NCBI GenBank assembly: GCA_944385665.1
Contig: CALWYB010000007.1
Coordinates: 1-61,572 of the forward strand
DNA from: an uncultured Oscillospiraceae bacterium
Lineage (GTDB): Bacteria > Bacillota > Clostridia > Oscillospirales > Oscillospiraceae
Direction: 5' to 3'
DNA: 61,572 nucleotides
Part shown: positions 1 to 61,572 of the stretch, piece after piece
Numbering within the stretch: the stretch's first letter is position 1
How the letters are laid out: every line of letters starts with the position of its first letter
Made by a program: the position numbers and the translations under genes
The notes under the pieces: model-generated
What the model saw: only the letters and a program-made list of their open reading frames with translations
What the model was told of the DNA's origin: nothing
Database searches by the model: none

Positions 1-417
1 AACCTGGGGGCGGTGATCCGCACCGCCGACGCCGCCGGGGCCCACGGGGTCATCATCCCCAAGCGCCGCTCCGCCGGTCTCACCGCCGTGGTGGCCAAGA
101 CCTCCGCGGGAGCGGTGGCCCACGTGCCGGTGGCCCGGGTGCCCAACCTGGTGGCCGCCCTCAAGGAGCTGCAGCAGGCCGGCGTGTGGATCTTCGGCAC
201 CGCCGCCCAGGGCACCACCTCCCTCTACCAGGCCGACCTGAAGGGTCCCGCCGCCATCGTCATCGGCAGTGAAGGGGACGGCATGGGCCGTCTGGTCACC
301 GAGAGCTGCGACTTCACCGTCTCCATCCCCATGTTCGGCAAGATCAACTCCCTCAACGCCTCGGCCGCCGCCGCCGTGCTCCTCTATGAGGCGGTGCGGC
401 AGCGCACCGGCGGATAA
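1..417 (+). CDS. rlmB: TrmH/SpoU-family 23S rRNA 2'-O-ribose methyltransferase, 3' part
   Basis: The reading frame is open from base 1, so only the last 138 codons are present and the start lies outside the window. The fragment is the C-terminal SPOUT (trefoil-knot) domain. It shows the motif 1 region NLGAVIRTADAAG, motif 2 IGSEGDGMG (SAM and RNA contacts) and motif 3 IPMFGKINSLNASAAAAVLL. The family transfers a methyl group from SAM to a ribose 2'-OH; RlmB modifies G2251 of 23S rRNA. The following gene starts 30 bp downstream behind AAGGAG with no terminator between, so the two are probably cotranscribed. RlmB is the best guess; another TrmH-type paralogue cannot be excluded because the N-terminal RNA-binding domain is missing. 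Confidence 0.85.
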   Translation, partial: NLGAVIRTADAAGAHGVIIPKRRSAGLTAVVAKTSAGAVAHVPVARVPNLVAALKELQQAGVWIFGTAAQGTTSLYQADLKGPAAIVIGSEGDGMGRLVTESCDFTVSIPMFGKINSLNASAAAAVLLYEAVRQRTGG

Positions 418-447
418 CTACTTTCCCCAACCACCAAGGAGCCGCTT

Positions 448-2751
448 ATGCGCCAGCGTGACAATGACAATGAAAAACAAAACAAGGACGACCTGGAGGA
501 TGTAAAGTCCCTCATCCAGGACGTCAGTGACGAGCCATATTCCCTGGAAGATATTTTGGCCGAGTACGGCACCCGGCGCAGCACCGTGCGCACCGCCGTC
601 CCGGTCCACTCTCCTCTCTCCCAGCCGGAGGGCAAGGTGCTGGCTTTCCCCAACCAGACCGCGTCCAAACCTCCCCAGAAGGAGCCGGACGCCAACCACG
701 CCCCGGACGCTCCCACCCAGGACCAGCCCGAGGAGGCGCCTCAGCCCTCCGAGGCGGAGGAAGCGACCCCCTCCCAAGACCCCTCCGCCCCCCAGCCCGA
801 TGATGCCTCCCCGGAGGAGGAGTCGGAAGAAAAGCCGGACGCGGAATCGGAGGAGGAGAACGCCGGTGTGGTGGAATTTCCTCCGGAGGAGAGCCTGCTC
901 TCCTCCCTGCTCAAGCGCCTGGGCAAGAAGGCCGACCGGTATGCCGACCAGATGTTCCAGGAGTCGGAGGACATGGATGAGGAGGAGATTCGCCGTCTGG
1001 AGGAGCTGATCCCCGGCACCGACCAGGAGGAAGAACCTGTCCCGCCCCAGACACCCAGTCTCCTCTACCGCCTGCTCCACCGCCCCCGGCGGGAGGAGCC
1101 TATGCCCCCGGACACCGCCCCTCAGCAGCTGGCCCGCTCCTACAGTAAGGGGCTCAGCGGCCTTCGTCTGCGCTCGTTGGGCATTTTCCTGCTGGCCGTG
1201 GCGGCCATCGTCCAGCTTGTGGTGCCTGCCCTCCACTATGTGTGGCTGCCCCCCCTGGACAACTACCAGCTCCAGGTGTGGATCGCCTGCGGCCTGCTGG
1301 GCATTGGGCTGCTGCTCTCTGCCGACGTACTGTTTGTGGGCCTGGTCCGAGCCTTCCACGGAAAGATCGGCATGGACACCCTGAGCGCTCTGTCGGTGAT
1401 CTTCACCCTGGCCGACGGTGTGTTCCTGTCGGTGGCGCAGAACCGGGAGGGCCAGCTGCCTTACACCGCCGCCGTGCTGGTGGGGCTGTTCTTCCTCACC
1501 CACGGCACCTACCATAAAAAATGCGGCCTGCGTCTGGCCTGCCGCACCGCGGCGGCCGCGGCAGAGCCCTATGTTCTTACCCTGGACGAGGGCAAGTGGA
1601 ACGGCCGGGACACCTACTGCAAGTGGTCCGGCGTGCCCAACGGCTTTGGCAGCCAGATCCAAACCGACGACGGGGCCCAGCGGATCTACCGCCGCTACTG
1701 CCCCATCCTGCTCATCGCCTGCCTGCTCTTCTCCCTGCTGTCCTCAGTGGCAGCGGGCCGGTCGGAGCAGCTGCTGTGGTGCCTGTCGGCCACCTTCACC
1801 GCCGCCTCCGCCTTCGGCTCCGCCCTGGTCTACGGGCGGCCCTTCCACAAGCTCACCCGCCGGCTCTCTCAGACCGGCGCGGCCCTGGCCGGCTGGCCCG
1901 GACTGGCACAGACCCGAAAGGGTGACCGGGTGCTGATCACCGACGGCGACCTGTTCCCCCCGGGCTATGTGGAGTTCAACGGCATCAAGGTCTTTGGGGA
2001 CTACTCCGTGGAGCGGGTGCTCAGCTACACCGCCACCCTGATCCGGGACTCGGGCAGCGGCCTGACCAAGCTCTTTCACGACCTGCTGCGGGCTCAGGGC
2101 GGTCTGTTTCGTCAGGCCGACCACCTGTGCTGCTACGAGGGAGGCGGCCTGTCCGCCAACATTCGGGGCTATCAGGTGCTGGTGGGCTCTGCCGCCTTTA
2201 TGAATCTGATGGAAATTGCCCTGCCCCCGGGCTTGAATGTGAAAAACGCCGTGTTCTGCGCCATCGACGGGGAGCTGGCCGGCATCTTCGCTCTGAACTA
2301 CACCCTGCCCGACGGAGTGTTCCCCTCCCTGGACGCTCTGCTGCGGGAGAAGGTGGGGCCGGTGCTGGCCACCCGGGACTTCAACATCATTCCCGCCATG
2401 CTTCACCAGCGCTTCAAGCTGGCCTCGGACAAGATGGACTTCCCCCCGGTGGAGCGCCGCCGGGAGCTGTCCGATCCGGAGCAGCCCCACAACCCCATTC
2501 TCACCGGCGTGCTGTGCCGGGAGGGCCTGGTGCCCTACGCCGATACGGTGGTGGGCGCCCGGCGGCTGCGCCGGGCCACCCGCCTGGGCGCGGTGCTCAC
2601 CTGCGTGGGCTCCACGGTGGGGGTACTGCTTGCCTACTATCTGACGGCGGTCACCGCCTTCGGCTCCCTGTCCCCTTTGAATCTGCTCATTTTCCTGGCT
2701 ACCTGGCTGCTCCCGGTGTGGTTTCTCACCAGCTGGGTGCCCCGGTACTGA
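448..2751 (+). CDS. Degenerate P1B-type ATPase-like membrane protein, catalytically dead
   Basis: 767 aa. Residues 1-235 are an acidic, Pro/Glu-rich cytoplasmic tail. Eight predicted membrane segments follow in P1B-ATPase order: four (about 243-268, 275-300, 308-330, 338-355), a short loop where the actuator domain should be, two (about 416-436, 441-463), a loop of about 250 aa, and two at the C-terminus. P1B landmarks survive: MDTL (309-312) in M3, the ALVxxxP run after the CPC site, and an N-domain-like GGGLSANIRGYQVLVG (567-580). Every catalytic motif is gone: CPC reads FGS (456-458), DKTGT is replaced around VLITDGDLFPPG with Thr498 at the phospho-Asp position, the HP motif reads SG, TGD reads TRD, and GDGxND is absent. 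It therefore cannot pump by the normal cycle. Its role is unknown; a sensor or scaffold derived from a metal ATPase is possible. AAGGAG precedes the ATG. Confidence 0.7.
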   Translation: MRQRDNDNEKQNKDDLEDVKSLIQDVSDEPYSLEDILAEYGTRRSTVRTAVPVHSPLSQPEGKVLAFPNQTASKPPQKEPDANHAPDAPTQDQPEEAPQPSEAEEATPSQDPSAPQPDDASPEEESEEKPDAESEEENAGVVEFPPEESLLSSLLKRLGKKADRYADQMFQESEDMDEEEIRRLEELIPGTDQEEEPVPPQTPSLLYRLLHRPRREEPMPPDTAPQQLARSYSKGLSGLRLRSLGIFLLAVAAIVQLVVPALHYVWLPPLDNYQLQVWIACGLLGIGLLLSADVLFVGLVRAFHGKIGMDTLSALSVIFTLADGVFLSVAQNREGQLPYTAAVLVGLFFLTHGTYHKKCGLRLACRTAAAAAEPYVLTLDEGKWNGRDTYCKWSGVPNGFGSQIQTDDGAQRIYRRYCPILLIACLLFSLLSSVAAGRSEQLLWCLSATFTAASAFGSALVYGRPFHKLTRRLSQTGAALAGWPGLAQTRKGDRVLITDGDLFPPGYVEFNGIKVFGDYSVERVLSYTATLIRDSGSGLTKLFHDLLRAQGGLFRQADHLCCYEGGGLSANIRGYQVLVGSAAFMNLMEIALPPGLNVKNAVFCAIDGELAGIFALNYTLPDGVFPSLDALLREKVGPVLATRDFNIIPAMLHQRFKLASDKMDFPPVERRRELSDPEQPHNPILTGVLCREGLVPYADTVVGARRLRRATRLGAVLTCVGSTVGVLLAYYLTAVTAFGSLSPLNLLIFLATWLLPVWFLTSWVPRY

Positions 2752-2770
2752 TGTGTAAGGAGGCTTTCCC

Positions 2771-3292
2771 ATGATCCGTCCCGCTCAGGTCCAGGACCTG
2801 CCCGCCATCGCCGCCATCTACGAGGCCATTTTGGACCAGGAGGACGCCCGGGGCTTCTCCTTCACCAACTGGCAGCGGGGCAAATACCCCACTCTGGATA
2901 CCGCCCGGGCCGCCCTGGAGGCCGGGACCCTCTTCACCGCGGAGGAAAACGGAGAGATATACGGCTGCGTGAACCTGAACGGGGAGCAGCTGCCGGAGTA
3001 TGCCGCCATCCCCTGGCAGTACGCCGCCGATGACGGTGCAGTGGGCGTCATCCACACCCTGGTCATCCACCCCGCCTGGTCGGGCCGGGGCAAGGCCCGG
3101 GAGCTGGTGGCCTTCTGCGAGGAGCACTGCCGGAGCCAGGGCAAACAGGTCATCCGCCTGGACACCTACATCCACAACCAGCCCGCCAATGCCATGTACC
3201 CCCGCCTGGGCTACCGCTTTGCGGGCAAGGGACACTTCCTCTTCCAGGGCTTTCTGCCGGAGGAGCTGAACTGTTACGAAAAATTGCTGTAA
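2771..3292 (+). CDS. GNAT-family N-acetyltransferase
   Basis: 173 aa, the size of a single GNAT domain. The acetyl-CoA pyrophosphate-binding motif A is visible as VIHTLVIHPAWSGRGKAREL, with the R/Q-x-x-G-x-G/A element read as GRGKA. It is followed by the helix and a C-terminal motif B region around NAMYPRLGYRF. The enzyme should transfer an acetyl group from acetyl-CoA to an amine; the substrate cannot be told from sequence. AAGGAGG at 2758-2764 is close to the start, and the gene begins only 19 bp after the ATPase-like gene, so the two are likely cotranscribed. A bidirectional terminator follows immediately. Confidence 0.85.
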   Translation: MIRPAQVQDLPAIAAIYEAILDQEDARGFSFTNWQRGKYPTLDTARAALEAGTLFTAEENGEIYGCVNLNGEQLPEYAAIPWQYAADDGAVGVIHTLVIHPAWSGRGKARELVAFCEEHCRSQGKQVIRLDTYIHNQPANAMYPRLGYRFAGKGHFLFQGFLPEELNCYEKLL

Positions 3293-3326
3293 AAAATGGA
3301 GTGGACCGCAGGTCCACTCCATTTTT
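3292..3326. terminator. Bidirectional intrinsic terminator between the GNAT gene and bioY
   Basis: A perfect 16-bp inverted repeat (3292-3307 and 3311-3326) with a 3-nt loop GCA and A/T runs at both outer ends. It serves both convergent genes. Confidence 0.93.
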
Positions 3327-3337
3327 ATATTGATATT

Positions 3338-3907
3338 TCAGATATGCAGCAGGCCCGCCTTTTCCAGCCGTCCCCGGATCACAGGTCCCATGGTCATGGC
3401 CAGCACCATCTTCACCAGATCCCCCACAATGAAGGGGATCACACACATCCACAGGGCCGCCATCACCCCGGTGTTCGTGGAGAAGCAGAACCAGGCGGTG
3501 CCCAGGGCGTAACACACGGCGGTACCCAGAATCATGCCCAGCAGCTGAAGCAGGCGGCTGCGGGTGTGGTCGATGACCAGGCCCGCGATTACGGCCATGG
3601 GCAAAAAGCCGATGATGTAGCCGCCGGTGGGACCGGCCAGCTTGCCCAGCCCTCCGGCAAAGCCAGAAAACACCGGCACGCCCACCATGCCGATGAGCAT
3701 ATAGACGATATAGCTCACCGAGGCCCGCTTCCAGCCCAACAGGTACAGGGTGAAGTAGATCACCAGGTTGGTAAAGGAGATGGGCACCTCCCCAATGGGG
3801 ATGGCCAGAGGGGCAAGCACACAGGTCACCGCTGTCATCACGGCGATCATGGACATCACATAGATTTTGCCCCGGCTGCTGGCGGCGGGCGCAGGCGATT
3901 GGATCAT
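3338..3907 (-). CDS. bioY: Biotin transporter substrate-binding protein BioY
   Basis: 189 aa, about six hydrophobic segments, the S-component of an ECF-type biotin importer. The BioY signature GPTGGYIIGF is present, as is the family-typical stretch PISFTNLVIYFTLYLLGWK. The start at 3907 is chosen because AGGAAGG lies just upstream; an in-frame ATG at 3964 would lie within the promoter region and lacks a ribosome-binding site. No ECF A, A' or T genes are nearby, so it probably shares a general energising module encoded elsewhere. A strong promoter with two BirA-type operators lies upstream, indicating repression by biotinylated BirA. Confidence 0.95.
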   Translation of the reverse strand: MIQSPAPAASSRGKIYVMSMIAVMTAVTCVLAPLAIPIGEVPISFTNLVIYFTLYLLGWKRASVSYIVYMLIGMVGVPVFSGFAGGLGKLAGPTGGYIIGFLPMAVIAGLVIDHTRSRLLQLLGMILGTAVCYALGTAWFCFSTNTGVMAALWMCVIPFIVGDLVKMVLAMTMGPVIRGRLEKAGLLHI

Positions 3908-3957
3908 GGGTCGTTCCTTCCTTTCTCTGCATGGGCAGACACGGTGTTCCGCCTCAA

Positions 3958-3987
3958 TTGTCAACCAAAACTAAAACGAGTATACAG
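3958..3987 (-). promoter_or_regulatory. BirA operator 2 (downstream site) of bioY
   Basis: On the plus strand TTGTCAAC (3958-3965), a 14-nt spacer, then GTATACAG (3980-3987). This resembles the BirA palindrome TTGTAAAC-N14/15-GTTTACAA, and the right half matches 6 of 8 bases. It overlaps the -10 box of the bioY promoter. Confidence 0.75.
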
Positions 3988-4007
3988 TTCCCCTTCCAGG
4001 TTGTCAA
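3979..4007 (-). promoter_or_regulatory. bioY promoter (sigma-A type)
   Basis: On the minus strand TTGACA (4002-4007), 17 bp, TATACT (3979-3984). The -35 lies in one BirA site and the -10 in the other, so BirA binding should block polymerase. Confidence 0.88.
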
Positions 4008-4030
4008 CCCTATTTTGCTTTAGTTTACAA
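4001..4030 (-). promoter_or_regulatory. BirA operator 1 of bioY
   Basis: On the plus strand TTGTCAAC (4001-4008), 14-nt spacer, GTTTACAA (4023-4030). This is a near-perfect match to the Firmicute BirA (biotin repressor) palindrome and covers the -35 box. Confidence 0.9.
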
Positions 4031-4048
4031 TTCTATTTTGGCTGCCGC

Positions 4049-4077
4049 TTGCATTTTTTCATCCATTCCGCTATAAT
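4049..4077 (+). promoter_or_regulatory. Promoter of the SLH-protein gene
   Basis: TTGCAT (4049-4054), 17 bp, TATAAT (4072-4077). It is divergent from the bioY promoter and leaves a leader of about 105 nt before the SLH-protein start. Confidence 0.8.
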
Positions 4078-4190
4078 ATTTTCCTAAGATCAGGCAAAAC
4101 TTTCTGACATCCCACTCCGGAGCCGGATTTTTCCTGCCCCGGTCTTCCTGCCGTGTTTCGGCAGAGCGTTTCATCTTGAGAGGAGCTACT

Positions 4191-5417
4191 ATGTTACAGC
4201 ACATGAAACGCGGCCTGGCTGCCGCTTTGATTTTCACCTTGACCCTCACCCTGGGGGTCCCGGCTCTGGCCGCCGATCCCCTGGCAAACGGCGGCTTTGC
4301 CCAGGTGTCCATTGCCGCCACCGATTCCGACTCCCCCACCCTGGACCTGGATCTGGCCCTCTACCGCCGCAACAGCGCCAACGCCTTTGCCAAGGTAGAG
4401 AATATGGACTATGTCACCCCGGTCAACCGTCTGACCAAAGACATGGCCTTCCATGTCACCCCCCAGGCCCAACCGGTCTCCCTGACCGTGGACTACCTCA
4501 CCGACCTCAACGGCGACGGCGTGTATGAGCTGCTCAGCGGCCAGGACCGTCCCGTGGGCGACGTGCTCTCTGCCGATGGCACTCTCACCAGCGCCAGCAG
4601 CGGGGTGTCCACCCGGCTGACCCAGGGCCGCACCTACACCATCACCGGCAGCGATCTTCTGGCTCGGGGCCAGGCCGCTGCCCAGGACCGGGTCACCGCC
4701 GGCAGCGCCAGCTACCTGGCCGACTTCAGTGGTTCCGGTATACAGACCGACTCCACCCTCTATATGCTCACCATCACCTACCAGTCCCCCAGCGACGGCA
4801 ACAAGTATGAGCGGTGCTACTACCTGGCCCTGTACGACCAGCTCCCCGCTCCCGCCGCTTCCGACTTCCGGGATGTGCCCGCCAACGCCTGGTACTACAA
4901 CGCGGTGGACTATGTGGTCTCCCACGGTCTGCTCTCCGGCTCGGCCCGCAGCACCTTCTCCCCCAACCAGCAGCTGACCCGGGCCATGCTGGCCCAGACC
5001 ATGTTCAATCGGGCCGGCCAACCGGACAGCCCCATCAGCCATTACGATGACGTCCCCCTGGACCACTGGAGCTATGCCGCTGTCTCCTGGGCCAGCAGCC
5101 AGCAGCTCATGACCGGCCCCAGTCCCAAGTTCTTTGCACCGGACCAGGTCCTGACCCGCCAGGAGATGGCCCTGACCCTGATGCTCTACGTCCAGAAGAG
5201 CGGGGTCTCCACCGATCAGCGGGCCGACCTCAGCGGCTACACCGACCAGAACAGCGTAGCCGATTGGGCCCGTACCGGCATGGAGTGGGCGGTGGCCGTG
5301 GGCCTTCTGGCCGGCCGCACCGCCGGCGGCACCAAGACGCTGGACCCTGCCGGCACGGTGACCCGGGCGGAATTTGCCGCGGTGCTCCAGACCCTGTGTG
5401 AAGATGTTCTGGCCTGA
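4191..5417 (+). CDS. Secreted SLH-domain cell-surface protein
   Basis: 408 aa. The N-terminus is a Sec signal peptide (Lys/Arg, long hydrophobic core, cleavage near ALA-A at about residue 28). Residues about 30-220 are an unassigned beta-rich region with the Asp-rich stretch DLNGDGVYELL, which resembles a calcium-binding EF/dockerin-like loop. Three SLH repeats fill the C-terminus: about 226-275 (FRDVPANAWYYNAVDYV), 285-335 (YDDVPLDHWSYAAVSWA) and 350-405. Such domains anchor proteins to pyruvylated secondary wall polymer. The ATG at 4191 is preferred over an in-frame TTG at 4176 because GAGAGGAG lies between them as the ribosome-binding site. The gene is monocistronic, with its own promoter and a terminator. 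Confidence 0.88.
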   Translation: MLQHMKRGLAAALIFTLTLTLGVPALAADPLANGGFAQVSIAATDSDSPTLDLDLALYRRNSANAFAKVENMDYVTPVNRLTKDMAFHVTPQAQPVSLTVDYLTDLNGDGVYELLSGQDRPVGDVLSADGTLTSASSGVSTRLTQGRTYTITGSDLLARGQAAAQDRVTAGSASYLADFSGSGIQTDSTLYMLTITYQSPSDGNKYERCYYLALYDQLPAPAASDFRDVPANAWYYNAVDYVVSHGLLSGSARSTFSPNQQLTRAMLAQTMFNRAGQPDSPISHYDDVPLDHWSYAAVSWASSQQLMTGPSPKFFAPDQVLTRQEMALTLMLYVQKSGVSTDQRADLSGYTDQNSVADWARTGMEWAVAVGLLAGRTAGGTKTLDPAGTVTRAEFAAVLQTLCEDVLA

Positions 5418-5434
5418 ATCAGAATAAGAATGGA

Positions 5435-5470
5435 CATGGACCTGCCTTCGGGCAGGTCCATGTTTTGTTT
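5435..5470 (+). terminator. Intrinsic terminator after the SLH gene
   Basis: A 12-bp stem (5435-5446 with 5451-5462), UUCG tetraloop, followed by TTTTGTTT. Confidence 0.92.
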
Positions 5471-5532
5471 AACCTCTGGAATAATTGTCCAGACTAAGCA
5501 TATCCTAGCAGTGTACGAAAGGAGGGATCCCC

Positions 5533-5775
5533 ATGGCTCAGCCCGCCCGCCCCTTATTTGCCCGGCGCAGGCAGGCCGCCGCCCTGGAGGCCGAACGCAG
5601 AGAGCTGCTGGCCTCCCTGGCCAGCACCCGCACCCAGATCCAACAGGCCTACGGCGGCTTCAACACCGTATGCGACAGCGACCTGATCGAGTCCTACGTG
5701 TTTGAGATCAAAGCGCTCCAGTCCCGGTATGACTATCTTCTGCGCCGGGTCAAGGAGCTGGAGTGTGCCCCATGA
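5533..5775 (+). CDS. DUF2508 (YaaL-like) protein
   Basis: 80 aa, mostly helical and highly charged. It carries the DUF2508 pattern of an N-terminal amphipathic helix, then NTVCDSDLIESYVFEIKALQ and a final YDYLLRRVKELE. Its biochemical function is not known. The clearest support is context: its stop codon overlaps the start of the BofA-like gene (ATGA at 5772-5775), reproducing the yaaL-bofA pair of Bacillus. AAAGGAGGG lies upstream of the ATG. Confidence 0.85.
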   Translation: MAQPARPLFARRRQAAALEAERRELLASLASTRTQIQQAYGGFNTVCDSDLIESYVFEIKALQSRYDYLLRRVKELECAP

Positions 5776-6032
5776 CCGCCCCCTCCATCCCCTGGCTGGC
5801 GGTGGCCCTGCTGGCCCTGTCGGTTCTGGCTCTGCTCCACCGGCCCCTGGGCCGCCTCATCCGTCTGGCCGCCCGCTCGGCAGTGGGGCTGGCGGTGCTG
5901 GCTCTGTTCGGTCCGGTAGGACAGCTCATCGGGGTCTCTCTGGGGGTCAACCTGGTTAACGCCCTGGTGCTGGGAGTACTGGGGGTCCCCGGCTTCGGGC
6001 TGCTGCTGATGCTGCAATGGGTCCTGCGCTAA
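5772..6032 (+). CDS. bofA: BofA-family protein (pro-sigma-K processing inhibitor)
   Basis: 86 aa, with two or three hydrophobic segments and the conserved C-terminal pattern VSLGVNLVNALVLGVLGVPG seen in BofA. In Bacillus BofA sits in the outer forespore membrane with SpoIVFA and inhibits the protease SpoIVFB until a signal from SpoIVB arrives. An spoIVB gene is also in this window (20956), so the forespore-to-mother-cell checkpoint may exist here. The ATG at 5772 overlapping the upstream stop is preferred over an in-frame GTG at 5763. A terminator follows. Confidence 0.88.
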   Translation: MTAPSIPWLAVALLALSVLALLHRPLGRLIRLAARSAVGLAVLALFGPVGQLIGVSLGVNLVNALVLGVLGVPGFGLLLMLQWVLR

Positions 6033-6064
6033 GTGCGGTTTCTCTATCTGGGTTCCTCTGTTTG

Positions 6065-6090
6065 CCGCCCGTTCTTCGGGCGGTTTTTTA
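6065..6090 (+). terminator. Intrinsic terminator after bofA
   Basis: CCGCCCG (6065-6071), 5-nt loop, CGGGCGG (6077-6083), then six T. Confidence 0.92.
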
Positions 6091-6144
6091 TTGCACTCTA
6101 CCCGCCCTCTTGGTATGATAAAAGCAGAAAATTTTGTTATTCTC

Positions 6145-6175
6145 TTGACTGTAAAGGGACTTGATACCCTATACT
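6145..6175 (+). promoter_or_regulatory. MerR-type promoter and operator of the MerR-RDD gene
   Basis: TTGACT (6145-6150) and TATACT (6170-6175) are 19 bp apart, the over-long spacing typical of MerR-controlled promoters. Inside the spacer and reaching into the -10 is the dyad GTAAAGGG-N8-CCCTATAC (6151-6158, 6167-6174; 7 of 8 positions symmetric). This suggests autoregulation by the product of the gene that follows. Confidence 0.8.
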
Positions 6176-6215
6176 GGCGCCAGAAAGGACCACATGCGGG
6201 AAAGGAGTACCCTAT

Positions 6216-7685
6216 ATGACTATCAAAGAGATCGAGGCCGCCACCGGCCTGCCCCGGGCCAATGTACGCTACTACGAGAGCCTGGGACTCATCCACCCCG
6301 CCCGGGGGGCCAACGGCTACCGGGACTACCGGCAGGAGGATCTGGACACCCTGCTGAAAATCAAACTGCTGCGGCAGCTGGACTGCTCCCTGGAGGATAT
6401 CCAGGCCCTGGAACGGGGTGAGCGCACGCTGGACCAGGTCCTGGCCAAGATCTGGTCCGCCCTGGAACAAAAGCAGGCGGAGACACAGCGTGCCCGAGAG
6501 CTGTGTCAGCAGATGCAGGCCGACCACCCCAGCTGGAACAGCCTGCAGCCGGAGCGCTACCTTTTCTGGAACCCCTCCGACTCCGTCCAGCTTTCCCCCG
6601 TGCGTGACGCAGTGGACGATCTGGGCAGCCGCTGTCCCTGGCGGCGGTACCTTGCCCGGATGCTGGACTATGCGCTGTGCCTCACCCTGTGGGAACTGTT
6701 TCTGTGTTTGGTGCCCCGGGTCAACATTTTGTCCACGCCCGTGTGGCTGAATGTGCTGAATGTCGCCATGGCGCTGGGCCTGATGTGCGTGCTGGAGGCG
6801 GTCTTTCTCCACTTCTTCGGCACCACCCCGGGCAAAGCTCTCTTCCGCCTGAAACTGACCCGCTCCGACGGCAGCTACTTTGGTTTTTTGGACGCCCTGT
6901 GGCGCACCGGCCGGGCTGTGCTGCTGGGCATGGGCCTGATGATCCCTCTGGTCAGCCTCATCACGCTGATTTTGTCCTTTCAGCGCTGCCGCCATCAGGT
7001 TTCTCAGCCCTGGGCCCTGGATGACGAGGGCTGGTCCGACCCCTCCGGCGGCTGGACCCCCTTCTTTGAGCAGCGCGGCAGCGTACTGCGGGTCGTAGGC
7101 TATGTGGGCTGCTATGCGGTCATGGTGGCTCTTACACTGCTGGGTTCTCTGGTTGCAGCCACCCCCTGGCACCAGGGTTCCCTCACCTCCCGGGAGTTTG
7201 CGGCTAACTACAACCACCTGCTCACCTACGCCAGCGCCCCGGACACTCCGGTGGAGAAGCTGGGAGAGGACGGGACCTGGTACCAGACTGATCCCAACGT
7301 CTTTGTGTTCCACGTCATGGGCGTGGAGCCGCCCCCCTTCCAGTTCCAAGAGGACGACGGCCAGCTTACCCAGGTCTCCTTTACTGCCTCCAGCCCGGAG
7401 GAGGGCGGAGCGTGTACGATCCCCTCCGGCTACGCCGTACGCATCCTCCATGCCCTGCTGGGGGAGCGGGAGCTGCTGCCCGGCAAGACGCTGAGCACCA
7501 TCGATCAGGAGCTGCTGGAGACTGTCCCCGGGGAACATACCTGGACCATTGACGGCTGGGACCTTACCTGTAAGATGGATTTTTCCGGCTACCAGGTCTA
7601 TGAGCAGTACCTGGTCCCGGTGGAGGGAGAGACGCAGAATCTGTCCTACTTCTTTTCTGCCCAGTTTGCCGGCAGTCGGGCATAA
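6216..7685 (+). CDS. Membrane-bound MerR-family regulator fused to an RDD domain
   Basis: 489 aa. Residues 1-70 are a MerR winged helix-turn-helix (MTIKEIEAATGLPRANVRYY, then wing residues GYRDY). Residues 70-105 form the dimerisation coiled coil. Instead of a soluble effector domain there is an RDD membrane domain at about 141-270, with the Arg147/Asp151 pair, GTTPGKALFRLKL and membrane segments near 152-168, 178-198 and 236-255. A further membrane segment (293-315) leads to a C-terminal region of about 170 aa of unknown fold, probably outside the cell. The protein looks like a one-component membrane sensor that binds DNA directly. The promoter dyad upstream supports a working DNA-binding domain. 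The ligand or signal is unknown. Confidence 0.85.
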   Translation: MTIKEIEAATGLPRANVRYYESLGLIHPARGANGYRDYRQEDLDTLLKIKLLRQLDCSLEDIQALERGERTLDQVLAKIWSALEQKQAETQRARELCQQMQADHPSWNSLQPERYLFWNPSDSVQLSPVRDAVDDLGSRCPWRRYLARMLDYALCLTLWELFLCLVPRVNILSTPVWLNVLNVAMALGLMCVLEAVFLHFFGTTPGKALFRLKLTRSDGSYFGFLDALWRTGRAVLLGMGLMIPLVSLITLILSFQRCRHQVSQPWALDDEGWSDPSGGWTPFFEQRGSVLRVVGYVGCYAVMVALTLLGSLVAATPWHQGSLTSREFAANYNHLLTYASAPDTPVEKLGEDGTWYQTDPNVFVFHVMGVEPPPFQFQEDDGQLTQVSFTASSPEEGGACTIPSGYAVRILHALLGERELLPGKTLSTIDQELLETVPGEHTWTIDGWDLTCKMDFSGYQVYEQYLVPVEGETQNLSYFFSAQFAGSRA

Positions 7686-7717
7686 TCATCTTCTGGCACA
7701 TTTCTTGCCCGCAAGGA

Positions 7718-7746
7718 TTGACATCACTTTGCCTCTTTACTATAAT
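7718..7746 (+). promoter_or_regulatory. serC promoter, perfect sigma-A consensus
   Basis: TTGACA (7718-7723), 17 bp, TATAAT (7741-7746). Both hexamers and the spacing are consensus. Confidence 0.93.
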
Positions 7747-7817
7747 AAAACAATATTCCAGTCGTTGCTCTGGCCGGAATAAAATCACAATTTCAACAAT
7801 GAAAGGGGTTCTCCCAA

Positions 7818-8900
7818 ATGAATGAGCGTGTCTACAATTTCTCCGCTGGCCCTTCCATGCTCCCGCTTTCCGCCCTGGAGCGCGCTGGGTCAGAGATCAC
7901 CAACTACCGCGGCAGCGGCATGTCCGTGATGGAGATGAGTCACCGCTCAAAGGTCTTCCAGCAGATTTTTGACGAGACCCAGGAGAAGCTTCGCCGCCTG
8001 ATGAAGGTCCCCGATGGCTATAAAATTCTGTTTTTGCAGACCGGCGCCTCCGGCCAGTTCTCCATGATCCCCCTGAACCTGATGGGTCCCAACGGCTCGG
8101 CTGACTACGCCGTCACCGGCAATTTTGCCGGCATCGCCGCCAAGGAGGCCGCCAAGTACGGCACCGTGAACATCGCCGCCGACACCAGCGACCGGGATCA
8201 CAGCTACATCCCCACCCAGGAGCAGCTCAAGCTCTCCCCTGATGCCCGCTATTTCTACTACTGCTCCAACAACACCATCTACGGCACGGAGTGGCAGTAT
8301 GTCCCCGAGACCGGCAAGGTGCCCCTGGTGTGCGATATGTCCTCCGACATCCTCTCCCGCCCCGTGGACGTGTCCAAGTACGGTATCATCTACGCCGGTG
8401 CCCAGAAAAACATGGCGCCCGCCGGTCTGACGGTGGTCATCATCAAGGAGGACCTAGCCGGCCACGAGCTGCCCTACACCCCCCTGATGATGAACTATAA
8501 GACCATGATTGACAAGGACTCCATGTACAACACTCCGCCCTGCTGGTGCATCTACATGCTGGGCCTGAACCTGGACTGGATCGAGGAGCAGGGCGGCGTG
8601 GAAGGGATGCAGAAGCTGTCCCAGCTGCGCTCCTCCATGCTCTATGACACCCTGGACAACTCCCGTCTGTTCCACTGCCACGCGGAGAAGGGCTCCCGCT
8701 CCGGGATGAACGTCACCTTCCGCACCGGCAGCGACGAGCTGGACGCCAAGTTTGTGGCCGAGTCCACCGCGGCCGGCTTCATCAACCTGAAGGGCCACCG
8801 GAAGGTAGGCGGCATGCGCGCCTCCATCTACAACGCCATGCCCGTGGAAGGCGTGGAGAAGCTGTGCGACTTCATCAAGGAGTTCGACAAGAACAACTAA
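7818..8900 (+). CDS. serC: Phosphoserine aminotransferase
   Basis: 360 aa, full length for the family. It converts 3-phosphohydroxypyruvate and glutamate to phosphoserine, the second step of serine synthesis. Landmarks are the N-terminal YNFSAGPSMLP, the LQTGASGQF phosphate-site loop, and the PLP-binding lysine Lys197 in AGAQKNMAPAGL. GAAAGGGG precedes the ATG and a consensus promoter lies upstream. serA, the preceding enzyme of the pathway, lies 314 bp downstream. The gap holds a structured repeat and a second, divergent copy of the last 48 bp of serC (9071-9118). Confidence 0.97.
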   Translation: MNERVYNFSAGPSMLPLSALERAGSEITNYRGSGMSVMEMSHRSKVFQQIFDETQEKLRRLMKVPDGYKILFLQTGASGQFSMIPLNLMGPNGSADYAVTGNFAGIAAKEAAKYGTVNIAADTSDRDHSYIPTQEQLKLSPDARYFYYCSNNTIYGTEWQYVPETGKVPLVCDMSSDILSRPVDVSKYGIIYAGAQKNMAPAGLTVVIIKEDLAGHELPYTPLMMNYKTMIDKDSMYNTPPCWCIYMLGLNLDWIEEQGGVEGMQKLSQLRSSMLYDTLDNSRLFHCHAEKGSRSGMNVTFRTGSDELDAKFVAESTAAGFINLKGHRKVGGMRASIYNAMPVEGVEKLCDFIKEFDKNN

Positions 8901-8948
8901 GTCCTTATCCTTTCCTGTTTTCCCACGCCTTCCGGCACGTGTCAGCGG

Positions 8949-9070
8949 GCCGCGCCTTTTGGCGCGCACAAGCCATGTTCCTTTGGAACATGCTTGCCGC
9001 AGGGCGAATTCACTTCGCCCGAGGATTTTAAATCCTGGGATTCCCACAAAACGCCTGCATTTTGTGGGGC
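8949..9070 (+). repeat. Structured interspersed repeat, copy 1 (after serC)
   Basis: Four successive hairpins. A: CGCGCC/GGCGCG (8951-8966). B: 8969-8996, CAAG...CTTG base, a variable stem and one unpaired C. C: the 34-bp core 8993-9026, containing GGGCGAA/TTCGCCC. D: CCCACAAAA/TTTTGTGGG (9043-9068). The core is base-for-base identical to 57449-57482 behind pgk. Stems B and D differ in sequence between the two copies but both still pair. No coding capacity or terminator T-run is evident. Directly after hairpin D comes the second copy of the serC 3' end. Confidence 0.85.
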
Positions 9071-9118
9071 GGCGTGGAGAAGCTGCGGGACTTCATCAAG
9101 GAGTTCCACAAGAACACC
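9071..9118 (+). pseudogene. Second copy of the serC 3' end
   Basis: Matches serC 8850-8897 at about 43 of 48 positions, with two clustered changes (Cys to Arg codon), one Asp to His change and a diverged end. There is no stop codon, and the frame stays open in phase into serA. The fragment encodes GVEKLRDFIKEFHKN, against GVEKLCDFIKEFDKN in serC. Confidence 0.88.
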
Positions 9119-9143
9119 GAACCGGAAGAAACAAAACTTTTTC

Positions 9144-9175
9144 CGAGGCCGCGGGCTCTGCCCGCGGTCTCGGCA
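9144..9175 (+). other. Strong GC hairpin between the serC remnant and serA
   Basis: CCGAGGCCGCGGGC, loop TCT, GCCCGCGGTCTCGG: a 14-bp stem with one mismatch or wobble. No T-run follows, so it is not a clear terminator; it may protect the transcript end or be part of the repeat. Confidence 0.55.
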
Positions 9176-9214
9176 CATCAACATAAATTCACTCACGATT
9201 CGAGGTTGTTTATT

Positions 9215-10387
9215 ATGTATCGCATTAAAACCATGAACAAAATTTCCACCGCCGGTCTGGACCAGTTGGACAAGACCCGCTTCCAGGTGGGCAACGACGT
9301 AGAGAACGAGGACGGTATCCTCGTGCGCTCCGCCGCCATGCACGACTATGAGTTTCCCGACGCTCTGCGGGCCATCGCCCGTGCCGGCGCCGGTACCAAC
9401 AACATTCCCATCGACCGCTGCTCCGAGCACGGCATCGTGGTCTTCAACACCCCCGGCGCCAACGCCAACGCGGTAAAGGAGCTGGTCATTGCCGCCCTGC
9501 TCATCGCCTCCCGTGACATTCTGGGCGGTGCCGAGTGGGTGCAGGAGCAGGCCCACACCCCCAACGTAGACCTGGCCGCCGCCGTGGAGAAGGGCAAGAG
9601 CGCCTTTGTGGGCCCCGAACTCTACCGCAAGACCCTGGGCGTCATCGGCCTGGGCGCCATCGGCGCCCTGGTGTGCAACATCGCCCTGGATCTGGGCATG
9701 GACGTGTACGGCTACGACCCCTTCCTGTCGGTGGACGCCGCCCTGCGTCTGGACCGCCACGTCCATGTAGTGAACAATGTGGATGACCTGTACAAGGTCT
9801 CCGACTATGTCACCATTCACGTTCCCTACAACAACGACACCAAGGACTTTATCAACGCTGAGGCCATCCGCAAGATGAAGGGCCAGGTCCGGGTGCTGAA
9901 TCTGGCCCGGGGCGGCCTGGTCAACGATGACGACATGATTGAAGCTCTGGAGTCCGGCCGGGTGGCCAAGTACGTCACCGACTTCCCCGACGACAAAATT
10001 GCCCTGGTCCACAACGCCATCGCCCTGCCCCACCTGGGCGCCTCCACCCCCGAGAGCGAGGAGAACTGCGCCCGCATGGCCGCCGATCAGCTCAAGGACT
10101 ACCTCATCAACGGCAACATCAAAAACTCCGTCAACCTGCCCAACGTCCATCAGGACTGGAGCGGCATCTGCCGGGTGTGCCTCATTCACAAGAACGTGCC
10201 CGCCATGCTGACCAAGATCACCACCATCCTCTCCAACGAGGGGGTCAACGTGGAGAACCTGACCAACAAGTCCAAGAAGGACTACGCCTACACCATGGTG
10301 GATCTGAACAGCCGCATCAAGGACGTGGTGGCCGACGAGCTGCGTGCCATCTCCGGCATGATCCGGGTGCGGGTGCTGAATCACTGA
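9215..10387 (+). CDS. serA: D-3-phosphoglycerate dehydrogenase, short form with C-terminal ACT domain
   Basis: 390 aa. It oxidises 3-phosphoglycerate to 3-phosphohydroxypyruvate with NAD, the first step of serine synthesis. The Rossmann motif GVIGLGAIG is at about 142-150. The catalytic His lies in ALPHLGAST and the Arg region in NLARGGLVND. Residues about 318-390 form an ACT domain (VPAMLTKITTILSNEGVNVE), a likely serine-feedback site; the extra intervening domain of long-form SerA is absent. The ATG at 9215 is where homology to SerA begins. The frame is open upstream to 9062 through the serC remnant, but those residues are not SerA-like. The ribosome-binding site is weak (CGAGGTTG). Confidence 0.95.
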   Translation: MYRIKTMNKISTAGLDQLDKTRFQVGNDVENEDGILVRSAAMHDYEFPDALRAIARAGAGTNNIPIDRCSEHGIVVFNTPGANANAVKELVIAALLIASRDILGGAEWVQEQAHTPNVDLAAAVEKGKSAFVGPELYRKTLGVIGLGAIGALVCNIALDLGMDVYGYDPFLSVDAALRLDRHVHVVNNVDDLYKVSDYVTIHVPYNNDTKDFINAEAIRKMKGQVRVLNLARGGLVNDDDMIEALESGRVAKYVTDFPDDKIALVHNAIALPHLGASTPESEENCARMAADQLKDYLINGNIKNSVNLPNVHQDWSGICRVCLIHKNVPAMLTKITTILSNEGVNVENLTNKSKKDYAYTMVDLNSRIKDVVADELRAISGMIRVRVLNH

Positions 10388-10388
10388 C

Positions 10389-10970
10389 GTGAAGGGGCTG
10401 CGCATCCAATATAATGCACCGGTGGTGCTCACCTTCTTTCTTCTCTCCCTGGGGGCGCTGGCCCTGGGGGAACTCACGGGGGACCGCACCACCTGGCTGC
10501 TGTTTACCGTCTACCGCGCCCCCCTCACCGATCCCCTCACCTACCTGCGCATGTTTACCCATGTGCTGGGCCACGCGGACTACACCCACTTTATGAGCAA
10601 CATGATGCTCTTTCTGGTGGTGGGACCACCCCTGGAGGAGAAATACGGCAGCAAGCGGCTGCTGGGCTGTATCGTGCTCACCGCCCTGGTCTCCGGGCTG
10701 GTGCAGTTCATTTTCTTCCCCTCCACCGCCCTGCTGGGAGCCAGCGGCATCGTGTTTATGATGATCGTACTCTCCTCCCTGGCGGGGATGCGCACCGGCT
10801 CCATTCCCCTGACCCTCATTCTGGTGGCGGTGCTCTACCTGGGGGGCGAGGTGGTGGATGCGGTCACCGTCCGGGACAATATCTCCCAGCTGACCCACAT
10901 TGTGGGCGGGCTGTGCGGCGCGGCGCTGGGCTTTGCCATGAGCCGCCCCTCCCACCGATTCCGAAGCTGA
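10389..10970 (+). CDS. Rhomboid-family intramembrane serine protease
   Basis: 193 aa, six predicted membrane segments. Rhomboid signatures are present: His67 and Asn71 in THFMSNM (oxyanion region), the nucleophile Ser119 in GASG and the catalytic His170 in THIVGG. Such proteases cleave membrane helices of substrate proteins; the substrate is unknown. The GTG start is 1 bp after the serA stop, so translation is probably coupled. A perfect hairpin terminator follows. Confidence 0.9.
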   Translation: MKGLRIQYNAPVVLTFFLLSLGALALGELTGDRTTWLLFTVYRAPLTDPLTYLRMFTHVLGHADYTHFMSNMMLFLVVGPPLEEKYGSKRLLGCIVLTALVSGLVQFIFFPSTALLGASGIVFMMIVLSSLAGMRTGSIPLTLILVAVLYLGGEVVDAVTVRDNISQLTHIVGGLCGAALGFAMSRPSHRFRS

Positions 10971-11003
10971 AAAAACCGGCAGGCTGTGCCTGCCGGTTTT
11001 TTT
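10971..11003. terminator. Bidirectional intrinsic terminator
   Basis: A 14-bp perfect stem (10971-10984 with 10988-11001), loop TGT, with A and T runs. It lies between the convergent rhomboid and sirtuin genes. Confidence 0.93.
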
Positions 11004-11010
11004 GCGCTTG

Positions 11011-11742
11011 TTACACCCGGATCTGGTCCAGAATCTCCCCGATGGGACCGGAGAGCACCAGGTCAGCGTTTTTGTCGTAGGGGGTGGCGGACTTGTTGAT
11101 GAGCACCAGGCGGTGGCCCTGGTAGTAGTTCACCAGCCCGGCGGCGGGGTAAACCACCAGGGAGGTGCCCCCGATGATGAGCATGTCCGCCTGCTGGATG
11201 TCGCTCAGCGCCCCCTGGAGCACCCGGGAATTGAGGCTCTCCTCATAGAGGACCACGTCGGGCTTGATGATGCCGCCGCAGCTGCACCGGGGCACTCCCT
11301 CACTGTCCGCGATGGCGGAGACGGGATAGTCCTTGCCGCAGGCCATGCACCGGTTTCGCAGCACGCTGCCGTGGAGCTCCCACACCCGCTTGGACCCGGC
11401 GGCCTGGTGCAGGCCGTCGATGTTCTGTGTCACGATGCTCCGCAGCTTGCCCGCCGCCTCCAGCTGAGCCAGCTTCCTGTGGGCGGCGTTGGGCTTGGCG
11501 TCCAGGCAGAGCATTTTGTTGCGGTAGAAGCGGTAAAACTCCTCCGGATCCCGGTCAAAAAAGCTGCGGCTGAGGATGGTCTCCGGGGGATATTTGTACT
11601 GCTGATTGTACAGGCCGTCCACACTGCGGAAATCCGGGATGCCGCTCTCGGTGGACACCCCGGCTCCGCCGAAAAAGACGATGCTGTGGCTCTCATCGAT
11701 CCACTTCTGTAACGTCTCCAACTGCTCTTGATAGTCCTTCAT
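11011..11742 (-). CDS. cobB: Sir2-family NAD-dependent protein deacylase
   Basis: 243 aa, a standard class sirtuin. It removes acetyl or acyl groups from lysines using NAD. Visible are the NAD loop GAGVSTESGIPDFR, TQNIDGLHQAAG with the catalytic-His motif ELHGS, and a four-Cys zinc ribbon (RCMACGKDY and PRCSCGG). The second ATG (11742) is chosen: AAGGAGG ends 9 nt before it but only 3 nt before the alternative ATG at 11748. The upstream coiled-coil gene ends 16 bp away on the same strand, so the pair is probably an operon. The gene symbol is by family. Confidence 0.92.
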   Translation of the reverse strand: MKDYQEQLETLQKWIDESHSIVFFGGAGVSTESGIPDFRSVDGLYNQQYKYPPETILSRSFFDRDPEEFYRFYRNKMLCLDAKPNAAHRKLAQLEAAGKLRSIVTQNIDGLHQAAGSKRVWELHGSVLRNRCMACGKDYPVSAIADSEGVPRCSCGGIIKPDVVLYEESLNSRVLQGALSDIQQADMLIIGGTSLVVYPAAGLVNYYQGHRLVLINKSATPYDKNADLVLSGPIGEILDQIRV

Positions 11743-11757
11743 GTGCATCTTCCTCCT

Positions 11758-12654
11758 TTATGTCCCAGCCAGCAGGGCCTCCCGCTCGTTTGCCAGGGCG
11801 GTCCTGGTCTGTGTTTGTTCCTCCAGCTCCCTGCGCAGGCCGTCGGCCAGGGTGTCCACCTCGCACAGGGTATTCTGGATCTCCTTTCCCACCCGCTCCG
11901 CTCCATCCGGCTCAAACAGATCGGTAAACAGGCCGTCCAGAAAATATTCCGCAAAGGCGGAAAAGCCCTCCAGGTCCACGCCGGGTACCTCTCTGGGGGT
12001 CAGTACCGCCAGTTCCGCCCGCAGGCAGCTCAGGGCGTTCCGCGCATCCCGGGCGCAGGCCTGCGCCTTGGCCAAATTGGCATACCCGCCCGGCATATCC
12101 CAGCCCCAGGTCTTGGCCTGCTCCAGGGCAGAGGCCATCTCCCCCAGCTGGCCGCGGGCCTGCTCTGCGGATGACAGGGCCTCCTCCACTTCCCGTACCA
12201 GCCGCTCCGCCGTTCCCATCTCCCGGGCAATCTCCACCAGCCGGGGCACCTGGCTGCTGCCCATGCAGCACAGATACTGCTCCTTCTCCTTCAGCAGGGC
12301 CTGATACCGACTCTCCTGCTCCTGCAGTCCGGCCCGTTCCTCCTTCACGGCCCACAGGCGGTCCTCCAGGTCCTGGAGATCCCACTCCGCCTCTTCATAC
12401 CGCGCCCGTGCCTGGGCCACCTCCCGCTTGTCCCGGCGCAGCTGTCCGGCGGGATGTTCCGCCTCCCGTCCGGAGGCCAGGAAGGCCTCTTTCTCCTCCG
12501 CCCGGTTCAGGGCTGCAAAGGCCTCTGCCGCCGCCCGGCGGAGGTACTGGTGCTGTCTGCCCAGGTCGGAGAGCATGGCGTCCAGCTTTCCCGCCCGGTC
12601 CAGGTCCCGCCGCACCTGCCGGAGCTCCCCGTCGATCTGACTCAGTTCCCGCAT
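11758..12654 (-). CDS. Coiled-coil protein of unknown function
   Basis: 298 aa, almost entirely charged heptad-type helix (long runs of Glu, Arg, Gln, Leu, Ala), with no signal peptide or membrane segment. A less helical stretch at about 185-245 includes WGWDMPGGYANLAKAQ and a hydrophobic patch FSAFAEYFLDGLFTDLF. I do not recognise the family. It has the look of an SMC-hinge-less or structural coiled-coil protein. It precedes the sirtuin gene with a 15-bp gap, so the two may be coexpressed. GAGAGGGGGAG lies before the ATG. Confidence 0.75.
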   Translation of the reverse strand: MRELSQIDGELRQVRRDLDRAGKLDAMLSDLGRQHQYLRRAAAEAFAALNRAEEKEAFLASGREAEHPAGQLRRDKREVAQARARYEEAEWDLQDLEDRLWAVKEERAGLQEQESRYQALLKEKEQYLCCMGSSQVPRLVEIAREMGTAERLVREVEEALSSAEQARGQLGEMASALEQAKTWGWDMPGGYANLAKAQACARDARNALSCLRAELAVLTPREVPGVDLEGFSAFAEYFLDGLFTDLFEPDGAERVGKEIQNTLCEVDTLADGLRRELEEQTQTRTALANEREALLAGT

Positions 12655-12726
12655 GGTCTCCCCCTCTCTCGTTTCTCATGATATGGTTATTATACCATGT
12701 CCGTCCCCCGTCGTCCCAATTTTTTC

Positions 12727-12755
12727 TGGACTTTCCACCCCGCTTTCGCTACACT
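12727..12755 (+). promoter_or_regulatory. Probable tex promoter
   Basis: TGGACT (12727-12732), 17 bp, TACACT (12750-12755), about 33 bp before the tex ATG. Confidence 0.6.
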
Positions 12756-12787
12756 ATTGAGTAATCGAACAAAAGGAGTGTCTCTCC

Positions 12788-14950
<2,163 letters not shown>

Positions 14951-15001
14951 CCTTCCACACCAAGACCATAGAATGTGGAAAACCGGAAAGGAGCATCCCC
15001 T

Positions 15002-15937
15002 ATGCCCGTGTTTGATCTCCACTGTGACACCCTCACCGCCTTTCTGAGTCCCCTGCGCTGCCAAGACACCCTGGACGACCCCTGTTCCGCCTTTGCCCTG
15101 TCCAAGGTGCAGACCATCCCCTGGTGCCAGTGCTGCGCCGTCTTTGTCCCAGACGGTCTCATCCCCCAGGAGGCTTTGGGCTACTACCGCTTTCATCAAA
15201 ACAGCTTCCAGCGGCAGTGTGAGCAGCACGCCCGGGAAGCATCGTCCTGCACCACGGCGGAGGCAATCTGCTCCGCCTGGGACCAGAAGAAAACCGCCCT
15301 GGTGCTGACGGTGGAAAACGGCTCCCTACTGGGGGCCGGGCTGGAGCAGGTGGAGGAGCTGCGCCGGGACGGGGTGCGGATGGTGACCCTCACCTGGAAC
15401 GGGGAGAACGCCCTGGGCTCCGGCCATGAGACGGACCACGGCCTCACCCCTCTGGGCAAGGAGGCGGTCCGTGCCCTGGAGAAGGCGGGCATTGTGATCG
15501 ACGTATCTCACCTCAACGACGCCGGGTTCCGGGACGTGCTGGAGGTGGCTCAAAAACCCTTCGCCGCCTCCCACTCCAACGCACGCTTGGTCTGTCCCCA
15601 CCGGCGCAACCTGGAGGACGGACAGATTCGGGAGATGGTGATGCGAAACTGTATCATCGGCCTGAACTATTACAGCTTGTTTTTGCGCTCCGACGGGAAG
15701 AACGCAGATTTTGACGACCTGTACCGCCACATCTGTCACTTCCTGGAGCTGGGGGCGGAGGACTGTCTGGCCCTGGGCTCCGACTTTGACGGGGCCAACC
15801 TGCCCCCCTGTCTGGACGAGTGCACCAAGGTACCCGCCCTGGGGGAGTACCTTTTGGACCGTGGTCTGGGGCATCCTCTGGTGGAGAAACTCTTTTGGAA
15901 AAACGCCCTGGAATTTGCCCGAAAAAACTGGCCATAA
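15002..15937 (+). CDS. Membrane dipeptidase family (M19) metallopeptidase
   Basis: 311 aa TIM-barrel enzyme of the renal dipeptidase family, which cleaves dipeptides with two zinc ions. Metal ligands are visible: HxD in DLHCDT near the N-terminus, the bridging Glu in VENGSLLG, the His residues in AASHSNAR and CPHRRN, and the Asp in GSDFDGAN. There is no signal peptide, so it is cytosolic. The ATG at 15002 has AAAGGAG at 8-nt spacing. An in-frame ATG at 14975 lacks a site and would add nine non-homologous residues. Confidence 0.92.
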   Translation: MPVFDLHCDTLTAFLSPLRCQDTLDDPCSAFALSKVQTIPWCQCCAVFVPDGLIPQEALGYYRFHQNSFQRQCEQHAREASSCTTAEAICSAWDQKKTALVLTVENGSLLGAGLEQVEELRRDGVRMVTLTWNGENALGSGHETDHGLTPLGKEAVRALEKAGIVIDVSHLNDAGFRDVLEVAQKPFAASHSNARLVCPHRRNLEDGQIREMVMRNCIIGLNYYSLFLRSDGKNADFDDLYRHICHFLELGAEDCLALGSDFDGANLPPCLDECTKVPALGEYLLDRGLGHPLVEKLFWKNALEFARKNWP

Positions 15938-15992
15938 CGCCTTGCGCCCCCTTTTTCTTCCGAGTATACTGGAGAAAAAGGGGGCGATTTCT

Positions 15993-16451
15993 GTGCTGGA
16001 TGAGCTGGACTTTTTGGAGGAGTACCAGGAGGACAACCGCATTGAGGCCAAGCGTGCCCAGGGCGGCCTGCCTCACAGCCTGTGGGAGACCTACTCCGCC
16101 TTTGCCAACACCCTGGGGGGCGTCATCCTGCTGGGGGTGGCCGAGGGGGCGGACAAGTCCCTCTACTCTGTGCCTCTCTTCGACCCCCAGGAGCTGGTGG
16201 ACGAGTTCTGGGACATGGTGAATGACCCGGCGGTGGTCAGCGCCAACATTCTCCAGCCGGAGGATGTGCAGATCTTCCGCAGCGGGAAAAATGACATTGT
16301 GGCTATCTTTGTCCCCCGGGCAGAGCAGAAAGACCGCCCCGTCTACATCGGCGGCGACCCCTACGCCGGCACCTACTACCGCCGGGGAGAGGGGGACTGG
16401 CGCTGCCCCCGCCACGAGGTGGAGGCCATGCTCCAGGATCAGACAACCTAA
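15993..16451 (+). CDS. AlbA_2 (Schlafen-type, putative nucleic-acid-binding) domain protein
   Basis: 152 aa. The fold signature of the AlbA_2 domain is clear: an early Glu-rich helix EDNRIEAKRAQGGLP, then SAFANTLGGVILLGVAEG (the Ala-Asn-Thr-x-Gly-Gly block), and a C-terminal VYIGGDPYAGTYYRRGEGD. Many such proteins are regulators or stand-alone domains; binding or enzymatic activity here is unknown. It is read from GTG at 15993, which has AAAAGGGGG about 8 nt upstream. It ends at a perfect terminator. Larger relatives carry an extra C-terminal helix-turn-helix that is absent here. Confidence 0.82.
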   Translation: MLDELDFLEEYQEDNRIEAKRAQGGLPHSLWETYSAFANTLGGVILLGVAEGADKSLYSVPLFDPQELVDEFWDMVNDPAVVSANILQPEDVQIFRSGKNDIVAIFVPRAEQKDRPVYIGGDPYAGTYYRRGEGDWRCPRHEVEAMLQDQTT

Positions 16452-16480
16452 ACCCGGGATCGGTTCGATCCCGGGTTTTT
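16451..16480 (+). terminator. Intrinsic terminator
   Basis: A 12-bp perfect stem (16451-16462 with 16466-16477), loop GTT, T-run. It begins inside the stop codon of the AlbA_2 gene. Confidence 0.92.
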
Positions 16481-16532
16481 ATGTATTCTTTTTCCTGTTT
16501 TGGACAGCCTAAGAAAAAAGGAGGCGGTCCCT

Positions 16533-16973
16533 TTGGACATCAGCAAGCAGGAATACAACCAGCTCATCCAGGCCCACGCCCGTCCCTCCCCTCTGGTGCG
16601 GGATATGCTGTGGGCCTTTTTTGTGGGAGGCGCCATCTGCACCCTGGGTCAGGTGCTGCGCAACTTGTATGAGAGCCTGGGCCTCTCCGGCGACGACGCA
16701 GGCGTCGCCGTGTCGGTGACCCTCATCTTTCTTGCCGCCCTGCTCACCGGCCTGGGGCTCTTTGACAAGCTGGCCAAGCGGGCGGGGGCGGGTACCCTGG
16801 TGCCCATTACCGGCTTTGCCAACGCCATGGTCTCTCCCGCCCTGGAGTTTAAAAGCGAGGGCTATATCACCGGCACCGCCTCCAAACTGTTTGTGGTGGC
16901 CGGACCGGTGCTGGTTTTTGGGATCAGCGCCAGCGTGATCTACGGCCTTCTGTGCTTTTTCTTCAAAATCTGA
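16533..16973 (+). CDS. spoVAC: Stage V sporulation protein AC
   Basis: 146 aa, matching SpoVAC length (about 150). It has four predicted membrane helices and the family stretch ITGFANAMVSPALEFKSEG. SpoVAC forms a mechanosensitive channel-like part of the SpoVA complex that moves dipicolinic acid into and out of spores. TTG at 16533 is used because AAGGAGG is 8 nt upstream; an in-frame TTG at 16500 has no such site. The usual partners spoVAD and spoVAE are not adjacent, which is unusual. Confidence 0.9.
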   Translation: MDISKQEYNQLIQAHARPSPLVRDMLWAFFVGGAICTLGQVLRNLYESLGLSGDDAGVAVSVTLIFLAALLTGLGLFDKLAKRAGAGTLVPITGFANAMVSPALEFKSEGYITGTASKLFVVAGPVLVFGISASVIYGLLCFFFKI

Positions 16974-17079
16974 TTTTGTTCTGTGCAGAACAAACAAAGA
17001 TTTTTCCTTTTCACCGGGGGCTTCTTGTGCTAAAATAGGAATAGCTCATTTCCCTCTGGGGAAGAAAGGAAGATGTATC

Positions 17080-18393
17080 ATGTGGGCGGAAAACAGTGTC
17101 TTTTACCAGATCTACCCCCTGGGCTTCTGCGGAGCCCCCAAGGAGAACGACGGCATTACCGTCAACCGCATCGGCAAGATCGCCGACTGGGCGGACCATA
17201 TCCAACAGCTGGGGGCGGACGCGGTGTACCTCTCTCCCATTTTTGAGAGCGACCGCCACGGCTACGACACCCGGGACTACCGGAAAATCGACTGCCGTCT
17301 GGGTACCAACGAGGATTTCGCCCATGTGTGCAAGGTCCTGCACGACCACGGCATCCGGGTGGTGCTGGACGGGGTGTTCAACCACGTGGGCCGTGGTTTC
17401 TGGGCCTTTAAGGATGTGCAGGAGAAGAAGTGGGACTCCCCCTATAAGGACTGGTTCTGCATCCACTTCGACGGCAACTCCAACTACAACGACGGCTTCT
17501 GGTATGAGGGCTGGGAGGGCCACTTCGAGCTGGTGAAGCTGAACCTCCGCAACCCCGCCGTGGTGGACTACCTGCTGGACTGCGTGCGCTCCTGGGTGGA
17601 GGAATACGACATTGACGGGCTGCGTCTGGACGTGGCCTACTGCCTGGACCACGACTTCCTGCGCCGCCTGCGTCAGTTCACCGACGGCCTGAAGCCGGAA
17701 TTTTTCCTGGTGGGCGAGACTCTCCACGGGGACTACAACCAGTGGGTCAACGACCAGATGCTCCACAGCTGCACCAATTACGAGTGCTATAAGGGCCTCT
17801 ACTCCAGCCTCAACTCCATGAACCTCTTTGAGATCGTCCACAGTTTGAAGCGGCAGTTCGGACCGGAAAACTGGACTCTCTACAAGGGCAAGCACCTGCT
17901 TTGCTTCTGTGATAACCACGATGTCACCCGGGCGGCCAGCATCCTCCAGGAGCCCAAACACCTGCCCCTCATCTACGGTCTGATGTTCGGTATGCCCGGC
18001 ATCCCCTGCCTGTACTACGGCAGCGAGTGGGGGGCCAAGGGGGAGAAGCGCCCCGGCAGCGACGATGAGCTGCGCCCCTGCTTTGAGAAGCCGGAGTGGA
18101 ACGAGCTCACCGACCTCATCGCCGCCATGGCCAAGGCCCACCGGGAGAGCGACGCCCTCTGCCACGGCGACTTCCAGGACCTGGTGCTCACCAACCGCCA
18201 GACCATCTTCCAGCGCAAGACCGACAAGGAGCGGGTGCTGGTGGCGGTGAACGCCGACTCCCAGCCCTATGTGGCCCACTTCAATGCGGGCTGCGGCCGG
18301 GCGGTGGACCTGATCACCGGCAAGGACCACGACTTCGGCGGCGGCAGCGAGCTGCCCCCCTACTCGGTGGCCTTCTGGAAGTGCGAACGATAA
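17080..18393 (+). CDS. GH13-family alpha-amylase / maltodextrin-acting glycosidase
   Basis: 437 aa, cytosolic (no signal peptide). It is a GH13 barrel with conserved regions DGVFNHVG (region I), GLRLDVAYC with nucleophile Asp184, the acid/base Glu213 in VGETLHG, and CDNHD with Asp281. It lacks the N-terminal CBM34-type domain of neopullulanases, so it is a compact form; the C-terminal beta domain is short. Likely substrates are maltodextrins or alpha-1,4/1,6-linked oligosaccharides; exact specificity cannot be read. GAAAGGAAGA precedes the ATG. A possible weak promoter is TTTTCA-N17-TAAAAT just upstream. The gene stands alone with a terminator after it. Confidence 0.92.
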   Translation: MWAENSVFYQIYPLGFCGAPKENDGITVNRIGKIADWADHIQQLGADAVYLSPIFESDRHGYDTRDYRKIDCRLGTNEDFAHVCKVLHDHGIRVVLDGVFNHVGRGFWAFKDVQEKKWDSPYKDWFCIHFDGNSNYNDGFWYEGWEGHFELVKLNLRNPAVVDYLLDCVRSWVEEYDIDGLRLDVAYCLDHDFLRRLRQFTDGLKPEFFLVGETLHGDYNQWVNDQMLHSCTNYECYKGLYSSLNSMNLFEIVHSLKRQFGPENWTLYKGKHLLCFCDNHDVTRAASILQEPKHLPLIYGLMFGMPGIPCLYYGSEWGAKGEKRPGSDDELRPCFEKPEWNELTDLIAAMAKAHRESDALCHGDFQDLVLTNRQTIFQRKTDKERVLVAVNADSQPYVAHFNAGCGRAVDLITGKDHDFGGGSELPPYSVAFWKCER

Positions 18394-18405
18394 TTCCATC
18401 TGCCC

Positions 18406-18438
18406 AAGACGCCCGCCCAAACGGCGGGCGTCTTTTTT
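18406..18438 (+). terminator. Intrinsic terminator after the GH13 gene
   Basis: A 12-bp stem (18406-18417 with 18423-18434), loop CAAAC, T-run. Confidence 0.92.
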
Positions 18439-18513
18439 CAGGAACAGTAGGTTTCCAGAGCAGGCGATCCGGTTTCTTTTTTCTGGATTTTTCTTGAATT
18501 TTACAAAAACCCC

Positions 18514-18543
18514 TTCAACTTTTTAACATCCCTATGCTATACT
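18514..18543 (+). promoter_or_regulatory. Probable ppk promoter
   Basis: TTCAAC (18514-18519), 18 bp, TATACT (18538-18543), with an extended -10 TGC directly before the hexamer. Confidence 0.65.
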
Positions 18544-18616
18544 AAAATGGATTATGGATACCCCTCGTGCCCATGTAAGCGGGGCGCGTATGGATAGAAA
18601 GAAAGAGGGATCACTT

Positions 18617-20728
18617 ATGCCGAAAATCGTGGATACCCGCTATACCCAGGACCGGGAGCTGTCCTGGCTGCGCTTCAACGAACGGGTGCTGGAGGAGGCC
18701 AAGGACGAAAGCGTGCCTCTCATGGAGCGGCTGAAATTTGCCGCCATCTTTACCAGCAACCTGGACGAGTTCTTCATGATCCGGGTGGGCTCCCTGTGCG
18801 ACCTGACCCTGGTGAAGGAACCCCACATCGACTGCCGCACCGGCCAGACCCCCGACCAGCAGCTCGCCGCCATCTTCCAGGCGGTCACCCCCCTGTACAA
18901 GATGCGGGACAAGGTGGTGGACCAGCTGGAGAAGCGGCTGCGCACCTGCAACATCTGCCGTATGTCCATGGACGAGATGGACACCAAAGAGCGCAAGCAG
19001 GTGGAAAATTGGTTCCGGGATGAGCTCCAGCCCATCCTCTCCCCCCAGGTGGTGGACGCCCGCCACCCCTTCCCCCACCTGTCCAACAAGGTGCTCAATA
19101 TTGTACTGCGCCTGGAGAGCGACGGCCAGGAGTCCCTGGGTCTCATCCCCATCCCCCAGAGCCTGCCCCCCTACTTTGTCCTGCGGGAGCGGGGACTGCG
19201 GTACATCCTCACCGAAGACGTGCTGCTGGAGTACGCCAAAAAGCTCTTCCCCACCTTCAGCGTCCAGGGCAAGGCGGTGTGCTCCGTCACCCGCAACGCC
19301 GACATCAGCCCCGAGGACGAGGCCTACGAGGTGGATGAGGACTACCGCCAGCACATGCGCAAGATCGTGAAAAAGCGCAACCGTCTGGCCCCCGTGCGCC
19401 TGGAGATCCAGAGCGGCAGCCGGGATGAGAAGGCCATCGAGTTTCTGTGCAGCAAGCTCAAGCTCAGCCGGGAGCAGGTCTTTTTCACCAAGTGCCCCAT
19501 CCGCATGAACTATGTCTTCTCCCTGGAGGGTCTGCTGCCCCCGGAGAGCAAGGCCGCCCTGTGCTATCCCCCTTACACCCCCCGCTTTCCCGCCTGTCTC
19601 CGTCAGGATGAGAAGATCCTGCCCCAGATCCTGCGCCACGACGCCCTGCTGTTTTACCCCTTCGAGTCCATGGACCCCTTCCTCCACCTGGTGCGGGAGG
19701 CTTCTTCCGACCCCAACGTGCTCTCCATTAAGATCACCATTTACCGCCTGGCCTCCAAGGCCAAGCTGGCCGAGTACCTGTGCGCCGCTGCCGAAAACGG
19801 CAAAGAAGTCACCGTTCTCATGGAGCTGCGGGCCCGCTTTGATGAGCAGAATAACATCCAGTGGGCCGAGCGTATGGAGGAGGCGGGCTGCACCATCCTC
19901 TACGGCACCGAGGGCTTCAAGGTCCACTCCAAGATCTGCCTCATCACCCGCCGGGAGCGGGGCCGTATCCAGTACATCACCCAGGTGGGCACCGGCAACT
20001 ACAACGAAAAGACCGCCAAGCAGTACACCGACCTGTGCCTGATGACCGCACGGCCCGAGCTGGGTGAGGACGCGGCGGTGCTGTTCCGGAACATGGCCAC
20101 CGCCAATCTGGACGGGGACTACAAGCACCTGCTCCTCTCCCCTTTCCAGCTCCGGGACAAGGTGATGGCCCTCATGGACCGGGAGATCAAGAAGGGCTCC
20201 GAGGGCTACATCTTCCTGAAGCTCAACTCCATCACCGACCGCAAGCTCATCGACAAGCTGGCTGAGGCCTCCCAGGCCGGGGTGGAGGTAGTCATGAACG
20301 TGCGGGGCATCTGCTGCATCCGCCCGGGCATCCCCGGTCTCACCGACCACATCACCATCTTCTCCATTGTAGGCCGGTATCTGGAGCACACCCGCATTTA
20401 CCGCTTCGGCCGGGGTGACGATGCTGACCTGTACATCTCTTCCGCCGACTTCATGACCCGAAACACAGAGCGCCGGGTGGAGGTGGCCTGTCCCGTGCTG
20501 GACCCCCAGGTGCGCCGCTCCATCTTCCATATCTGCGATGTGCTTATCGCCGACAACGTGAAGGCCCGCCAGCTGGGTCCCGACGGCCAGTGGGGTCCCC
20601 GGAACACGGGCTCCGCGCCCTGCTCCAGCCAGGAGGTCTTTATGGCCGAGGGTCTGGGTTCCTATCAGGAGCCTGCCGTCAAGCCCGCCAAGCGCAAGGG
20701 CTTCTGGAGCCGTCTGTTCAAGAAATAA
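18617..20728 (+). CDS. ppk: Polyphosphate kinase 1
   Basis: 703 aa, full length for PPK1. It reversibly polymerises the gamma-phosphate of ATP into inorganic polyphosphate. The four PPK1 domains are seen in order: N-terminal helical (DRELSWLRFNERVLEEAKD), head, and the two PLD-like catalytic domains. The autophosphorylated His lies in GFKVHSKICLITR, followed by GTGNYNEKTAKQYTD. The second conserved His-containing half reads as YLEHTRIYRFGRGDDADLYI. The ATG at 18617 has GAAAGAGGGA upstream; the in-frame ATG at 18554 adds unconserved residues. No ppx or ppk2 lies nearby. Confidence 0.96.
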   Translation: MPKIVDTRYTQDRELSWLRFNERVLEEAKDESVPLMERLKFAAIFTSNLDEFFMIRVGSLCDLTLVKEPHIDCRTGQTPDQQLAAIFQAVTPLYKMRDKVVDQLEKRLRTCNICRMSMDEMDTKERKQVENWFRDELQPILSPQVVDARHPFPHLSNKVLNIVLRLESDGQESLGLIPIPQSLPPYFVLRERGLRYILTEDVLLEYAKKLFPTFSVQGKAVCSVTRNADISPEDEAYEVDEDYRQHMRKIVKKRNRLAPVRLEIQSGSRDEKAIEFLCSKLKLSREQVFFTKCPIRMNYVFSLEGLLPPESKAALCYPPYTPRFPACLRQDEKILPQILRHDALLFYPFESMDPFLHLVREASSDPNVLSIKITIYRLASKAKLAEYLCAAAENGKEVTVLMELRARFDEQNNIQWAERMEEAGCTILYGTEGFKVHSKICLITRRERGRIQYITQVGTGNYNEKTAKQYTDLCLMTARPELGEDAAVLFRNMATANLDGDYKHLLLSPFQLRDKVMALMDREIKKGSEGYIFLKLNSITDRKLIDKLAEASQAGVEVVMNVRGICCIRPGIPGLTDHITIFSIVGRYLEHTRIYRFGRGDDADLYISSADFMTRNTERRVEVACPVLDPQVRRSIFHICDVLIADNVKARQLGPDGQWGPRNTGSAPCSSQEVFMAEGLGSYQEPAVKPAKRKGFWSRLFKK

Positions 20729-20742
20729 TCGGTCTGCTTTTT

Positions 20743-20775
20743 CGCCCGCTGTGTTTTCACGGCGGGCGTTTTTTT
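20743..20775 (+). terminator. Intrinsic terminator after ppk
   Basis: Stem CGCCCGCTGTG / CACGGCGGGCG (20743-20753, 20758-20768), TTTT loop, seven T. Confidence 0.92.
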
Positions 20776-20955
20776 GCAATTTTTTCGAAAATAGAAGGAT
20801 CTTCCCGGGAAAAATCCGCAACCCCTTGTTGTGTTTCGATTTGCAAAATCTGTCTTGGCAGCGCTGGCAGCGCCGCCCTGTTTGTGTGCTGCAAAAACCG
20901 TCCATACTGTCAAAGGCGGCAGAACGCCGCGCAAAATTGACATGGGGGTGAAATT

Positions 20956-22065
20956 TTGCAAGAAAAAACAAAACAAACGCCCGGACACCGCCGACTGGGC
21001 GCAGGGGTTTGGACGGCGGCCGTGTGTCTGCTGCTGGTGTTCACCCTGTCCGGCGACCGGGCTCTGGCTGCCGGGTCGGTCTGGGACACCGTCCCCTGCG
21101 GCAGCACGGTGGAGCTGGGCGACAAGGTGGTTCCCCTGGGCAAGGCGGTGGGCATCAAAATTTTTTCTGACGGCGTGGTGGTCACCGGTCTGTCCGAAGT
21201 GAACACCGACGCCGGCGCCGTCTCGCCCGGCCGGAACGGCGGGCTGAAAGCGGGGGACGTGATCACCCACATCAACGGCCAGGAGGTCAACACCATTGAG
21301 GGGGTGCAGTCCCTCCTCTCCCAGCAGCAGGGTCAGCCCCTCACCCTTCAGGTAAAGCGGGACGGGCAGTCTGCCCAGCTCACCATCCAGCCGGTACAAA
21401 ACCAGGAGGGCACGTATCAGCTGGGGGTGTGGCTGCGGGACTCCATGGCCGGCATCGGCACCCTCACCTTCTATGATCCCCAGTCCGGGGTCTTTGCCGC
21501 CCTGGGACACGGCATCAGCGATGTGGACACCGCCATCCTTTTGCCTTTGGAAACCGGGAGCATCATGAAGGCCACGGTGTCTGATGTGAAGAAGGGGTTA
21601 AGCGGCGAGCCGGGGGAGCTCCACGGCGTGTTTGATTTGCAGCACGACCTGGGTACCCTGTACGCCAACACCCAGCAGGGCATCTTCGGCACTCTGGAGG
21701 ACCAAGAACTGGCAAAAACCGGAAAGGCGGTAGAGATCGCCTCCCGGGACCAGGTGCACACCGGCAAGGCCACCATTCTCTCCAACATCGCCGGAGACAC
21801 GGTGGAGGAGTATGAGATCGAGATCCTTACCCTGTACCCGGAAAACGACGGGGACACCCGCAATCTCATGCTTCAGGTCACCGATCCCCGGCTGCTGGAG
21901 GCCACCGGCGGCATTGTCCAGGGCATGTCCGGCAGTCCCATTCTTCAGGACGGACGGCTGGTGGGAGCCGTAACCCATGTGCTCATCAACGAGCCCACCC
22001 AGGGCTACGGCATTTTGGCGGAAAACATGGTAAAGACCGCCCAGAGCAGCGCCCAGGCGGCCTGA
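20956..22065 (+). CDS. spoIVB: SpoIVB peptidase
   Basis: 369 aa. It is a serine peptidase (family S55) secreted by the forespore that triggers sigma-K activation in Bacillus. A membrane/signal segment is at about 19-38 and a PDZ domain at about 85-145 (GGLKAGDVITHINGQEVNT). The SpoIVB/S55 domain follows, with catalytic His185 (ALGHGIS), Asp310 (VTDPRLLE) and Ser325 (GMSGSPI). It is read from TTG at 20956, with GGGGGTG 5 nt upstream. It is followed by a terminator and then spo0A, the gene order conserved in Clostridia and Bacilli. Confidence 0.96.
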   Translation: MQEKTKQTPGHRRLGAGVWTAAVCLLLVFTLSGDRALAAGSVWDTVPCGSTVELGDKVVPLGKAVGIKIFSDGVVVTGLSEVNTDAGAVSPGRNGGLKAGDVITHINGQEVNTIEGVQSLLSQQQGQPLTLQVKRDGQSAQLTIQPVQNQEGTYQLGVWLRDSMAGIGTLTFYDPQSGVFAALGHGISDVDTAILLPLETGSIMKATVSDVKKGLSGEPGELHGVFDLQHDLGTLYANTQQGIFGTLEDQELAKTGKAVEIASRDQVHTGKATILSNIAGDTVEEYEIEILTLYPENDGDTRNLMLQVTDPRLLEATGGIVQGMSGSPILQDGRLVGAVTHVLINEPTQGYGILAENMVKTAQSSAQAA

Positions 22066-22077
22066 CCCAGGCACGGA

Positions 22078-22116
22078 AATGCCCCGGAACAGCCAGACCT
22101 GTTCCGGGGCATTTTT
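22078..22116 (+). terminator. Intrinsic terminator between spoIVB and spo0A
   Basis: A stem of about 15 bp (AATGCCCCGGAACAG with its complement), 6-nt loop, T-run. Confidence 0.92.
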
Positions 22117-22146
22117 CCCGGCCGTTCCACATTTATTCCTGGGAAA

Positions 22147-22173
22147 CGTCGAATTTTGTCGAAAGATGTCGAA
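22147..22173 (+). promoter_or_regulatory. Three tandem 0A boxes upstream of spo0A
   Basis: CGTCGAA (22147-22153), TGTCGAA (22157-22163) and TGTCGAA (22167-22173). TGTCGAA is the Spo0A recognition heptamer. The three sites start exactly 10 bp apart, so they lie on one face of the helix. They sit just upstream of the putative promoter, fitting autoregulation. Confidence 0.88.
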
Positions 22174-22204
22174 CTTTTATTTACCATTTTTTGGTAAAAA
22201 TATC

Positions 22205-22233
22205 TTGCGCATACTGTCTGATTATGGTACATT
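22205..22233 (+). promoter_or_regulatory. Candidate spo0A promoter
   Basis: TTGCGC (about 22205-22210), 17 bp, TACATT. The match is modest. A short hairpin TTTACCA/TGGTAAA lies between it and the 0A boxes. Confidence 0.5.
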
Positions 22234-22299
22234 TTACTTGACCGATTCCGTGTGTGTACCGGTTGAATGCCAGCCTTGCAAAGAAGGGAGTTTAGATTC

Positions 22300-23064
22300 A
22301 TGGAAGGAACCATATCGCTGTTGGTGGCCGACGCCAATGAGGAGTACCGGCATCAATTCATCGAGATGCTCCGGGCCGAGCCGGATTTCCAGGTCGTGGG
22401 AGAGACCGGGGACGGGCTTGTCCTGTTAGATCAGCTGCAATCGCTGCGGCCCGACGTGGTGGTCATGGAGATCGTGCTGGGAGGGATCGACGGCATCGAG
22501 GTGCTGGAGCGGCTGTCCAAGCTGGAGCTGGATTACCAGCCCAAGATTTTGATTCTCTCCAGCTACGCCCGGGGCGGGATGGCCGACCTGGCCGCCTCAC
22601 TGGGGGCCGACCACTATATGGCCAAGCCCTGCCGTCCCAACACCGTGTGTCAGCGCATCCGCCAACTAGCGGCCTTTGCCGCTGTCCCTAGTAATTCACA
22701 GGAGCCCAACCGCTCCCTGGAGGCCATGGTGACCTCCATCATCCACGAGGTAGGCGTGCCTGCCCACATCAAGGGCTACCAATATCTCCGGGAGGCCATT
22801 ATCCTGGCGGTGGAGGACATGGACGTGATCAATGCGGTGACCAAGGTCCTCTACCCCGAGGTAGCCAAGCGCTTCGGCACCACCGCCTCCCGGGTGGAGC
22901 GGGCCATCCGCCACGCCATTGAGGTGGCCTGGGACAGGGGCGACCTGGAGACACTGCAAAAGTACTTTGGCTACACCGTCTCCAATGTAAAGGGCAAGCC
23001 AACCAACTCGGAGTTCATCGCCATGATCGCCGACCGTCTCCAGCTTCAGCGCCGGGAGGGCTGA
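22300..23064 (+). CDS. spo0A: Spo0A sporulation master regulator with altered receiver domain
   Basis: 254 aa. The C-terminal DNA-binding domain (about 140-250) is highly conserved, including [20 protein letters not shown] and [18 protein letters not shown]. The receiver is not normal. The stretch that reads VLVLDIIMPHLDG in Bacillus reads [13 protein letters not shown] here, so the phosphorylated Asp is Glu57. The acidic pair DD reads Asp11-Ala12, the switch Thr is Ser87, and only Lys109 (in AKP) is kept. Phosphorelay control is therefore doubtful; Glu could mimic the phosphorylated state. The ATG at 22300 has AGAAGGGAG upstream; the in-frame ATG at 22267 does not. Three 0A boxes lie upstream, and spoIVB precedes it as usual. 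Confidence 0.95.
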
Positions 23065-23137
23065 TGAATTGCCCCTTCCCACACCCAAACCCAGCAAACC
23101 CTATGTAGAAATGAGCAGAATATGATATCTTTCCTTC

Positions 23138-23182
23138 AAGACGAACCTTAGAGGTGCAGGCTTCTCCGGTTCGTCTTTTTTT
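23138..23182 (+). terminator. Intrinsic terminator after spo0A
   Basis: AAGACGAACC (23138-23147) pairs with GGTTCGTCTT (23168-23177) across a 20-nt loop, followed by T-run. Confidence 0.85.
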
Positions 23183-23209
23183 ATGCCGGTGGATTTTCTC
23201 CCGGTTTCT

Positions 23210-23218
23210 TGCTATAAT
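23210..23218 (+). promoter_or_regulatory. Extended -10 promoter of the TSCPD gene
   Basis: TGCTATAAT: consensus -10 with TGN extension. The -35 region (TGGATT near 23190) is weak. Confidence 0.65.
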
Positions 23219-23274
23219 ACCGGTGTTCCCCATCCCTGGGGAACAGTACATAGATAGAGAGGAGTCTTTGGCAT

Positions 23275-23526
23275 ATGACCATCGAGTATACCCCCCGGGG
23301 GGTCTGTTCCCGGTTTTTCAACATCCAGGTGGAGGACGGCGTCATCCAGTCGGTCCAGGTGATCGGCGGCTGTGACGGCAACCTGAAAGGCATCTCCAGC
23401 CTGCTGAAAGGCATGAAGGTGGAGGACGCCATCCAGCGCATGGAGGGCATCCGCTGCGGCGGCAAGCCCACCTCCTGCCCCGACCAGATCGCCCGGGCGC
23501 TGCGTTCCGCTCTGCCTCAGGCCTGA
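23275..23526 (+). CDS. TSCPD-domain protein
   Basis: 83 aa, a single TSCPD domain (the zinc-ribbon-like C-terminal domain of some vitamin-B12-dependent ribonucleotide reductases), as in small stand-alone homologues near spo0A in Clostridia. Conserved cysteines appear in YTPRGVCSRFF, GGCDGNLKG, IRCGGKPTSCPDQIA; the last block gives the domain its name. The function of the stand-alone form is unknown. Its 3' end overlaps the 3' end of the convergent MATE gene by 10 bp (23517-23526). Confidence 0.88.
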   Translation: MTIEYTPRGVCSRFFNIQVEDGVIQSVQVIGGCDGNLKGISSLLKGMKVEDAIQRMEGIRCGGKPTSCPDQIARALRSALPQA

Positions 23527-24902
23527 GTCACGCCTCCCTGCTGGCCGTGGAGCAGGGCCTGCTTCTTGAGCCAGGGGATCTTGCGCCAGTAGAACAGCAC
23601 AGAGACCACCGGCGGGATCAGGTCGGAGATGGGCTCGGCAAAGAAGATGGCCACCGCTCCAAAGGCGGCGGGCAGGGCAAAAATGGCGATAAAGTACACC
23701 AGTTTGCGGAAGGCGGACAGGGGCAGGGAGTAGCGCATCATCCCCATGCCGGTCAGACCGTCCACAATGACGTACTGCACCCCCAGGGGCACGATGCCCA
23801 GGGTGGTGATGCGGATGGCGGTGACCGCCAGGGCGGACACCTGGACATCGGGGGTGAAGATGCGGGTAAAGGGGGCGGCCAGCAGCTGTCCCACCAGACA
23901 CAGCACCCCGGTGTACACCACCGCAATGATGAGGATATACTTCTGGGCCTCCAGGATGCGCTTGGGCTGTCCCGCTCCCAGGTTGTAGCCCAGAATGGCG
24001 CCGGCGCCCCCGGTCATGCCCCCCAGCGGCATGGTGACCACCAGCATGAAGCTCTGGGAGATGGTGGCCGCCGCCACCAGCAGGTCGCCCTGGCTCTCCC
24101 CGCCGTAGCGCTGGAGCAGGGCGTTGAGGACAATGATCATCAGATTGTCCACCGCGATAATGAGAAAGGGGGTCATTCCGGTGGCCAGGATCCGGCCCAT
24201 CAGCCGGGGACGGTAGCCGCCAAAGGAGATGCCCACCTGAGGCGTGGGGCCAAAGAGGAAGCGGAGCACAAACAGGGCGCTGCACAGCTGGCTGAGCACC
24301 GTGGCCATGGCCGCCCCTTTCACCCCCATCTTCAATCCGAAGATAAACAGGGGGTCCAGCAGAATGTTCATCACCGCCCCCAGCATCACCGACTGCATTC
24401 CCTTCTTGGCAAAGCCCTGGCAGATGACAAACTGGTTCATGCCGGTGGACAGCAGGGCAAAGACGGTGCCGGAGAGATACCAGGAGTAGTAATCCATGGC
24501 ATAGGGCAGGGTCTCCGGACTGGCTCCGAAGAGGAGCAGAGCGGGCCGCCGGGTGGCGTAGGCCAGCCCCATCAGCGCCAGGGACAGGACGATGAGAAGC
24601 AAAAAGGCGTTGGCCACGATCTGCTTGGCCTGTTCCCGCCGCCCCTCCCCCAGGCGGATGCTCACCAGAGGGGAGCCGCCCACCCCCACCCAGAAGGCCA
24701 CCGACCCCAACATGGTCACAATGGGGCCGCACACTCCCGCGCCCGCCAGGGCCAGGCTGCCCACGTCTGGAATATTTCCGATATAGATCCGATCCACCAC
24801 GCTGTACAGCACACTGACAAACTGGGCCAGCATGCTGGGAATGGCAATGCGCAGCACCAGAGGGCGGATGGGGTCCCGCCCCAGATCATTCTCCACTTTC
24901 AT
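23517..24902 (-). CDS. MATE-family efflux transporter (first of two)
   Basis: 461 aa, 12 predicted membrane helices in two halves, each starting with the MATE pattern (PIRPLVLRIAIPSMLAQFVS in the first). Conserved GMNQFVICQGFAKKGMQ and GAGAILGYNLGAGQPKRI mark the family. It should export cationic or aromatic compounds in exchange for Na+ or H+; the substrate is unknown. ATG 24902 is preferred because GGGAGAG lies 6 nt upstream; an ATG at 24917 lacks a site. It is divergent from the GntR/ABC operon and has its own promoter. The gene converges on and overlaps the TSCPD gene. Confidence 0.92.
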   Translation of the reverse strand: MKVENDLGRDPIRPLVLRIAIPSMLAQFVSVLYSVVDRIYIGNIPDVGSLALAGAGVCGPIVTMLGSVAFWVGVGGSPLVSIRLGEGRREQAKQIVANAFLLLIVLSLALMGLAYATRRPALLLFGASPETLPYAMDYYSWYLSGTVFALLSTGMNQFVICQGFAKKGMQSVMLGAVMNILLDPLFIFGLKMGVKGAAMATVLSQLCSALFVLRFLFGPTPQVGISFGGYRPRLMGRILATGMTPFLIIAVDNLMIIVLNALLQRYGGESQGDLLVAAATISQSFMLVVTMPLGGMTGGAGAILGYNLGAGQPKRILEAQKYILIIAVVYTGVLCLVGQLLAAPFTRIFTPDVQVSALAVTAIRITTLGIVPLGVQYVIVDGLTGMGMMRYSLPLSAFRKLVYFIAIFALPAAFGAVAIFFAEPISDLIPPVVSVLFYWRKIPWLKKQALLHGQQGGVTQA

Positions 24903-24958
24903 GTTTTTCTCTCCCATATCTCACACATTCGGCCGGTTTTTCCGGCCAAGCAGCGGCT

Positions 24959-24987
24959 ATTATAGCACGCCGCCTATGGACTGTAAA
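24959..24987 (-). promoter_or_regulatory. MATE (first) promoter
   Basis: On the minus strand TTTACA (24982-24987), 17 bp, TATAAT (24959-24964), with extended -10 TGC. Confidence 0.82.
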
Positions 24988-25037
24988 GCCGCCCATCCGG
25001 TTTCCCGGAAGGGGCGGAATTTTTTTGCCCGTTTCCC

Positions 25038-25066
25038 TTGACAACCGTGTATATAGCATATATACT
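25038..25066 (+). promoter_or_regulatory. Promoter of the GntR/ABC operon
   Basis: TTGACA (25038-25043), 17 bp, TATACT (25061-25066). It is overlapped by the AT-rich operator described separately. Confidence 0.9.
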
Positions 25067-25089
25067 GTGCATATAGTATATATACACTA
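25047..25089 (+). promoter_or_regulatory. Candidate GntR (YtrA-type) operator
   Basis: An AT-rich inverted repeat with outer arms GTGTATATA and TATATACAC and internal ATATA repeats, spanning the -10 and early transcribed region. YtrA-type regulators bind GTGTAN...TACAC palindromes, so autorepression is likely. Confidence 0.7.
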
Positions 25090-25154
25090 TAACGGAAGGA
25101 AACCCATCTCCCCGTCCGACCCGTGCGCAGGGCGGACAGGGGCAGACGGTTTAT

Positions 25155-25541
25155 ATGGTGCGCCAAATGGATATCATTCTCAGCAACTCCAGCGGAAAAC
25201 CCATTTACGAACAAATTGCAGACCAGGTGAAAAGTCAGATCCTGTCCGGCACCCTGGCGGCAGGGGACGCCCTGCCCTCCATGCGTGTGCTGGCCAAGGA
25301 ACTGCACATCTCGGTCATCACCACCAAGCGGGCCTATGAGGAGCTGGAACGGGAGGGGTTTTTGCAGAACATCCCGGGCAAAGGCTGCTTTGTGGCCCCC
25401 CAGAACCGGGAGCTGCTGCGGGAAGCCCAGCTGCGCCGGGTGGAGGAGTCCCTCTCCCAGGCGGTGGATGAGGCCCGAAAGGGCGGCTTCACTCTGGAAG
25501 AGCTCACAGAAATGCTCAACATACTGTATCAAGGTGACTGA
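25155..25541 (+). CDS. GntR-family (YtrA subfamily) transcriptional regulator
   Basis: 128 aa. A winged helix-turn-helix fills residues about 10-75 (GKPIYEQIADQVKSQILSG, then LPSMRVLAKEL and VITTKRAYEELEREGFL). The short C-terminal tail lacks a ligand domain, which is the YtrA pattern. Such regulators typically repress the ABC transporter encoded next to them, as is the case here: the ATPase starts 2 bp after the stop. The exact start is uncertain: ATG 25155 or 25167, neither with a strong ribosome-binding site. Confidence 0.9.
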   Translation: MVRQMDIILSNSSGKPIYEQIADQVKSQILSGTLAAGDALPSMRVLAKELHISVITTKRAYEELEREGFLQNIPGKGCFVAPQNRELLREAQLRRVEESLSQAVDEARKGGFTLEELTEMLNILYQGD

Positions 25542-25543
25542 TT

Positions 25544-26404
25544 ATGACAAATTGTATTGAAATATCCGGCCTGTGCAAGTCCTATGGGGACTTTGCCCTG
25601 GAGGATGTGAACCTGACCCTCCCCGGCGGCTCCATTCTGGGGCTGATCGGCGAGAACGGCGCGGGCAAGACCACCACCATCAAATGCATCCTGAACCTGG
25701 TGCGCCGGGACGCGGGCACCATTACCCTCATGGGCTATGACAACCTCACCCAGGAGCGGCAGGCCAAGGCGGAGGTGGGGGTGGTGCTGGACGAGTGCTT
25801 CTTCCACGACACCCTGCGTCCCCGGGACATCCACACCATTCTCTCCCGGGTCTACTCGGACTGGGACCGGGCGCTCTATCAGAGCTACCTGTCAAAATTT
25901 CAGCTGCCGGAGGGAAAGTTTATCAAGGAGTTCTCCCGGGGCATGAAGATGAAGCTGTCTCTGGCCGCCGCCCTGGCCCACCACCCCAAGCTGCTCATTC
26001 TGGACGAGGCCACCGCCGGGCTGGACCCGGTGGTGCGGGACGAGATCCTGGACGAATTTCTGGGCTTCATCCAGGACGAGGACCACTCCATCCTCATCTC
26101 CAGCCATATCACCAGCGACCTGGAGAAGGTGGCCGACTACATCACCTACCTCCACCAGGGGAAGGTGGTCCTCTCGGCGGCCAAGGACGTGCTCCAGGAC
26201 CAGTACGGCCGGGTAGGCTGCACCGCCCAGCAGCTCTCCGCCGTGGACCCCGCCGATCTGGTGCGGGTGCGGAAGGGCTCCTACGGCTGTGAGGCCCTGG
26301 TAAGCGACCGGGCAGCCTTCCATAAAAAATACCCCCAGCTGATGGTGGAGCCCATCTCCCTGGAGGACATCATGCTCTTGATCGGAAAGGGGGAGCCACT
26401 ATGA
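25544..26404 (+). CDS. ABC transporter ATP-binding protein
   Basis: 286 aa. Walker A GENGAGKTT, a signature reading FSRGMKMKLSLA (a common YtrB/BcrA-type variant of LSGGQ), Walker B LLILDEATAGLDP and the switch His in ISSHITSD are all present. The C-terminal 80 aa are the extra domain seen in exporter-type ATPases. With the permease that starts in the overlapping ATGA at 26401 it forms a small export system controlled by the GntR regulator; related systems respond to cell-wall antibiotics. The cargo is unknown. Confidence 0.93.
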   Translation: MTNCIEISGLCKSYGDFALEDVNLTLPGGSILGLIGENGAGKTTTIKCILNLVRRDAGTITLMGYDNLTQERQAKAEVGVVLDECFFHDTLRPRDIHTILSRVYSDWDRALYQSYLSKFQLPEGKFIKEFSRGMKMKLSLAAALAHHPKLLILDEATAGLDPVVRDEILDEFLGFIQDEDHSILISSHITSDLEKVADYITYLHQGKVVLSAAKDVLQDQYGRVGCTAQQLSAVDPADLVRVRKGSYGCEALVSDRAAFHKKYPQLMVEPISLEDIMLLIGKGEPL

Positions 26405-27048
26405 CCGGCCTGATTGCAAAAGATTTTCTGGTGATGCGCAAGTCCATCCGAACCTATATTCTGTTTCTCATCTTTTATTCTATCATGGCTGCCCTTGGGA
26501 TCTTCCCGGTCTCCATCGTCACGACTCTGGTGCAGCTCATCATCATGATGATGCCCCTGAGCACCTTCTCCTATGACGAGCTAGCCAGGTGGGACCGGTA
26601 TGCCTTCTCCCTGCCCCTGGGCCGCCGGGCGGTGGTGGGTGCCCGCTATCTCTTTGCGCTCCTTCTCTCCCTGTTTGCCGCTCTGTTCGGCCTGGTGTCC
26701 TGTCTGGTCCTCGCGGTGTTCTTCCACGACCCCAACTTGGTGGAAAACTGCCTGACTGTCACGGTCTCCCTGGCCCTGGGCCTTCTCTACTGTGACATTC
26801 TGCTCCCCCTGACCTACAAGCTGGGGCCGGAGCGGGCCCGCCCCTACTTCTATCTGGTCATCTTCCTGCCCATCATTCTCCTGTTTGGAGCCTTTAAGCT
26901 GGGGCTGCTGAACAACCTGGTCTTTCTGCTGAAGCTGCCCGATGCTGTGGTCATTCCCTTTCTCCTTCTGCTTCCCCTGCTGCCCCTGGCGGGGATGGGA
27001 GTATCCTTTCTCATCGCCTGCCGCATTCTGGAGGGAAAGGAGTTTTAA
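26401..27048 (+). CDS. ABC-2-type transporter permease
   Basis: 215 aa, six predicted membrane helices, ABC-2 permease type as found with YtrB-like ATPases. It begins MTGLIAKDFLVMRKSIRTYI, a typical cytoplasmic coupling helix, and includes FSYDELARWDRYAFSLPLGR, the conserved loop of this group. It overlaps the ATPase gene by 4 bp (ATGA), so expression is coupled. Together they likely work as a homodimeric permease plus ATPase dimer in the cytoplasmic membrane. Confidence 0.88.
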   Translation: MTGLIAKDFLVMRKSIRTYILFLIFYSIMAALGIFPVSIVTTLVQLIIMMMPLSTFSYDELARWDRYAFSLPLGRRAVVGARYLFALLLSLFAALFGLVSCLVLAVFFHDPNLVENCLTVTVSLALGLLYCDILLPLTYKLGPERARPYFYLVIFLPIILLFGAFKLGLLNNLVFLLKLPDAVVIPFLLLLPLLPLAGMGVSFLIACRILEGKEF

Positions 27049-27053
27049 GCCCC

Positions 27054-27083
27054 TTGCACCTTTCTCCCCCTTCGTGCTACAAT
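27054..27083 (+). promoter_or_regulatory. Promoter of the 60-aa protein gene
   Basis: TTGCAC (27054-27059), 18 bp, TACAAT (27078-27083). Confidence 0.65.
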
Positions 27084-27118
27084 ATAGTTAGAGATATTTG
27101 GGAGAGGAAGTGTGTTCT

Positions 27119-27301
27119 ATGACCGCTCATCAGGCCATCAAGGAACTCAAGCAAGTCCGGCAGTACTGCACCGCCAGCGCCATTCCCGCCATCGACTACG
27201 CCATCCAGGTGCTCCAGGGCCTGGCCGAGCGGGAGAAGAAGCTGGAGGAGGAGCAAAAGCACCAGCCCAGCGGCCCTGCTCCGGAACAAATTCCCGACTG
27301 A
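27119..27301 (+). CDS. Small charged helical protein of unknown function
   Basis: 60 aa. Two amphipathic helices (TAHQAIKELKQVRQYC and IPAIDYAIQVLQGLAEREKK) are followed by a Gln/Pro-rich tail. It is not recognised. It has its own promoter, GGGAGAGGA upstream of the ATG and a strong terminator, so it is very probably a real gene; related short proteins may be numerous in Oscillospiraceae (inference). Confidence 0.7.
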   Translation: MTAHQAIKELKQVRQYCTASAIPAIDYAIQVLQGLAEREKKLEEEQKHQPSGPAPEQIPD

Positions 27302-27304
27302 CAC

Positions 27305-27339
27305 AAAAAGGACCCATCCTTGCGGATGGGTCCTTTTTT
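27305..27339. terminator. Bidirectional intrinsic terminator
   Basis: A 15-bp stem (27305-27319 with 27324-27338), loop TTGC, with A and T runs. It lies between the small gene and the NhaC-type gene. Confidence 0.93.
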
Positions 27340-27355
27340 ATGTTCTGGGAAGGGA

Positions 27356-29119
27356 TCAATCCTCCACGCCGTCCCCGTGGGTCCGCATGAAGAACAGGAA
27401 GCCCAGCACCAGCACGATGCCGATTGGCAGCGCTACCAGACCGGGGGCGCCGAAGTGGATCAGCAGGCCGGCCAGGATGTAGCTGATGCAGGAGATAAAG
27501 GCACAGGCGGTGGCGTAGGGCAGCTGGGTGGACACGTGGTTGACGTGGTCGCACTGGGCGCCGGCCGAGGCCATGATGGTGGTGTCGGAGATGGGAGAGC
27601 AGTGGTCGCCGCACACGGCGCCGGCCATGCAGGCGGACACACACACCACACCCATGGGGTCGTCCAGGGGGAAGATGGCCAGGGTGATGGGGATCAGGAT
27701 ACCGAAGGTGCCCCAGCTGGTGCCGGTGGCAAAGGCCAACAGGCAGCCGATGATGAACACGATGGCAGGCAGGAACATGGAGAAGTCCCGGGCGTACTCA
27801 TTGACCACATACTCCACAAAGTGGGTGGCCCCCAGGGAGTCGGTCATGGCCTTCAGGGACCAGGCGAAGGTGAGGATCATGATGGCGGGCACCATGGCCT
27901 TGAAGCCCTCGGGGATGCAGCCCATCATGTCCCGGAAGGACATGGCACGGCGGGCAGTGTAGAAGATCAGGGTAAAGATCAGACCAAAGGCGGAGCCCAG
28001 CATCAGACCCACGGAGGCGTCGGAGCCGGAGAAGGAGTCCACAAAGCTGGTGCCGGAGAAGAAGCCGCCGGAGTAGATCATGCCGAGGACGCAGCAAATC
28101 ACCAGCACGATGATGGGCAGCACCAGATCGATGACCTTGCCCTTGTTGTCATCGGCATCCTCCTCAATGAGGCCGGCGTAGGGGTTGGAGCCGGAGAACA
28201 GATCGCCGGTCTTGATGGCGTTGCGCTCGTACTTGAGCATGGGGCCAAACTCCACCTTCATGACCACCATGACGATCATCATCACGATGGTGAGCAGGGC
28301 GTAGAAGTTATAGGGGATCGCCTTGATGAACAGGGACAGGCCCTGGCCGTCCTCCACAAAGCCGGAGACGGCGGCGGCCCAGGAGCTGATGGGGGCAATG
28401 ATACACACAGGGGCGGCGGTGGCGTCGATGAGGTAGGCCAGCTTCACCCGGGAGACGTTGTGCTTGTCGGTGATGGGCCGCATGACGGAGCCTACGGTGA
28501 GGCAGTTGAAGTAGTCGTCGATGAAGATGAGCACACCCAGCAGGATGGCGGCCAGCTGGGCGCCCACCCGGCTTTTGATGTTCTCCGAGGCCCAGCGGCC
28601 GAAGGCGGCGGAGCCCCCCGCCTTGTTCATCAGGCACACCATGGAGCCCAGAATGACCAGGAAGATGAGGATACCCACGTTGTAGCTGTCGGACAGCACC
28701 GAGGCGATGCCGTCCTCAAAGACGTGGAGGACGGTGCCCTCAAAGGAGAAGTTGGAGTAGAGCAAGCCGCCCACCAGGATGCCGATGAACAGGGAGGAGT
28801 AAACCTCCTTGGTGATCAGGGCCAGGGCGATGGCGATGACCGGGGGCAGCAGGGCGAACGCGGTGGAATAGAAGTTGCTGGCCGCGGGGACCTCTCCTGT
28901 GCCGCCGCAGGTGGCGCACACGTTGGTGCCCTCACAGGCGGAGCAGGCGGGGTCGGTGCCGTAGCACTCCATGCAGACGCCGTAGCCTTTACAGTCGGGG
29001 CACTCCACCATGGGGCGGTTCCCGCCGCCCTCTCCGGCGGCAAAGGCCACGCTCATCAGGGTCAGGACCAGGACCAGTGCCAGCACGATCCGGCCCAACC
29101 AATGTCGGTTCATTCTCAT
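27356..29119 (-). CDS. NhaC-family transporter with N-terminal DnaJ-like Cys-rich segment, lysine-regulated
   Basis: 587 aa. A signal-like helix (residues 8-27, ending VAFAAGEGG) is followed by a compact segment with four CxxCxGxG-like repeats: CPDCKGYG, CMECYGTD, CSACEGTN, CATCGGTG, as in the zinc-binding domain of DnaJ. The rest is a Na+/H+ antiporter NhaC-type transporter with 11-12 helices; typical stretches are GVLIFIDDYFNCLTVGSVMR and AGAVCGDHCSPISDTTIM. The gene sits behind a lysine riboswitch with its own terminator, so lysine rather than Na+/H+ exchange is the likely substrate (family precedent: riboswitch-controlled NhaC/LysW-type transporters). The ATG at 29119 has GGAGGG upstream; further in-frame ATGs upstream lie in the leader RNA. 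Confidence 0.92.
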   Translation of the reverse strand: MRMNRHWLGRIVLALVLVLTLMSVAFAAGEGGGNRPMVECPDCKGYGVCMECYGTDPACSACEGTNVCATCGGTGEVPAASNFYSTAFALLPPVIAIALALITKEVYSSLFIGILVGGLLYSNFSFEGTVLHVFEDGIASVLSDSYNVGILIFLVILGSMVCLMNKAGGSAAFGRWASENIKSRVGAQLAAILLGVLIFIDDYFNCLTVGSVMRPITDKHNVSRVKLAYLIDATAAPVCIIAPISSWAAAVSGFVEDGQGLSLFIKAIPYNFYALLTIVMMIVMVVMKVEFGPMLKYERNAIKTGDLFSGSNPYAGLIEEDADDNKGKVIDLVLPIIVLVICCVLGMIYSGGFFSGTSFVDSFSGSDASVGLMLGSAFGLIFTLIFYTARRAMSFRDMMGCIPEGFKAMVPAIMILTFAWSLKAMTDSLGATHFVEYVVNEYARDFSMFLPAIVFIIGCLLAFATGTSWGTFGILIPITLAIFPLDDPMGVVCVSACMAGAVCGDHCSPISDTTIMASAGAQCDHVNHVSTQLPYATACAFISCISYILAGLLIHFGAPGLVALPIGIVLVLGFLFFMRTHGDGVED

Positions 29120-29198
29120 TGTTCTCTTTTCCCTCCAAAAATTTGTTCCACCGGGAGGCTCAACACACACGACCTCTCTCCCGGTGCGCACGGGCAGC

Positions 29199-29231
29199 AA
29201 AAAAGCCATGAACGCGAAGCGCGCCCATGGC
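29199..29231 (-). terminator. Riboswitch-controlled terminator in the leader of the NhaC-type gene
   Basis: On the minus strand the hairpin GCCATGGGCGCGC / GCGTTCATGGC is followed by six T. It lies 50-80 nt beyond the lysine aptamer, in the position of an expression platform. Confidence 0.88.
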
Positions 29232-29282
29232 AAAACCGGACATCCCCCTGCCCCGGGCAAAGCCCGCGGCAAGAGGACCTCT

Positions 29283-29440
29283 GGATAGCGCTCCACAAAC
29301 TGTGACAGTCCGCAGGATCTTCTCCTGCGGCCCAGGTTCCCCGCCCAGGCAGGCCAAGGTTCCTTCGGCGGTTCACCCTCTCCTCCGCAACGGCTGCCTG
29401 GCCTTGTTCCGGAGTACGCATGAGAACCGCGCCTCTATCC
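29283..29440 (-). ncRNA. Lysine riboswitch (L box) aptamer
   Basis: Read on the minus strand, the closing stem is GGATAG...CTATCC. The conserved core follows in order: AGAGGCGCGG, then AGTA (within GCGTACTCC), GGAGGAGAGGG, AACCGCCGAAGG, the stem-loop CCGCAGGA/TCCTGCGG, ACTGTCAC and TGTGGAGCGCTATCC. These are the signatures of the lysine aptamer (Rfam lysine family, from memory). Bound lysine should favour the downstream terminator and switch off the transporter gene. Confidence 0.95.
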
Positions 29441-29460
29441 GAATGATTTGATTTGGGTGT

Positions 29461-29489
29461 ATCCTATCATGCTCCTGGGGGAATGTCAA
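29461..29489 (-). promoter_or_regulatory. Promoter for the lysine riboswitch transcript
   Basis: On the minus strand TTGACA (29484-29489), 17 bp, TAGGAT (29461-29466). Confidence 0.75.
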
Positions 29490-29512
29490 GGCAAATTCCC
29501 GTTTTTCCCCCA

Positions 29513-29935
29513 TCATTCCCGTTTATTTGGGCACTTTCTCCATATAAAGAAGGTAAATGTGCCGGTCACTACCAGTTTGCCCTGGTCGTTGTACATCTCC
29601 ACCTGGATGACCGAGAGGGTGCGCCCCTCCTTTTTCGGGGTGGCGATGCAGGTGATGCGCTTTCCGTAGGCGGGACGGAGAAACTCCATGCTGCTTCCTG
29701 CGGTGACGCAGCGTCGGCCATCGGCGCAGGCACAGCTGCCTCCCACGGTGTCTCCCAGGGTGGCCAGGGCGCCGCCGTGGACCATACCGTGGGGATTGAT
29801 GCTGTTGGGTCCCACCTCCAGCACACCTTCCGCCCGTCCGGGCTCCACCTTGGTGACATAGATGCCGTTCTCATAGGAGAACTGGTGGGGCTGGTTGGCG
29901 GCGCTGGCGATGGGACAAAGGGACAAGGGTTGCAT
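29513..29935 (-). CDS. PaaI-family hotdog-fold thioesterase
   Basis: 140 aa, a single hotdog domain. The signature NPHGMVHGGALATLGDTVGG carries the catalytic Asp and the HGG loop that binds the CoA thioester. These enzymes hydrolyse acyl- or aryl-CoA thioesters; the substrate is unknown. The protein is cytosolic. The gene has its own promoter (29974-30002) and no obvious operon partner. Confidence 0.9.
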   Translation of the reverse strand: MQPLSLCPIASAANQPHQFSYENGIYVTKVEPGRAEGVLEVGPNSINPHGMVHGGALATLGDTVGGSCACADGRRCVTAGSSMEFLRPAYGKRITCIATPKKEGRTLSVIQVEMYNDQGKLVVTGTFTFFIWRKCPNKRE

Positions 29936-29973
29936 GGGGGGTTCCTCCTAACATTCTGCTTCAACTGACCACC

Positions 29974-30002
29974 ATACTAGCACAAACTGTCCCGTCAGGC
30001 AA
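29974..30002 (-). promoter_or_regulatory. Promoter of the thioesterase gene
   Basis: On the minus strand TTGCCT (29997-30002), 17 bp, TAGTAT (29974-29979). Confidence 0.6.
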
Positions 30003-30070
30003 GCCGTGTTCCCCCCATGGGCTCCGCTGCATAGGATAGGGAGAAATCCCATATGTTTGGAGGCAGAACC

Positions 30071-30670
30071 ATGGAACAAAAACCCACCGGGCTCTCTCTG
30101 GAGCCCTTTGACGGGGAAACTTTCCGGCGGGTGTGGCGCCGGGTCATGCCCGACCAGGACCTGAGCCCCGTTCTCCCCGCCGTCCCCGCCCTCTCTCCGG
30201 ATTCCCCCAGCACACCGGAGTCCTCCCCCTGTCCCCCCCAGACCTCGCCGCCCGCCTGTCTGTGTCCCGGCTCGGAGGGTTACGCCCCCTGTCTGGAGGA
30301 GCTGATGGAGGACACCAAGGGGCTCTCCTGCGCCTATCAGAACGCCGCCCGCCGCTGCGGCGGCCGCACCGCCCGGCTGCTCACCAGCCTGCTGCCCAGC
30401 CTGGGACAGGACCAGCGGCGGCTGTGCGCAGCCTGTTTTCTCATCACCGGCACCCGGTACACACCGAAAGGAAATCCGGTCTCCCTGTCGGGGGCGGCCC
30501 CTTGGCAGCTGCGCAGCCTGTTTCTGCTGGAGCAGCAGCGGGCCGCCAAGCTGTCCGACTACGCCGATGGCACCTCGGACGATCCCTGCCTGCGGGAGCT
30601 GTTCCGGGAGCTGGAGCACGCCGCCCGGCTGCGGGCGGGACGCATCCGCGCCCTGCTGGAGCAGATGTAA
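30071..30670 (+). CDS. Helical Cys/Glu-rich protein of unknown function
   Basis: 199 aa. The first 85 residues are low-complexity (Pro/Ser/Cys-rich). The C-terminal 110 residues are predicted four-helix, with Glu/Asp/Tyr/His residues (CLEELMEDTKGLSCAYQNAA, SLFLLEQQRAAKLSDY, LRELFRELEHAARL) spaced as in ferritin-like proteins. That fold is a guess; no metal-binding motif set is proven. GGAGG precedes the ATG at 30071. There is no operon partner on this strand; the hydrolase follows after 78 bp. Confidence 0.55.
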   Translation: MEQKPTGLSLEPFDGETFRRVWRRVMPDQDLSPVLPAVPALSPDSPSTPESSPCPPQTSPPACLCPGSEGYAPCLEELMEDTKGLSCAYQNAARRCGGRTARLLTSLLPSLGQDQRRLCAACFLITGTRYTPKGNPVSLSGAAPWQLRSLFLLEQQRAAKLSDYADGTSDDPCLRELFRELEHAARLRAGRIRALLEQM

Positions 30671-30678
30671 CCCTCCGC

Positions 30679-30708
30679 TTGACCGTCCTCCGGCCTGTGA
30701 GGTAAACT
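30679..30708 (+). promoter_or_regulatory. Promoter of the hydrolase gene
   Basis: TTGACC (30679-30684), 18 bp, TAAACT (30703-30708). Confidence 0.65.
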
Positions 30709-30748
30709 AGAGAAAAACAGGCTCTCAGGCCGGAAAGAGGGTAGCAAC

Positions 30749-31675
30749 ATGGCACAGCTGCGGGAGTTCTCCTATCCGTCCAGCGACGGCGTCCACACCA
30801 TCCACGCCCAGGAGTGGGTCCCCCAGGTTCCCCTCCGGGGCGTGGTGCAGATCGTCCACGGAGTGGCCGAGCATATGGGCCGCTATGAGGAGGTGGCCTC
30901 CTTTCTGGCAGAGCACGGCTACCTGGTGTGCGGCGAGGACCACCTGGGCCACGGCAAGACGGCCCGGCCCGGGGAGGAGGGCTTTTTCGGAGAAAAAGAC
31001 GGCTGGGCTCTGGTCACCCAAGATGTGGCCGCCCTGCGCAAGCTCCAGGGGGAGAAGTACCCCTCCCTCCCCTACTTCCTCCTGGGCCACTCCATGGGCT
31101 CCTTTCTGGCCCGCACCTACCTCATCGATTACCCCGGCACCCTCACTGGGGCCATCCTCTCGGGCACCGGCCAGGAGAGCGCCCCCCTTGTCGCCCTGGG
31201 CAAGCTTCTGGCCGGCTTGGAGTGCCGCCGCCTGGGACCCCGGGGCATCAGCCCCCTGGTGGACAAGCTGTCCCTGGGGGCCTACAACCGGAAATTTGCC
31301 CCCAACCGCACCGGGGCCGACTGGATCTCCCGGGATGAGGCCCAGGTGGACCGCTACCTGGCCGACCCCTACTGTCAGTACCAGTCCACCGTCTCCATGT
31401 TTGAGGCCATGATGGGCGGCCTTCAGTACATTGCCAAACCGGAAAACCTAGCCCGTATGGACCCCGCCACCCCGGTCTGCTTTCTCTCCGGGGACCAGGA
31501 CCCGGTGGGCGGCATGGGCAAAGGGGTAAAGAAAGTGGTGGAGATGTTCCGCAAAGCCGGGTGCCGGGACGTCACCGTCCACCTCTACCCCGGCGGCCGC
31601 CACGAGATGTTCCACGAGCGCAACGCCCAGGAGGTGTTTGAACACCTGCTCTCCTGGCTGGAAGAACACCGATAA
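30749..31675 (+). CDS. Alpha/beta hydrolase, lysophospholipase / monoacylglycerol-lipase type
   Basis: 308 aa, hydrolase_4 (serine aminopeptidase S33-like) fold. The nucleophile Ser is in GHSMGS, the Asp is in SGDQDPVG and the His is in GGRHEMFHE. The early VVQIVHGVAEHMGRYEEVA is the oxyanion region typical of monoacylglycerol lipases. No signal peptide. The substrate is not determined. The downstream oxidoreductase gene begins 61 bp later behind its own promoter. Confidence 0.9.
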   Translation: MAQLREFSYPSSDGVHTIHAQEWVPQVPLRGVVQIVHGVAEHMGRYEEVASFLAEHGYLVCGEDHLGHGKTARPGEEGFFGEKDGWALVTQDVAALRKLQGEKYPSLPYFLLGHSMGSFLARTYLIDYPGTLTGAILSGTGQESAPLVALGKLLAGLECRRLGPRGISPLVDKLSLGAYNRKFAPNRTGADWISRDEAQVDRYLADPYCQYQSTVSMFEAMMGGLQYIAKPENLARMDPATPVCFLSGDQDPVGGMGKGVKKVVEMFRKAGCRDVTVHLYPGGRHEMFHERNAQEVFEHLLSWLEEHR

Positions 31676-31679
31676 CCGC

Positions 31680-31708
31680 TTGACGGGACCCGCCCTCCGG
31701 TTTACAAT
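31680..31708 (+). promoter_or_regulatory. Promoter of the FMN oxidoreductase gene
   Basis: TTGACG (31680-31685), 17 bp, TACAAT (31703-31708). Confidence 0.75.
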
Positions 31709-31736
31709 CTTAGGGAAACATAAAGGAGGGGTTTTT

Positions 31737-32756
31737 GTGACCTATCAGGAAGTTCTGGCCGCCGCCCGCACCTGCAGCGGCCCCTATTGCAAGGCCTGCC
31801 CGGTGTGCAACGGCAAGGCCTGCGGCAGCACCATGCCCGGCCCCGGCTCCAAGGGCACCGGCACCGTGGCGGTGCGCAACTACCAGGCCTGGCAGGAGAT
31901 CTGCCTCAACATGGACACCATCTGTGAAAACGGCCCGGTGGATACCAAATTCAACTTTTTTGGTCAGGAGTACGACCTGCCCGTCTTTGCCGGCCCGGTG
32001 GGCGCGGTAAATCTCCACTACGGGGACAAATATAATGACCTGGAGTACAACAACATCCTGGTTCCCGCCTGCGCCCAGGCAGGCATCGCCGCCTTCACCG
32101 GCGACGGCACCAACCCGGAGGTCTTTACCGCCGCGGCCGCTGCCATCGGCGCCAACGGCGGCAAGGGCATCCCCACCGTGAAGCCCTGGGACCGGGACAC
32201 TCTGTACGCCAAGTTGGACGCCGCCAAGGCCTCCGGCGCCAAGGTGTTCGCCATGGACATCGACGCGGCGGGCCTGCCCTTCCTGAAGGGTCTCAATCCC
32301 CCCGCTGGCTCCAAGACGGTGGCCGAGCTGCGGGAGATCATCGAGTATGTGAAGGTACCCTTTATCATCAAGGGCATCATGACCGTCAAGGGCGCTCAGA
32401 AGGCTCTGGAGGCGGGGGCCGCCGGCATCGTGGTGTCCAACCACGGCGGCCGGGTCCAGGACGGCGTCCCCGCCACCGCCAGCGTGCTGCCCGCTATTGC
32501 CCAGGCGGTGAAGGGCCAGATGGTGGTGCTGGTGGACGGCGGCATCCGCTCCGGTGTGGACGTGTGCAAGGCTCTGGCTCTGGGAGCCGACGCCTGCATC
32601 CTGGCCCGTCCCTACGTCACCGCCGTCTACGGCGGCCAGGCCGAGGGCGTGAAGGTGCTCACCGACAAGCTGAAAGGCGAACTCCAGGACACCATGGCTA
32701 TGTGCGGGGTACATAGCCTGAAGGAAATCTCCGGCGAGATGATTTTCCGGGGGTAA
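31737..32756 (+). CDS. FMN-dependent alpha-hydroxy-acid oxidising protein with Cys-rich N-terminus
   Basis: 339 aa. It is a TIM-barrel FMN enzyme of the lactate/glycolate oxidase family. Landmarks are the FMN and catalytic region VPFIIKGIMTVKGAQKALEAG, the catalytic His/Arg in VVSNHGGRVQDG, and the phosphate-binding VVLVDGGIRSG and ALGADACILARPYV. The first 30 residues hold five Cys (CSGPYCKACPVCNGKAC), which could bind a metal or an Fe-S cluster; that is not seen in aerobic lactate oxidases. The enzyme may oxidise a 2-hydroxy acid with a non-oxygen acceptor. It is read from GTG at 31737, with AAGGAGGGG upstream. Confidence 0.88.
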   Translation: MTYQEVLAAARTCSGPYCKACPVCNGKACGSTMPGPGSKGTGTVAVRNYQAWQEICLNMDTICENGPVDTKFNFFGQEYDLPVFAGPVGAVNLHYGDKYNDLEYNNILVPACAQAGIAAFTGDGTNPEVFTAAAAAIGANGGKGIPTVKPWDRDTLYAKLDAAKASGAKVFAMDIDAAGLPFLKGLNPPAGSKTVAELREIIEYVKVPFIIKGIMTVKGAQKALEAGAAGIVVSNHGGRVQDGVPATASVLPAIAQAVKGQMVVLVDGGIRSGVDVCKALALGADACILARPYVTAVYGGQAEGVKVLTDKLKGELQDTMAMCGVHSLKEISGEMIFRG

Positions 32757-32770
32757 CCAGCCTCCTATGA

Positions 32771-32800
32771 CCGACGCGGAAAAATCCGCGCCGGTTTTTT
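32771..32800 (+). terminator. Intrinsic terminator after the FMN oxidoreductase gene
   Basis: CCGaCGCGGA, AAAA loop, TCCGCGcCGG, then six T; one internal mismatch. Confidence 0.88.
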
Positions 32801-32810
32801 GTCCTGTTGG

Positions 32811-32840
32811 TTGACAATGTAGACCACTCCGGGATATAAT
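32811..32840 (+). promoter_or_regulatory. blaI-type operon promoter
   Basis: TTGACA (32811-32816), 18 bp, TATAAT (32835-32840). Confidence 0.9.
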
Positions 32841-32841
32841 A

Positions 32842-32858
32842 GGTTTACAAAGTAAACC
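32842..32858 (+). promoter_or_regulatory. Candidate BlaI/MecI operator
   Basis: The perfect palindrome GGTTTAC-AAA-GTAAACC lies immediately downstream of the -10, suited to autorepression by the BlaI-like regulator. It differs from the textbook TACA-N-TGTA but has the right position. Confidence 0.8.
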
Positions 32859-32876
32859 AATGGAGGAGGCGAAAAG

Positions 32877-33248
32877 ATGGAACAGACCCTCACCCACAGC
32901 GAGTGGTATATCATGGACTGCCTGTGGCAGCACAGCCCCAGCACAGTGATGGAGCTGGTGTCCGCCCTGCATGAGAAGGTGGGCTGGGCCAAAAGCACCA
33001 CCATCACCACTCTGCGGCGCATGGAGGACAAGGGCCTGGTGGCGGTGGAGGTACGGGGCCGCACCAAGTACTATACCCCCGCCCTGGAGCGGGAGAAGGC
33101 AGTGCGCCGGGAGACCCGCTCCTTCCTGGATCGGGTCTATCAGGGCAGCGTGGGGCTGATGGTGTCCGCCATGGCCAGTGAAAAAGCTCTGAGCAAGGAA
33201 GAGATCGACGCCCTGTACGCCATTTTGAAGGAGGCGGAGAAGCAATGA
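32877..33248 (+). CDS. BlaI/MecI/CopY-family transcriptional repressor
   Basis: 123 aa. It has a winged helix (ECxxMxxLW-like pattern seen as SEWYIMDCLWQHSPSTVMEL), VGWAKSTTITTLRRMEDKGL recognition helix and a C-terminal dimerisation helix ending QGSVGLMVSAMASEKALSKEE. Such repressors are cleaved by, or respond to, an M56 peptidase partner. That partner is encoded directly downstream with an ATGA overlap, making a two-gene sensor operon. GGAGGAGG lies before the ATG. Confidence 0.93.
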   Translation: MEQTLTHSEWYIMDCLWQHSPSTVMELVSALHEKVGWAKSTTITTLRRMEDKGLVAVEVRGRTKYYTPALEREKAVRRETRSFLDRVYQGSVGLMVSAMASEKALSKEEIDALYAILKEAEKQ

Positions 33249-36196
33249 CGATGCTGCTGCAATGGTTTGTCACCTCGTCGGTACTGATTCTGGCGGTGCT
33301 GCTTCTCCGCCGTCTGCTGGGCGGCCGCATCTCTCCCCGGGTGAAATACGCCCTGTGGGCGGTGGTGCTGGTGCGGCTGCTCTTGCCCCTCTCCCCCTTG
33401 CCCAGCCTGTTCAGCCTCACCGCCGCCCTGGAGCCGGTGGAACAAAAGCTGGACCAGCGGATGGACAGCCAGATGGTCTACGCCATCCCTACCCAGGTCT
33501 ACCCTACCTCCCCCGGCACGGTGGAGTCTGGTGAGGAGCCCATCATCGATCGCACAGAGCACAGCTGGGCGGGCGGCCCCACCTACTACTCCGGCGGGGT
33601 GGTGATCGACGAAGAGAGCGCCACCCACTACTATTTCATGATGCCTCTGGACGAGCTGTGCGTGCTGCTGTGGGGGGCGGGAGGTCTGGCCCTGGGTCTG
33701 GTGCTGTTGGCTTCCAACCTGCACCTCTCCCACAAACTGCGGGACAAACGGCTGCCGCTGGAATGTTCCGGCTGTCCCCTGCCGGTATACACCGTGGAGG
33801 GTCTGCCCTCCCCCTGCCTGTTCGGCCTCTTCCGCCCCGGCATCTACCTCACCCCGGATCTGGCCGCCGACAGCCCTGCCCGGGTCCACGTTCTGGCCCA
33901 CGAGCTGACCCACTTCCGCCAAAAGGACCACCTCTGGTCCGCCCTGCGGTGTGTGGCCCTGGCCCTCCACTGGTATAATCCCCTGGTGTGGCTGGCGGTG
34001 TTTTTGTCCAAGCGGGACGGAGAGCTCTCCTGCGACTCAGGGGCCGTAAAAGCCTTGGGGGAGGCGGAGCGCATCCCCTACGGGCGCACCCTGGTCTCCC
34101 TGGTGGCCCGGCGGAGCCTGCGCCCCGGCGACCTGTTGTCCTGCTCCACCTCCATGGCGGAGGGGAAGGGGAGCATTCAGGAGCGCATCACCCAGCTGGT
34201 AAAGCACCCGGAGACCAGGAAAACCGCCCTGTTCGCCGTGGTGGCGCTGGCCGCTCTGGCAGTGGTTTTTACCTTTGGAAACAGCCAGAGGCAGCAGACG
34301 GATAGCACTGGCTCTCTCTACTCCTCCCTCCGCAGCCAGATTCAAGCCGCCCAGTCCATCCGCTATACCCCGTCCCCCACCTCCAGCACGGCCTACCCCG
34401 ATCCCATCACCGACGCCGACCTGCTGGAGGAGGCCAAAGAACTGCTGATGGGGGCCTATGACCTGATGACTCCGGTGACCGGCACCAACTGGACCGTAGA
34501 GTCCTTTACCGCCGCCTCCGTCACTCTGATCACCGGGTCAGAGGAGGTCAGTTACTATATCTGTCCCTTTGAGGGACGGGATTATCTCATCACTCCCGCC
34601 CAGCTCAACGCGGAGGAATACACCCCGGTGTCTGTGTTCTCTCAGGACACCGGCGCGGTGGAGGCCGCTCTGGACACTCTGGCCCAGCAGCAGCAAAACC
34701 GCAATATAGGCACCTGGCGGGTGGACTACCCGGAATATAAAAATCAGCTGACCCAGCTATTTCTGGATCTGGAGGAGCCTGCCTTTCTGGAGCAGAATGT
34801 ATCTGCCAACAAGCAGGAATGGCTCACCGAGCACACGGATCACTATGAAGTGACCTACGGCTCCCCCTGGTGGCTCAGCAACGCCCCGGAGGGCTGGTAT
34901 GCCCGGGCCATAAACGGTTCGGAGTGGTATACCATCGTCATCCCCGATTCCATCGCCTCCCAGGTCCAGGCCATCTGTCAGGAGCAGGCCCGCTATCCCA
35001 GCTGGGACACGGTCACCTCCGCCCTGGTAAACGCCAGCACCATCCAATACGCCCCCATGAGCGCCATGGACTACCGCTCCAACATCACCGATCCGGCCAC
35101 GGTGTCCCAGCTGTCCCAGGCCCTTGAGCAGGGGCTCTCCACCCTGCCTGACGACTGGGTCCCCCAACGGGTCGCGGCAGAGGACCTGCCGGTGTTTACC
35201 TTCGTGACGGACGACTCTCGCACCGTCACCTTCTATCTGGAGGAAACAGAGACCTCCTACCTGCTGGCCTGCGGCTGCACGGTCGGCACCTGGGAGACCG
35301 AGTTCCCCGTACTGGCCCAGGTGTCCAAAGATGCGGTGGAGCAGGCCGACCAGATCATAGCCTTCTGGCAGGAGAGCCAGTCCGGCTCGGCAAGCTACCC
35401 CGCCGACGTGGACACCCTGCGCACCATGGCAAACCTCCAGGCGGAGGACATTCAGGGTCTCTCCCTGGGGAAGATTAGGCAGCCGGAGAACCCCAACTGG
35501 GCAAACGACGTGGACAAAGAACAGCTCGCCCAGTTGATCCGTTACGCCGCCCTGGCCTTCCACGCCCCCTCTCAGGGGACAAATCCCAGCTTGGAATACA
35601 GCCTGTGGAGTCTCGACGTAGCCCTGTCCTCCGGCCAGACCCTCACCCTTACGGCGGGACAGGCGGCGGACCAGATCAGTATCTCGGACAGCCTCCACCT
35701 GTCCAACTGCCCGGAGCTCTACCAGCTCATTCGCCAGCTGGTGGACAACACCCAAACCCTCACCGTGGACGCCTCCGCGGTCCTCCAGACCATGGAGCAG
35801 GTGCTTGCCCAGGAGGAACAGGCTGTGTGGAGCGCCTCTTCCAATGGTCCGGAGGTCTATCTGGGCATCCAGCTCACCTCTCTCAACCGTCTGGCCTCCT
35901 TTGACAACCTGGTGGACGGGAGCACCGTGAACATCTACGGCTACGATTTCGGCTTTGTGATGGACGATCTGTCCCACGTCCCCTGGACAGACGGCACCTG
36001 GATCGACGGACAGCTGCGCTGTCACACCGGCACCGGCTATCGGCACCTCATCACCGTGGAACAAAACGAGAACGTGGTCCAGTATGTTACCGTAACCACC
36101 GACTTCCCCCTGGACCCGGAAAGCTACGGGGCCCATACCGATTCCCAGCTCTCTCTGGGAGAATATGCGGCCCTGACCCTGGGGCTGAGAGGGTAA
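33245..36196 (+). CDS. BlaR1-like M56 family metallopeptidase with large extracellular domain
   Basis: 983 aa. Four N-terminal membrane helices surround a cytoplasmic zinc peptidase site: His219, Glu220, His223 in AHELTHFRQ and Glu260 (GELSCD). A further membrane segment at about 325-340 leads to about 640 residues outside the cell. This is much longer than BlaR1, and no penicillin-binding SxxK domain was recognised, so the ligand is probably not a beta-lactam. The extracellular part looks like several repeated DUF-type modules (Gln-rich, LTLTAGQAADQISISD and similar). It overlaps the blaI-type gene by 4 bp. A terminator follows. Confidence 0.88.
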   Translation: MTMLLQWFVTSSVLILAVLLLRRLLGGRISPRVKYALWAVVLVRLLLPLSPLPSLFSLTAALEPVEQKLDQRMDSQMVYAIPTQVYPTSPGTVESGEEPIIDRTEHSWAGGPTYYSGGVVIDEESATHYYFMMPLDELCVLLWGAGGLALGLVLLASNLHLSHKLRDKRLPLECSGCPLPVYTVEGLPSPCLFGLFRPGIYLTPDLAADSPARVHVLAHELTHFRQKDHLWSALRCVALALHWYNPLVWLAVFLSKRDGELSCDSGAVKALGEAERIPYGRTLVSLVARRSLRPGDLLSCSTSMAEGKGSIQERITQLVKHPETRKTALFAVVALAALAVVFTFGNSQRQQTDSTGSLYSSLRSQIQAAQSIRYTPSPTSSTAYPDPITDADLLEEAKELLMGAYDLMTPVTGTNWTVESFTAASVTLITGSEEVSYYICPFEGRDYLITPAQLNAEEYTPVSVFSQDTGAVEAALDTLAQQQQNRNIGTWRVDYPEYKNQLTQLFLDLEEPAFLEQNVSANKQEWLTEHTDHYEVTYGSPWWLSNAPEGWYARAINGSEWYTIVIPDSIASQVQAICQEQARYPSWDTVTSALVNASTIQYAPMSAMDYRSNITDPATVSQLSQALEQGLSTLPDDWVPQRVAAEDLPVFTFVTDDSRTVTFYLEETETSYLLACGCTVGTWETEFPVLAQVSKDAVEQADQIIAFWQESQSGSASYPADVDTLRTMANLQAEDIQGLSLGKIRQPENPNWANDVDKEQLAQLIRYAALAFHAPSQGTNPSLEYSLWSLDVALSSGQTLTLTAGQAADQISISDSLHLSNCPELYQLIRQLVDNTQTLTVDASAVLQTMEQVLAQEEQAVWSASSNGPEVYLGIQLTSLNRLASFDNLVDGSTVNIYGYDFGFVMDDLSHVPWTDGTWIDGQLRCHTGTGYRHLITVEQNENVVQYVTVTTDFPLDPESYGAHTDSQLSLGEYAALTLGLRG

Positions 36197-36208
36197 CGGC
36201 TCATCCAG

Positions 36209-36239
36209 ACCCCGGCAGCAAAAGCTGCCGGGGTTTTTT
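36209..36239 (+). terminator. Intrinsic terminator after the M56 gene
   Basis: ACCCCGGCAGC / GCTGCCGGGGT stem, AAAA loop, T-run. Confidence 0.93.
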
Positions 36240-36371
36240 GTGCAATGCGCCAATTCACTTTTTTGCTTTATTTCATTAAAAAATGTTCTTACAAGGCAGA
36301 AATGCACAATTTTCGACCGTTAAAAAGGCGTATTTCCTCCCTTTCCGCGCGTTAAGAAAGCGTTAAAATCG

Positions 36372-36400
36372 TTGTTTTTTCCCCCTTGTGGAAGTATCAT
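36372..36400 (+). promoter_or_regulatory. Possible promoter of the activase operon
   Basis: TTGTTT (36372-36377), 17 bp, TATCAT (36395-36400). The match is weak but it is in the right place. Confidence 0.45.
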
Positions 36401-36461
36401 AAATAACGATCGAAATCGGTTCAATTTAGAATTTAGTACGCATGTCAGGAGCTTTTTTCAT

Positions 36462-39395
36462 ATGAGTCTTCGCATCGGAATCGACATTGGCTCCACCACC
36501 GTGAAAGTGGTGGTATTGGATGAACAAAATAAATTGCTGTTCCGCTCCTACGAGCGGCACTACTCCAAGACCCGGGAGCGGGCCTGTGAGACCCTGCACT
36601 CCATCCAGGAGATGCTCCAGGGCAAGCAGGTAAAGCTGGTCATCACCGGCTCGGCGGGCCTGGGCGTGGCCAACGCCTCGGGCATTGATTTTGTCCAGGA
36701 GGTGTACGCCACCGCCGCCGCCGTCAATACATACATTCCCGACACCGACGCCGTCATCGAGCTGGGTGGCGAGGACGCCAAGATCATCTTCTTCGGGGGA
36801 GCCCTGGAGGAGCGGATGAACGGCTCCTGTGCCGGCGGCACCGGCGCCTTCATCGACCAGATGGCCACCCTGATGAACGTCACCGTCAACGAGCTGGATG
36901 AGCTCTCCCTGAAGCACGAAAAGATCTACCCCATCGCCTCCCGCTGCGGCGTGTTCGCCAAGAGCGACATCCAGCCCATCCTCAACCAGGGCGGCCGGAA
37001 AGAGGACGTAGCCGCCTCCATCTTCCAGGCGGTGGTGGACCAGACCGTGGCCGGTCTGACCCAGGGCCGGGAGCTGAAGGGCAAGATCGTCTTTCTGGGC
37101 GGCCCTCTCCACTTCCTCATGGGCCTGCGGCAGCGCTTTGTGGAGACCCTGAAGCTGGACGAGGAGCACGCCATCTTCCCTGAGGACGGCGACTGCTTTG
37201 CCGCCATGGGCGCGGCCCTGTGCGCCACCGACTACGAACCCATTCTCTTTGAGGACGCTCTGAAAAAGCTGGAGGAGAGCGTGGACACCACCACCCTGGT
37301 GGATACCATGCCCCCTCTGTTCCAGGACGTGACCGAGTACGGCGCCTTCTGCGCCCGGCACAACGCCAAGCGCCCCCCCGAGGTGGACATCAAAACCTAT
37401 GAGGGTCCCGCCTGGCTGGGCATCGACGCAGGCTCCACCACCACCAAGCTGGCCCTCATCACCGAGGACGGCGGCCTGCTGTACACCTATTACCAGTCCA
37501 ACCAGGGCAACCCCGTCTCGGTCGTCCTTCCCCAACTGAAGCAGATCTACCAGATGTGCGGCGACCGCATTGAGATCAAGGGTGCGGCCGTCACCGGCTA
37601 CGGCGAAGACCTCATTAAAAACGCCTTCTCCTGTGACTTAGGGTTGGTGGAGACGGTGGCCCACTACAAGGCCGCCGCTCACTTCAACCCCGACGTGGAC
37701 TTCATCATCGACATCGGCGGCCAGGACATGAAGTGCTTTAAAATCCGCAACGGCGCCGTGGACTCCATTATGCTCAACGAGGCCTGCTCCTCCGGCTGCG
37801 GCTCCTTTATTGAGACCTTCGCCAAGGCGCTGGGCTACTCCATCGCCGACTTTGCCAAGATGGGCCTGTTCGCCAAGCACCCGGTAAACCTGGGCAGCCG
37901 CTGCACCGTGTTTATGAACTCCAGCGTGAAGCAGGCCCAAAAGGACGGCGCCAGCGTGGAGGATATCTCCGCCGGCCTGTCCATCTCCATCGTGAAAAAT
38001 GCCATCTACAAGGTCATCCGGGCCGCCAGCGCCGACGACCTGGGCAAGCACATCGTGGTCCAGGGCGGCACCTTCCACAACGACGCGGTGCTCCGGGCCT
38101 TTGAGTTGGAGCTGGGCCGGGACGTCACCCGTCCCACCATCGCCGGCATCATGGGCGCCTTCGGCGCGGCCCTGGCTGCCCGTGACCTCCACCTGGAGAA
38201 GAGCGGCATCCTCACCGCCAAGGCCCTGGAGAAATTCACCCACGTGGCCAAGCCCGCCACCTGCGGCCTGTGCACCAACCACTGCTCTCTCACCATCAAC
38301 ACCTTTGACGGTGGACGGCGCTTCGTCTCCGGCAACCGCTGCTCCCGCCCCCTGGGCGAGGAGCCCAGCCATCTGCCCGACCTGATGCGCTATAAATACG
38401 CCAAACTCCGTGCCCTCCACGGCAAGGGCCAGGGGGACGGCTCCCGGGGCAAGATCGGCATCCCCTTCGGCCTCAATATGTACGAGAACCTGCCCTTCTG
38501 GTTTGAGCTGTTCACCAAGCTGAACTTTGAGGTGGTCCTCTCCCCCGAGTCCTCCCGCAAGCTCTATTTGAAGGGCCAGCGCACCATCCCCTCGGACACC
38601 GTGTGCTATCCCGCCAAGCTCCTCCACGGCCATGTGGAATCCCTGGTGGAGGCGGGCGTGGACGCCATCTTCTACCCCTGTATGCCCTACAACTTTAACG
38701 AGGGCGTCAGCGACAACAACTACAACTGTCCCGTGGTGGCCTACTACCCCGAGCTGCTGGCCGCCAACGTGCCCGACCTGAAAAAGGTCCGCTACTTAAA
38801 CCCCTACTTCGGCCTGCACCGTCCCAAGGACTTTGAGCGCAAGGCCAGCGAGTGGTTCTTCAATGAGTTCCAGGTGCCCAAGCGGGAGACCGTGGCCGCC
38901 GCCAAGGCTGCCTATGCCGCCTACGACGCCTACAAGGAAGACCTTCGGGCCACCGGCCGCGCCTACATTGAGCAGGCCCGGGCGGAGGACCGGCCCATCC
39001 TGGTGGTGGCCGGACGGCCCTACCACATGGACCCGGAGATCAACCACGGCATCAACGACCTGATCACCTCCTTCGGCTTCATCCTCATCACCGAGGACTC
39101 GGTGGCCTACCTGGAGGATAAGGCTCCCCGCCACGTGCTCAACCAGTGGACCTACCACGCCCGGATGTACAACGCGGCCCGGTATGTGTGCACCCAGCCC
39201 GACATGGAGCTTATCCAGCTGGTCTCCTTCGGCTGCGGCATCGACGCCATCACCGGCGACGAGATGCGCTCCATTCTCGAGCAGGGCGGCAAGCTCTACA
39301 CCCAGCTGAAGATCGACGACATCAGCAACCTGGGCGCGGTGAAGATCCGCATCCGGTCCCTGATGGCCGCCATTGACGCCCGCAAGGGCCACTAA
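36462..39395 (+). CDS. Tandem acyl-CoA dehydratase activase (BadF/HgdC-type ATPase, DUF2229)
   Basis: 977 aa. Two ASKHA ATPase units in tandem begin GIDIGSTTVKVVVLD (about residue 5) and LGIDAGSTTTKLALI (about 320). Both have the glycine-rich phosphate loops and a Cys able to bind the shared [4Fe-4S] cluster (GSCAGGTGAFIDQ, ACSSGCGSFIE). A C-terminal DUF2229-type domain of about 400 aa follows, with CGLCTNHCSLTIN. The family uses ATP hydrolysis to drive a low-potential electron into a 2-hydroxyacyl-CoA dehydratase. The next gene is the likely partner. ATG 36462 has CAGGAG upstream. Confidence 0.9.
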   Translation: MSLRIGIDIGSTTVKVVVLDEQNKLLFRSYERHYSKTRERACETLHSIQEMLQGKQVKLVITGSAGLGVANASGIDFVQEVYATAAAVNTYIPDTDAVIELGGEDAKIIFFGGALEERMNGSCAGGTGAFIDQMATLMNVTVNELDELSLKHEKIYPIASRCGVFAKSDIQPILNQGGRKEDVAASIFQAVVDQTVAGLTQGRELKGKIVFLGGPLHFLMGLRQRFVETLKLDEEHAIFPEDGDCFAAMGAALCATDYEPILFEDALKKLEESVDTTTLVDTMPPLFQDVTEYGAFCARHNAKRPPEVDIKTYEGPAWLGIDAGSTTTKLALITEDGGLLYTYYQSNQGNPVSVVLPQLKQIYQMCGDRIEIKGAAVTGYGEDLIKNAFSCDLGLVETVAHYKAAAHFNPDVDFIIDIGGQDMKCFKIRNGAVDSIMLNEACSSGCGSFIETFAKALGYSIADFAKMGLFAKHPVNLGSRCTVFMNSSVKQAQKDGASVEDISAGLSISIVKNAIYKVIRAASADDLGKHIVVQGGTFHNDAVLRAFELELGRDVTRPTIAGIMGAFGAALAARDLHLEKSGILTAKALEKFTHVAKPATCGLCTNHCSLTINTFDGGRRFVSGNRCSRPLGEEPSHLPDLMRYKYAKLRALHGKGQGDGSRGKIGIPFGLNMYENLPFWFELFTKLNFEVVLSPESSRKLYLKGQRTIPSDTVCYPAKLLHGHVESLVEAGVDAIFYPCMPYNFNEGVSDNNYNCPVVAYYPELLAANVPDLKKVRYLNPYFGLHRPKDFERKASEWFFNEFQVPKRETVAAAKAAYAAYDAYKEDLRATGRAYIEQARAEDRPILVVAGRPYHMDPEINHGINDLITSFGFILITEDSVAYLEDKAPRHVLNQWTYHARMYNAARYVCTQPDMELIQLVSFGCGIDAITGDEMRSILEQGGKLYTQLKIDDISNLGAVKIRIRSLMAAIDARKGH

Positions 39396-39444
39396 TCCCA
39401 CGCTTTCCGTTTGAATACGTTATATTTAGAAAGGAAACATCTCT

Positions 39445-40785
39445 ATGGCTAAGCTTGTGTATGATGAAACCGGCCGTCTGCTCTTTACGAAGGAGATGAA
39501 GGAGGAGTACACCCTTCTGATGCCCCAGATGCTCCCCGTCCACTTTGGCATGATGCAGAAGCTCCTGCAGAACGAGGGCTACAAGGTGGATATGCTCACC
39601 ACCAACCACCGAGGGATCGTGGACGAGGGCCTCAAGTACGTCCACAACGACACCTGCTACCCCGCCCTGCTGGTCATCGGCCAGCTCATCGACGCGGTGA
39701 AGCACGGCGGCTACGACCCCCACAAGGTGGGCCTGCTCATCACCCAGACCGGCGGCGGCTGCCGGGCCAGCAACTACATCCACCTGCTTCGGAAAGCCCT
39801 GGAAAAGGCGGATATGGCCTACATCCCCGTGGTCTCCGTGAACCTGTCCGGTCTGGAGAAGAACCCTGGCTTCAAGCTGACTCTGCCCTTCATCCGCAAG
39901 GCGGTGTACGCCATGATGTACGGCGACATCATCGTCAACGTGGCCAACCAGGTCCGCCCCTATGAGGTCAACCAGGGCGAGACCGACGCCATGATCGATA
40001 CCTGGTCCCACAAGCTGGTCACCGGCTTTGAGCAGGGCAAGGGCATGAGCCGCGGCCAGATGCGCAAGAACTTTGCCGAGATCTGCGACGACTTCGCCGC
40101 CATCCCCGTACAGGGCGAGCCCAAGATCCGTGTGGGCGTGGTGGGCGAGATCTACGTGAAGTTCTCCCCCCTGGGCAACAACAACCTGGAGCACTTCCTG
40201 CTCACCGAGGGCGTAGAGCCCGTGGTGCCCGGCCTCACCGACTTTATCATCTTCAAGATCTACAACCGGGTGTCCGACGTGGATCTGTACGGCGGTAAGT
40301 GGATCAAGAAGGCGGCCTGCAAGGCCTTTATGTCCTACATTGAGGGCTGCCAGAAGGATATGATCCAGGCCCTGGAGAACTCCCACCGCTTCCGTGCCCC
40401 CGGCACCTTCCAGGACCTGCACAAGCTGGTCCACGGTTACCTGGGCGACGGCAACAAGATGGGCGAGGGCTGGCTGCTCACCGCCGAGATGCTGGAGCTC
40501 ATCCACTCCGGCACCAACAATATTGTCTGCACCCAGCCCTTCGGCTGCCTGCCCAACCACATCGTGGGCAAGGGCATGATCCGCAAGCTGAAGGACGACT
40601 ACCCCACCAGCAACATTGTGGCCATCGACTACGACCCCGGTGCCACCAAGATCAACCAGGAAAACCGCATCAAGCTGATGCTGGCCAACGCCAAGGGTCT
40701 CTCCCATCAGGAGAGCGCCGCGCCCCGCACCGCCTCCCAGGAGGAGGGCAGCCGCACCCTTACCCACGCCGGCGCCCACGCCTGA
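39445..40785 (+). CDS. 2-hydroxyacyl-CoA dehydratase-family protein (HgdB-like)
   Basis: 446 aa. It is of the D-subunit/HgdB-like family (DUF2229-associated CoA dehydratase-type), with VHNDTCYPALLVIGQLIDA, QTGGGCRASNYIHLLRKA and CTQPFGCLPNHIVGKG cysteine blocks that can hold a [4Fe-4S] cluster. It starts 49 bp after the activase behind GAAAGGAAAC. Together they resemble a one-subunit dehydratase plus activase pair. No HgdA/HgdC pair, CoA transferase or acyl-CoA dehydrogenase is in the window, so the substrate is unknown. Such stand-alone pairs occur in many Clostridia. Confidence 0.82.
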   Translation: MAKLVYDETGRLLFTKEMKEEYTLLMPQMLPVHFGMMQKLLQNEGYKVDMLTTNHRGIVDEGLKYVHNDTCYPALLVIGQLIDAVKHGGYDPHKVGLLITQTGGGCRASNYIHLLRKALEKADMAYIPVVSVNLSGLEKNPGFKLTLPFIRKAVYAMMYGDIIVNVANQVRPYEVNQGETDAMIDTWSHKLVTGFEQGKGMSRGQMRKNFAEICDDFAAIPVQGEPKIRVGVVGEIYVKFSPLGNNNLEHFLLTEGVEPVVPGLTDFIIFKIYNRVSDVDLYGGKWIKKAACKAFMSYIEGCQKDMIQALENSHRFRAPGTFQDLHKLVHGYLGDGNKMGEGWLLTAEMLELIHSGTNNIVCTQPFGCLPNHIVGKGMIRKLKDDYPTSNIVAIDYDPGATKINQENRIKLMLANAKGLSHQESAAPRTASQEEGSRTLTHAGAHA

Positions 40786-40802
40786 TTCCATTCCAGCAAG
40801 CC

Positions 40803-40837
40803 AAAACGGCAGACCATTTCGGTCTGCCGTTTTTTTG
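40803..40837 (+). terminator. Intrinsic terminator after the dehydratase gene
   Basis: AAAACGGCAGACC / GGTCTGCCGTTTT, 5-nt loop, T-run. Confidence 0.93.
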
Positions 40838-40861
40838 CCCCTCAGCGCCTCTCCAGCGCCC

Positions 40862-40890
40862 TTGACGCTTTCCCGGTATCTTGTTATACT
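40862..40890 (+). promoter_or_regulatory. Promoter of the second MATE gene
   Basis: TTGACG (40862-40867), 17 bp, TATACT (40885-40890). Confidence 0.85.
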
Positions 40891-40908
40891 GAATGCAGTA
40901 AACGCGCG

Positions 40909-40988
40909 CCATCCGTGCCCACGGGCCCGTCGATCCCCACGGATGGAACACCAGTTGGTTACACGGGTTCCCGGATACGGGAGCCCGT
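40909..40988 (+). promoter_or_regulatory. Structured 5' leader of the second MATE gene, unassigned
   Basis: Two strong helices lie in the leader of about 120 nt. CCATCCGTG pairs with CACGGATGG (40909-40917 with 40938-40946), enclosing the palindrome ACGGGCCCGT. ACGGGTTCCCG pairs with CGGGAGCCCGT (40963-40973 with 40978-40988), loop GATA. I cannot match it to a known riboswitch class; an attenuator or novel riboswitch is possible. Confidence 0.6.
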
Positions 40989-41019
40989 ATTTCTTACCCT
41001 GGGAAAGGAGCGGAAGCCT

Positions 41020-42363
41020 ATGGAATCACGCGGCAACATCCTAGGCACCATGCCGGTGCGGAAGCTGGTACTCACCATGTCCTCCCCCATCATGCTCTCC
41101 ATGCTTCTGAGCGCCATCTACAACCTGGTGGACAGCATCTACGTGGCCCAGGTCAGCGACCTGGACTTTCTGGCTCTCTCCTACGCCTACCCGGTCCAGC
41201 TGATGGTCATCGCCTTCTGCTGCGGCCTGGGCGTGGGCTTCAACGCCATCCTGGCCAAGCGGCTGGGCCAGGGCCGCCGGGAGGACGCCGTCAACGTGGC
41301 CTGCCACGGGTTTCTCCTCTACGCTGCCATCTGGCTGCTGGCGCTGCTCTTTGCCCTGTTTGGCTGCGCTCCCTTCTTCCGGGTGTGTACCGATAACCCA
41401 GCGGTGGCCCAGGCGGGAATCCGCTATCTCACCATCTGTGCCGGCCTCTCCATCGGCCTGTGCATGCAGTTTCTCACCGAGCGCATCCTCCAGTCCACCG
41501 GCCACCCCGCCGGGTTTATGATCGTCCAGGGCTCAGGAGCCCTGCTGAACATCGTGCTGGACCCGGTGTTTATCTTCGGCTTTGACATGGGAGTGGTGGG
41601 AGCCGCGGTGGCCACCGTCATCGGCCAGATCACCGGGGCCTGCATCGGCTTTTTCCTGGTGTGGCGGCTGCGCCGCACCTTCCCCCTCTCTCCCCGCCGC
41701 TTCCGCTTTTCTTTGGAAATCACCGGCGACATGCTGCGCATCGCCGCCCCCGCCATTGTCATGCAGTCCCTGTCCAGCTTCATGACCCTGGGCCTCAACC
41801 AGATCCTGAACCTGGTCTCCGAGACGGCGGTGTTCGTGCTGGGGGTGTACATCAAGATCCAGTCCTTTGTCTTTATGCCCATCTTTGGGGTGAACAACGG
41901 CCTGGTGCCCATTATCAGCTACAACTACGGCGCCAAAGATGCCGCCCGCATCACCCACTCCATCCGCTTCGGTCTCCAGCTCAGCGTGGGCACCGGGCTG
42001 GCGGGCACGGTGATTCTCTCCCTGGCCGCCTCCCCTCTGCTGCGCTACTGCTTCCAGGCCTCCCCGGAGGCCATGGGAATGGGTGTCCCTGCCCTGCGTA
42101 TGACCGCCCTGGCCTTTGCTGTGGCGGCAGTGAGCATCGTCCTCTCCTCTGCCTTCCAGTCCCTGGACCGGAGCAGCTGCTCCTTGCTGGTCTCTCTGCT
42201 GCGGCAGATCATTTTTCTGCTGCCCATCGCCCTGCTGCTGGTGCAGGTGCGGCCGGAGCTGGTGTGGCTGTGCTTTCTCTTCTCCGAGTTGCTCACCGCG
42301 GCAGTGGCCGTTCCCCTCTACCGCCGGACGGTGGTTCCCCGAGTCCGCAGTCTGAAACCGTAA
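41020..42363 (+). CDS. MATE-family efflux transporter (second)
   Basis: 447 aa, 12 predicted helices. It has the MATE N-terminal pattern (GTMPVRKLVLTMSSPIMLSM), RILQSTGHPAGFMIVQGSGA and GVNNGLVPIISYNYGAKD. It has different surroundings and only distant similarity to the first MATE of the window, so they are not a recent duplication. ATG 41020 has AAAGGAG at 9-nt spacing. It is transcribed from its own promoter through a folded leader, suggesting regulation by a small molecule. A terminator follows. Confidence 0.92.
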   Translation: MESRGNILGTMPVRKLVLTMSSPIMLSMLLSAIYNLVDSIYVAQVSDLDFLALSYAYPVQLMVIAFCCGLGVGFNAILAKRLGQGRREDAVNVACHGFLLYAAIWLLALLFALFGCAPFFRVCTDNPAVAQAGIRYLTICAGLSIGLCMQFLTERILQSTGHPAGFMIVQGSGALLNIVLDPVFIFGFDMGVVGAAVATVIGQITGACIGFFLVWRLRRTFPLSPRRFRFSLEITGDMLRIAAPAIVMQSLSSFMTLGLNQILNLVSETAVFVLGVYIKIQSFVFMPIFGVNNGLVPIISYNYGAKDAARITHSIRFGLQLSVGTGLAGTVILSLAASPLLRYCFQASPEAMGMGVPALRMTALAFAVAAVSIVLSSAFQSLDRSSCSLLVSLLRQIIFLLPIALLLVQVRPELVWLCFLFSELLTAAVAVPLYRRTVVPRVRSLKP

Positions 42364-42373
42364 AAAATCGCGC

Positions 42374-42408
42374 AAAAAAAGCTGTCCTCGTTGGAGGACA
42401 GCTTTTTT
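42374..42408. terminator. Bidirectional intrinsic terminator
   Basis: Stem GCTGTCCTC / GAGGACAGC with A- and T-runs and a GTTG loop. It lies between the convergent MATE and membrane-protein genes. Confidence 0.92.
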
Positions 42409-42415
42409 CTTATGC

Positions 42416-43186
42416 TCAGATCATCTTGACCGTGTAGTACACCAGCAGGGCAAACAGCCAGGCCACCATGGCGTACAGCAGGTAGTAGGCCAGAGAGCCG
42501 CCCACAAAGGCCGCCAGAGCGATGACCACCAGGCTCACCCCGCAGCTCACGAAGGGGAGGGAATAGCTGGCCTCCTGGGGCAGAAGATGAGCTCTTCCTT
42601 TGCCCAGGGACAGCACACCATCCTTCTTCTTCAGCAGGAACAGACCCACCGCCAGCAGCACTACGATCACCACCACCAGGATGGTATACAGGCTGGCTGT
42701 TCCGGCATGCCGGACAAACCAGAGGCCCAGCAGACCCAGACCACTGATAAGGGCAGAGAAGAAAAACTCTCTCTGATACAGGTAATACACCAGGGCCAGC
42801 GCCGCCCAGGCAGGCACCAGCCAAAACAGCATCCGCAGTCCGGTGTCCCGGAAATTCAGAATGATATGGCTGCACAGCAGCAGAATTCCGGCAGCAAGGC
42901 ACAGGACGCCCGGCAAAGCGGCCTTTCCATTTCTGGAGAGCCGGACCAGCATCCAGACCACACACACCACCAGAGCGGCCAGGCTGACCCAGCGCAGGCC
43001 GGACAAGGCGGCCTGGATGGCCAGGACCCGGTTAATGGACTCAGTAGCTGTGGTGTAGTTGATATAATACCGGTTTACCAATACCAGCAAAAATTCCAGA
43101 ATGATGGCCACGCCGACCCAGATCAGCGCGCGATTCAATGCGCGGTCTTCCTGGCGGCGCCGGGCCTCTCTTTCGTTTTTATCCAT
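42416..43186 (-). CDS. Multi-pass membrane protein of unknown function
   Basis: 256 aa, about eight hydrophobic helices with a short charged N-terminus (MDKNEREARRRQEDR). I do not recognise the family. It does not show transporter, enzyme or sensor motifs. ATG 43186 has AAGGAG upstream; the in-frame ATG at 43246 lies before this site. A promoter TTGCAA-N17-TAAAAT lies about 105 bp upstream. Confidence 0.75.
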   Translation of the reverse strand: MDKNEREARRRQEDRALNRALIWVGVAIILEFLLVLVNRYYINYTTATESINRVLAIQAALSGLRWVSLAALVVCVVWMLVRLSRNGKAALPGVLCLAAGILLLCSHIILNFRDTGLRMLFWLVPAWAALALVYYLYQREFFFSALISGLGLLGLWFVRHAGTASLYTILVVVIVVLLAVGLFLLKKKDGVLSLGKGRAHLLPQEASYSLPFVSCGVSLVVIALAAFVGGSLAYYLLYAMVAWLFALLVYYTVKMI

Positions 43187-43291
43187 GTGTTTTGATTCTC
43201 CTTGCCTATTGGGGCCAGCGGCCCTTCCTAATTCAAACAGAAACAAATGCGTCCGTACGGAAATGTACGTTGGTTATCCAGTCGATTTATT

Positions 43292-43320
43292 ATTTTACCA
43301 GAACTTCGCGTCTTTTGCAA
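43292..43320 (-). promoter_or_regulatory. Promoter of the membrane-protein gene
   Basis: On the minus strand TTGCAA (43315-43320), 17 bp, TAAAAT (43292-43297). The rest of 43187-43475 is AT-rich and shows no gene. Confidence 0.7.
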
Positions 43321-43411
43321 CACAAAAATAGGAAAAAAACGCTTCCTTTACACCGAAAGGCCAAAAACTTCGATTTTTTTGAAAAGTCCTACCATTTTTC
43401 TTGAAAATAGA

Positions 43412-43443
43412 ATGGGAAACTATGCACTTCCACAGTTTCCCAT
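43412..43443 (-). terminator. Probable terminator of the hom-lysC operon
   Basis: ATGGGAAACT pairs with AGTTTCCCAT across a 12-nt loop. On the minus strand it is followed by a broken T-rich tract (TCTATTTT). Confidence 0.6.
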
Positions 43444-43475
43444 CCTAATTGGTTCTTTATCCAGCTGTTTTTTGG

Positions 43476-44702
43476 TTAATCCGCGCTGCCAAACTCATTG
43501 AAAAAGCGGTCATGGACGGCCTGCACAGCCCGGTCGGCATCCCGCTCATCCACCAGCACGGAGACCTTGATCTCACTGGTGGAAATCATGTTGATGTTGA
43601 TGCCGGCGGAGGAGAGGGCCTCGAACATCTTGCAGGCCACGCCGGCGTTGTTCACCATACCGGCGCCCACGATGGACACCTTGGCCACCTGGTTGTTGAC
43701 CTCCATGTCCTTAAAGCCGATGTACTCCTTGTTCTCCTCCAGAATCTTCTGGGCCTCCTCGGAGTCGCCCCGGGCCACGGTGAAGCTGATGTCCTTGCTC
43801 TCATCCCGGCCGATGGACTGGAGAATGATGTCTACATTGATGTTCTTCTTGGCCAGCAGGGAGAAAATCTTAAAGGCGATGCCGGGCTCGTCAGCCAGCC
43901 CGATGAGGGCCAGCCGGGCCACATTCTTATCCTTCGCAACGCCGCTGACGTGAGTCTTTTCCATGGTTTTGACAACCTCCTTGACTTTTGTACCGGGATT
44001 TCCCGTAAGACTGGAGAGGACCTCCAGATTGACATTGTAGCGCTTGGCCATCTCCACAGAGCGGTTGTGGAGCACCTGGGCGCCCAGGCTGGCCAGCTCC
44101 AGCATCTCGTCAAAGGTGATCTCGTCCAGCTTCTTGGCGCCCTTGACCAGGCGGGGATCGGCGGTGTACACGCCGTCCACGTCGGTATAGATCTGGCACA
44201 GATCGGCGTGGAGGGCGGCCGCCAGAGCCACCGCAGAGGTGTCCGAGCCTCCCCGGCCCAGAGTGGTGATGTCACCGTACTTGTTGATGCCCTGGAAGCC
44301 GGCCACCAGAACGATCTTCTTCTTGTCCAGCTCGGTCTGGATCCGCTCGGTGCGGATGCGCTTGATGCGGGCGGCGCTGTAGGCCGAGTCGGTGTTCACA
44401 CCGGCCTGCCAGCCGGTGAGAGAAACCACCTGGTAGCCCATGGCCTCAATGGCCATGGCACACAGAGCGATGGAGATCTGCTCGCCGGAGGACAGGAGCA
44501 TATCCATCTCCCGCTTGGACGGGTGCCGGTTGATCTCCTGGGCCTTCTCAATGAAGTCGTCGGTGGTGTCGCCCTGGGCGGAGAGCACCACCACCACGCT
44601 GTGGCCCTTTCGGTAAGTCTCGGTGATAATCCGGGCCACATTGCGCACCCGGTCCGCATTGGCGACGGAGCTGCCGCCAAATTTCTGTACAATCAGTGCC
44701 AT
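43476..44702 (-). CDS. lysC: Aspartate kinase
   Basis: 408 aa. It phosphorylates aspartate, the entry step to lysine, threonine and methionine. The kinase motif KFGGSSV is at the N-terminus and TLGRGGSDTSAVALAAAL follows. Two ACT domains fill residues about 265-405 (ALIGLADEPGIAFKIFSLLA, VSIVGAGMVNNAGVACKMF), the site of lysine/threonine feedback. It is the third gene of a minus-strand operon ACT protein-hom-lysC (60-bp gap to hom). No riboswitch precedes it, in contrast to the transporter at 27356. Confidence 0.97.
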   Translation of the reverse strand: MALIVQKFGGSSVANADRVRNVARIITETYRKGHSVVVVLSAQGDTTDDFIEKAQEINRHPSKREMDMLLSSGEQISIALCAMAIEAMGYQVVSLTGWQAGVNTDSAYSAARIKRIRTERIQTELDKKKIVLVAGFQGINKYGDITTLGRGGSDTSAVALAAALHADLCQIYTDVDGVYTADPRLVKGAKKLDEITFDEMLELASLGAQVLHNRSVEMAKRYNVNLEVLSSLTGNPGTKVKEVVKTMEKTHVSGVAKDKNVARLALIGLADEPGIAFKIFSLLAKKNINVDIILQSIGRDESKDISFTVARGDSEEAQKILEENKEYIGFKDMEVNNQVAKVSIVGAGMVNNAGVACKMFEALSSAGININMISTSEIKVSVLVDERDADRAVQAVHDRFFNEFGSAD

Positions 44703-44762
44703 ATATACGTTCCCTCCAAGGTTGATGAAATCAAAGGACTGCCCTGTATTCTATGCGCGCCC

Positions 44763-45971
44763 TTACAGCACGCGGAACAGGGAGCAGATCTCCATGCCCT
44801 CCAGCCGGTCCATCAGCTGGGGACGGGTCATGGGCTGGGTGAGGAAGGCGGCCTCCCGGGCGGGGGCGCCGCTGCGGGCCAGCGGCAGGATCTCACCGCA
44901 GGCCAGGCGGGCCTGGTCCATGGAGGCGTTGGCCCGCACATACCACCGGGAAGTCAGGTGGTCGTCGGAGACCACCAGATCCTCGCTGCCGGGACCCCAC
45001 TGGTTGCCCCGGTCCGCCTTGGGATCTCTGGCGATCTCGATCACGTCGGCCACCACAGCGGAGGCGGTGGGCAGCTTGCCCGCGCCCCGGCCGTAGAACA
45101 TCACATCGCCCACCGCGTTACCGGTGACGGTGATGGCATTGAACACGTCCTCCACCCCGGCCAGAGGATTCTCACAGGAGACCAGGTGGGGGGCCACAAA
45201 GGCGCACACCTTGCCCTCCGGCTCCCGCAGGCAGCGGCCCAGCAGCTTGATCTTATAGCCGCAGGAATCGGCGTAGGCCACATCGGCCAGGGTCACCCCC
45301 CGGATGCCCTGGGTGGGCACCTGCTGGGGATAGACATGCTGGCCATAGGCCAGGGCGGACAGAATGCAGATCTTGCGGCAGGCGTCGTGGCCGTCCACAT
45401 CGGCGGTGGGGTCCTTCTCGGCGTAGCCGTTGTCCTGGGCCTCTTTCAGGGCCTGGTCGAAGGTGAGGCCGGCCTTGATCATGCGGGTGAGGATATAGTT
45501 GGTGGTGCCGTTGAGGATACCGGTGATCTGCTCCACCTCATTGGCGGCCAGACAGTTGATGAGGGGGTGCAGAATGGGGATTCCGCCGCCCACGCTGGCC
45601 TCAAAGAGATAGCTGACCCCGTTCGCCTTGGCCAGCTGCAGCAGCTCATAGCCGTGGGTGGCCACCAGCTCCTTGTTGGAGGAGACCACGCTCTTGCCCG
45701 CCTTCAGGGCGCGGGTGGTGAACTCCAGGGCCACCTTGGCCCCGCCGATGGTCTCCACTACCACCTCCACCTCGGGGTCGTTCTCAATGATGGAGAAGTC
45801 TTTTACGAAGCAGTCCTTAAAGGGGCTGTCGGGAAAATCACGCACGTCCAGGATGTATTTGACCTGGATCTCGCCGCCAGCACGCCGGGCAATGCCCTGG
45901 CTGTTCTTGCTGAGTACCTCGGCCACACCGGAACCCACCGTTCCAAAGCCTAAAATCGCTACCTTTGTCAT
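44763..45971 (-). CDS. hom: Homoserine dehydrogenase
   Basis: 402 aa. It reduces aspartate semialdehyde to homoserine. The NAD(P) motif GFGTVGSGV is at the N-terminus, the catalytic region is ILNGTTNYILTRM followed by DPTADVDGHDACRK, and the C-terminal ACT domain is short (about 325-402). It lies 34 bp after the ACT-domain regulator gene and 60 bp before lysC on the same strand, forming the aspartate-family branch operon. Confidence 0.96.
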   Translation of the reverse strand: MTKVAILGFGTVGSGVAEVLSKNSQGIARRAGGEIQVKYILDVRDFPDSPFKDCFVKDFSIIENDPEVEVVVETIGGAKVALEFTTRALKAGKSVVSSNKELVATHGYELLQLAKANGVSYLFEASVGGGIPILHPLINCLAANEVEQITGILNGTTNYILTRMIKAGLTFDQALKEAQDNGYAEKDPTADVDGHDACRKICILSALAYGQHVYPQQVPTQGIRGVTLADVAYADSCGYKIKLLGRCLREPEGKVCAFVAPHLVSCENPLAGVEDVFNAITVTGNAVGDVMFYGRGAGKLPTASAVVADVIEIARDPKADRGNQWGPGSEDLVVSDDHLTSRWYVRANASMDQARLACGEILPLARSGAPAREAAFLTQPMTRPQLMDRLEGMEICSLFRVL

Positions 45972-46005
45972 TCCAACTCACCTCATAAAACACAAATCAT
46001 TTCTG

Positions 46006-46446
46006 TCAGCCAGCCAAAACTTCACACCGGATGACTCCGGTGCTGTCCGCGGCGGCCTGGAGCATCTCCTCCAGGGTCAGATGCATCTGGGAGGTCTCCG
46101 CGGTGATGGTCACCACCGCGCAGCCGTTGACGGGGATATTCTGATTGATGGTCAGAATATTGATCCCCGTGCCGGCCAGCACATTGAGCAGGCCGGATAA
46201 TACTCCGGGTTCATCCCGAAGCAGGGTCTGGAAGGTGACGATCCTTCCGTGGAGCATATCCTGGAAGGGCCGCACCGCGTCCTTGTATTTATAAAACGCA
46301 CTGCGGCTGATGCCCACTGCGTGAGCCGCACCGTTTACGGTGGTCTCCTCCCCGGTCTCCAGCAGGCGCTTGGCCTGGGCCACCTTGCGGAAAATCTCCG
46401 GCATGGAAGATGCCTGAACAATAAAATAGCCCTCGGATTGGTTCAC
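46006..46446 (-). CDS. ACT-domain protein, PheB / UPF0735 type
   Basis: 146 aa. The N-terminal half is a helix-turn-helix-like region (AAHAVGISRSAFYKYKDAV) and the C-terminal half an ACT domain (RDEPGVLSGLLNVLAGTGIN). This is the PheB/UPF0735 family, found with hom and pheA in Bacillus and thought to be regulatory. It is the first gene of the hom-lysC operon, which suggests amino-acid-responsive control of threonine/lysine synthesis. Start GTG 46446 has GGAGGA upstream. Confidence 0.9.
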   Translation of the reverse strand: MNQSEGYFIVQASSMPEIFRKVAQAKRLLETGEETTVNGAAHAVGISRSAFYKYKDAVRPFQDMLHGRIVTFQTLLRDEPGVLSGLLNVLAGTGINILTINQNIPVNGCAVVTITAETSQMHLTLEEMLQAAADSTGVIRCEVLAG

Positions 46447-46506
46447 CTTCTGTTCCTCCGTCCTGTTGTCCGCGTGTCATGGTCATTTGTTTTCGCGTTG
46501 TGGTCT

Positions 46507-46535
46507 ATTTTAGCACACCAAAGTCCCGGATGCAA
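46507..46535 (-). promoter_or_regulatory. Promoter of the ACT-hom-lysC operon
   Basis: On the minus strand TTGCAT (46530-46535), 17 bp, TAAAAT (46507-46512). Confidence 0.75.
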
Positions 46536-46623
46536 TGGGCAGGAGCGGGGCAGGACAGTCAATTTTTCTGTTTATACCGCCGGCAATATTCGTCATTTTT
46601 CACAATCAAGCCTTTCGTTTGAG

Positions 46624-46651
46624 AAAAAGGGGGCCGCCTGCGGCGGCCCCC
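46624..46651 (-). terminator. Intrinsic terminator after the PBP gene
   Basis: On the minus strand GGGGGCCGCC, loop GCA, GGCGGCCCCC, then TTTTT. Confidence 0.93.
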
Positions 46652-46672
46652 TGGATGGACGGTTGCTCCCTG

Positions 46673-49327
46673 CTAGTTGGTTTGATTGGCTGTCTCCCCT
46701 GTCTCTCCTCCGGAGCCTCCCTGGGAACCACCATCCGGATTGGTTCCTTCTCCTCCCTGAGAGGGATTGTCCGGATCGGTGGGGTTATCGGGGTCGGTGG
46801 GATTGTCAGGGTTCTCCGGATCATCCGGATTGGTGGTCCCGCCCTCTTCCGGCGGCAGGGTAGCCTCACCGGTGTGAACGGTACAGGTTCCCACATTGGG
46901 CTGGGCGGAATAGAAGTACTGGCTGTCCTCCGCCCAGGCGCCGCCCACGCTCTCCCGGTCCAGGTTGAGGTAGGCATAGCTGCGGATACTCTCCTGGGGG
47001 CAGTAGGGACCGGCCAGATGGTACGCGCCGGTGGGCTGGCCATTCTCATCCAGCACCGGGGAATCTACGCACACCTGCACCAGGGAGTTGGAGCCGGGCT
47101 CCAGAGAGTGGCAGGTACAGCTATTGGAGGGCACATCCTCCGGCAGTAGATATCCGGTAGCCACCCGGCTGCTGTCCCGGGGATCATACTGGCAGGCGGT
47201 GGTAGCCAGTCCGCCGCAGTCCTTGCAGTAGGAGACGGCTACCAGACCGCTGGGCTTGTCGAAGCTCTTGTTCTCCAGGCCCTGGTGGATAGGGGCCATC
47301 ACCTTTTTCCAAAGCTGGGCCGCCGGGTTGCCCGAGGCGGTGACCCGCTCGTTGTACTCGTAGCCCACCCACACCGCAGCGGTGTAGTAGGGGGTGTAGC
47401 CCACAAAGTAGCGGTCAAATTTGTTGGTGGTGGTACCGGTCTTGCCGGCCACCGTCATGCCGCTGATTCGGGCCTCGGTGCCGCCGCCGCTCTGCACCAC
47501 ATTCTGCAGCATGGTGTTCATATAATAGGCGGTAGAGGCCTTCACCGCGGTCTCATCCTCCCGAGTGTTGTCCAGGATCACGTTACCGGAGCTGTCCTCC
47601 ACCTTGGTGTAGGTGCGGGCCTCCCGGTAGATGCCGTTCTCCGGGAAGACGGCAAAGGCATTGGCCATCTGCCGGGTGGTGACGCCGTCGGTCAAACCGC
47701 CCATGGCCAGGGGTGCGATGTCGATGTCGCTTTTCATCTCTCCGTTGATCATCCGGCCGCTCTCCAGTTCAAGATGGAAGCGCTGGGTGGCAAAGTCAAA
47801 GGACTTGGCCGGGGTCACCAGGGCCACAGCCCGCACCGCCACGGTGTTATAGGACCACTGGAGGGCCTCAGTCACCGTCACCTGGCCCCGGTAGCGGCCG
47901 TCCACGTTGACCGGCCAGGCCTTGCCGCCCATCACCTGATAGGGGTAGTCGGCCAGCACCGAGATGGGGGTAAGAAGTCCCATATCCATGGCCGGTCCAT
48001 AAGCGGTGAGGGGCTTGATGGCCGAGCCAGGCTGCCGCAGGGCGTCGGTGGCCAGGTTGGTGCCCCGGTTGATGGTTTTCTCCCCGATCCGGCCCACCAG
48101 GCCGGCGATATCGCCGGTGCTGTTGTCGATAATAGTAATGGCCGACTGGAGCTGCTGGCCGGTCTTGGAGGAGGTGTAATTCAGGTTGGAGCGGTCATAG
48201 TAGATGGCCTCCGCTGCCGCCTGGACCTCCGGGTCCACACAGGTATAGATGCGCAGACCGCCGTTGGAGAGCATCTGGCTGACGTACTGGCTGGAGTAGC
48301 CATACTCCTCCTTCAGATCGTTCATCACATCGGTGATGACCTGCTCCTCATACCAGGAGTAAATATTGGAGGTATTCTGTCCCGCATCGGAATTGGTGCC
48401 CACAAAGACCAGCTCCTGGGCCACCGCCTCATCGTATTCCTCCTGGGAGATCTTTCCCTGTTCCAGCATCTGGCCCAGGATGACCTCCTGGCGGTACTTG
48501 TTCCACTGTACCGCGTCCCACATCTCCCCGTCGGCATTCTCCACCCGGGCTGTGGAATAGGGACCGTACTTGGAAGGGTTGTTGGTGATGCCGATGAGGC
48601 TGGCGCACTCGGCCAGGGTGAGGTCGGACACCGACTTGCCGAAGTACTTTTCGGCTGCCGCGCCTACGCCCTCGCAGCCGCTGCCCAGAGGGATGACATT
48701 GAGATAGAGCTCCAGAATCTCATCCTTTTCATAGTTTGCGTCCACATACAGGGCGCGGAAAATCTCCGTGACCTTCCGCTTGACGGTGGTCTCGTTGTAA
48801 TCGGTGAGATTTTTGATGAGCTGCTGGGTGATGGTGGAGCCGCCCTGGATGTCGCCGCCGGTGAACATGCTGATCACGGCCTTGGCGGTACGGCCCCAGT
48901 CTACGCCGTTGTGGGTCCAGAACCGGCGGTCCTCAATGGCCACGGCGGCATCCTTCAGATACTGGGGCATGTCCTCGTAGTCCACCCACTGGGAGTTGGT
49001 GACGCTGAGCACCTGGCGCAGCTCCTTATACTCCCCGGTGTCCTTGTCCTGGTAGTACATCACGCTGTTCTCATCCACATTGAAGCTGGACAGATCCATG
49101 TTCGCCTGGGGGAGAATCACATTGACAATGTACACCGCGGCAAAGCAGGCCAAAAAGGCGCTGGTGGTCAGGAAGATCAGCAGCAGCGTACCCAGCACCC
49201 GCAGCACGCCGTTTTTCTTTTTTCTGCTTTTTCTGCGGCGGCGCTTGGGCGCCTCGTCGTTCTGGTTGGAACGGGAGCGCCGTCCGTCGCGGCTGGGATA
49301 ATGAGAAGAATAATTTTGTTCAGACAC
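46673..49327 (-). CDS. Class A penicillin-binding protein (PBP1A-type)
   Basis: 884 aa. A basic cytoplasmic tail (RRRRKSRKKK) is followed by one membrane helix at about 44-72. The transglycosylase domain (EDRRFWTHNGVDW, GGSTITQQLIKNL) polymerises glycan. The transpeptidase has SAIK (SxxK, after RQPG), SYNT (SxN) and KTGTT (KTG). After the catalytic domains there are about 150 residues with several Cys (YCKDCGGLATTACQYD, SNSCTCHS) and an Asp-Asn-Pro-Thr repeat tail that ends Gly/Glu-rich. Start GTG 49327 has GGAGG at 9-nt spacing. It lies alone between a promoter and terminator. Confidence 0.95.
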   Translation of the reverse strand: MSEQNYSSHYPSRDGRRSRSNQNDEAPKRRRRKSRKKKNGVLRVLGTLLLIFLTTSAFLACFAAVYIVNVILPQANMDLSSFNVDENSVMYYQDKDTGEYKELRQVLSVTNSQWVDYEDMPQYLKDAAVAIEDRRFWTHNGVDWGRTAKAVISMFTGGDIQGGSTITQQLIKNLTDYNETTVKRKVTEIFRALYVDANYEKDEILELYLNVIPLGSGCEGVGAAAEKYFGKSVSDLTLAECASLIGITNNPSKYGPYSTARVENADGEMWDAVQWNKYRQEVILGQMLEQGKISQEEYDEAVAQELVFVGTNSDAGQNTSNIYSWYEEQVITDVMNDLKEEYGYSSQYVSQMLSNGGLRIYTCVDPEVQAAAEAIYYDRSNLNYTSSKTGQQLQSAITIIDNSTGDIAGLVGRIGEKTINRGTNLATDALRQPGSAIKPLTAYGPAMDMGLLTPISVLADYPYQVMGGKAWPVNVDGRYRGQVTVTEALQWSYNTVAVRAVALVTPAKSFDFATQRFHLELESGRMINGEMKSDIDIAPLAMGGLTDGVTTRQMANAFAVFPENGIYREARTYTKVEDSSGNVILDNTREDETAVKASTAYYMNTMLQNVVQSGGGTEARISGMTVAGKTGTTTNKFDRYFVGYTPYYTAAVWVGYEYNERVTASGNPAAQLWKKVMAPIHQGLENKSFDKPSGLVAVSYCKDCGGLATTACQYDPRDSSRVATGYLLPEDVPSNSCTCHSLEPGSNSLVQVCVDSPVLDENGQPTGAYHLAGPYCPQESIRSYAYLNLDRESVGGAWAEDSQYFYSAQPNVGTCTVHTGEATLPPEEGGTTNPDDPENPDNPTDPDNPTDPDNPSQGGEGTNPDGGSQGGSGGETGETANQTN

Positions 49328-49546
49328 AGCAAATTACCTCCGAACTGGCAGGCGCGCAGCGCGCTGTTTGGCCATTCTGGTCACGGGGGTACCGAAGGCG
49401 GCAGACGCGTTGGCGCGGGTTGTTTCGCATGTCCAGCGCCCTGCCGTTTCGGCTGGCGCCTTTCCGTCCTCACTCCCGTTGTCCCTGCCCCTTCTCATGG
49501 GGAAAGGCACGGCAAAAGGAGTCATGTCGGCAAAAAATCAGTATAT

Positions 49547-49574
49547 ATTATACCATATTCTCTCCGTTTGTCCA
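49547..49574 (-). promoter_or_regulatory. PBP promoter
   Basis: On the minus strand TGGACA (49569-49574), 16 bp, TATAAT (49547-49552). It leaves a leader of about 200 nt before the GTG. Confidence 0.6.
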
Positions 49575-49626
49575 TCCCGGGATTTCTTTTTGGCGGGGTA
49601 CGGTAAAAATTTACCCGCCGCCCCAC

Positions 49627-49655
49627 TTGCATTTTCCTCACATACGGGTTACAAT
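49627..49655 (+). promoter_or_regulatory. Promoter of the DUF1292 gene
   Basis: TTGCAT (49627-49632), 17 bp, TACAAT (49650-49655). Confidence 0.75.
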
Positions 49656-49687
49656 ATGGTCAGAACAGATGCAGGAGGTTGGCCCCC

Positions 49688-50002
49688 ATGAGCGAAGAAT
49701 TCGGCCCTGATTTCATCACCGTGACCGACGAGGACGGCAATGAATTTGAGCTGGAACTGGTGGATACGCTGGAGCATAACGGCGTTACCTACCACGCCAT
49801 GTTCCCTGCCGTAGCGGAAGACGAGGAGACCGGGGAACCGGTGGACGTGGATGCCGACGATGAGGAATACGGTCTGGTCATTATGAAGGTCGTGGAGGAA
49901 AACGGCGAGGAGCTGCTCTCCACCCTGGACAACGACGAAGAGGTGGAGACCATCTACAACCTGTTTATGGAGCGCTTCTTCGAGGAAGAGGAAGACAACT
50001 AA
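49688..50002 (+). CDS. DUF1292 (YrzB-like) protein
   Basis: 104 aa, strongly acidic. The DUF1292 pattern ITVTDEDGNEFELELVDTLE, then YHAMFPAV and EYGLVIMKVVEENGEE is clear. The function is unknown; in Firmicutes it often lies in the ruvX-region operon, which is not present here. AGGAGG lies 9 nt before the ATG at 49688. A 6S-type RNA follows 20 bp after its stop, possibly cotranscribed and processed. Confidence 0.88.
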   Translation: MSEEFGPDFITVTDEDGNEFELELVDTLEHNGVTYHAMFPAVAEDEETGEPVDVDADDEEYGLVIMKVVEENGEELLSTLDNDEEVETIYNLFMERFFEEEEDN

Positions 50003-50022
50003 TCATCGACTCAAATGAACTT

Positions 50023-50213
50023 TCCTGCTCGGTGCGTGATGGGCTCTTTTAAACCCACATTTTTTAAACGGGACGCCCACCTCACGGCGTGGCTTGCAGG
50101 CCTCCCGGCCCCCATTGAGGTCGGCTGGAAGTTGGAAGCAGAAAAGCGTCGTGGAGGCGACCCACCTGCCATTTCGTGCAGGTTTTAAACGGGTTCACAC
50201 GGCCAGAGCGGGG
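50023..50213 (+). ncRNA. ssrS: 6S RNA
   Basis: About 190 nt with the long closing helix of 6S RNA: CCTGCTCGG (50024-50032) pairs with CC-A-GAGCGGG (50203-50212), then GTGA with TCAC. A large central bubble lies between TTTTAAAC and GTTTTAAACGGG, and the apical arm holds GGCGTGGC, GGCCTCCCGGCC, and GGCGACCCACCTG. The last of these resembles the 6S consensus of Clostridia as I remember it. 6S RNA binds the sigma-70-type holoenzyme and mimics an open promoter. No clear promoter of its own was seen, so it may be processed from the DUF1292 transcript. Confidence 0.78.
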
Positions 50214-50236
50214 TATATAAAGCTCATTTGGAACTG

Positions 50237-50266
50237 GACCGCGGCGCAAGCCGCGGTCTTTTTTTC
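50237..50266 (+). terminator. Intrinsic terminator after the 6S RNA
   Basis: GACCGCGGC, GCAA loop, GCCGCGGTC, eight T. Confidence 0.94.
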
Positions 50267-50341
50267 TGTTTTCTTTTGAAAAGCACGGCCGTTTTTCCAT
50301 GAACATTCTGTAAAACCTCCCTTTCTTGTCTCATTTGCCCC

Positions 50342-50370
50342 TTGAATCCAATGGAAGTTTTTTATATAAT
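50342..50370 (+). promoter_or_regulatory. Promoter of the PrsA-like gene
   Basis: TTGAAT (50342-50347), 17 bp, TATAAT (50365-50370). Confidence 0.88.
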
Positions 50371-50437
50371 AATGCGGAATCTTCTTCTGCCCGGCCCTGC
50401 CGGGCGACTATGAAAGAACGAGAGGACGGAATCAACT

Positions 50438-51988
50438 GTGAGTGCATCCAGAGAAAAGCAAAACCGCCAGGGTGCGACCTACGCCCAGCGGCGCAACAAC
50501 AAAGCGGAAGAAAAAAGCAACCGCATGCACAAGGTCTACATCGTCGTGGGCGTGATCCTGGCCATCCTGGCCATTGCCCTGCTGGTGTGGGACAACGGCT
50601 TCTTCCAGAAGCGGACCACTGCGGTCACCATCGACGGGGAAAACTTTACCCCTGCCACCGTACAGTACTATTACCACAGCGCCATGCTTACTACCCAGCG
50701 TTATGCTCAGATGGGCGTGAATACCGGCTTTGACTCCACCAAGGACCCCAAGGACCAGATCCAGGACGAGAATACCGGCACCACCTGGTACGACTACTTC
50801 CTCAACCAGGCCATCGATCAGTTGACCCAGGTCACCATGGTGAACCATGCCGCCCAGAAGGAGGGTTACACCCTGCCGGCCGAGGGCCAGGCCTACGTGG
50901 AGAGCGCCATGAAATCCACGGAGCAGTCCGCCCGGGCCAACAACTACTCCAGCCTGGAGAGCTTCCTGCGCACCAACTACGGCGCCTATATGACCGAGAA
51001 GGTCTACAAGGACATCCTGACCGCCCAGACCACCGCCAATTACTATGCCCAGGATCATCAGAATAACCTGACCTACTCCGATGAGGAGCTGGAGACCTAT
51101 TACCAGGAGAATAAGAACGCTCTGGACACCTTCAACTACTCGGTCTTCACCGTCCAGGCCTCCATTGAAACTACTAAGACCGACGAGGAAGGCAACAGTG
51201 TGGACCTGACCGACGAGGAGAAGCAGGCTGCCTTTGACACCGCCAAGGCTCAGGCTCAGGCTACCGCCCAGGAGATCCAGAACAAGCTGGCCGCCGGCAG
51301 CGACGCCGCTGATCTGTCTGAGGAATACTCCGAGCAGCTCTACTCCTCCTCCGTGCACCAGAGCCAGATGGGCTCCTCCTTCTCCAGTAGCAGCTACGCC
51401 GATTGGCTGTATGACGCCGCCCGCCAGGCTGGTGAGACCACCATCGTGGAAAACGACCAGAGCGACAGCTATGTCTACAACTACTATGTGGTGCAGATCG
51501 ACAGCCGCACCCGGGACGAGGCCGCTACCGCCGACGTGCGCCACATCCTGATCTCCGCCGGCTCCAACCCCACCGATGAGCAGTTTGCCCAGGCGGAGGA
51601 GAAGGCCCAGAGCCTGCTGGACAGCTGGAAGTCCGGCAGCGCCGACGAGGAGTCCTTCGCCGTTCTGGCCGTGGAGAACACCGCGGACAGCGGCTCTCAG
51701 GAGAACGGCGGTCTGTACACCGGCGTGTCTCCCTACAGCGGCTTTATCGCGGACTTCACCAACTGGTGTCTGGACAGCAGCCGTCAGCCCGGTGATACCG
51801 GGCTGGTGAAGAACACCGGCAGCTCCACCCAGGGCTGGCACATCATGTACTTTGTGGGCTGGAACGATCCCGCCTGGAAAGTTACCGCCAAGAGCACCCT
51901 GGCCTCGGAGGCCACCCAGGAGTGGTACAGCGGCCTGTATGCCGATGTGGAAGCTGAGCGCGGCTCCGGTATCCAGTACGTGAAATAA
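50438..51988 (+). CDS. Membrane-anchored parvulin-type peptidyl-prolyl isomerase (PrsA/SurA-like)
   Basis: 516 aa. A basic cytoplasmic tail (about 1-30) and one membrane helix (31-52) leave the rest outside the cell. A SurA-like N-terminal chaperone domain (about 60-250) is followed by a degenerate repeat and a parvulin domain at about 365-465 (ADVRHILISAG, LLDSWKSG, GWHIMYFVGW). It lacks a lipobox, unlike PrsA. It should help fold secreted proteins. Start GTG 50438. The gene is monocistronic between its promoter and a terminator. Confidence 0.88.
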   Translation: MSASREKQNRQGATYAQRRNNKAEEKSNRMHKVYIVVGVILAILAIALLVWDNGFFQKRTTAVTIDGENFTPATVQYYYHSAMLTTQRYAQMGVNTGFDSTKDPKDQIQDENTGTTWYDYFLNQAIDQLTQVTMVNHAAQKEGYTLPAEGQAYVESAMKSTEQSARANNYSSLESFLRTNYGAYMTEKVYKDILTAQTTANYYAQDHQNNLTYSDEELETYYQENKNALDTFNYSVFTVQASIETTKTDEEGNSVDLTDEEKQAAFDTAKAQAQATAQEIQNKLAAGSDAADLSEEYSEQLYSSSVHQSQMGSSFSSSSYADWLYDAARQAGETTIVENDQSDSYVYNYYVVQIDSRTRDEAATADVRHILISAGSNPTDEQFAQAEEKAQSLLDSWKSGSADEESFAVLAVENTADSGSQENGGLYTGVSPYSGFIADFTNWCLDSSRQPGDTGLVKNTGSSTQGWHIMYFVGWNDPAWKVTAKSTLASEATQEWYSGLYADVEAERGSGIQYVK

Positions 51989-51995
51989 GTTTTCT

Positions 51996-52028
51996 AACGC
52001 CCCCGAGCCCCCGGTTCGGGGGCGTTTT
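51996..52028 (+). terminator. Intrinsic terminator after the foldase gene
   Basis: AACGCCCCCGA pairs with TCGGGGGCGTT across a 9-nt loop, then T-run. Confidence 0.88.
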
Positions 52029-52084
52029 CCCGCCCGGATGCCGGGCACTGTGTTGTGTTGGTAAAAAATCTTGGGAGGCTTTCT

Positions 52085-53209
52085 ATGACATCCACCCACT
52101 CTCTTTGGCAGTTCATCCGGCGGGAGCCGGTGCTGTCCATCGCCTTTGTCTGCGCGGTAATCTCCGCCTTCTTCGTGCCCCCCTCCTCCGCCTATCTGGA
52201 CTACATCGACCTGCGGGTGCTGTGCCTGCTGTTCTGCCTGATGGCGGTGGTGGCCGGACTTCAGGAGTGCGGATTGTTTCTGGTCCTGGCCCAGCGGCTG
52301 CTGGCCGGAGAGCGGCCGGTGCGCCTCATCTCTCTGACCCTCATCCTGCTGCCCTTCTTCTGCTCCATGCTGGTGACCAACGACGTGTCCCTCATCACCT
52401 TCGTCCCCTTTGCCATTCTGGTGCTGGAGATGGTGGGCCGCCGGGACCTGCTGATCCCGGTAATCTCTCTTCAGACGGTGGCCGCCAACCTGGGCAGCAT
52501 GGCCACTCCGGTGGGCAACCCCCAGAATCTATACCTCTACGCCCACTTCTCCCTGTCCATGGGGGACTTTCTTGCCCTGCTGCTCCCCCTCACCCTCATC
52601 AGCCTGGTGGGGCTGGCGGCAGCCGGACTGTACTTCGGCGGCAAGGGATGGATTTCCGTCTCCTTCCCGGAGCAGGTCCACCTCAGCAGCCCCAAGCATC
52701 TGGCCCTCTATCTGGTGCTGTTCGGCCTGTGTCTTTTGTCAGTGTGCCGGATTCTGTCCTACGGCATCCTCACCGTCCTTGTCATCGCCGCCCTGCTGCT
52801 GGCCCGGCCCCGGCTGCTGGGCCAGGTGGACTACATGCTGCTGCTCACCTTCGTGTGCTTCTTTGTGTTCAGCGGCAACCTGGGCCAGATGCCGGCGGTG
52901 CGCTCCGCTCTGAGCAGCCTGCTCTCCCACAGCCCTCTGCTGTGCTCTGCCGCCGCCAGCCAGGTCATCAGCAACGTCCCCGCCGCCGTGCTTCTCTCCG
53001 GCCTGACGGAGGACTGGAAGGGCCTGCTGGCCGGGGTGGACGTGGGCGGTCTGGGCACTCCGGTGGCCTCCCTGGCCAGTCTCATCTCCATGAAGTTCTA
53101 CCTGCGCTCCCGCCAGGCGAAGCCCCTGCCCTACTTTCTGTGGTTCACCGTGGCCAATGTGGTGGGGCTGGTCATTCTGCTTCCGGCAGCCGCCCACCTG
53201 ATCCGTTAA
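52085..53209 (+). CDS. SLC13 / ArsB-type anion permease
   Basis: 374 aa, 10-11 predicted helices, of the ion-transporter superfamily that includes citrate/divalent-anion symporters and ArsB. The repeat-entry motifs LLPFFCSMLVTNDVSLITFVP and GSMATPVGNPQN resemble the conserved SNT/TNN-type loops. The C-terminal half repeats with VISNVPAAVLLSGL. Substrate unassigned. ATG 52085 has GGGAGG at 6-nt spacing. The cca gene follows after 13 bp, probably in an operon. Confidence 0.86.
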   Translation: MTSTHSLWQFIRREPVLSIAFVCAVISAFFVPPSSAYLDYIDLRVLCLLFCLMAVVAGLQECGLFLVLAQRLLAGERPVRLISLTLILLPFFCSMLVTNDVSLITFVPFAILVLEMVGRRDLLIPVISLQTVAANLGSMATPVGNPQNLYLYAHFSLSMGDFLALLLPLTLISLVGLAAAGLYFGGKGWISVSFPEQVHLSSPKHLALYLVLFGLCLLSVCRILSYGILTVLVIAALLLARPRLLGQVDYMLLLTFVCFFVFSGNLGQMPAVRSALSSLLSHSPLLCSAAASQVISNVPAAVLLSGLTEDWKGLLAGVDVGGLGTPVASLASLISMKFYLRSRQAKPLPYFLWFTVANVVGLVILLPAAAHLIR

Positions 53210-53222
53210 AAGGAGGCCCGCT

Positions 53223-54533
53223 ATGATCCAATGGGACCCCAGAGCGCTGGAGGTGCTGGCCCGTCTGCGGGCAGCCGGCCATCAGGCCGTGCTGGTAGGG
53301 GGCTGTGTCCGGGACTTTCTGCGGGGAAAAGCGCCCCACGACTATGACGCGGCCACCTCTGCCCGGCCGGAGGAGATCCTGGCCGCCTGCGCTGCTCTCC
53401 CCTGCGTGCCCACCGGGCTGCGCCACGGCACGGTGACGGTGCTCTCTCAGGGGCTTGCGGTGGAGGTGACCGCCTTTCGTCGGGAGGGGACCTACTCCGA
53501 CGGCCGCCACCCCGACCAGGTATCCTTCACAGACAGCCTGGAGGAGGATATGGCCCGGCGGGACTTTACCATTAACGCCATGGCCTGGGACGAGGGCGGG
53601 CTGGTGGACCGCTTCGGCGGCCGGGCGGACCTGGAGGCCGGCCTCATCCGCTGTGTGGGGGAGCCGGAGCGCCGCTTTCAGGAGGACGCTCTGCGTATCC
53701 TCCGGGGACTGCGGCTGGCCGCCCAGCTGGATTTTGCCATCCATCCGGACACCGCCCGGGCCATCCGAACCGAGACGCCCCGCCTCTCCCTGGTGGCCCG
53801 GGAGCGGATCGGCGGGGAGTTTCTCCGCCTGCTTTTAGGTCCCGGAGCCGGTCGTGTGCTGCTGGACTTTCCACAAACCGTGTGTGAAATTGTGCCCCAG
53901 CTGGCCCCCACAGTAGGATTTGACCAGAAAAATCCCCACCACGCCTGGGATGTATACACCCATCTGGTGAAAACGGTGGAAAAGGTCCCGCCGGAGCCCG
54001 CCCTGCGCCTGGCCGCCCTCCTCCACGACGTGGGCAAGCCCGCTGTTTTTTCCCTGGATGAGACGGACACCGGGCATTTCTACGGCCACGCGGAAGCGAG
54101 CGCCCGGCTGTGTGAGGACATCGCCCAAAGCCTGCGGCTGGACCGCGCCACCCGGGAACAGGTGGTCACCCTGGTGCAGCGCCACCATCTGCCTCTCCAG
54201 CCCACCCAGGCCTGTGTGGGCCGGTGGCTGCGGCGGCTGGGGCCGGAGTTCTTTTTCCAGCTCCTTACGCTGATGAAAGCCGACGGGGCCTCCTGTCTGC
54301 CCGGACAGAGCCCCCGGGAGGAGCTGGACCAGACGGCGGACCTGGCCCGCACACTCCTGGCCCAGGCCCCCTGCCTCACTCTGAAGGACCTGGCGGTGAA
54401 TGGCCGGGACGCCTTGGCGGCGGGGCTGTCCGGACCGGCCATCGGCCGCGCCCTCAACCGCTTGCTGGACCAGGTGGCGGAGGGCACTCTACCCAATGAG
54501 CGGGAGGTATTACTCAAACACCTGACCGACTGA
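53223..54533 (+). CDS. cca: CCA tRNA nucleotidyltransferase with HD domain
   Basis: 436 aa. The class II nucleotidyltransferase head (VLVGGCVRDFLRGKAPHDYD, with the DxD metal pair) is followed by the RRDFTINAMAWD motif and the neck motif RFQEDALRILRGLRLAAQL. A C-terminal HD domain (LHDVGKP) is present. It adds or repairs the CCA end of tRNAs. AAAGGAGG lies before the ATG and the gene is 13 bp after the permease. Confidence 0.95.
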   Translation: MIQWDPRALEVLARLRAAGHQAVLVGGCVRDFLRGKAPHDYDAATSARPEEILAACAALPCVPTGLRHGTVTVLSQGLAVEVTAFRREGTYSDGRHPDQVSFTDSLEEDMARRDFTINAMAWDEGGLVDRFGGRADLEAGLIRCVGEPERRFQEDALRILRGLRLAAQLDFAIHPDTARAIRTETPRLSLVARERIGGEFLRLLLGPGAGRVLLDFPQTVCEIVPQLAPTVGFDQKNPHHAWDVYTHLVKTVEKVPPEPALRLAALLHDVGKPAVFSLDETDTGHFYGHAEASARLCEDIAQSLRLDRATREQVVTLVQRHHLPLQPTQACVGRWLRRLGPEFFFQLLTLMKADGASCLPGQSPREELDQTADLARTLLAQAPCLTLKDLAVNGRDALAAGLSGPAIGRALNRLLDQVAEGTLPNEREVLLKHLTD

Positions 54534-54579
54534 AAAACGCGGCGGCGTGACGAGTTTTTTCGTCACGCCGCCGCGTTTT
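54534..54579. terminator. Bidirectional intrinsic terminator, 20-bp stem
   Basis: A perfect 20-bp inverted repeat (54534-54553 with 54560-54579), loop GTTTTT, A- and T-runs at the ends. It lies between the convergent cca and hydrolase genes. Confidence 0.94.
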
Positions 54580-54588
54580 CTGATGTCT

Positions 54589-55206
54589 TTATTCCTCCAC
54601 CGGGCAGGTGAGCACCGCCGTCTGAGCAGGGGTGTCCGCGGTGAGCTCCAGGGTGTTGCCGGGATAGCGCACCACATCGTCGCACAGGGCCAGGTAGTCC
54701 TCCAGCGGACCGATCACGTCGTAGCCGAAGTTTTTCCCCCGGTAGTGCATGGGGACGGCCACCCGGGGCTTCAGCTGCTCCACCACTTTCCGGGCCTGCT
54801 TGGCGTCGATGGTAAAGTAGCCGCCCACCGGGAACAAAAGGGCGTCCAGACCAGACAGTTGCTCCACCTGCTCTGCCGTCAGCTCGCAGCCCAGGTCGCC
54901 CAGGTGGGCCACCCGCAGGCCTTCCGCGGTGAAGATGCGGATGGTATTGCGCCCCCGCAGGGCCCCCTTCTCCGGGTCGTGGTAGGTCTCGATTTCCTCC
55001 ACCTGGACTGTGTGGCCCTTGCCGGAGAGGGTCACCAGCTCCGCGCCGGCGTGGTCGTCGTGCTGGTGGCTGCAGTAGACGCCGTCTGCCTCCAGCTTCA
55101 GGGCGGGCAGGCCGGGCACCGAGCCGGGCCGGTAGGGGTCCAGCACCAGGGTCCCTTGCTTGGTTTCCAGGGTAAAGCAGGAGTGTCCATTCCAAGTCAG
55201 CAGCAT
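54589..55206 (-). CDS. Metallo-beta-lactamase-fold hydrolase (UlaG-like)
   Basis: 205 aa. The metal site is SHQHDDHAGAE (HxHxDH) at about residue 46, with LGDLGCEL (conserved Asp) and VPMHYRGKNF (third His). This is the small L-ascorbate-6-P lactonase/UlaG-like group; the substrate is unknown. Its own promoter (55231-55259) lies upstream, with GGAAGG near the start. Confidence 0.88.
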   Translation of the reverse strand: MLLTWNGHSCFTLETKQGTLVLDPYRPGSVPGLPALKLEADGVYCSHQHDDHAGAELVTLSGKGHTVQVEEIETYHDPEKGALRGRNTIRIFTAEGLRVAHLGDLGCELTAEQVEQLSGLDALLFPVGGYFTIDAKQARKVVEQLKPRVAVPMHYRGKNFGYDVIGPLEDYLALCDDVVRYPGNTLELTADTPAQTAVLTCPVEE

Positions 55207-55230
55207 AAGATCATCCTTCCTTTTCTTTTT

Positions 55231-55259
55231 GTGAATATTATACCATAGCAGATCAAAAA
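55231..55259 (-). promoter_or_regulatory. Promoter of the metallo-hydrolase gene
   Basis: On the minus strand TTCAAA, 17 bp, TATAAT. The remaining AT-rich 55260-55500 shows no gene. Confidence 0.8.
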
Positions 55260-55505
55260 TTTGAACGCATATTTTTTTCTGGACGGCATTTGTCCGCTTT
55301 TCTCCCTTGCTTTTCTCCGTTTACTCTGCCCTTCCCGCCGCATTTTGCTGTTTACCATTCCCTTATTTTCCCCAAAGTTCGGCACAATGCCCGATTCTCC
55401 CCCGCTCAGCGCCCTATGAATTTCCCAATTTCACAAAACATTGGTGCTTCCCTGCCATTTCTCCCGGTTTTTTAATTTTTTTGTAATTTTTCGACCATTT
55501 TGTAG

Positions 55506-55534
55506 TTGAATTTCTCGGCCATTTGGAATACAAT
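55506..55534 (+). promoter_or_regulatory. trmL promoter
   Basis: TTGAAT (55506-55511), 17 bp, TACAAT (55529-55534). Confidence 0.8.
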
Positions 55535-55562
55535 GATACCCGACACGCGAGGAGGGTTCGAA

Positions 55563-56078
55563 TTGCTGAATATCGTCTTGGTTGAACCGGAAATTCCCCA
55601 AAACTGCGGCAATATCGCCCGTACCTGCGCCGCCACCCGCAGCCGCCTGCATCTCATTGAGCCTCTTGGGTTTGACATCAGCGAAAAGGCGGTGCGCCGG
55701 GCCGGGCTGGACTACTGGCCCATGGTGGATCTGCGTGTATACCACAATCTGGAGCACTTTTTTGCGGAGAACCCCGACCCCGACCTGTGGCTGGCCACCA
55801 CCAAGGCTCCCCAGGACTACACCGGGGCCACCTTCCGCGACAACTGCTACCTGTTTTTCGGCAAGGAGACGGCGGGCCTGCCGGAGGACTTCCGCATGGC
55901 GCACTACGACCGCTGTATCCGCATTCCCATGCGGGCGGATGCCCGCAGCCTCAACCTGTCCAACTCGGTGGCCATCCTGGCCTACGAGGCCCTGCGCCAG
56001 CAGGGGTTCCCTCAGCTGTCCGGCGTAGGTGAAATGGCAGGGGGACGGGATGGTTCCCACCCGTCCGGGGCACGCTGA
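55563..56078 (+). CDS. trmL: tRNA (cytidine/uridine-34 2'-O)-methyltransferase TrmL
   Basis: 171 aa, a minimal SPOUT enzyme. Motifs are LVEPEIPQNCGNIARTCAAT (motif 1), FFGKETAGLPEDF (motif 2, SAM) and IPMRADARSLNLSNSVAILAYEA (motif 3). It methylates the ribose of the wobble base in certain tRNA-Leu species. The TTG at 55563 is chosen because GAGGAGG ends 7 nt upstream and homology begins there; an in-frame ATG at 55506 overlaps the promoter. The last 13 residues (AGGRDGSHPSGAR) extend beyond the usual end, and their DNA forms a hairpin (56043-56066). Confidence 0.92.
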   Translation: MLNIVLVEPEIPQNCGNIARTCAATRSRLHLIEPLGFDISEKAVRRAGLDYWPMVDLRVYHNLEHFFAENPDPDLWLATTKAPQDYTGATFRDNCYLFFGKETAGLPEDFRMAHYDRCIRIPMRADARSLNLSNSVAILAYEALRQQGFPQLSGVGEMAGGRDGSHPSGAR

Positions 56079-56178
56079 ACCTTAGACGAGTCTCGCCGCG
56101 CCGGTCCCCCCGAGCCGCGGGTGATTTCGGAAATTTTTTCCCTGTTCCATTTACTTGTGAAGAGAGGAGCGTTTTTCC

Positions 56179-57375
56179 ATGAACTACAACAAGAAAACTG
56201 TCAAGGACATCGACGTCGCCGGTAAGAAGGTGCTTCTGCGCTGCGACTTCAACGTGCCCATGGCCAAGGACGGCAGCGGCGTCATCACCGATGACAAGCG
56301 CATCCGTGCCGCTCTGCCCACCATCCAGTACCTGCTGGACCAGAACGCCGCTGTCATCGCCTGCTCCCACATGGGCAAGCCCAAGGGCGAGGTCGTCCCC
56401 TCCCTGAGCCTGAAGCCCGTGGCCAAGCGCCTGAGCGAGCTGCTGGGCAAGGAGGTCATCATGGCCGAGGACGTGGTGGGTCCCGACGCCCAGGCCAAGG
56501 CCGCCGCTCTGAAGCCCGGCCAGATCATGCTGCTGGAGAACACCCGCTTTGAGAAGGGCGAGACCAAGAACGATCCCGAGCTGGCCAAGGCCATGGCTTC
56601 CATGGCTGAGGTGTATGTGTCCGACGCCTTCGGCGCCGTGCACCGCGCCCACGCCTCCACCGCCGGCGTGGCCCAGTACCTGCCCGCCGTCAGCGGCTTC
56701 CTCATTCAGAAGGAGCTGGAGATCATCGGTGGCGCTCTGGCCAATCCCAAGCGTCCCCTGGTGGCCATTCTGGGCGGCAGCAAGGTCTCTTCCAAGATCG
56801 GCGTCATCAACAACCTGCTGGAGATCGCCGACACCATCATCATCGGCGGCGGCATGACCTACACCTTCCTGAAGGCCCAGGGCGGCTCTGTGGGCAAGTC
56901 CCTGCTGGAAGAGGACTGGCTGGACTACTGCAAGGACATGATGAAGAAGGCCCAGGAGAAGGGCGTGAAGTTCCTGCTGCCTGAGGACACCATCTGCGCC
57001 AAGGAGTTCTCCGCCGACGCCGAGCCCATCCTGGTGGACAGCATGCACATCCCCGACGACTGCCTGGGCATGGACATCGGCCCCAAGGCCATTGCCGCCT
57101 ACGCTGACGCGGTAAAGGACGCCGGCACCATCATCTGGAACGGCCCCATGGGCGTGTTTGAGTTCCCCGCCTTTGCCAAGGGTACCCAGGCTGTGGCCGA
57201 GGCTCTGAGCAAGAGCAATGCCATCACCATCATCGGCGGCGGCGACAGCGCGGCTGCCGTGCAGCAGCTGGGCTATGCTGACAAGATGACCCACATCTCC
57301 ACCGGCGGCGGCGCCTCCCTGGAGTTCATGGAGGGTAAGGAACTGCCCGGCGTGGCCTGCCTGCTGGACGCTTAA
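56179..57375 (+). CDS. pgk: Phosphoglycerate kinase
   Basis: 398 aa, full length. It transfers the phosphate of 1,3-bisphosphoglycerate to ADP. N-terminal substrate residues RCDFNVPM, the SHMGKP region, and C-terminal nucleotide-binding [13 protein letters not shown] and [19 protein letters not shown] are present. It is the first gene of a lower-glycolysis run (pgk, tpiA, gpmI, eno); gap is not in the window. Directly after its stop codon (57375) come a structured repeat and a second copy of its last 23 codons. Confidence 0.97.
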
Positions 57376-57408
57376 AATCAGCAAGCGCCGCCGCGCGAGC
57401 GTAAGCGA

Positions 57409-57522
57409 GCCGCGCCCATAGGCGCGTCCAAGCGTTTGCGAAGCAAACCTTGCCGCAGGGCGAATTCACTTCGCCCGAGGATATGAAATCAAAGGGGTCC
57501 CCGGTGGAGCGCAGCTCCACTG
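57409..57522 (+). repeat. Structured interspersed repeat, copy 2 (after pgk)
   Basis: The same four-hairpin order as copy 1. A: CGCGCC/GGCGCG (57411-57426). B: 57429-57452, CAAG-C-GTTTGC/GCAAAC-CTTG with an unpaired C. C: the identical 34-bp core 57449-57482. D: a 12-bp stem (57499-57510 with 57514-57525). Compared with copy 1, stems B and D have changed on both sides so that pairing is kept. Just before it is a GC-rich arm with AGCGTAAGCGAGC. Confidence 0.85.
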
Positions 57523-57591
57523 GGGGGCGCCTCTCTGGAGTTCATGGAGGGCAAGGAACTGCCCGGCGTGGCCTGCCTGTTGGATGCCTGA
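57523..57591 (+). pseudogene. Second copy of the pgk 3' end
   Basis: 69 bp matching 57307-57375 with about seven differences. They are mostly synonymous, so the encoded 21 aa ([21 protein letters not shown]) are the same, and the stop is TGA instead of TAA. Without the gene's 5' part it cannot be functional on its own. The pattern suggests that both copies once served as coding ends. Confidence 0.9.
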
Positions 57592-57718
57592 TTTTCTTAT
57601 TGATCTTGTTTGACTGTTCCGATCCCCTGTCCGTCCCGGTCTGTGTGGCCTGGGCGGCGGGCGGTTCGGTTTCATATCACCCCCGCGCACCCGTATCAAG
57701 GAAAGGAAGAAAAAGAAC

Positions 57719-58492
57719 ATGAATCGTCGTTACCGTAAGACTATCATCGCCGGCAACTGGAAGATGAACAACACCCTGTCCCAGACCAAGGCTTTCGCCG
57801 AGGAGCTCAAGCCCATCATGCCCCGGGGCAAGTGGTGCAACGTGGTGCTGTGCGTGCCCGCTGTCAACATCACCAACGCGGTCCGTCTGTTCAAGGACTG
57901 CCACATCGCCATCGGCGCTGAGACCTGCCACTATGAGGACCACGGCGCCTACACCGGCGAGATCACCGCGGAGATGATCAAGGAGGCCGGCGCCAAGTAC
58001 GTCATCATCGGCCACTCCGAGCGCCGCCAGTACTATAACGAGACCGACTTCACCGTCAACAAGAAGGTCCACGCCGCCATCAACGCCGGCCTGTTCCCCA
58101 TCATCTGCGTGGGCGAGAGCCTGGAGCAGCGTGAGCTGGGCGTGACCATGGAGCTGATCGCTTACCAGGTCAAGTGCGCTCTAGCCGGCGTGCCCGCCGA
58201 CAAGATGCGTCACGTGGTCATCGCCTACGAGCCCCTGTGGGCCATCGGCACCGGCAAGACCGCCACTGCCGAGCAGGCCGGTGAGGTCTGCCAGGCCATC
58301 CGTGCCGTCATCCGCAAGCTGTACGGCGCTCACGTGGCTCGCTCCGTCACCATCCAGTACGGTGGTTCCATGAACGCCAAGAACGCCGCTGAGCTGCTGG
58401 CTCAGCCCGACGTGGACGGCGGCCTCATCGGCGGCGCCAGCCTGAAGCCCGCTGACTTCGTGCAGATCATCAACGCTGCCAATCAGGAGTAA
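57719..58492 (+). CDS. tpiA: Triose-phosphate isomerase
   Basis: 257 aa. The barrel signatures are GNWKMNNTLSQTKAF, VIIGHSERRQYY (catalytic His), AYEPLWAIGTGKTATAEQA (catalytic Glu and phosphate loop) and GGSMNAKNAAELLAQ. It interconverts dihydroxyacetone phosphate and glyceraldehyde 3-phosphate. The gap to pgk is 343 bp and is filled mostly by the repeat and the pgk remnant. AAAGGAAGAAAAAG precedes the ATG. Confidence 0.97.
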   Translation: MNRRYRKTIIAGNWKMNNTLSQTKAFAEELKPIMPRGKWCNVVLCVPAVNITNAVRLFKDCHIAIGAETCHYEDHGAYTGEITAEMIKEAGAKYVIIGHSERRQYYNETDFTVNKKVHAAINAGLFPIICVGESLEQRELGVTMELIAYQVKCALAGVPADKMRHVVIAYEPLWAIGTGKTATAEQAGEVCQAIRAVIRKLYGAHVARSVTIQYGGSMNAKNAAELLAQPDVDGGLIGGASLKPADFVQIINAANQE

Positions 58493-58574
58493 TTAAGTAC
58501 TACGGCACGGAGCAGGCAGGATGCCTGTCATGCTGTCTGCTCCAACTTTGATCAGAATTGAGGAAACATTGTTC

Positions 58575-60089
58575 ATGAAAACTCCTACCACTTTGATCAT
58601 TATGGACGGCTTTGGCCTCACCGCCCCCGATGCGGGCAATGCGGTGGCCAACGCCTCCAAGCCCAACCTGGACCACATTTTCCGGGACTGCCCCGGCTGC
58701 AAGCTGTCCGCTTCCGGCCTGGACGTAGGTCTGCCTGATGGCCAGATGGGCAACAGCGAGGTGGGCCACACCAATATGGGCGCTGGCCGGGTGGTCTTCC
58801 AGGACCTGCCCCGCATCACCCGGGATATTGAGACCGGGGACTTCTTCCAGAACAGCGCCTTCCTGGAGGCCATGGGCAACTGCCGGGAGTGGGGTTCTTC
58901 CCTGCACCTGATGGGCCTGCTGTCTGACGGCGGCGTCCACAGCCACATCACCCACCTGTTCGCTCTGCTGAAGATGGCCAAGGAGCAGGGCCTGAAGAAG
59001 GTCTATGTCCACTGCTTCCTGGACGGCCGTGACGTGCCCCCCTCCTCCGGTAAGGGCTACGTGGAGCAGCTCCAGGCCAAGATGCAGGAGCTGGGCTTGG
59101 GCCAGATCGCTACTGTCATGGGCCGCTACTACGCCATGGATCGGGACAAGCGCTGGGACCGCCTGCAGCGCGCCTATGACGCCATCGCCTGCGGCATCGG
59201 CCCTGTAGCCGAGGACGCCGCCCAGGCTGTCCAGGCCTCCTATGACGCCGGAGTCACCGACGAATTCATGGAGCCTGTGGTCTGCTGCCAGGACGCCAAG
59301 GTGAAGGACAACGACTCCATCATCTTCTTCAACTTCCGCCCCGACCGCGCCCGTGAGATCACCCGCTGCTTTGTAGACGAGGACTTCACCGACGTGGAGC
59401 GCAAGACCGGCTTCCTGTCCGTGGACTTTATCTGCACCACCGAGTACGACGCCACCATGCCCAACGTCACCGTGGCTTATCCCCGCCAGAAGCTGGAGAA
59501 CATTTTCGGCGAGTATATCTCCAAGCAGGGCATGACCCAGCTGCGCATCGCCGAGACCGAGAAGTACGCCCATGTGACCTTCTTCTTCAACGGCGGCGTG
59601 GAGCAGGTCTTCCCCGGCGAGGACCGGGTGCTGATCCCCTCCCCCAAGGTGGCCACCTATGACCTGCAGCCTGAGATGTCGGCCTACGCCGTCACCGAGG
59701 AGGCCGTGCGCCGCATTGAGAGCGGCAACTACGACGTCATCATCCTCAACTTTGCCAACTGCGACATGGTGGGTCACACCGGTGTGTACGAGGCCGCTCT
59801 GAAGGCCGTGTCCACCGTGGACGAGTGCGTGGGCAAGGTGGTAGAGGCCACCTCCAAGATGGGTGGCGTGTCTCTCATCACTGCCGACCACGGCAATGCC
59901 GAGCACATGGTGGACGAGAACGGTCAGCCCTTCACCGCCCACACCACCAATCTGGTCCCCTTCTATATCGTGGGCGCCAGCGTGAAGCTGCGTGACGGCC
60001 GTCTGGCCGACATCGCTCCCACCATGCTGGACCTCATGGGCCTGGAAAAGCCCAAGGAGATGGATGGGGAAACCCTGATTATCAACTAA
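58575..60089 (+). CDS. gpmI: 2,3-bisphosphoglycerate-independent phosphoglycerate mutase
   Basis: 504 aa. It converts 3- to 2-phosphoglycerate by way of a phosphoserine. The metal and nucleophile motifs are LIIMDGFGL, GNSEVGHTNMGAGR (catalytic Ser), VHCFLDGRDVPPSSG, FFNFRPDRARE and ITADHGNAEHM. ATG 58575 is preferred because GAGGAAAC precedes it and homology begins with MKTPTTLIIMDG; an in-frame ATG at 58521 would add unconserved residues. It is 82 bp after tpiA in the glycolytic run. Confidence 0.97.
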   Translation: MKTPTTLIIMDGFGLTAPDAGNAVANASKPNLDHIFRDCPGCKLSASGLDVGLPDGQMGNSEVGHTNMGAGRVVFQDLPRITRDIETGDFFQNSAFLEAMGNCREWGSSLHLMGLLSDGGVHSHITHLFALLKMAKEQGLKKVYVHCFLDGRDVPPSSGKGYVEQLQAKMQELGLGQIATVMGRYYAMDRDKRWDRLQRAYDAIACGIGPVAEDAAQAVQASYDAGVTDEFMEPVVCCQDAKVKDNDSIIFFNFRPDRAREITRCFVDEDFTDVERKTGFLSVDFICTTEYDATMPNVTVAYPRQKLENIFGEYISKQGMTQLRIAETEKYAHVTFFFNGGVEQVFPGEDRVLIPSPKVATYDLQPEMSAYAVTEEAVRRIESGNYDVIILNFANCDMVGHTGVYEAALKAVSTVDECVGKVVEATSKMGGVSLITADHGNAEHMVDENGQPFTAHTTNLVPFYIVGASVKLRDGRLADIAPTMLDLMGLEKPKEMDGETLIIN

Positions 60090-60099
60090 GCATTGTCAC

Positions 60100-61572
<1,473 letters not shown>

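Follow-up and report, generated by a model that had tools for sequence, protein, structure and literature searches.

The window analysed here, a stretch of 61,572 nucleotides from an uncultured Oscillospiraceae bacterium (contig CALWYB010000007.1 of assembly GCA_944385665.1), carries the genes serC and pgk, whose identities were confirmed by NCBIfam, and each of them is followed by a folded repeat and then by a second copy of its own 3' end. The end of serC at 8850-8900 recurs at 9071-9121 with 90% ungapped identity, and pgk 57307-57371 is copied at 57523-57587 (92%); the stop codons lie at 8898-8900 and 57373-57375, respectively. The repeats at the two sites share an identical core of 33 nt (8994-9026 and 57450-57482), a match that appeared in none of 100 shuffles. 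The initial annotation had reported both second gene ends and the common core, and all three were confirmed; its boundaries for the serC duplication (8850-8897, 48 bp) were slightly short. Searches of 15 loci gave no Rfam match to the repeat at gathering thresholds. In the list below, p is the insertion point, L and R are the left and right gene-end copies, both of which begin at p, hp numbers the hairpins, and R1 is a covariance model that we built from 47 copies; elsewhere, G denotes a genome and L with a number a locus.

8846..8856, + strand: inverted-copy target in serC (GGAA^GGCGTGG, score 11), with the insertion point at 8849/8850
8850..8900, + strand: left gene-end copy (L) of serC, the serC end now in use, with its stop codon (L/R comparison)
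8923..8933, - strand: guide-like inverted copy of serC 8846-8856 (score 11; locus L154)
8934..9070, + strand: folded element at the serC site, with hp1, hp2, hp3 (core 8994-9026) and hp4 (R1 match 8935-9069, 103.9 bits)
9071..9121, + strand: right copy (R) of serC, partly decayed; the DNA beyond it is the native serC-serA spacer
57305..57314, + strand: inverted-copy target in pgk (GCGGCGG^CGC, score 10), with the insertion point near 57311/57312
57312..57375, + strand: left gene-end copy (L) of pgk, stop codon TAA (L/R comparison)
57385..57394, - strand: inverted copy of pgk 57305-57314 (inverted-copy search)
57395..57527, + strand: folded element after pgk, core 57450-57482 (R1 match 57395-57526, 111.3 bits)
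57528..57591, + strand: right copy (R) of pgk, stop codon TGA, with synonymous differences only (L/R comparison)

The left boundary of the serC-site element (8934) is approximate, and the exact insertion point in pgk is uncertain because the site is repetitive; another inverted-copy scan placed the best match 11-21 nt further right. The R copy of serC has three amino-acid changes and has lost its stop codon, so that it reads on in frame (ORF 9062-10387) into a serA-like gene, whose match to phosphoglycerate dehydrogenase (E=5e-72) falls under the curated cut-off. The DNA after this copy is native spacer, since window positions 9122-9230 align with the serC-serA spacer of the empty genome G012 (score 51), whereas the DNA after L, at 8901-8945, does not (score 7). 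In pgk, the last 19 residues of R are the same as those of L, and all six codon differences are synonymous, including the change from TAA to TGA.

Both window sites belong to one covarying hairpin repeat of 110-150 nt, with 13 R1 copies in the window's genome; in samples of 120 genomes from the host family and 197 from the order, 49 and 19, respectively, gave matches. Among the cultured carriers is Pseudoflavonifractor capillosus An827. The initial annotation had proposed searching for the core in this genome and its relatives, and that search bore out the link with duplicated gene ends in the host family. Direct duplications flanked 10 of the 13 copies in the window's own genome (in one case, L159, what is repeated is a terminator rather than part of a gene), 29 of the best 30 of 49 copies in the complete, single-contig genome G116 (23 of 24 loci once tandem copies were merged), and 79 of 103 contig sites from all 117 contig loci listed, of which there are at least that many and possibly more. 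In a subset of 80 contig loci the figure was 52 of 68, and a mismatched-locus null gave a duplication in 1.9% of 1101 pairs. The threshold score of 20 also admits a few repeats other than gene termini, among them L159 from the window's genome and L074, L097 and L113 from contigs, and among the sites that we inspected the duplicated segment was a gene terminus almost without exception. The statistics given below for junctions, inverted copies, duplication lengths, strand folding, codons and agreement with L or R were drawn from 80 of the 117 contig loci listed. The earlier idea that the element lands at gene ends applies to most host-family copies and has to be widened, because antisense copies also sit at gene starts (lepA, cinA).

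Duplication is not obligatory to the core, as is clear from two classes of copies that mostly or wholly lack it. In another family (f7), four genomes (G030, G177, G195 and G237) had high copy numbers, their counts being at least those listed, and six of 20 copies tested (14 from G177, five from G030 and one from G195) passed the duplication threshold, with about two of them (L349, L352) being clean gene ends. The initial annotation held that the association would be coincidental if most copies of the core lacked a duplicated end; most of the 20 do in f7, and most copies carry one in the host family. These high-copy relatives, mostly without duplication, may represent an ancestral REP-like state. 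The second class comprises copies in which another palindrome replaces hp4 and no gene-end duplication is present, several of them adjoining convergent tRNA genes (confirmed at L021 and L033, and by eye at the others). At L021, L033, L040, L042, L043, L044, L077 and L081 the replacement is a long palindrome, its arms rich in A and T (for instance CCAAAAAGAAAGACA...TGTCTTTCTTTTTGG). Among pgk copies without a duplication, the second end had decayed in L053 and was absent from L265. Seven viral contigs from IMG/VR also carry the core, five of them with the duplication, and on one (L300) the host gene is a terminase. The element forms tandem arrays at L045, L104, L296, L300 and several places in G116, and many genes of one genome carry cores that are near-identical by eye; together, these arrays and cores suggest mobility.

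In element sense, the order of parts is host gene, p, L, an inverted copy spanning p, hp0/hp1, hp2, hp3 (which holds the core), hp4 and R, where L consists of the gene terminus with its stop codon and some sequence past it, and either or both of hp0 and hp1 are absent from some copies. R began 55-85 nt from the core anchor at 50 of 52 contig sites, 9 of 10 sites in the own genome and 22 of 29 sites in G116, the seven exceptions in G116 being tandem or overlapping arrays or starts at the edge of the searched region. The right junction was almost always just past the last hairpin, hp4, at unrelated genes, and the left element boundary varied by copy, falling at hp0, hp1 or hp2. Duplications measured 29-254 nt with a median of 76 (80 sites), some of the longest representing tandem copies. 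It was also observed that hp4 looks host-gene-specific across species, reading CGGGATG..CATCCCG at infB sites L007, L012, L024, L039, L041 and L102, while at the same sites hp1 and hp2 look genome-specific, as if cores had been swapped within genomes.

The inverted copy of the target, located to the left of the hairpins, is a newly recognised part of this layout. It scored at least 11 at 44 of 78 sites and at least 9 at 57 of 78 (63 of 79 for the latter over all contig loci listed). In control windows 40-160 nt upstream, scores of at least 9 occurred in 1-4 of 78 and scores of at least 11 in none of 78, and windows from other loci gave 1 and 0 of 76, respectively. The copy usually spans about 9-19 nt across the insertion point; among 59 cases, 43 have the left edge 3-6 nt ahead of p and 52 have the right edge 6-13 nt beyond it. 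The copy tracks local sequence differences: several positions ahead of p distinguish the polC sites L111 and L299, and at both sites the inverted copy follows the local version. At positions where L and R differ, it agreed with L 29 times, with R seven times and with neither six times; of the 29, four stem from L153, where the pgk alignment is shifted, and several are no more than 3 nt from the junction. A role for the inverted copy as a splint to R was ruled out by this agreement with L (29 versus 7).

The four ordered hairpins that the initial annotation described after serC correspond to hp1-hp4 of this covarying repeat, to which both window copies belong. In an alignment of 70 distinct copies, fitted to the model, 15 of 18 pairs changed on both sides and 97.5% of cells were paired; none of 500 shuffles reached the observed covariation values, and slid partners lost the signal. 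An unfitted MAFFT alignment also revealed covariation in three hp1 pairs and in the foot pair of hp3, which was C-G in 24 of 47 copies and G-C in 23. With RNA parameters, the element-sense strand folded more stably (mean -53.5 kcal/mol) than its complement (-50.8 kcal/mol; p=3e-7). Of 100 triloops, 36 were of the form C-GNA-G. Loops of the C-GNA-G type are extra-stable in single-stranded DNA, and the triloops and the element-sense folding, taken together, hint at a single-stranded DNA form.

Comparison across genomes of the genus allowed us to consider which of the two gene ends is foreign. At serC, the element was present in four of 30 genomes, at one shared point in G000, G010 and G158 and at another in G008. 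When G010 was compared with the empty site of G159, R differed at 5 of 51 nt, with 52 of the next 60 nt matching, and L differed at 11 of 51 nt. In turn, L of G010 differed from L of G158 at 3 of 51 nt, with 56 of 60 matching beyond it; for R of G158 the figure was 16 of 28 nt of following DNA, after which the contig ends. These comparisons indicate that at serC of G010 the right copy is native-like and that the left copy probably travels with the repeat. Other arrangements were observed at this gene. The element in G008 (L314) marks an independent insertion point, further upstream than in the other three genomes, and the second serC end there codes for different C-terminal residues. In G163 (L304) and G018 (L309) the serC end is followed by a different repeat (ending in GGACTTTGCGACGACGA or similar) and then a second serC end, and an inverted target copy was not seen by eye at either locus. 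In G006 (L324) two tandem ends are separated by an 8-nt remnant, TGGGGCCC, which is probably the scar of a lost element.

At infB, elements occupy one point in five of the 30 genomes (G000, G008, G012, G018 and G159), a degenerate element is present in G011, and G001 and G023 have elements at another point; the infB loci of the other 22 genomes of the genus gave no R1 element. R of G159 differed from the empty site of G010 at 4 of 84 positions, and R of G008 from that of G163 at 5 of 84. The L copies of G159 and G008 end in EEVER, and the infB ends of G011 and G158 are EEIER; the ending type of the former two was seen elsewhere only in G011, with its degenerate element, and in G158. These results indicate that in G159 and G008, two of the five infB sites, R is apparently native-like and L element-linked. 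At the remaining three (G000, G012 and G018), L and R are among each other's nearest relatives, and R differed from the nearest empty sites at 7, 7 and 7 positions and L at 6, 6 and 6, so that these sites appear non-discriminating or lean the opposite way. At ackA, L and R share species-specific codons. Taken together, the patterns at serC, infB and ackA suggest that the element can import a replacement end that displaces the native one, and that local duplication or gene conversion occurs as well. Of the two outcomes that the initial annotation had offered, a long target duplication or a replacement gene end, replacement therefore fits serC in G010 and infB in G159 and G008, and not infB in G000, G012 and G018; the comparison with insert-free strains that it had called for divided along the same line, with a native-like R at the former sites only. 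Two further observations concern infB. In G013 (L214), a small ORF (MTDKQFKGF...) takes the place of the repeat before the second infB end, and related small ORFs follow infB at L202, L204, L212, L221 and L222, where a second end was not seen. In G158 (L223), a 13-nt tandem duplication, CTACGAGTGCGGC, lies exactly at the insertion point and shifts the frame, representing either a scar or an assembly error.

The explanation that we favour, with confidence somewhat short of even, is that a small non-autonomous DNA element inserts at p and imports a replacement terminus; we hold it less firmly because three of the five infB sites lack a native-like R. We infer that the moving form is DNA and that a trans-acting enzyme recognises its hairpins in single-stranded form. 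Insertion would take place at a single point in a conserved gene, usually close to its end and more rarely close to its start, and the inserted unit would comprise L (the terminus from p onward), a short inverted copy of the sequence on both sides of p, and the folded core, of which hp4 is the last hairpin. By completing the gene, L would make the insertion harmless, and the host's own terminus would stay beyond hp4 as R, free to decay. An enzyme acting at hp4 would make the right junction, while the free 3' end at p would be extended over the gene end, fold back a few nt past p, and be joined to the element, yielding both L and the inverted copy. Once formed, units of L plus element could pass from strain to strain, in part at least through homologous recombination and perhaps with phages as carriers. 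HUH-mediated insertion with resynthesis and fold-back at p is the likeliest route, although unproven.

A RAYT-like HUH transposase is the best candidate for the enzyme. The protein matched NCBIfam REP_Tyr_transpos with E=4.8e-19 (below cut-off) and TnpArep (PDB 4er8) with E=5e-5. Its gene lies 76 bp downstream of a copy in G000 (uvrB, L229, C28) and 369 bp downstream in G116 (L256), and in G125 (uvrB, L231, C11) RAYT fragments lie within 90 bp of a copy and an intact gene about 1 kb away; every RAYT-profile match in these genomes (one each in G000 and G116, three in G125) adjoins a copy. At L229, L231 and L256, the RAYT gene or fragment stands directly after the second gene end. Overall, three of 30 RAYT loci carried a copy, two of them at uvrB, and Y1_Tnp was found in 12 of 30 chosen genomes. 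No phyletic association between RAYT and the element was detected over 120 genomes (16/33/22/49, p=0.84), which weakens RAYT as a general partner.

An alternative that dispenses with any dedicated mobility is unlikely. Incoming DNA would recombine homologously within the gene and illegitimately downstream of it, so that a donor end, the insert and the host's own end would stand in succession. This would account for the donor-type L and native-like R at serC and at some infB ends, and for the second ends that accompany other inserts (the different repeat at serC in G163 and G018, the 8-nt scar in G006 and the infB ORF in G013). However, it does not predict that the right junction falls at the end of hp4 in many unrelated genes, that the inverted copy spans p, or that near-identical cores (by eye) occur at many different genes of one genome.

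We consider it rather improbable that the element moves by target-primed reverse transcription at a nick at p, a process by which the 3' end should be exact, the 5' ends uneven and the duplications long and of varying size, while snap-back priming would produce the inverted copy. The nearly constant hp4 junction, the left boundary at hp0, hp1 or hp2 depending on the copy, and duplications of 29-254 nt are all consistent with such a process. However, reverse transcriptase matches (RVT_1, E<=1e-10) were distributed over 10 of 15 element-rich genomes and three of 10 zero-count genomes, and the element copy nearest to one, among the copies listed, was 8.5 kb away (G104, C29). The absence from five element-rich genomes and this distance weaken RVT_1 as a partner.

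A new small intron is improbable, despite a topology of exon, guide, core and exon. Here the p-to-p unit would be removed from RNA, the inverted copy would pair with the 5' exon in the manner of an internal guide sequence, and the full protein would be encoded by spliced and unspliced mRNA alike. Frame and stop position are indeed widely kept: of 79 readable rows (some records being counted twice), 62 have an R with its stop codon in an unchanged position, and the codon differences between L and R in those 62 rows are 200 synonymous and 69 non-synonymous. In six gene families, we counted 25 synonymous and 7 non-synonymous R-derived differences, 37 and 10 L-derived ones, and 21 and 14 ties, two rows of this count being noise (L083, read out of frame and among the ties, and L036, which starts elsewhere). 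From these codon counts, R looks about as protein-constrained as L in those families, a pattern that would suit units acquired from other species. It is conceivable that R is still in use, for example through frequent excision, but no such use is needed to account for the synonymous excess if L is imported together with the element. Some R copies are broken, among them that of serC in the window and that of L289, which by eye has an in-frame stop, so that such copies end early or, as in serC, are extended.

Splicing was first favoured for the synonymous-only pattern, and was demoted by the antisense site at lepA and by the agreement of the inverted copy with L over R. In the window's genome, an antisense element sits at the start of lepA, where the two copies show 10 synonymous and no non-synonymous differences, and by eye both carry a ribosome-binding site and start codon. 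The same antisense layout at a gene start occurs at L065 (a lepA-like site, whose second copy has 5 synonymous and 6 non-synonymous differences) and at cinA (L108); at antisense sites the gene body lies to the left of p and is completed by L. The automatic division into sense and antisense was unreliable in GC-rich DNA in this codon comparison, for which the L156 row was relied on. An exception is mnmG (L158), where a gene start is involved in sense, and no inverted copy was found at that site. RNA splicing is disfavoured because it cannot explain antisense copies at gene starts, and the match of the DNA beyond R to native empty sites and the lack of Rfam intron matches also argue against it. 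Finally, a transcribed regulatory or 3'-stabilising RNA with gene-end duplication as a recombination by-product is very improbable, since strong covariation, better folding of the element-sense strand and many sense copies at gene ends would suit it, but presence at any given gene (infB, serC) is patchy, antisense copies occur at gene starts, and regulation does not predict duplicated termini.

If our favoured explanation of a DNA element that imports a terminus is right, a mobile repeat could occupy essential genes free of cost by supplying the terminus that it displaces, and gene ends would be exchangeable between species by way of the element, with duplicated termini as the trace. The target-matched junction would provide a handle for finding the enzyme. 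Second gene ends in such genomes can be traces of insertion and not assembly errors, as seen in the single-contig G116. It is possible, although we regard it as doubtful, that these are tiny mobile elements that use a target-complementary segment of single-stranded DNA and a spare terminus to home harmlessly into essential genes across species and phages.

Several known systems share some of these properties. Introns of groups I and II are a poor comparison, with no Rfam intron match in the 15 loci. Diversity-generating retroelements are expected to produce adenine-specific differences, but 179 of 377 L/R differences involve A and 136 are C/T, and no RVT_1 match lay within 8.5 kb of the copies listed. 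DDE-type MITEs make short target duplications of fixed length, in contrast to the variable ones here (29-254 nt, median 76, 80 sites), and no terminal inverted repeats of the MITE kind were seen by eye in alignment A1. A closer resemblance is to YPAL/RU-2 and other MITE-like repeats, which are likewise structured, 100-200 nt long and accompanied by duplications of variable length; the available portion of the YPAL report describes target duplications of 3-26 bp at or next to dyad symmetries (PMC2229807). The duplications described here are longer and complete the host gene, and an inverted target repeat is not mentioned in that portion for YPAL (PMC2229807).

The REP/RAYT and IS200/IS605 systems are similar in their dispersed hairpins; here, RAYT neighbours the repeat in three genomes (three of 30 loci), with no phyletic association. 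REPs are single or paired palindromes whose foot is a GTAG-like tetranucleotide, whereas the foot of this element is [G/C]CGCA..GAG[G/C]A and it has 4-5 hairpins (by reading of A1). Transposition of the IS200/IS605 type is not known to leave a target duplication, in contrast to the duplication at 79 of 103 contig sites listed here. In IS200/IS605, the tetranucleotide of the target flank is engaged by a guide that lies beside the foot of the hairpin, according to the sections of PMC6006769 available to us; known guides are tetranucleotides and known REPs 21-65 nt long (PMC6006769), and here the complement usually covers about 9-19 nt and the terminus is duplicated. The available sections of PMC6379469, PMC6006769 and PMC2229807 contain no description of a small repeat that combines an inverted copy of its target with an extra gene terminus, and the statement in the initial annotation that no element with such behaviour had been described still stands for the published articles searched.

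The system closest in logic is prophage e14 of Escherichia coli, which, as set out in the portion of PMC6379469 that we could consult, supplies a replacement 3' end for icd and leaves the displaced 163-bp pseudo-end in place; Rac, according to the same source, integrates at a gene start, that of ttcA (PMC6379469). The prophage e14 is a whole phage genome that uses site-specific recombination, whereas the element described here is a repeat of 110-150 nt, too short to carry an integrase gene, with an inverted target copy and many sites. What the two have in common is that inserted DNA supplies the end of a core gene and the host end is displaced, a pattern that we did not find at infB of G000, G012 and G018 and that is apparent at serC of G010 and at infB of G159 and G008.
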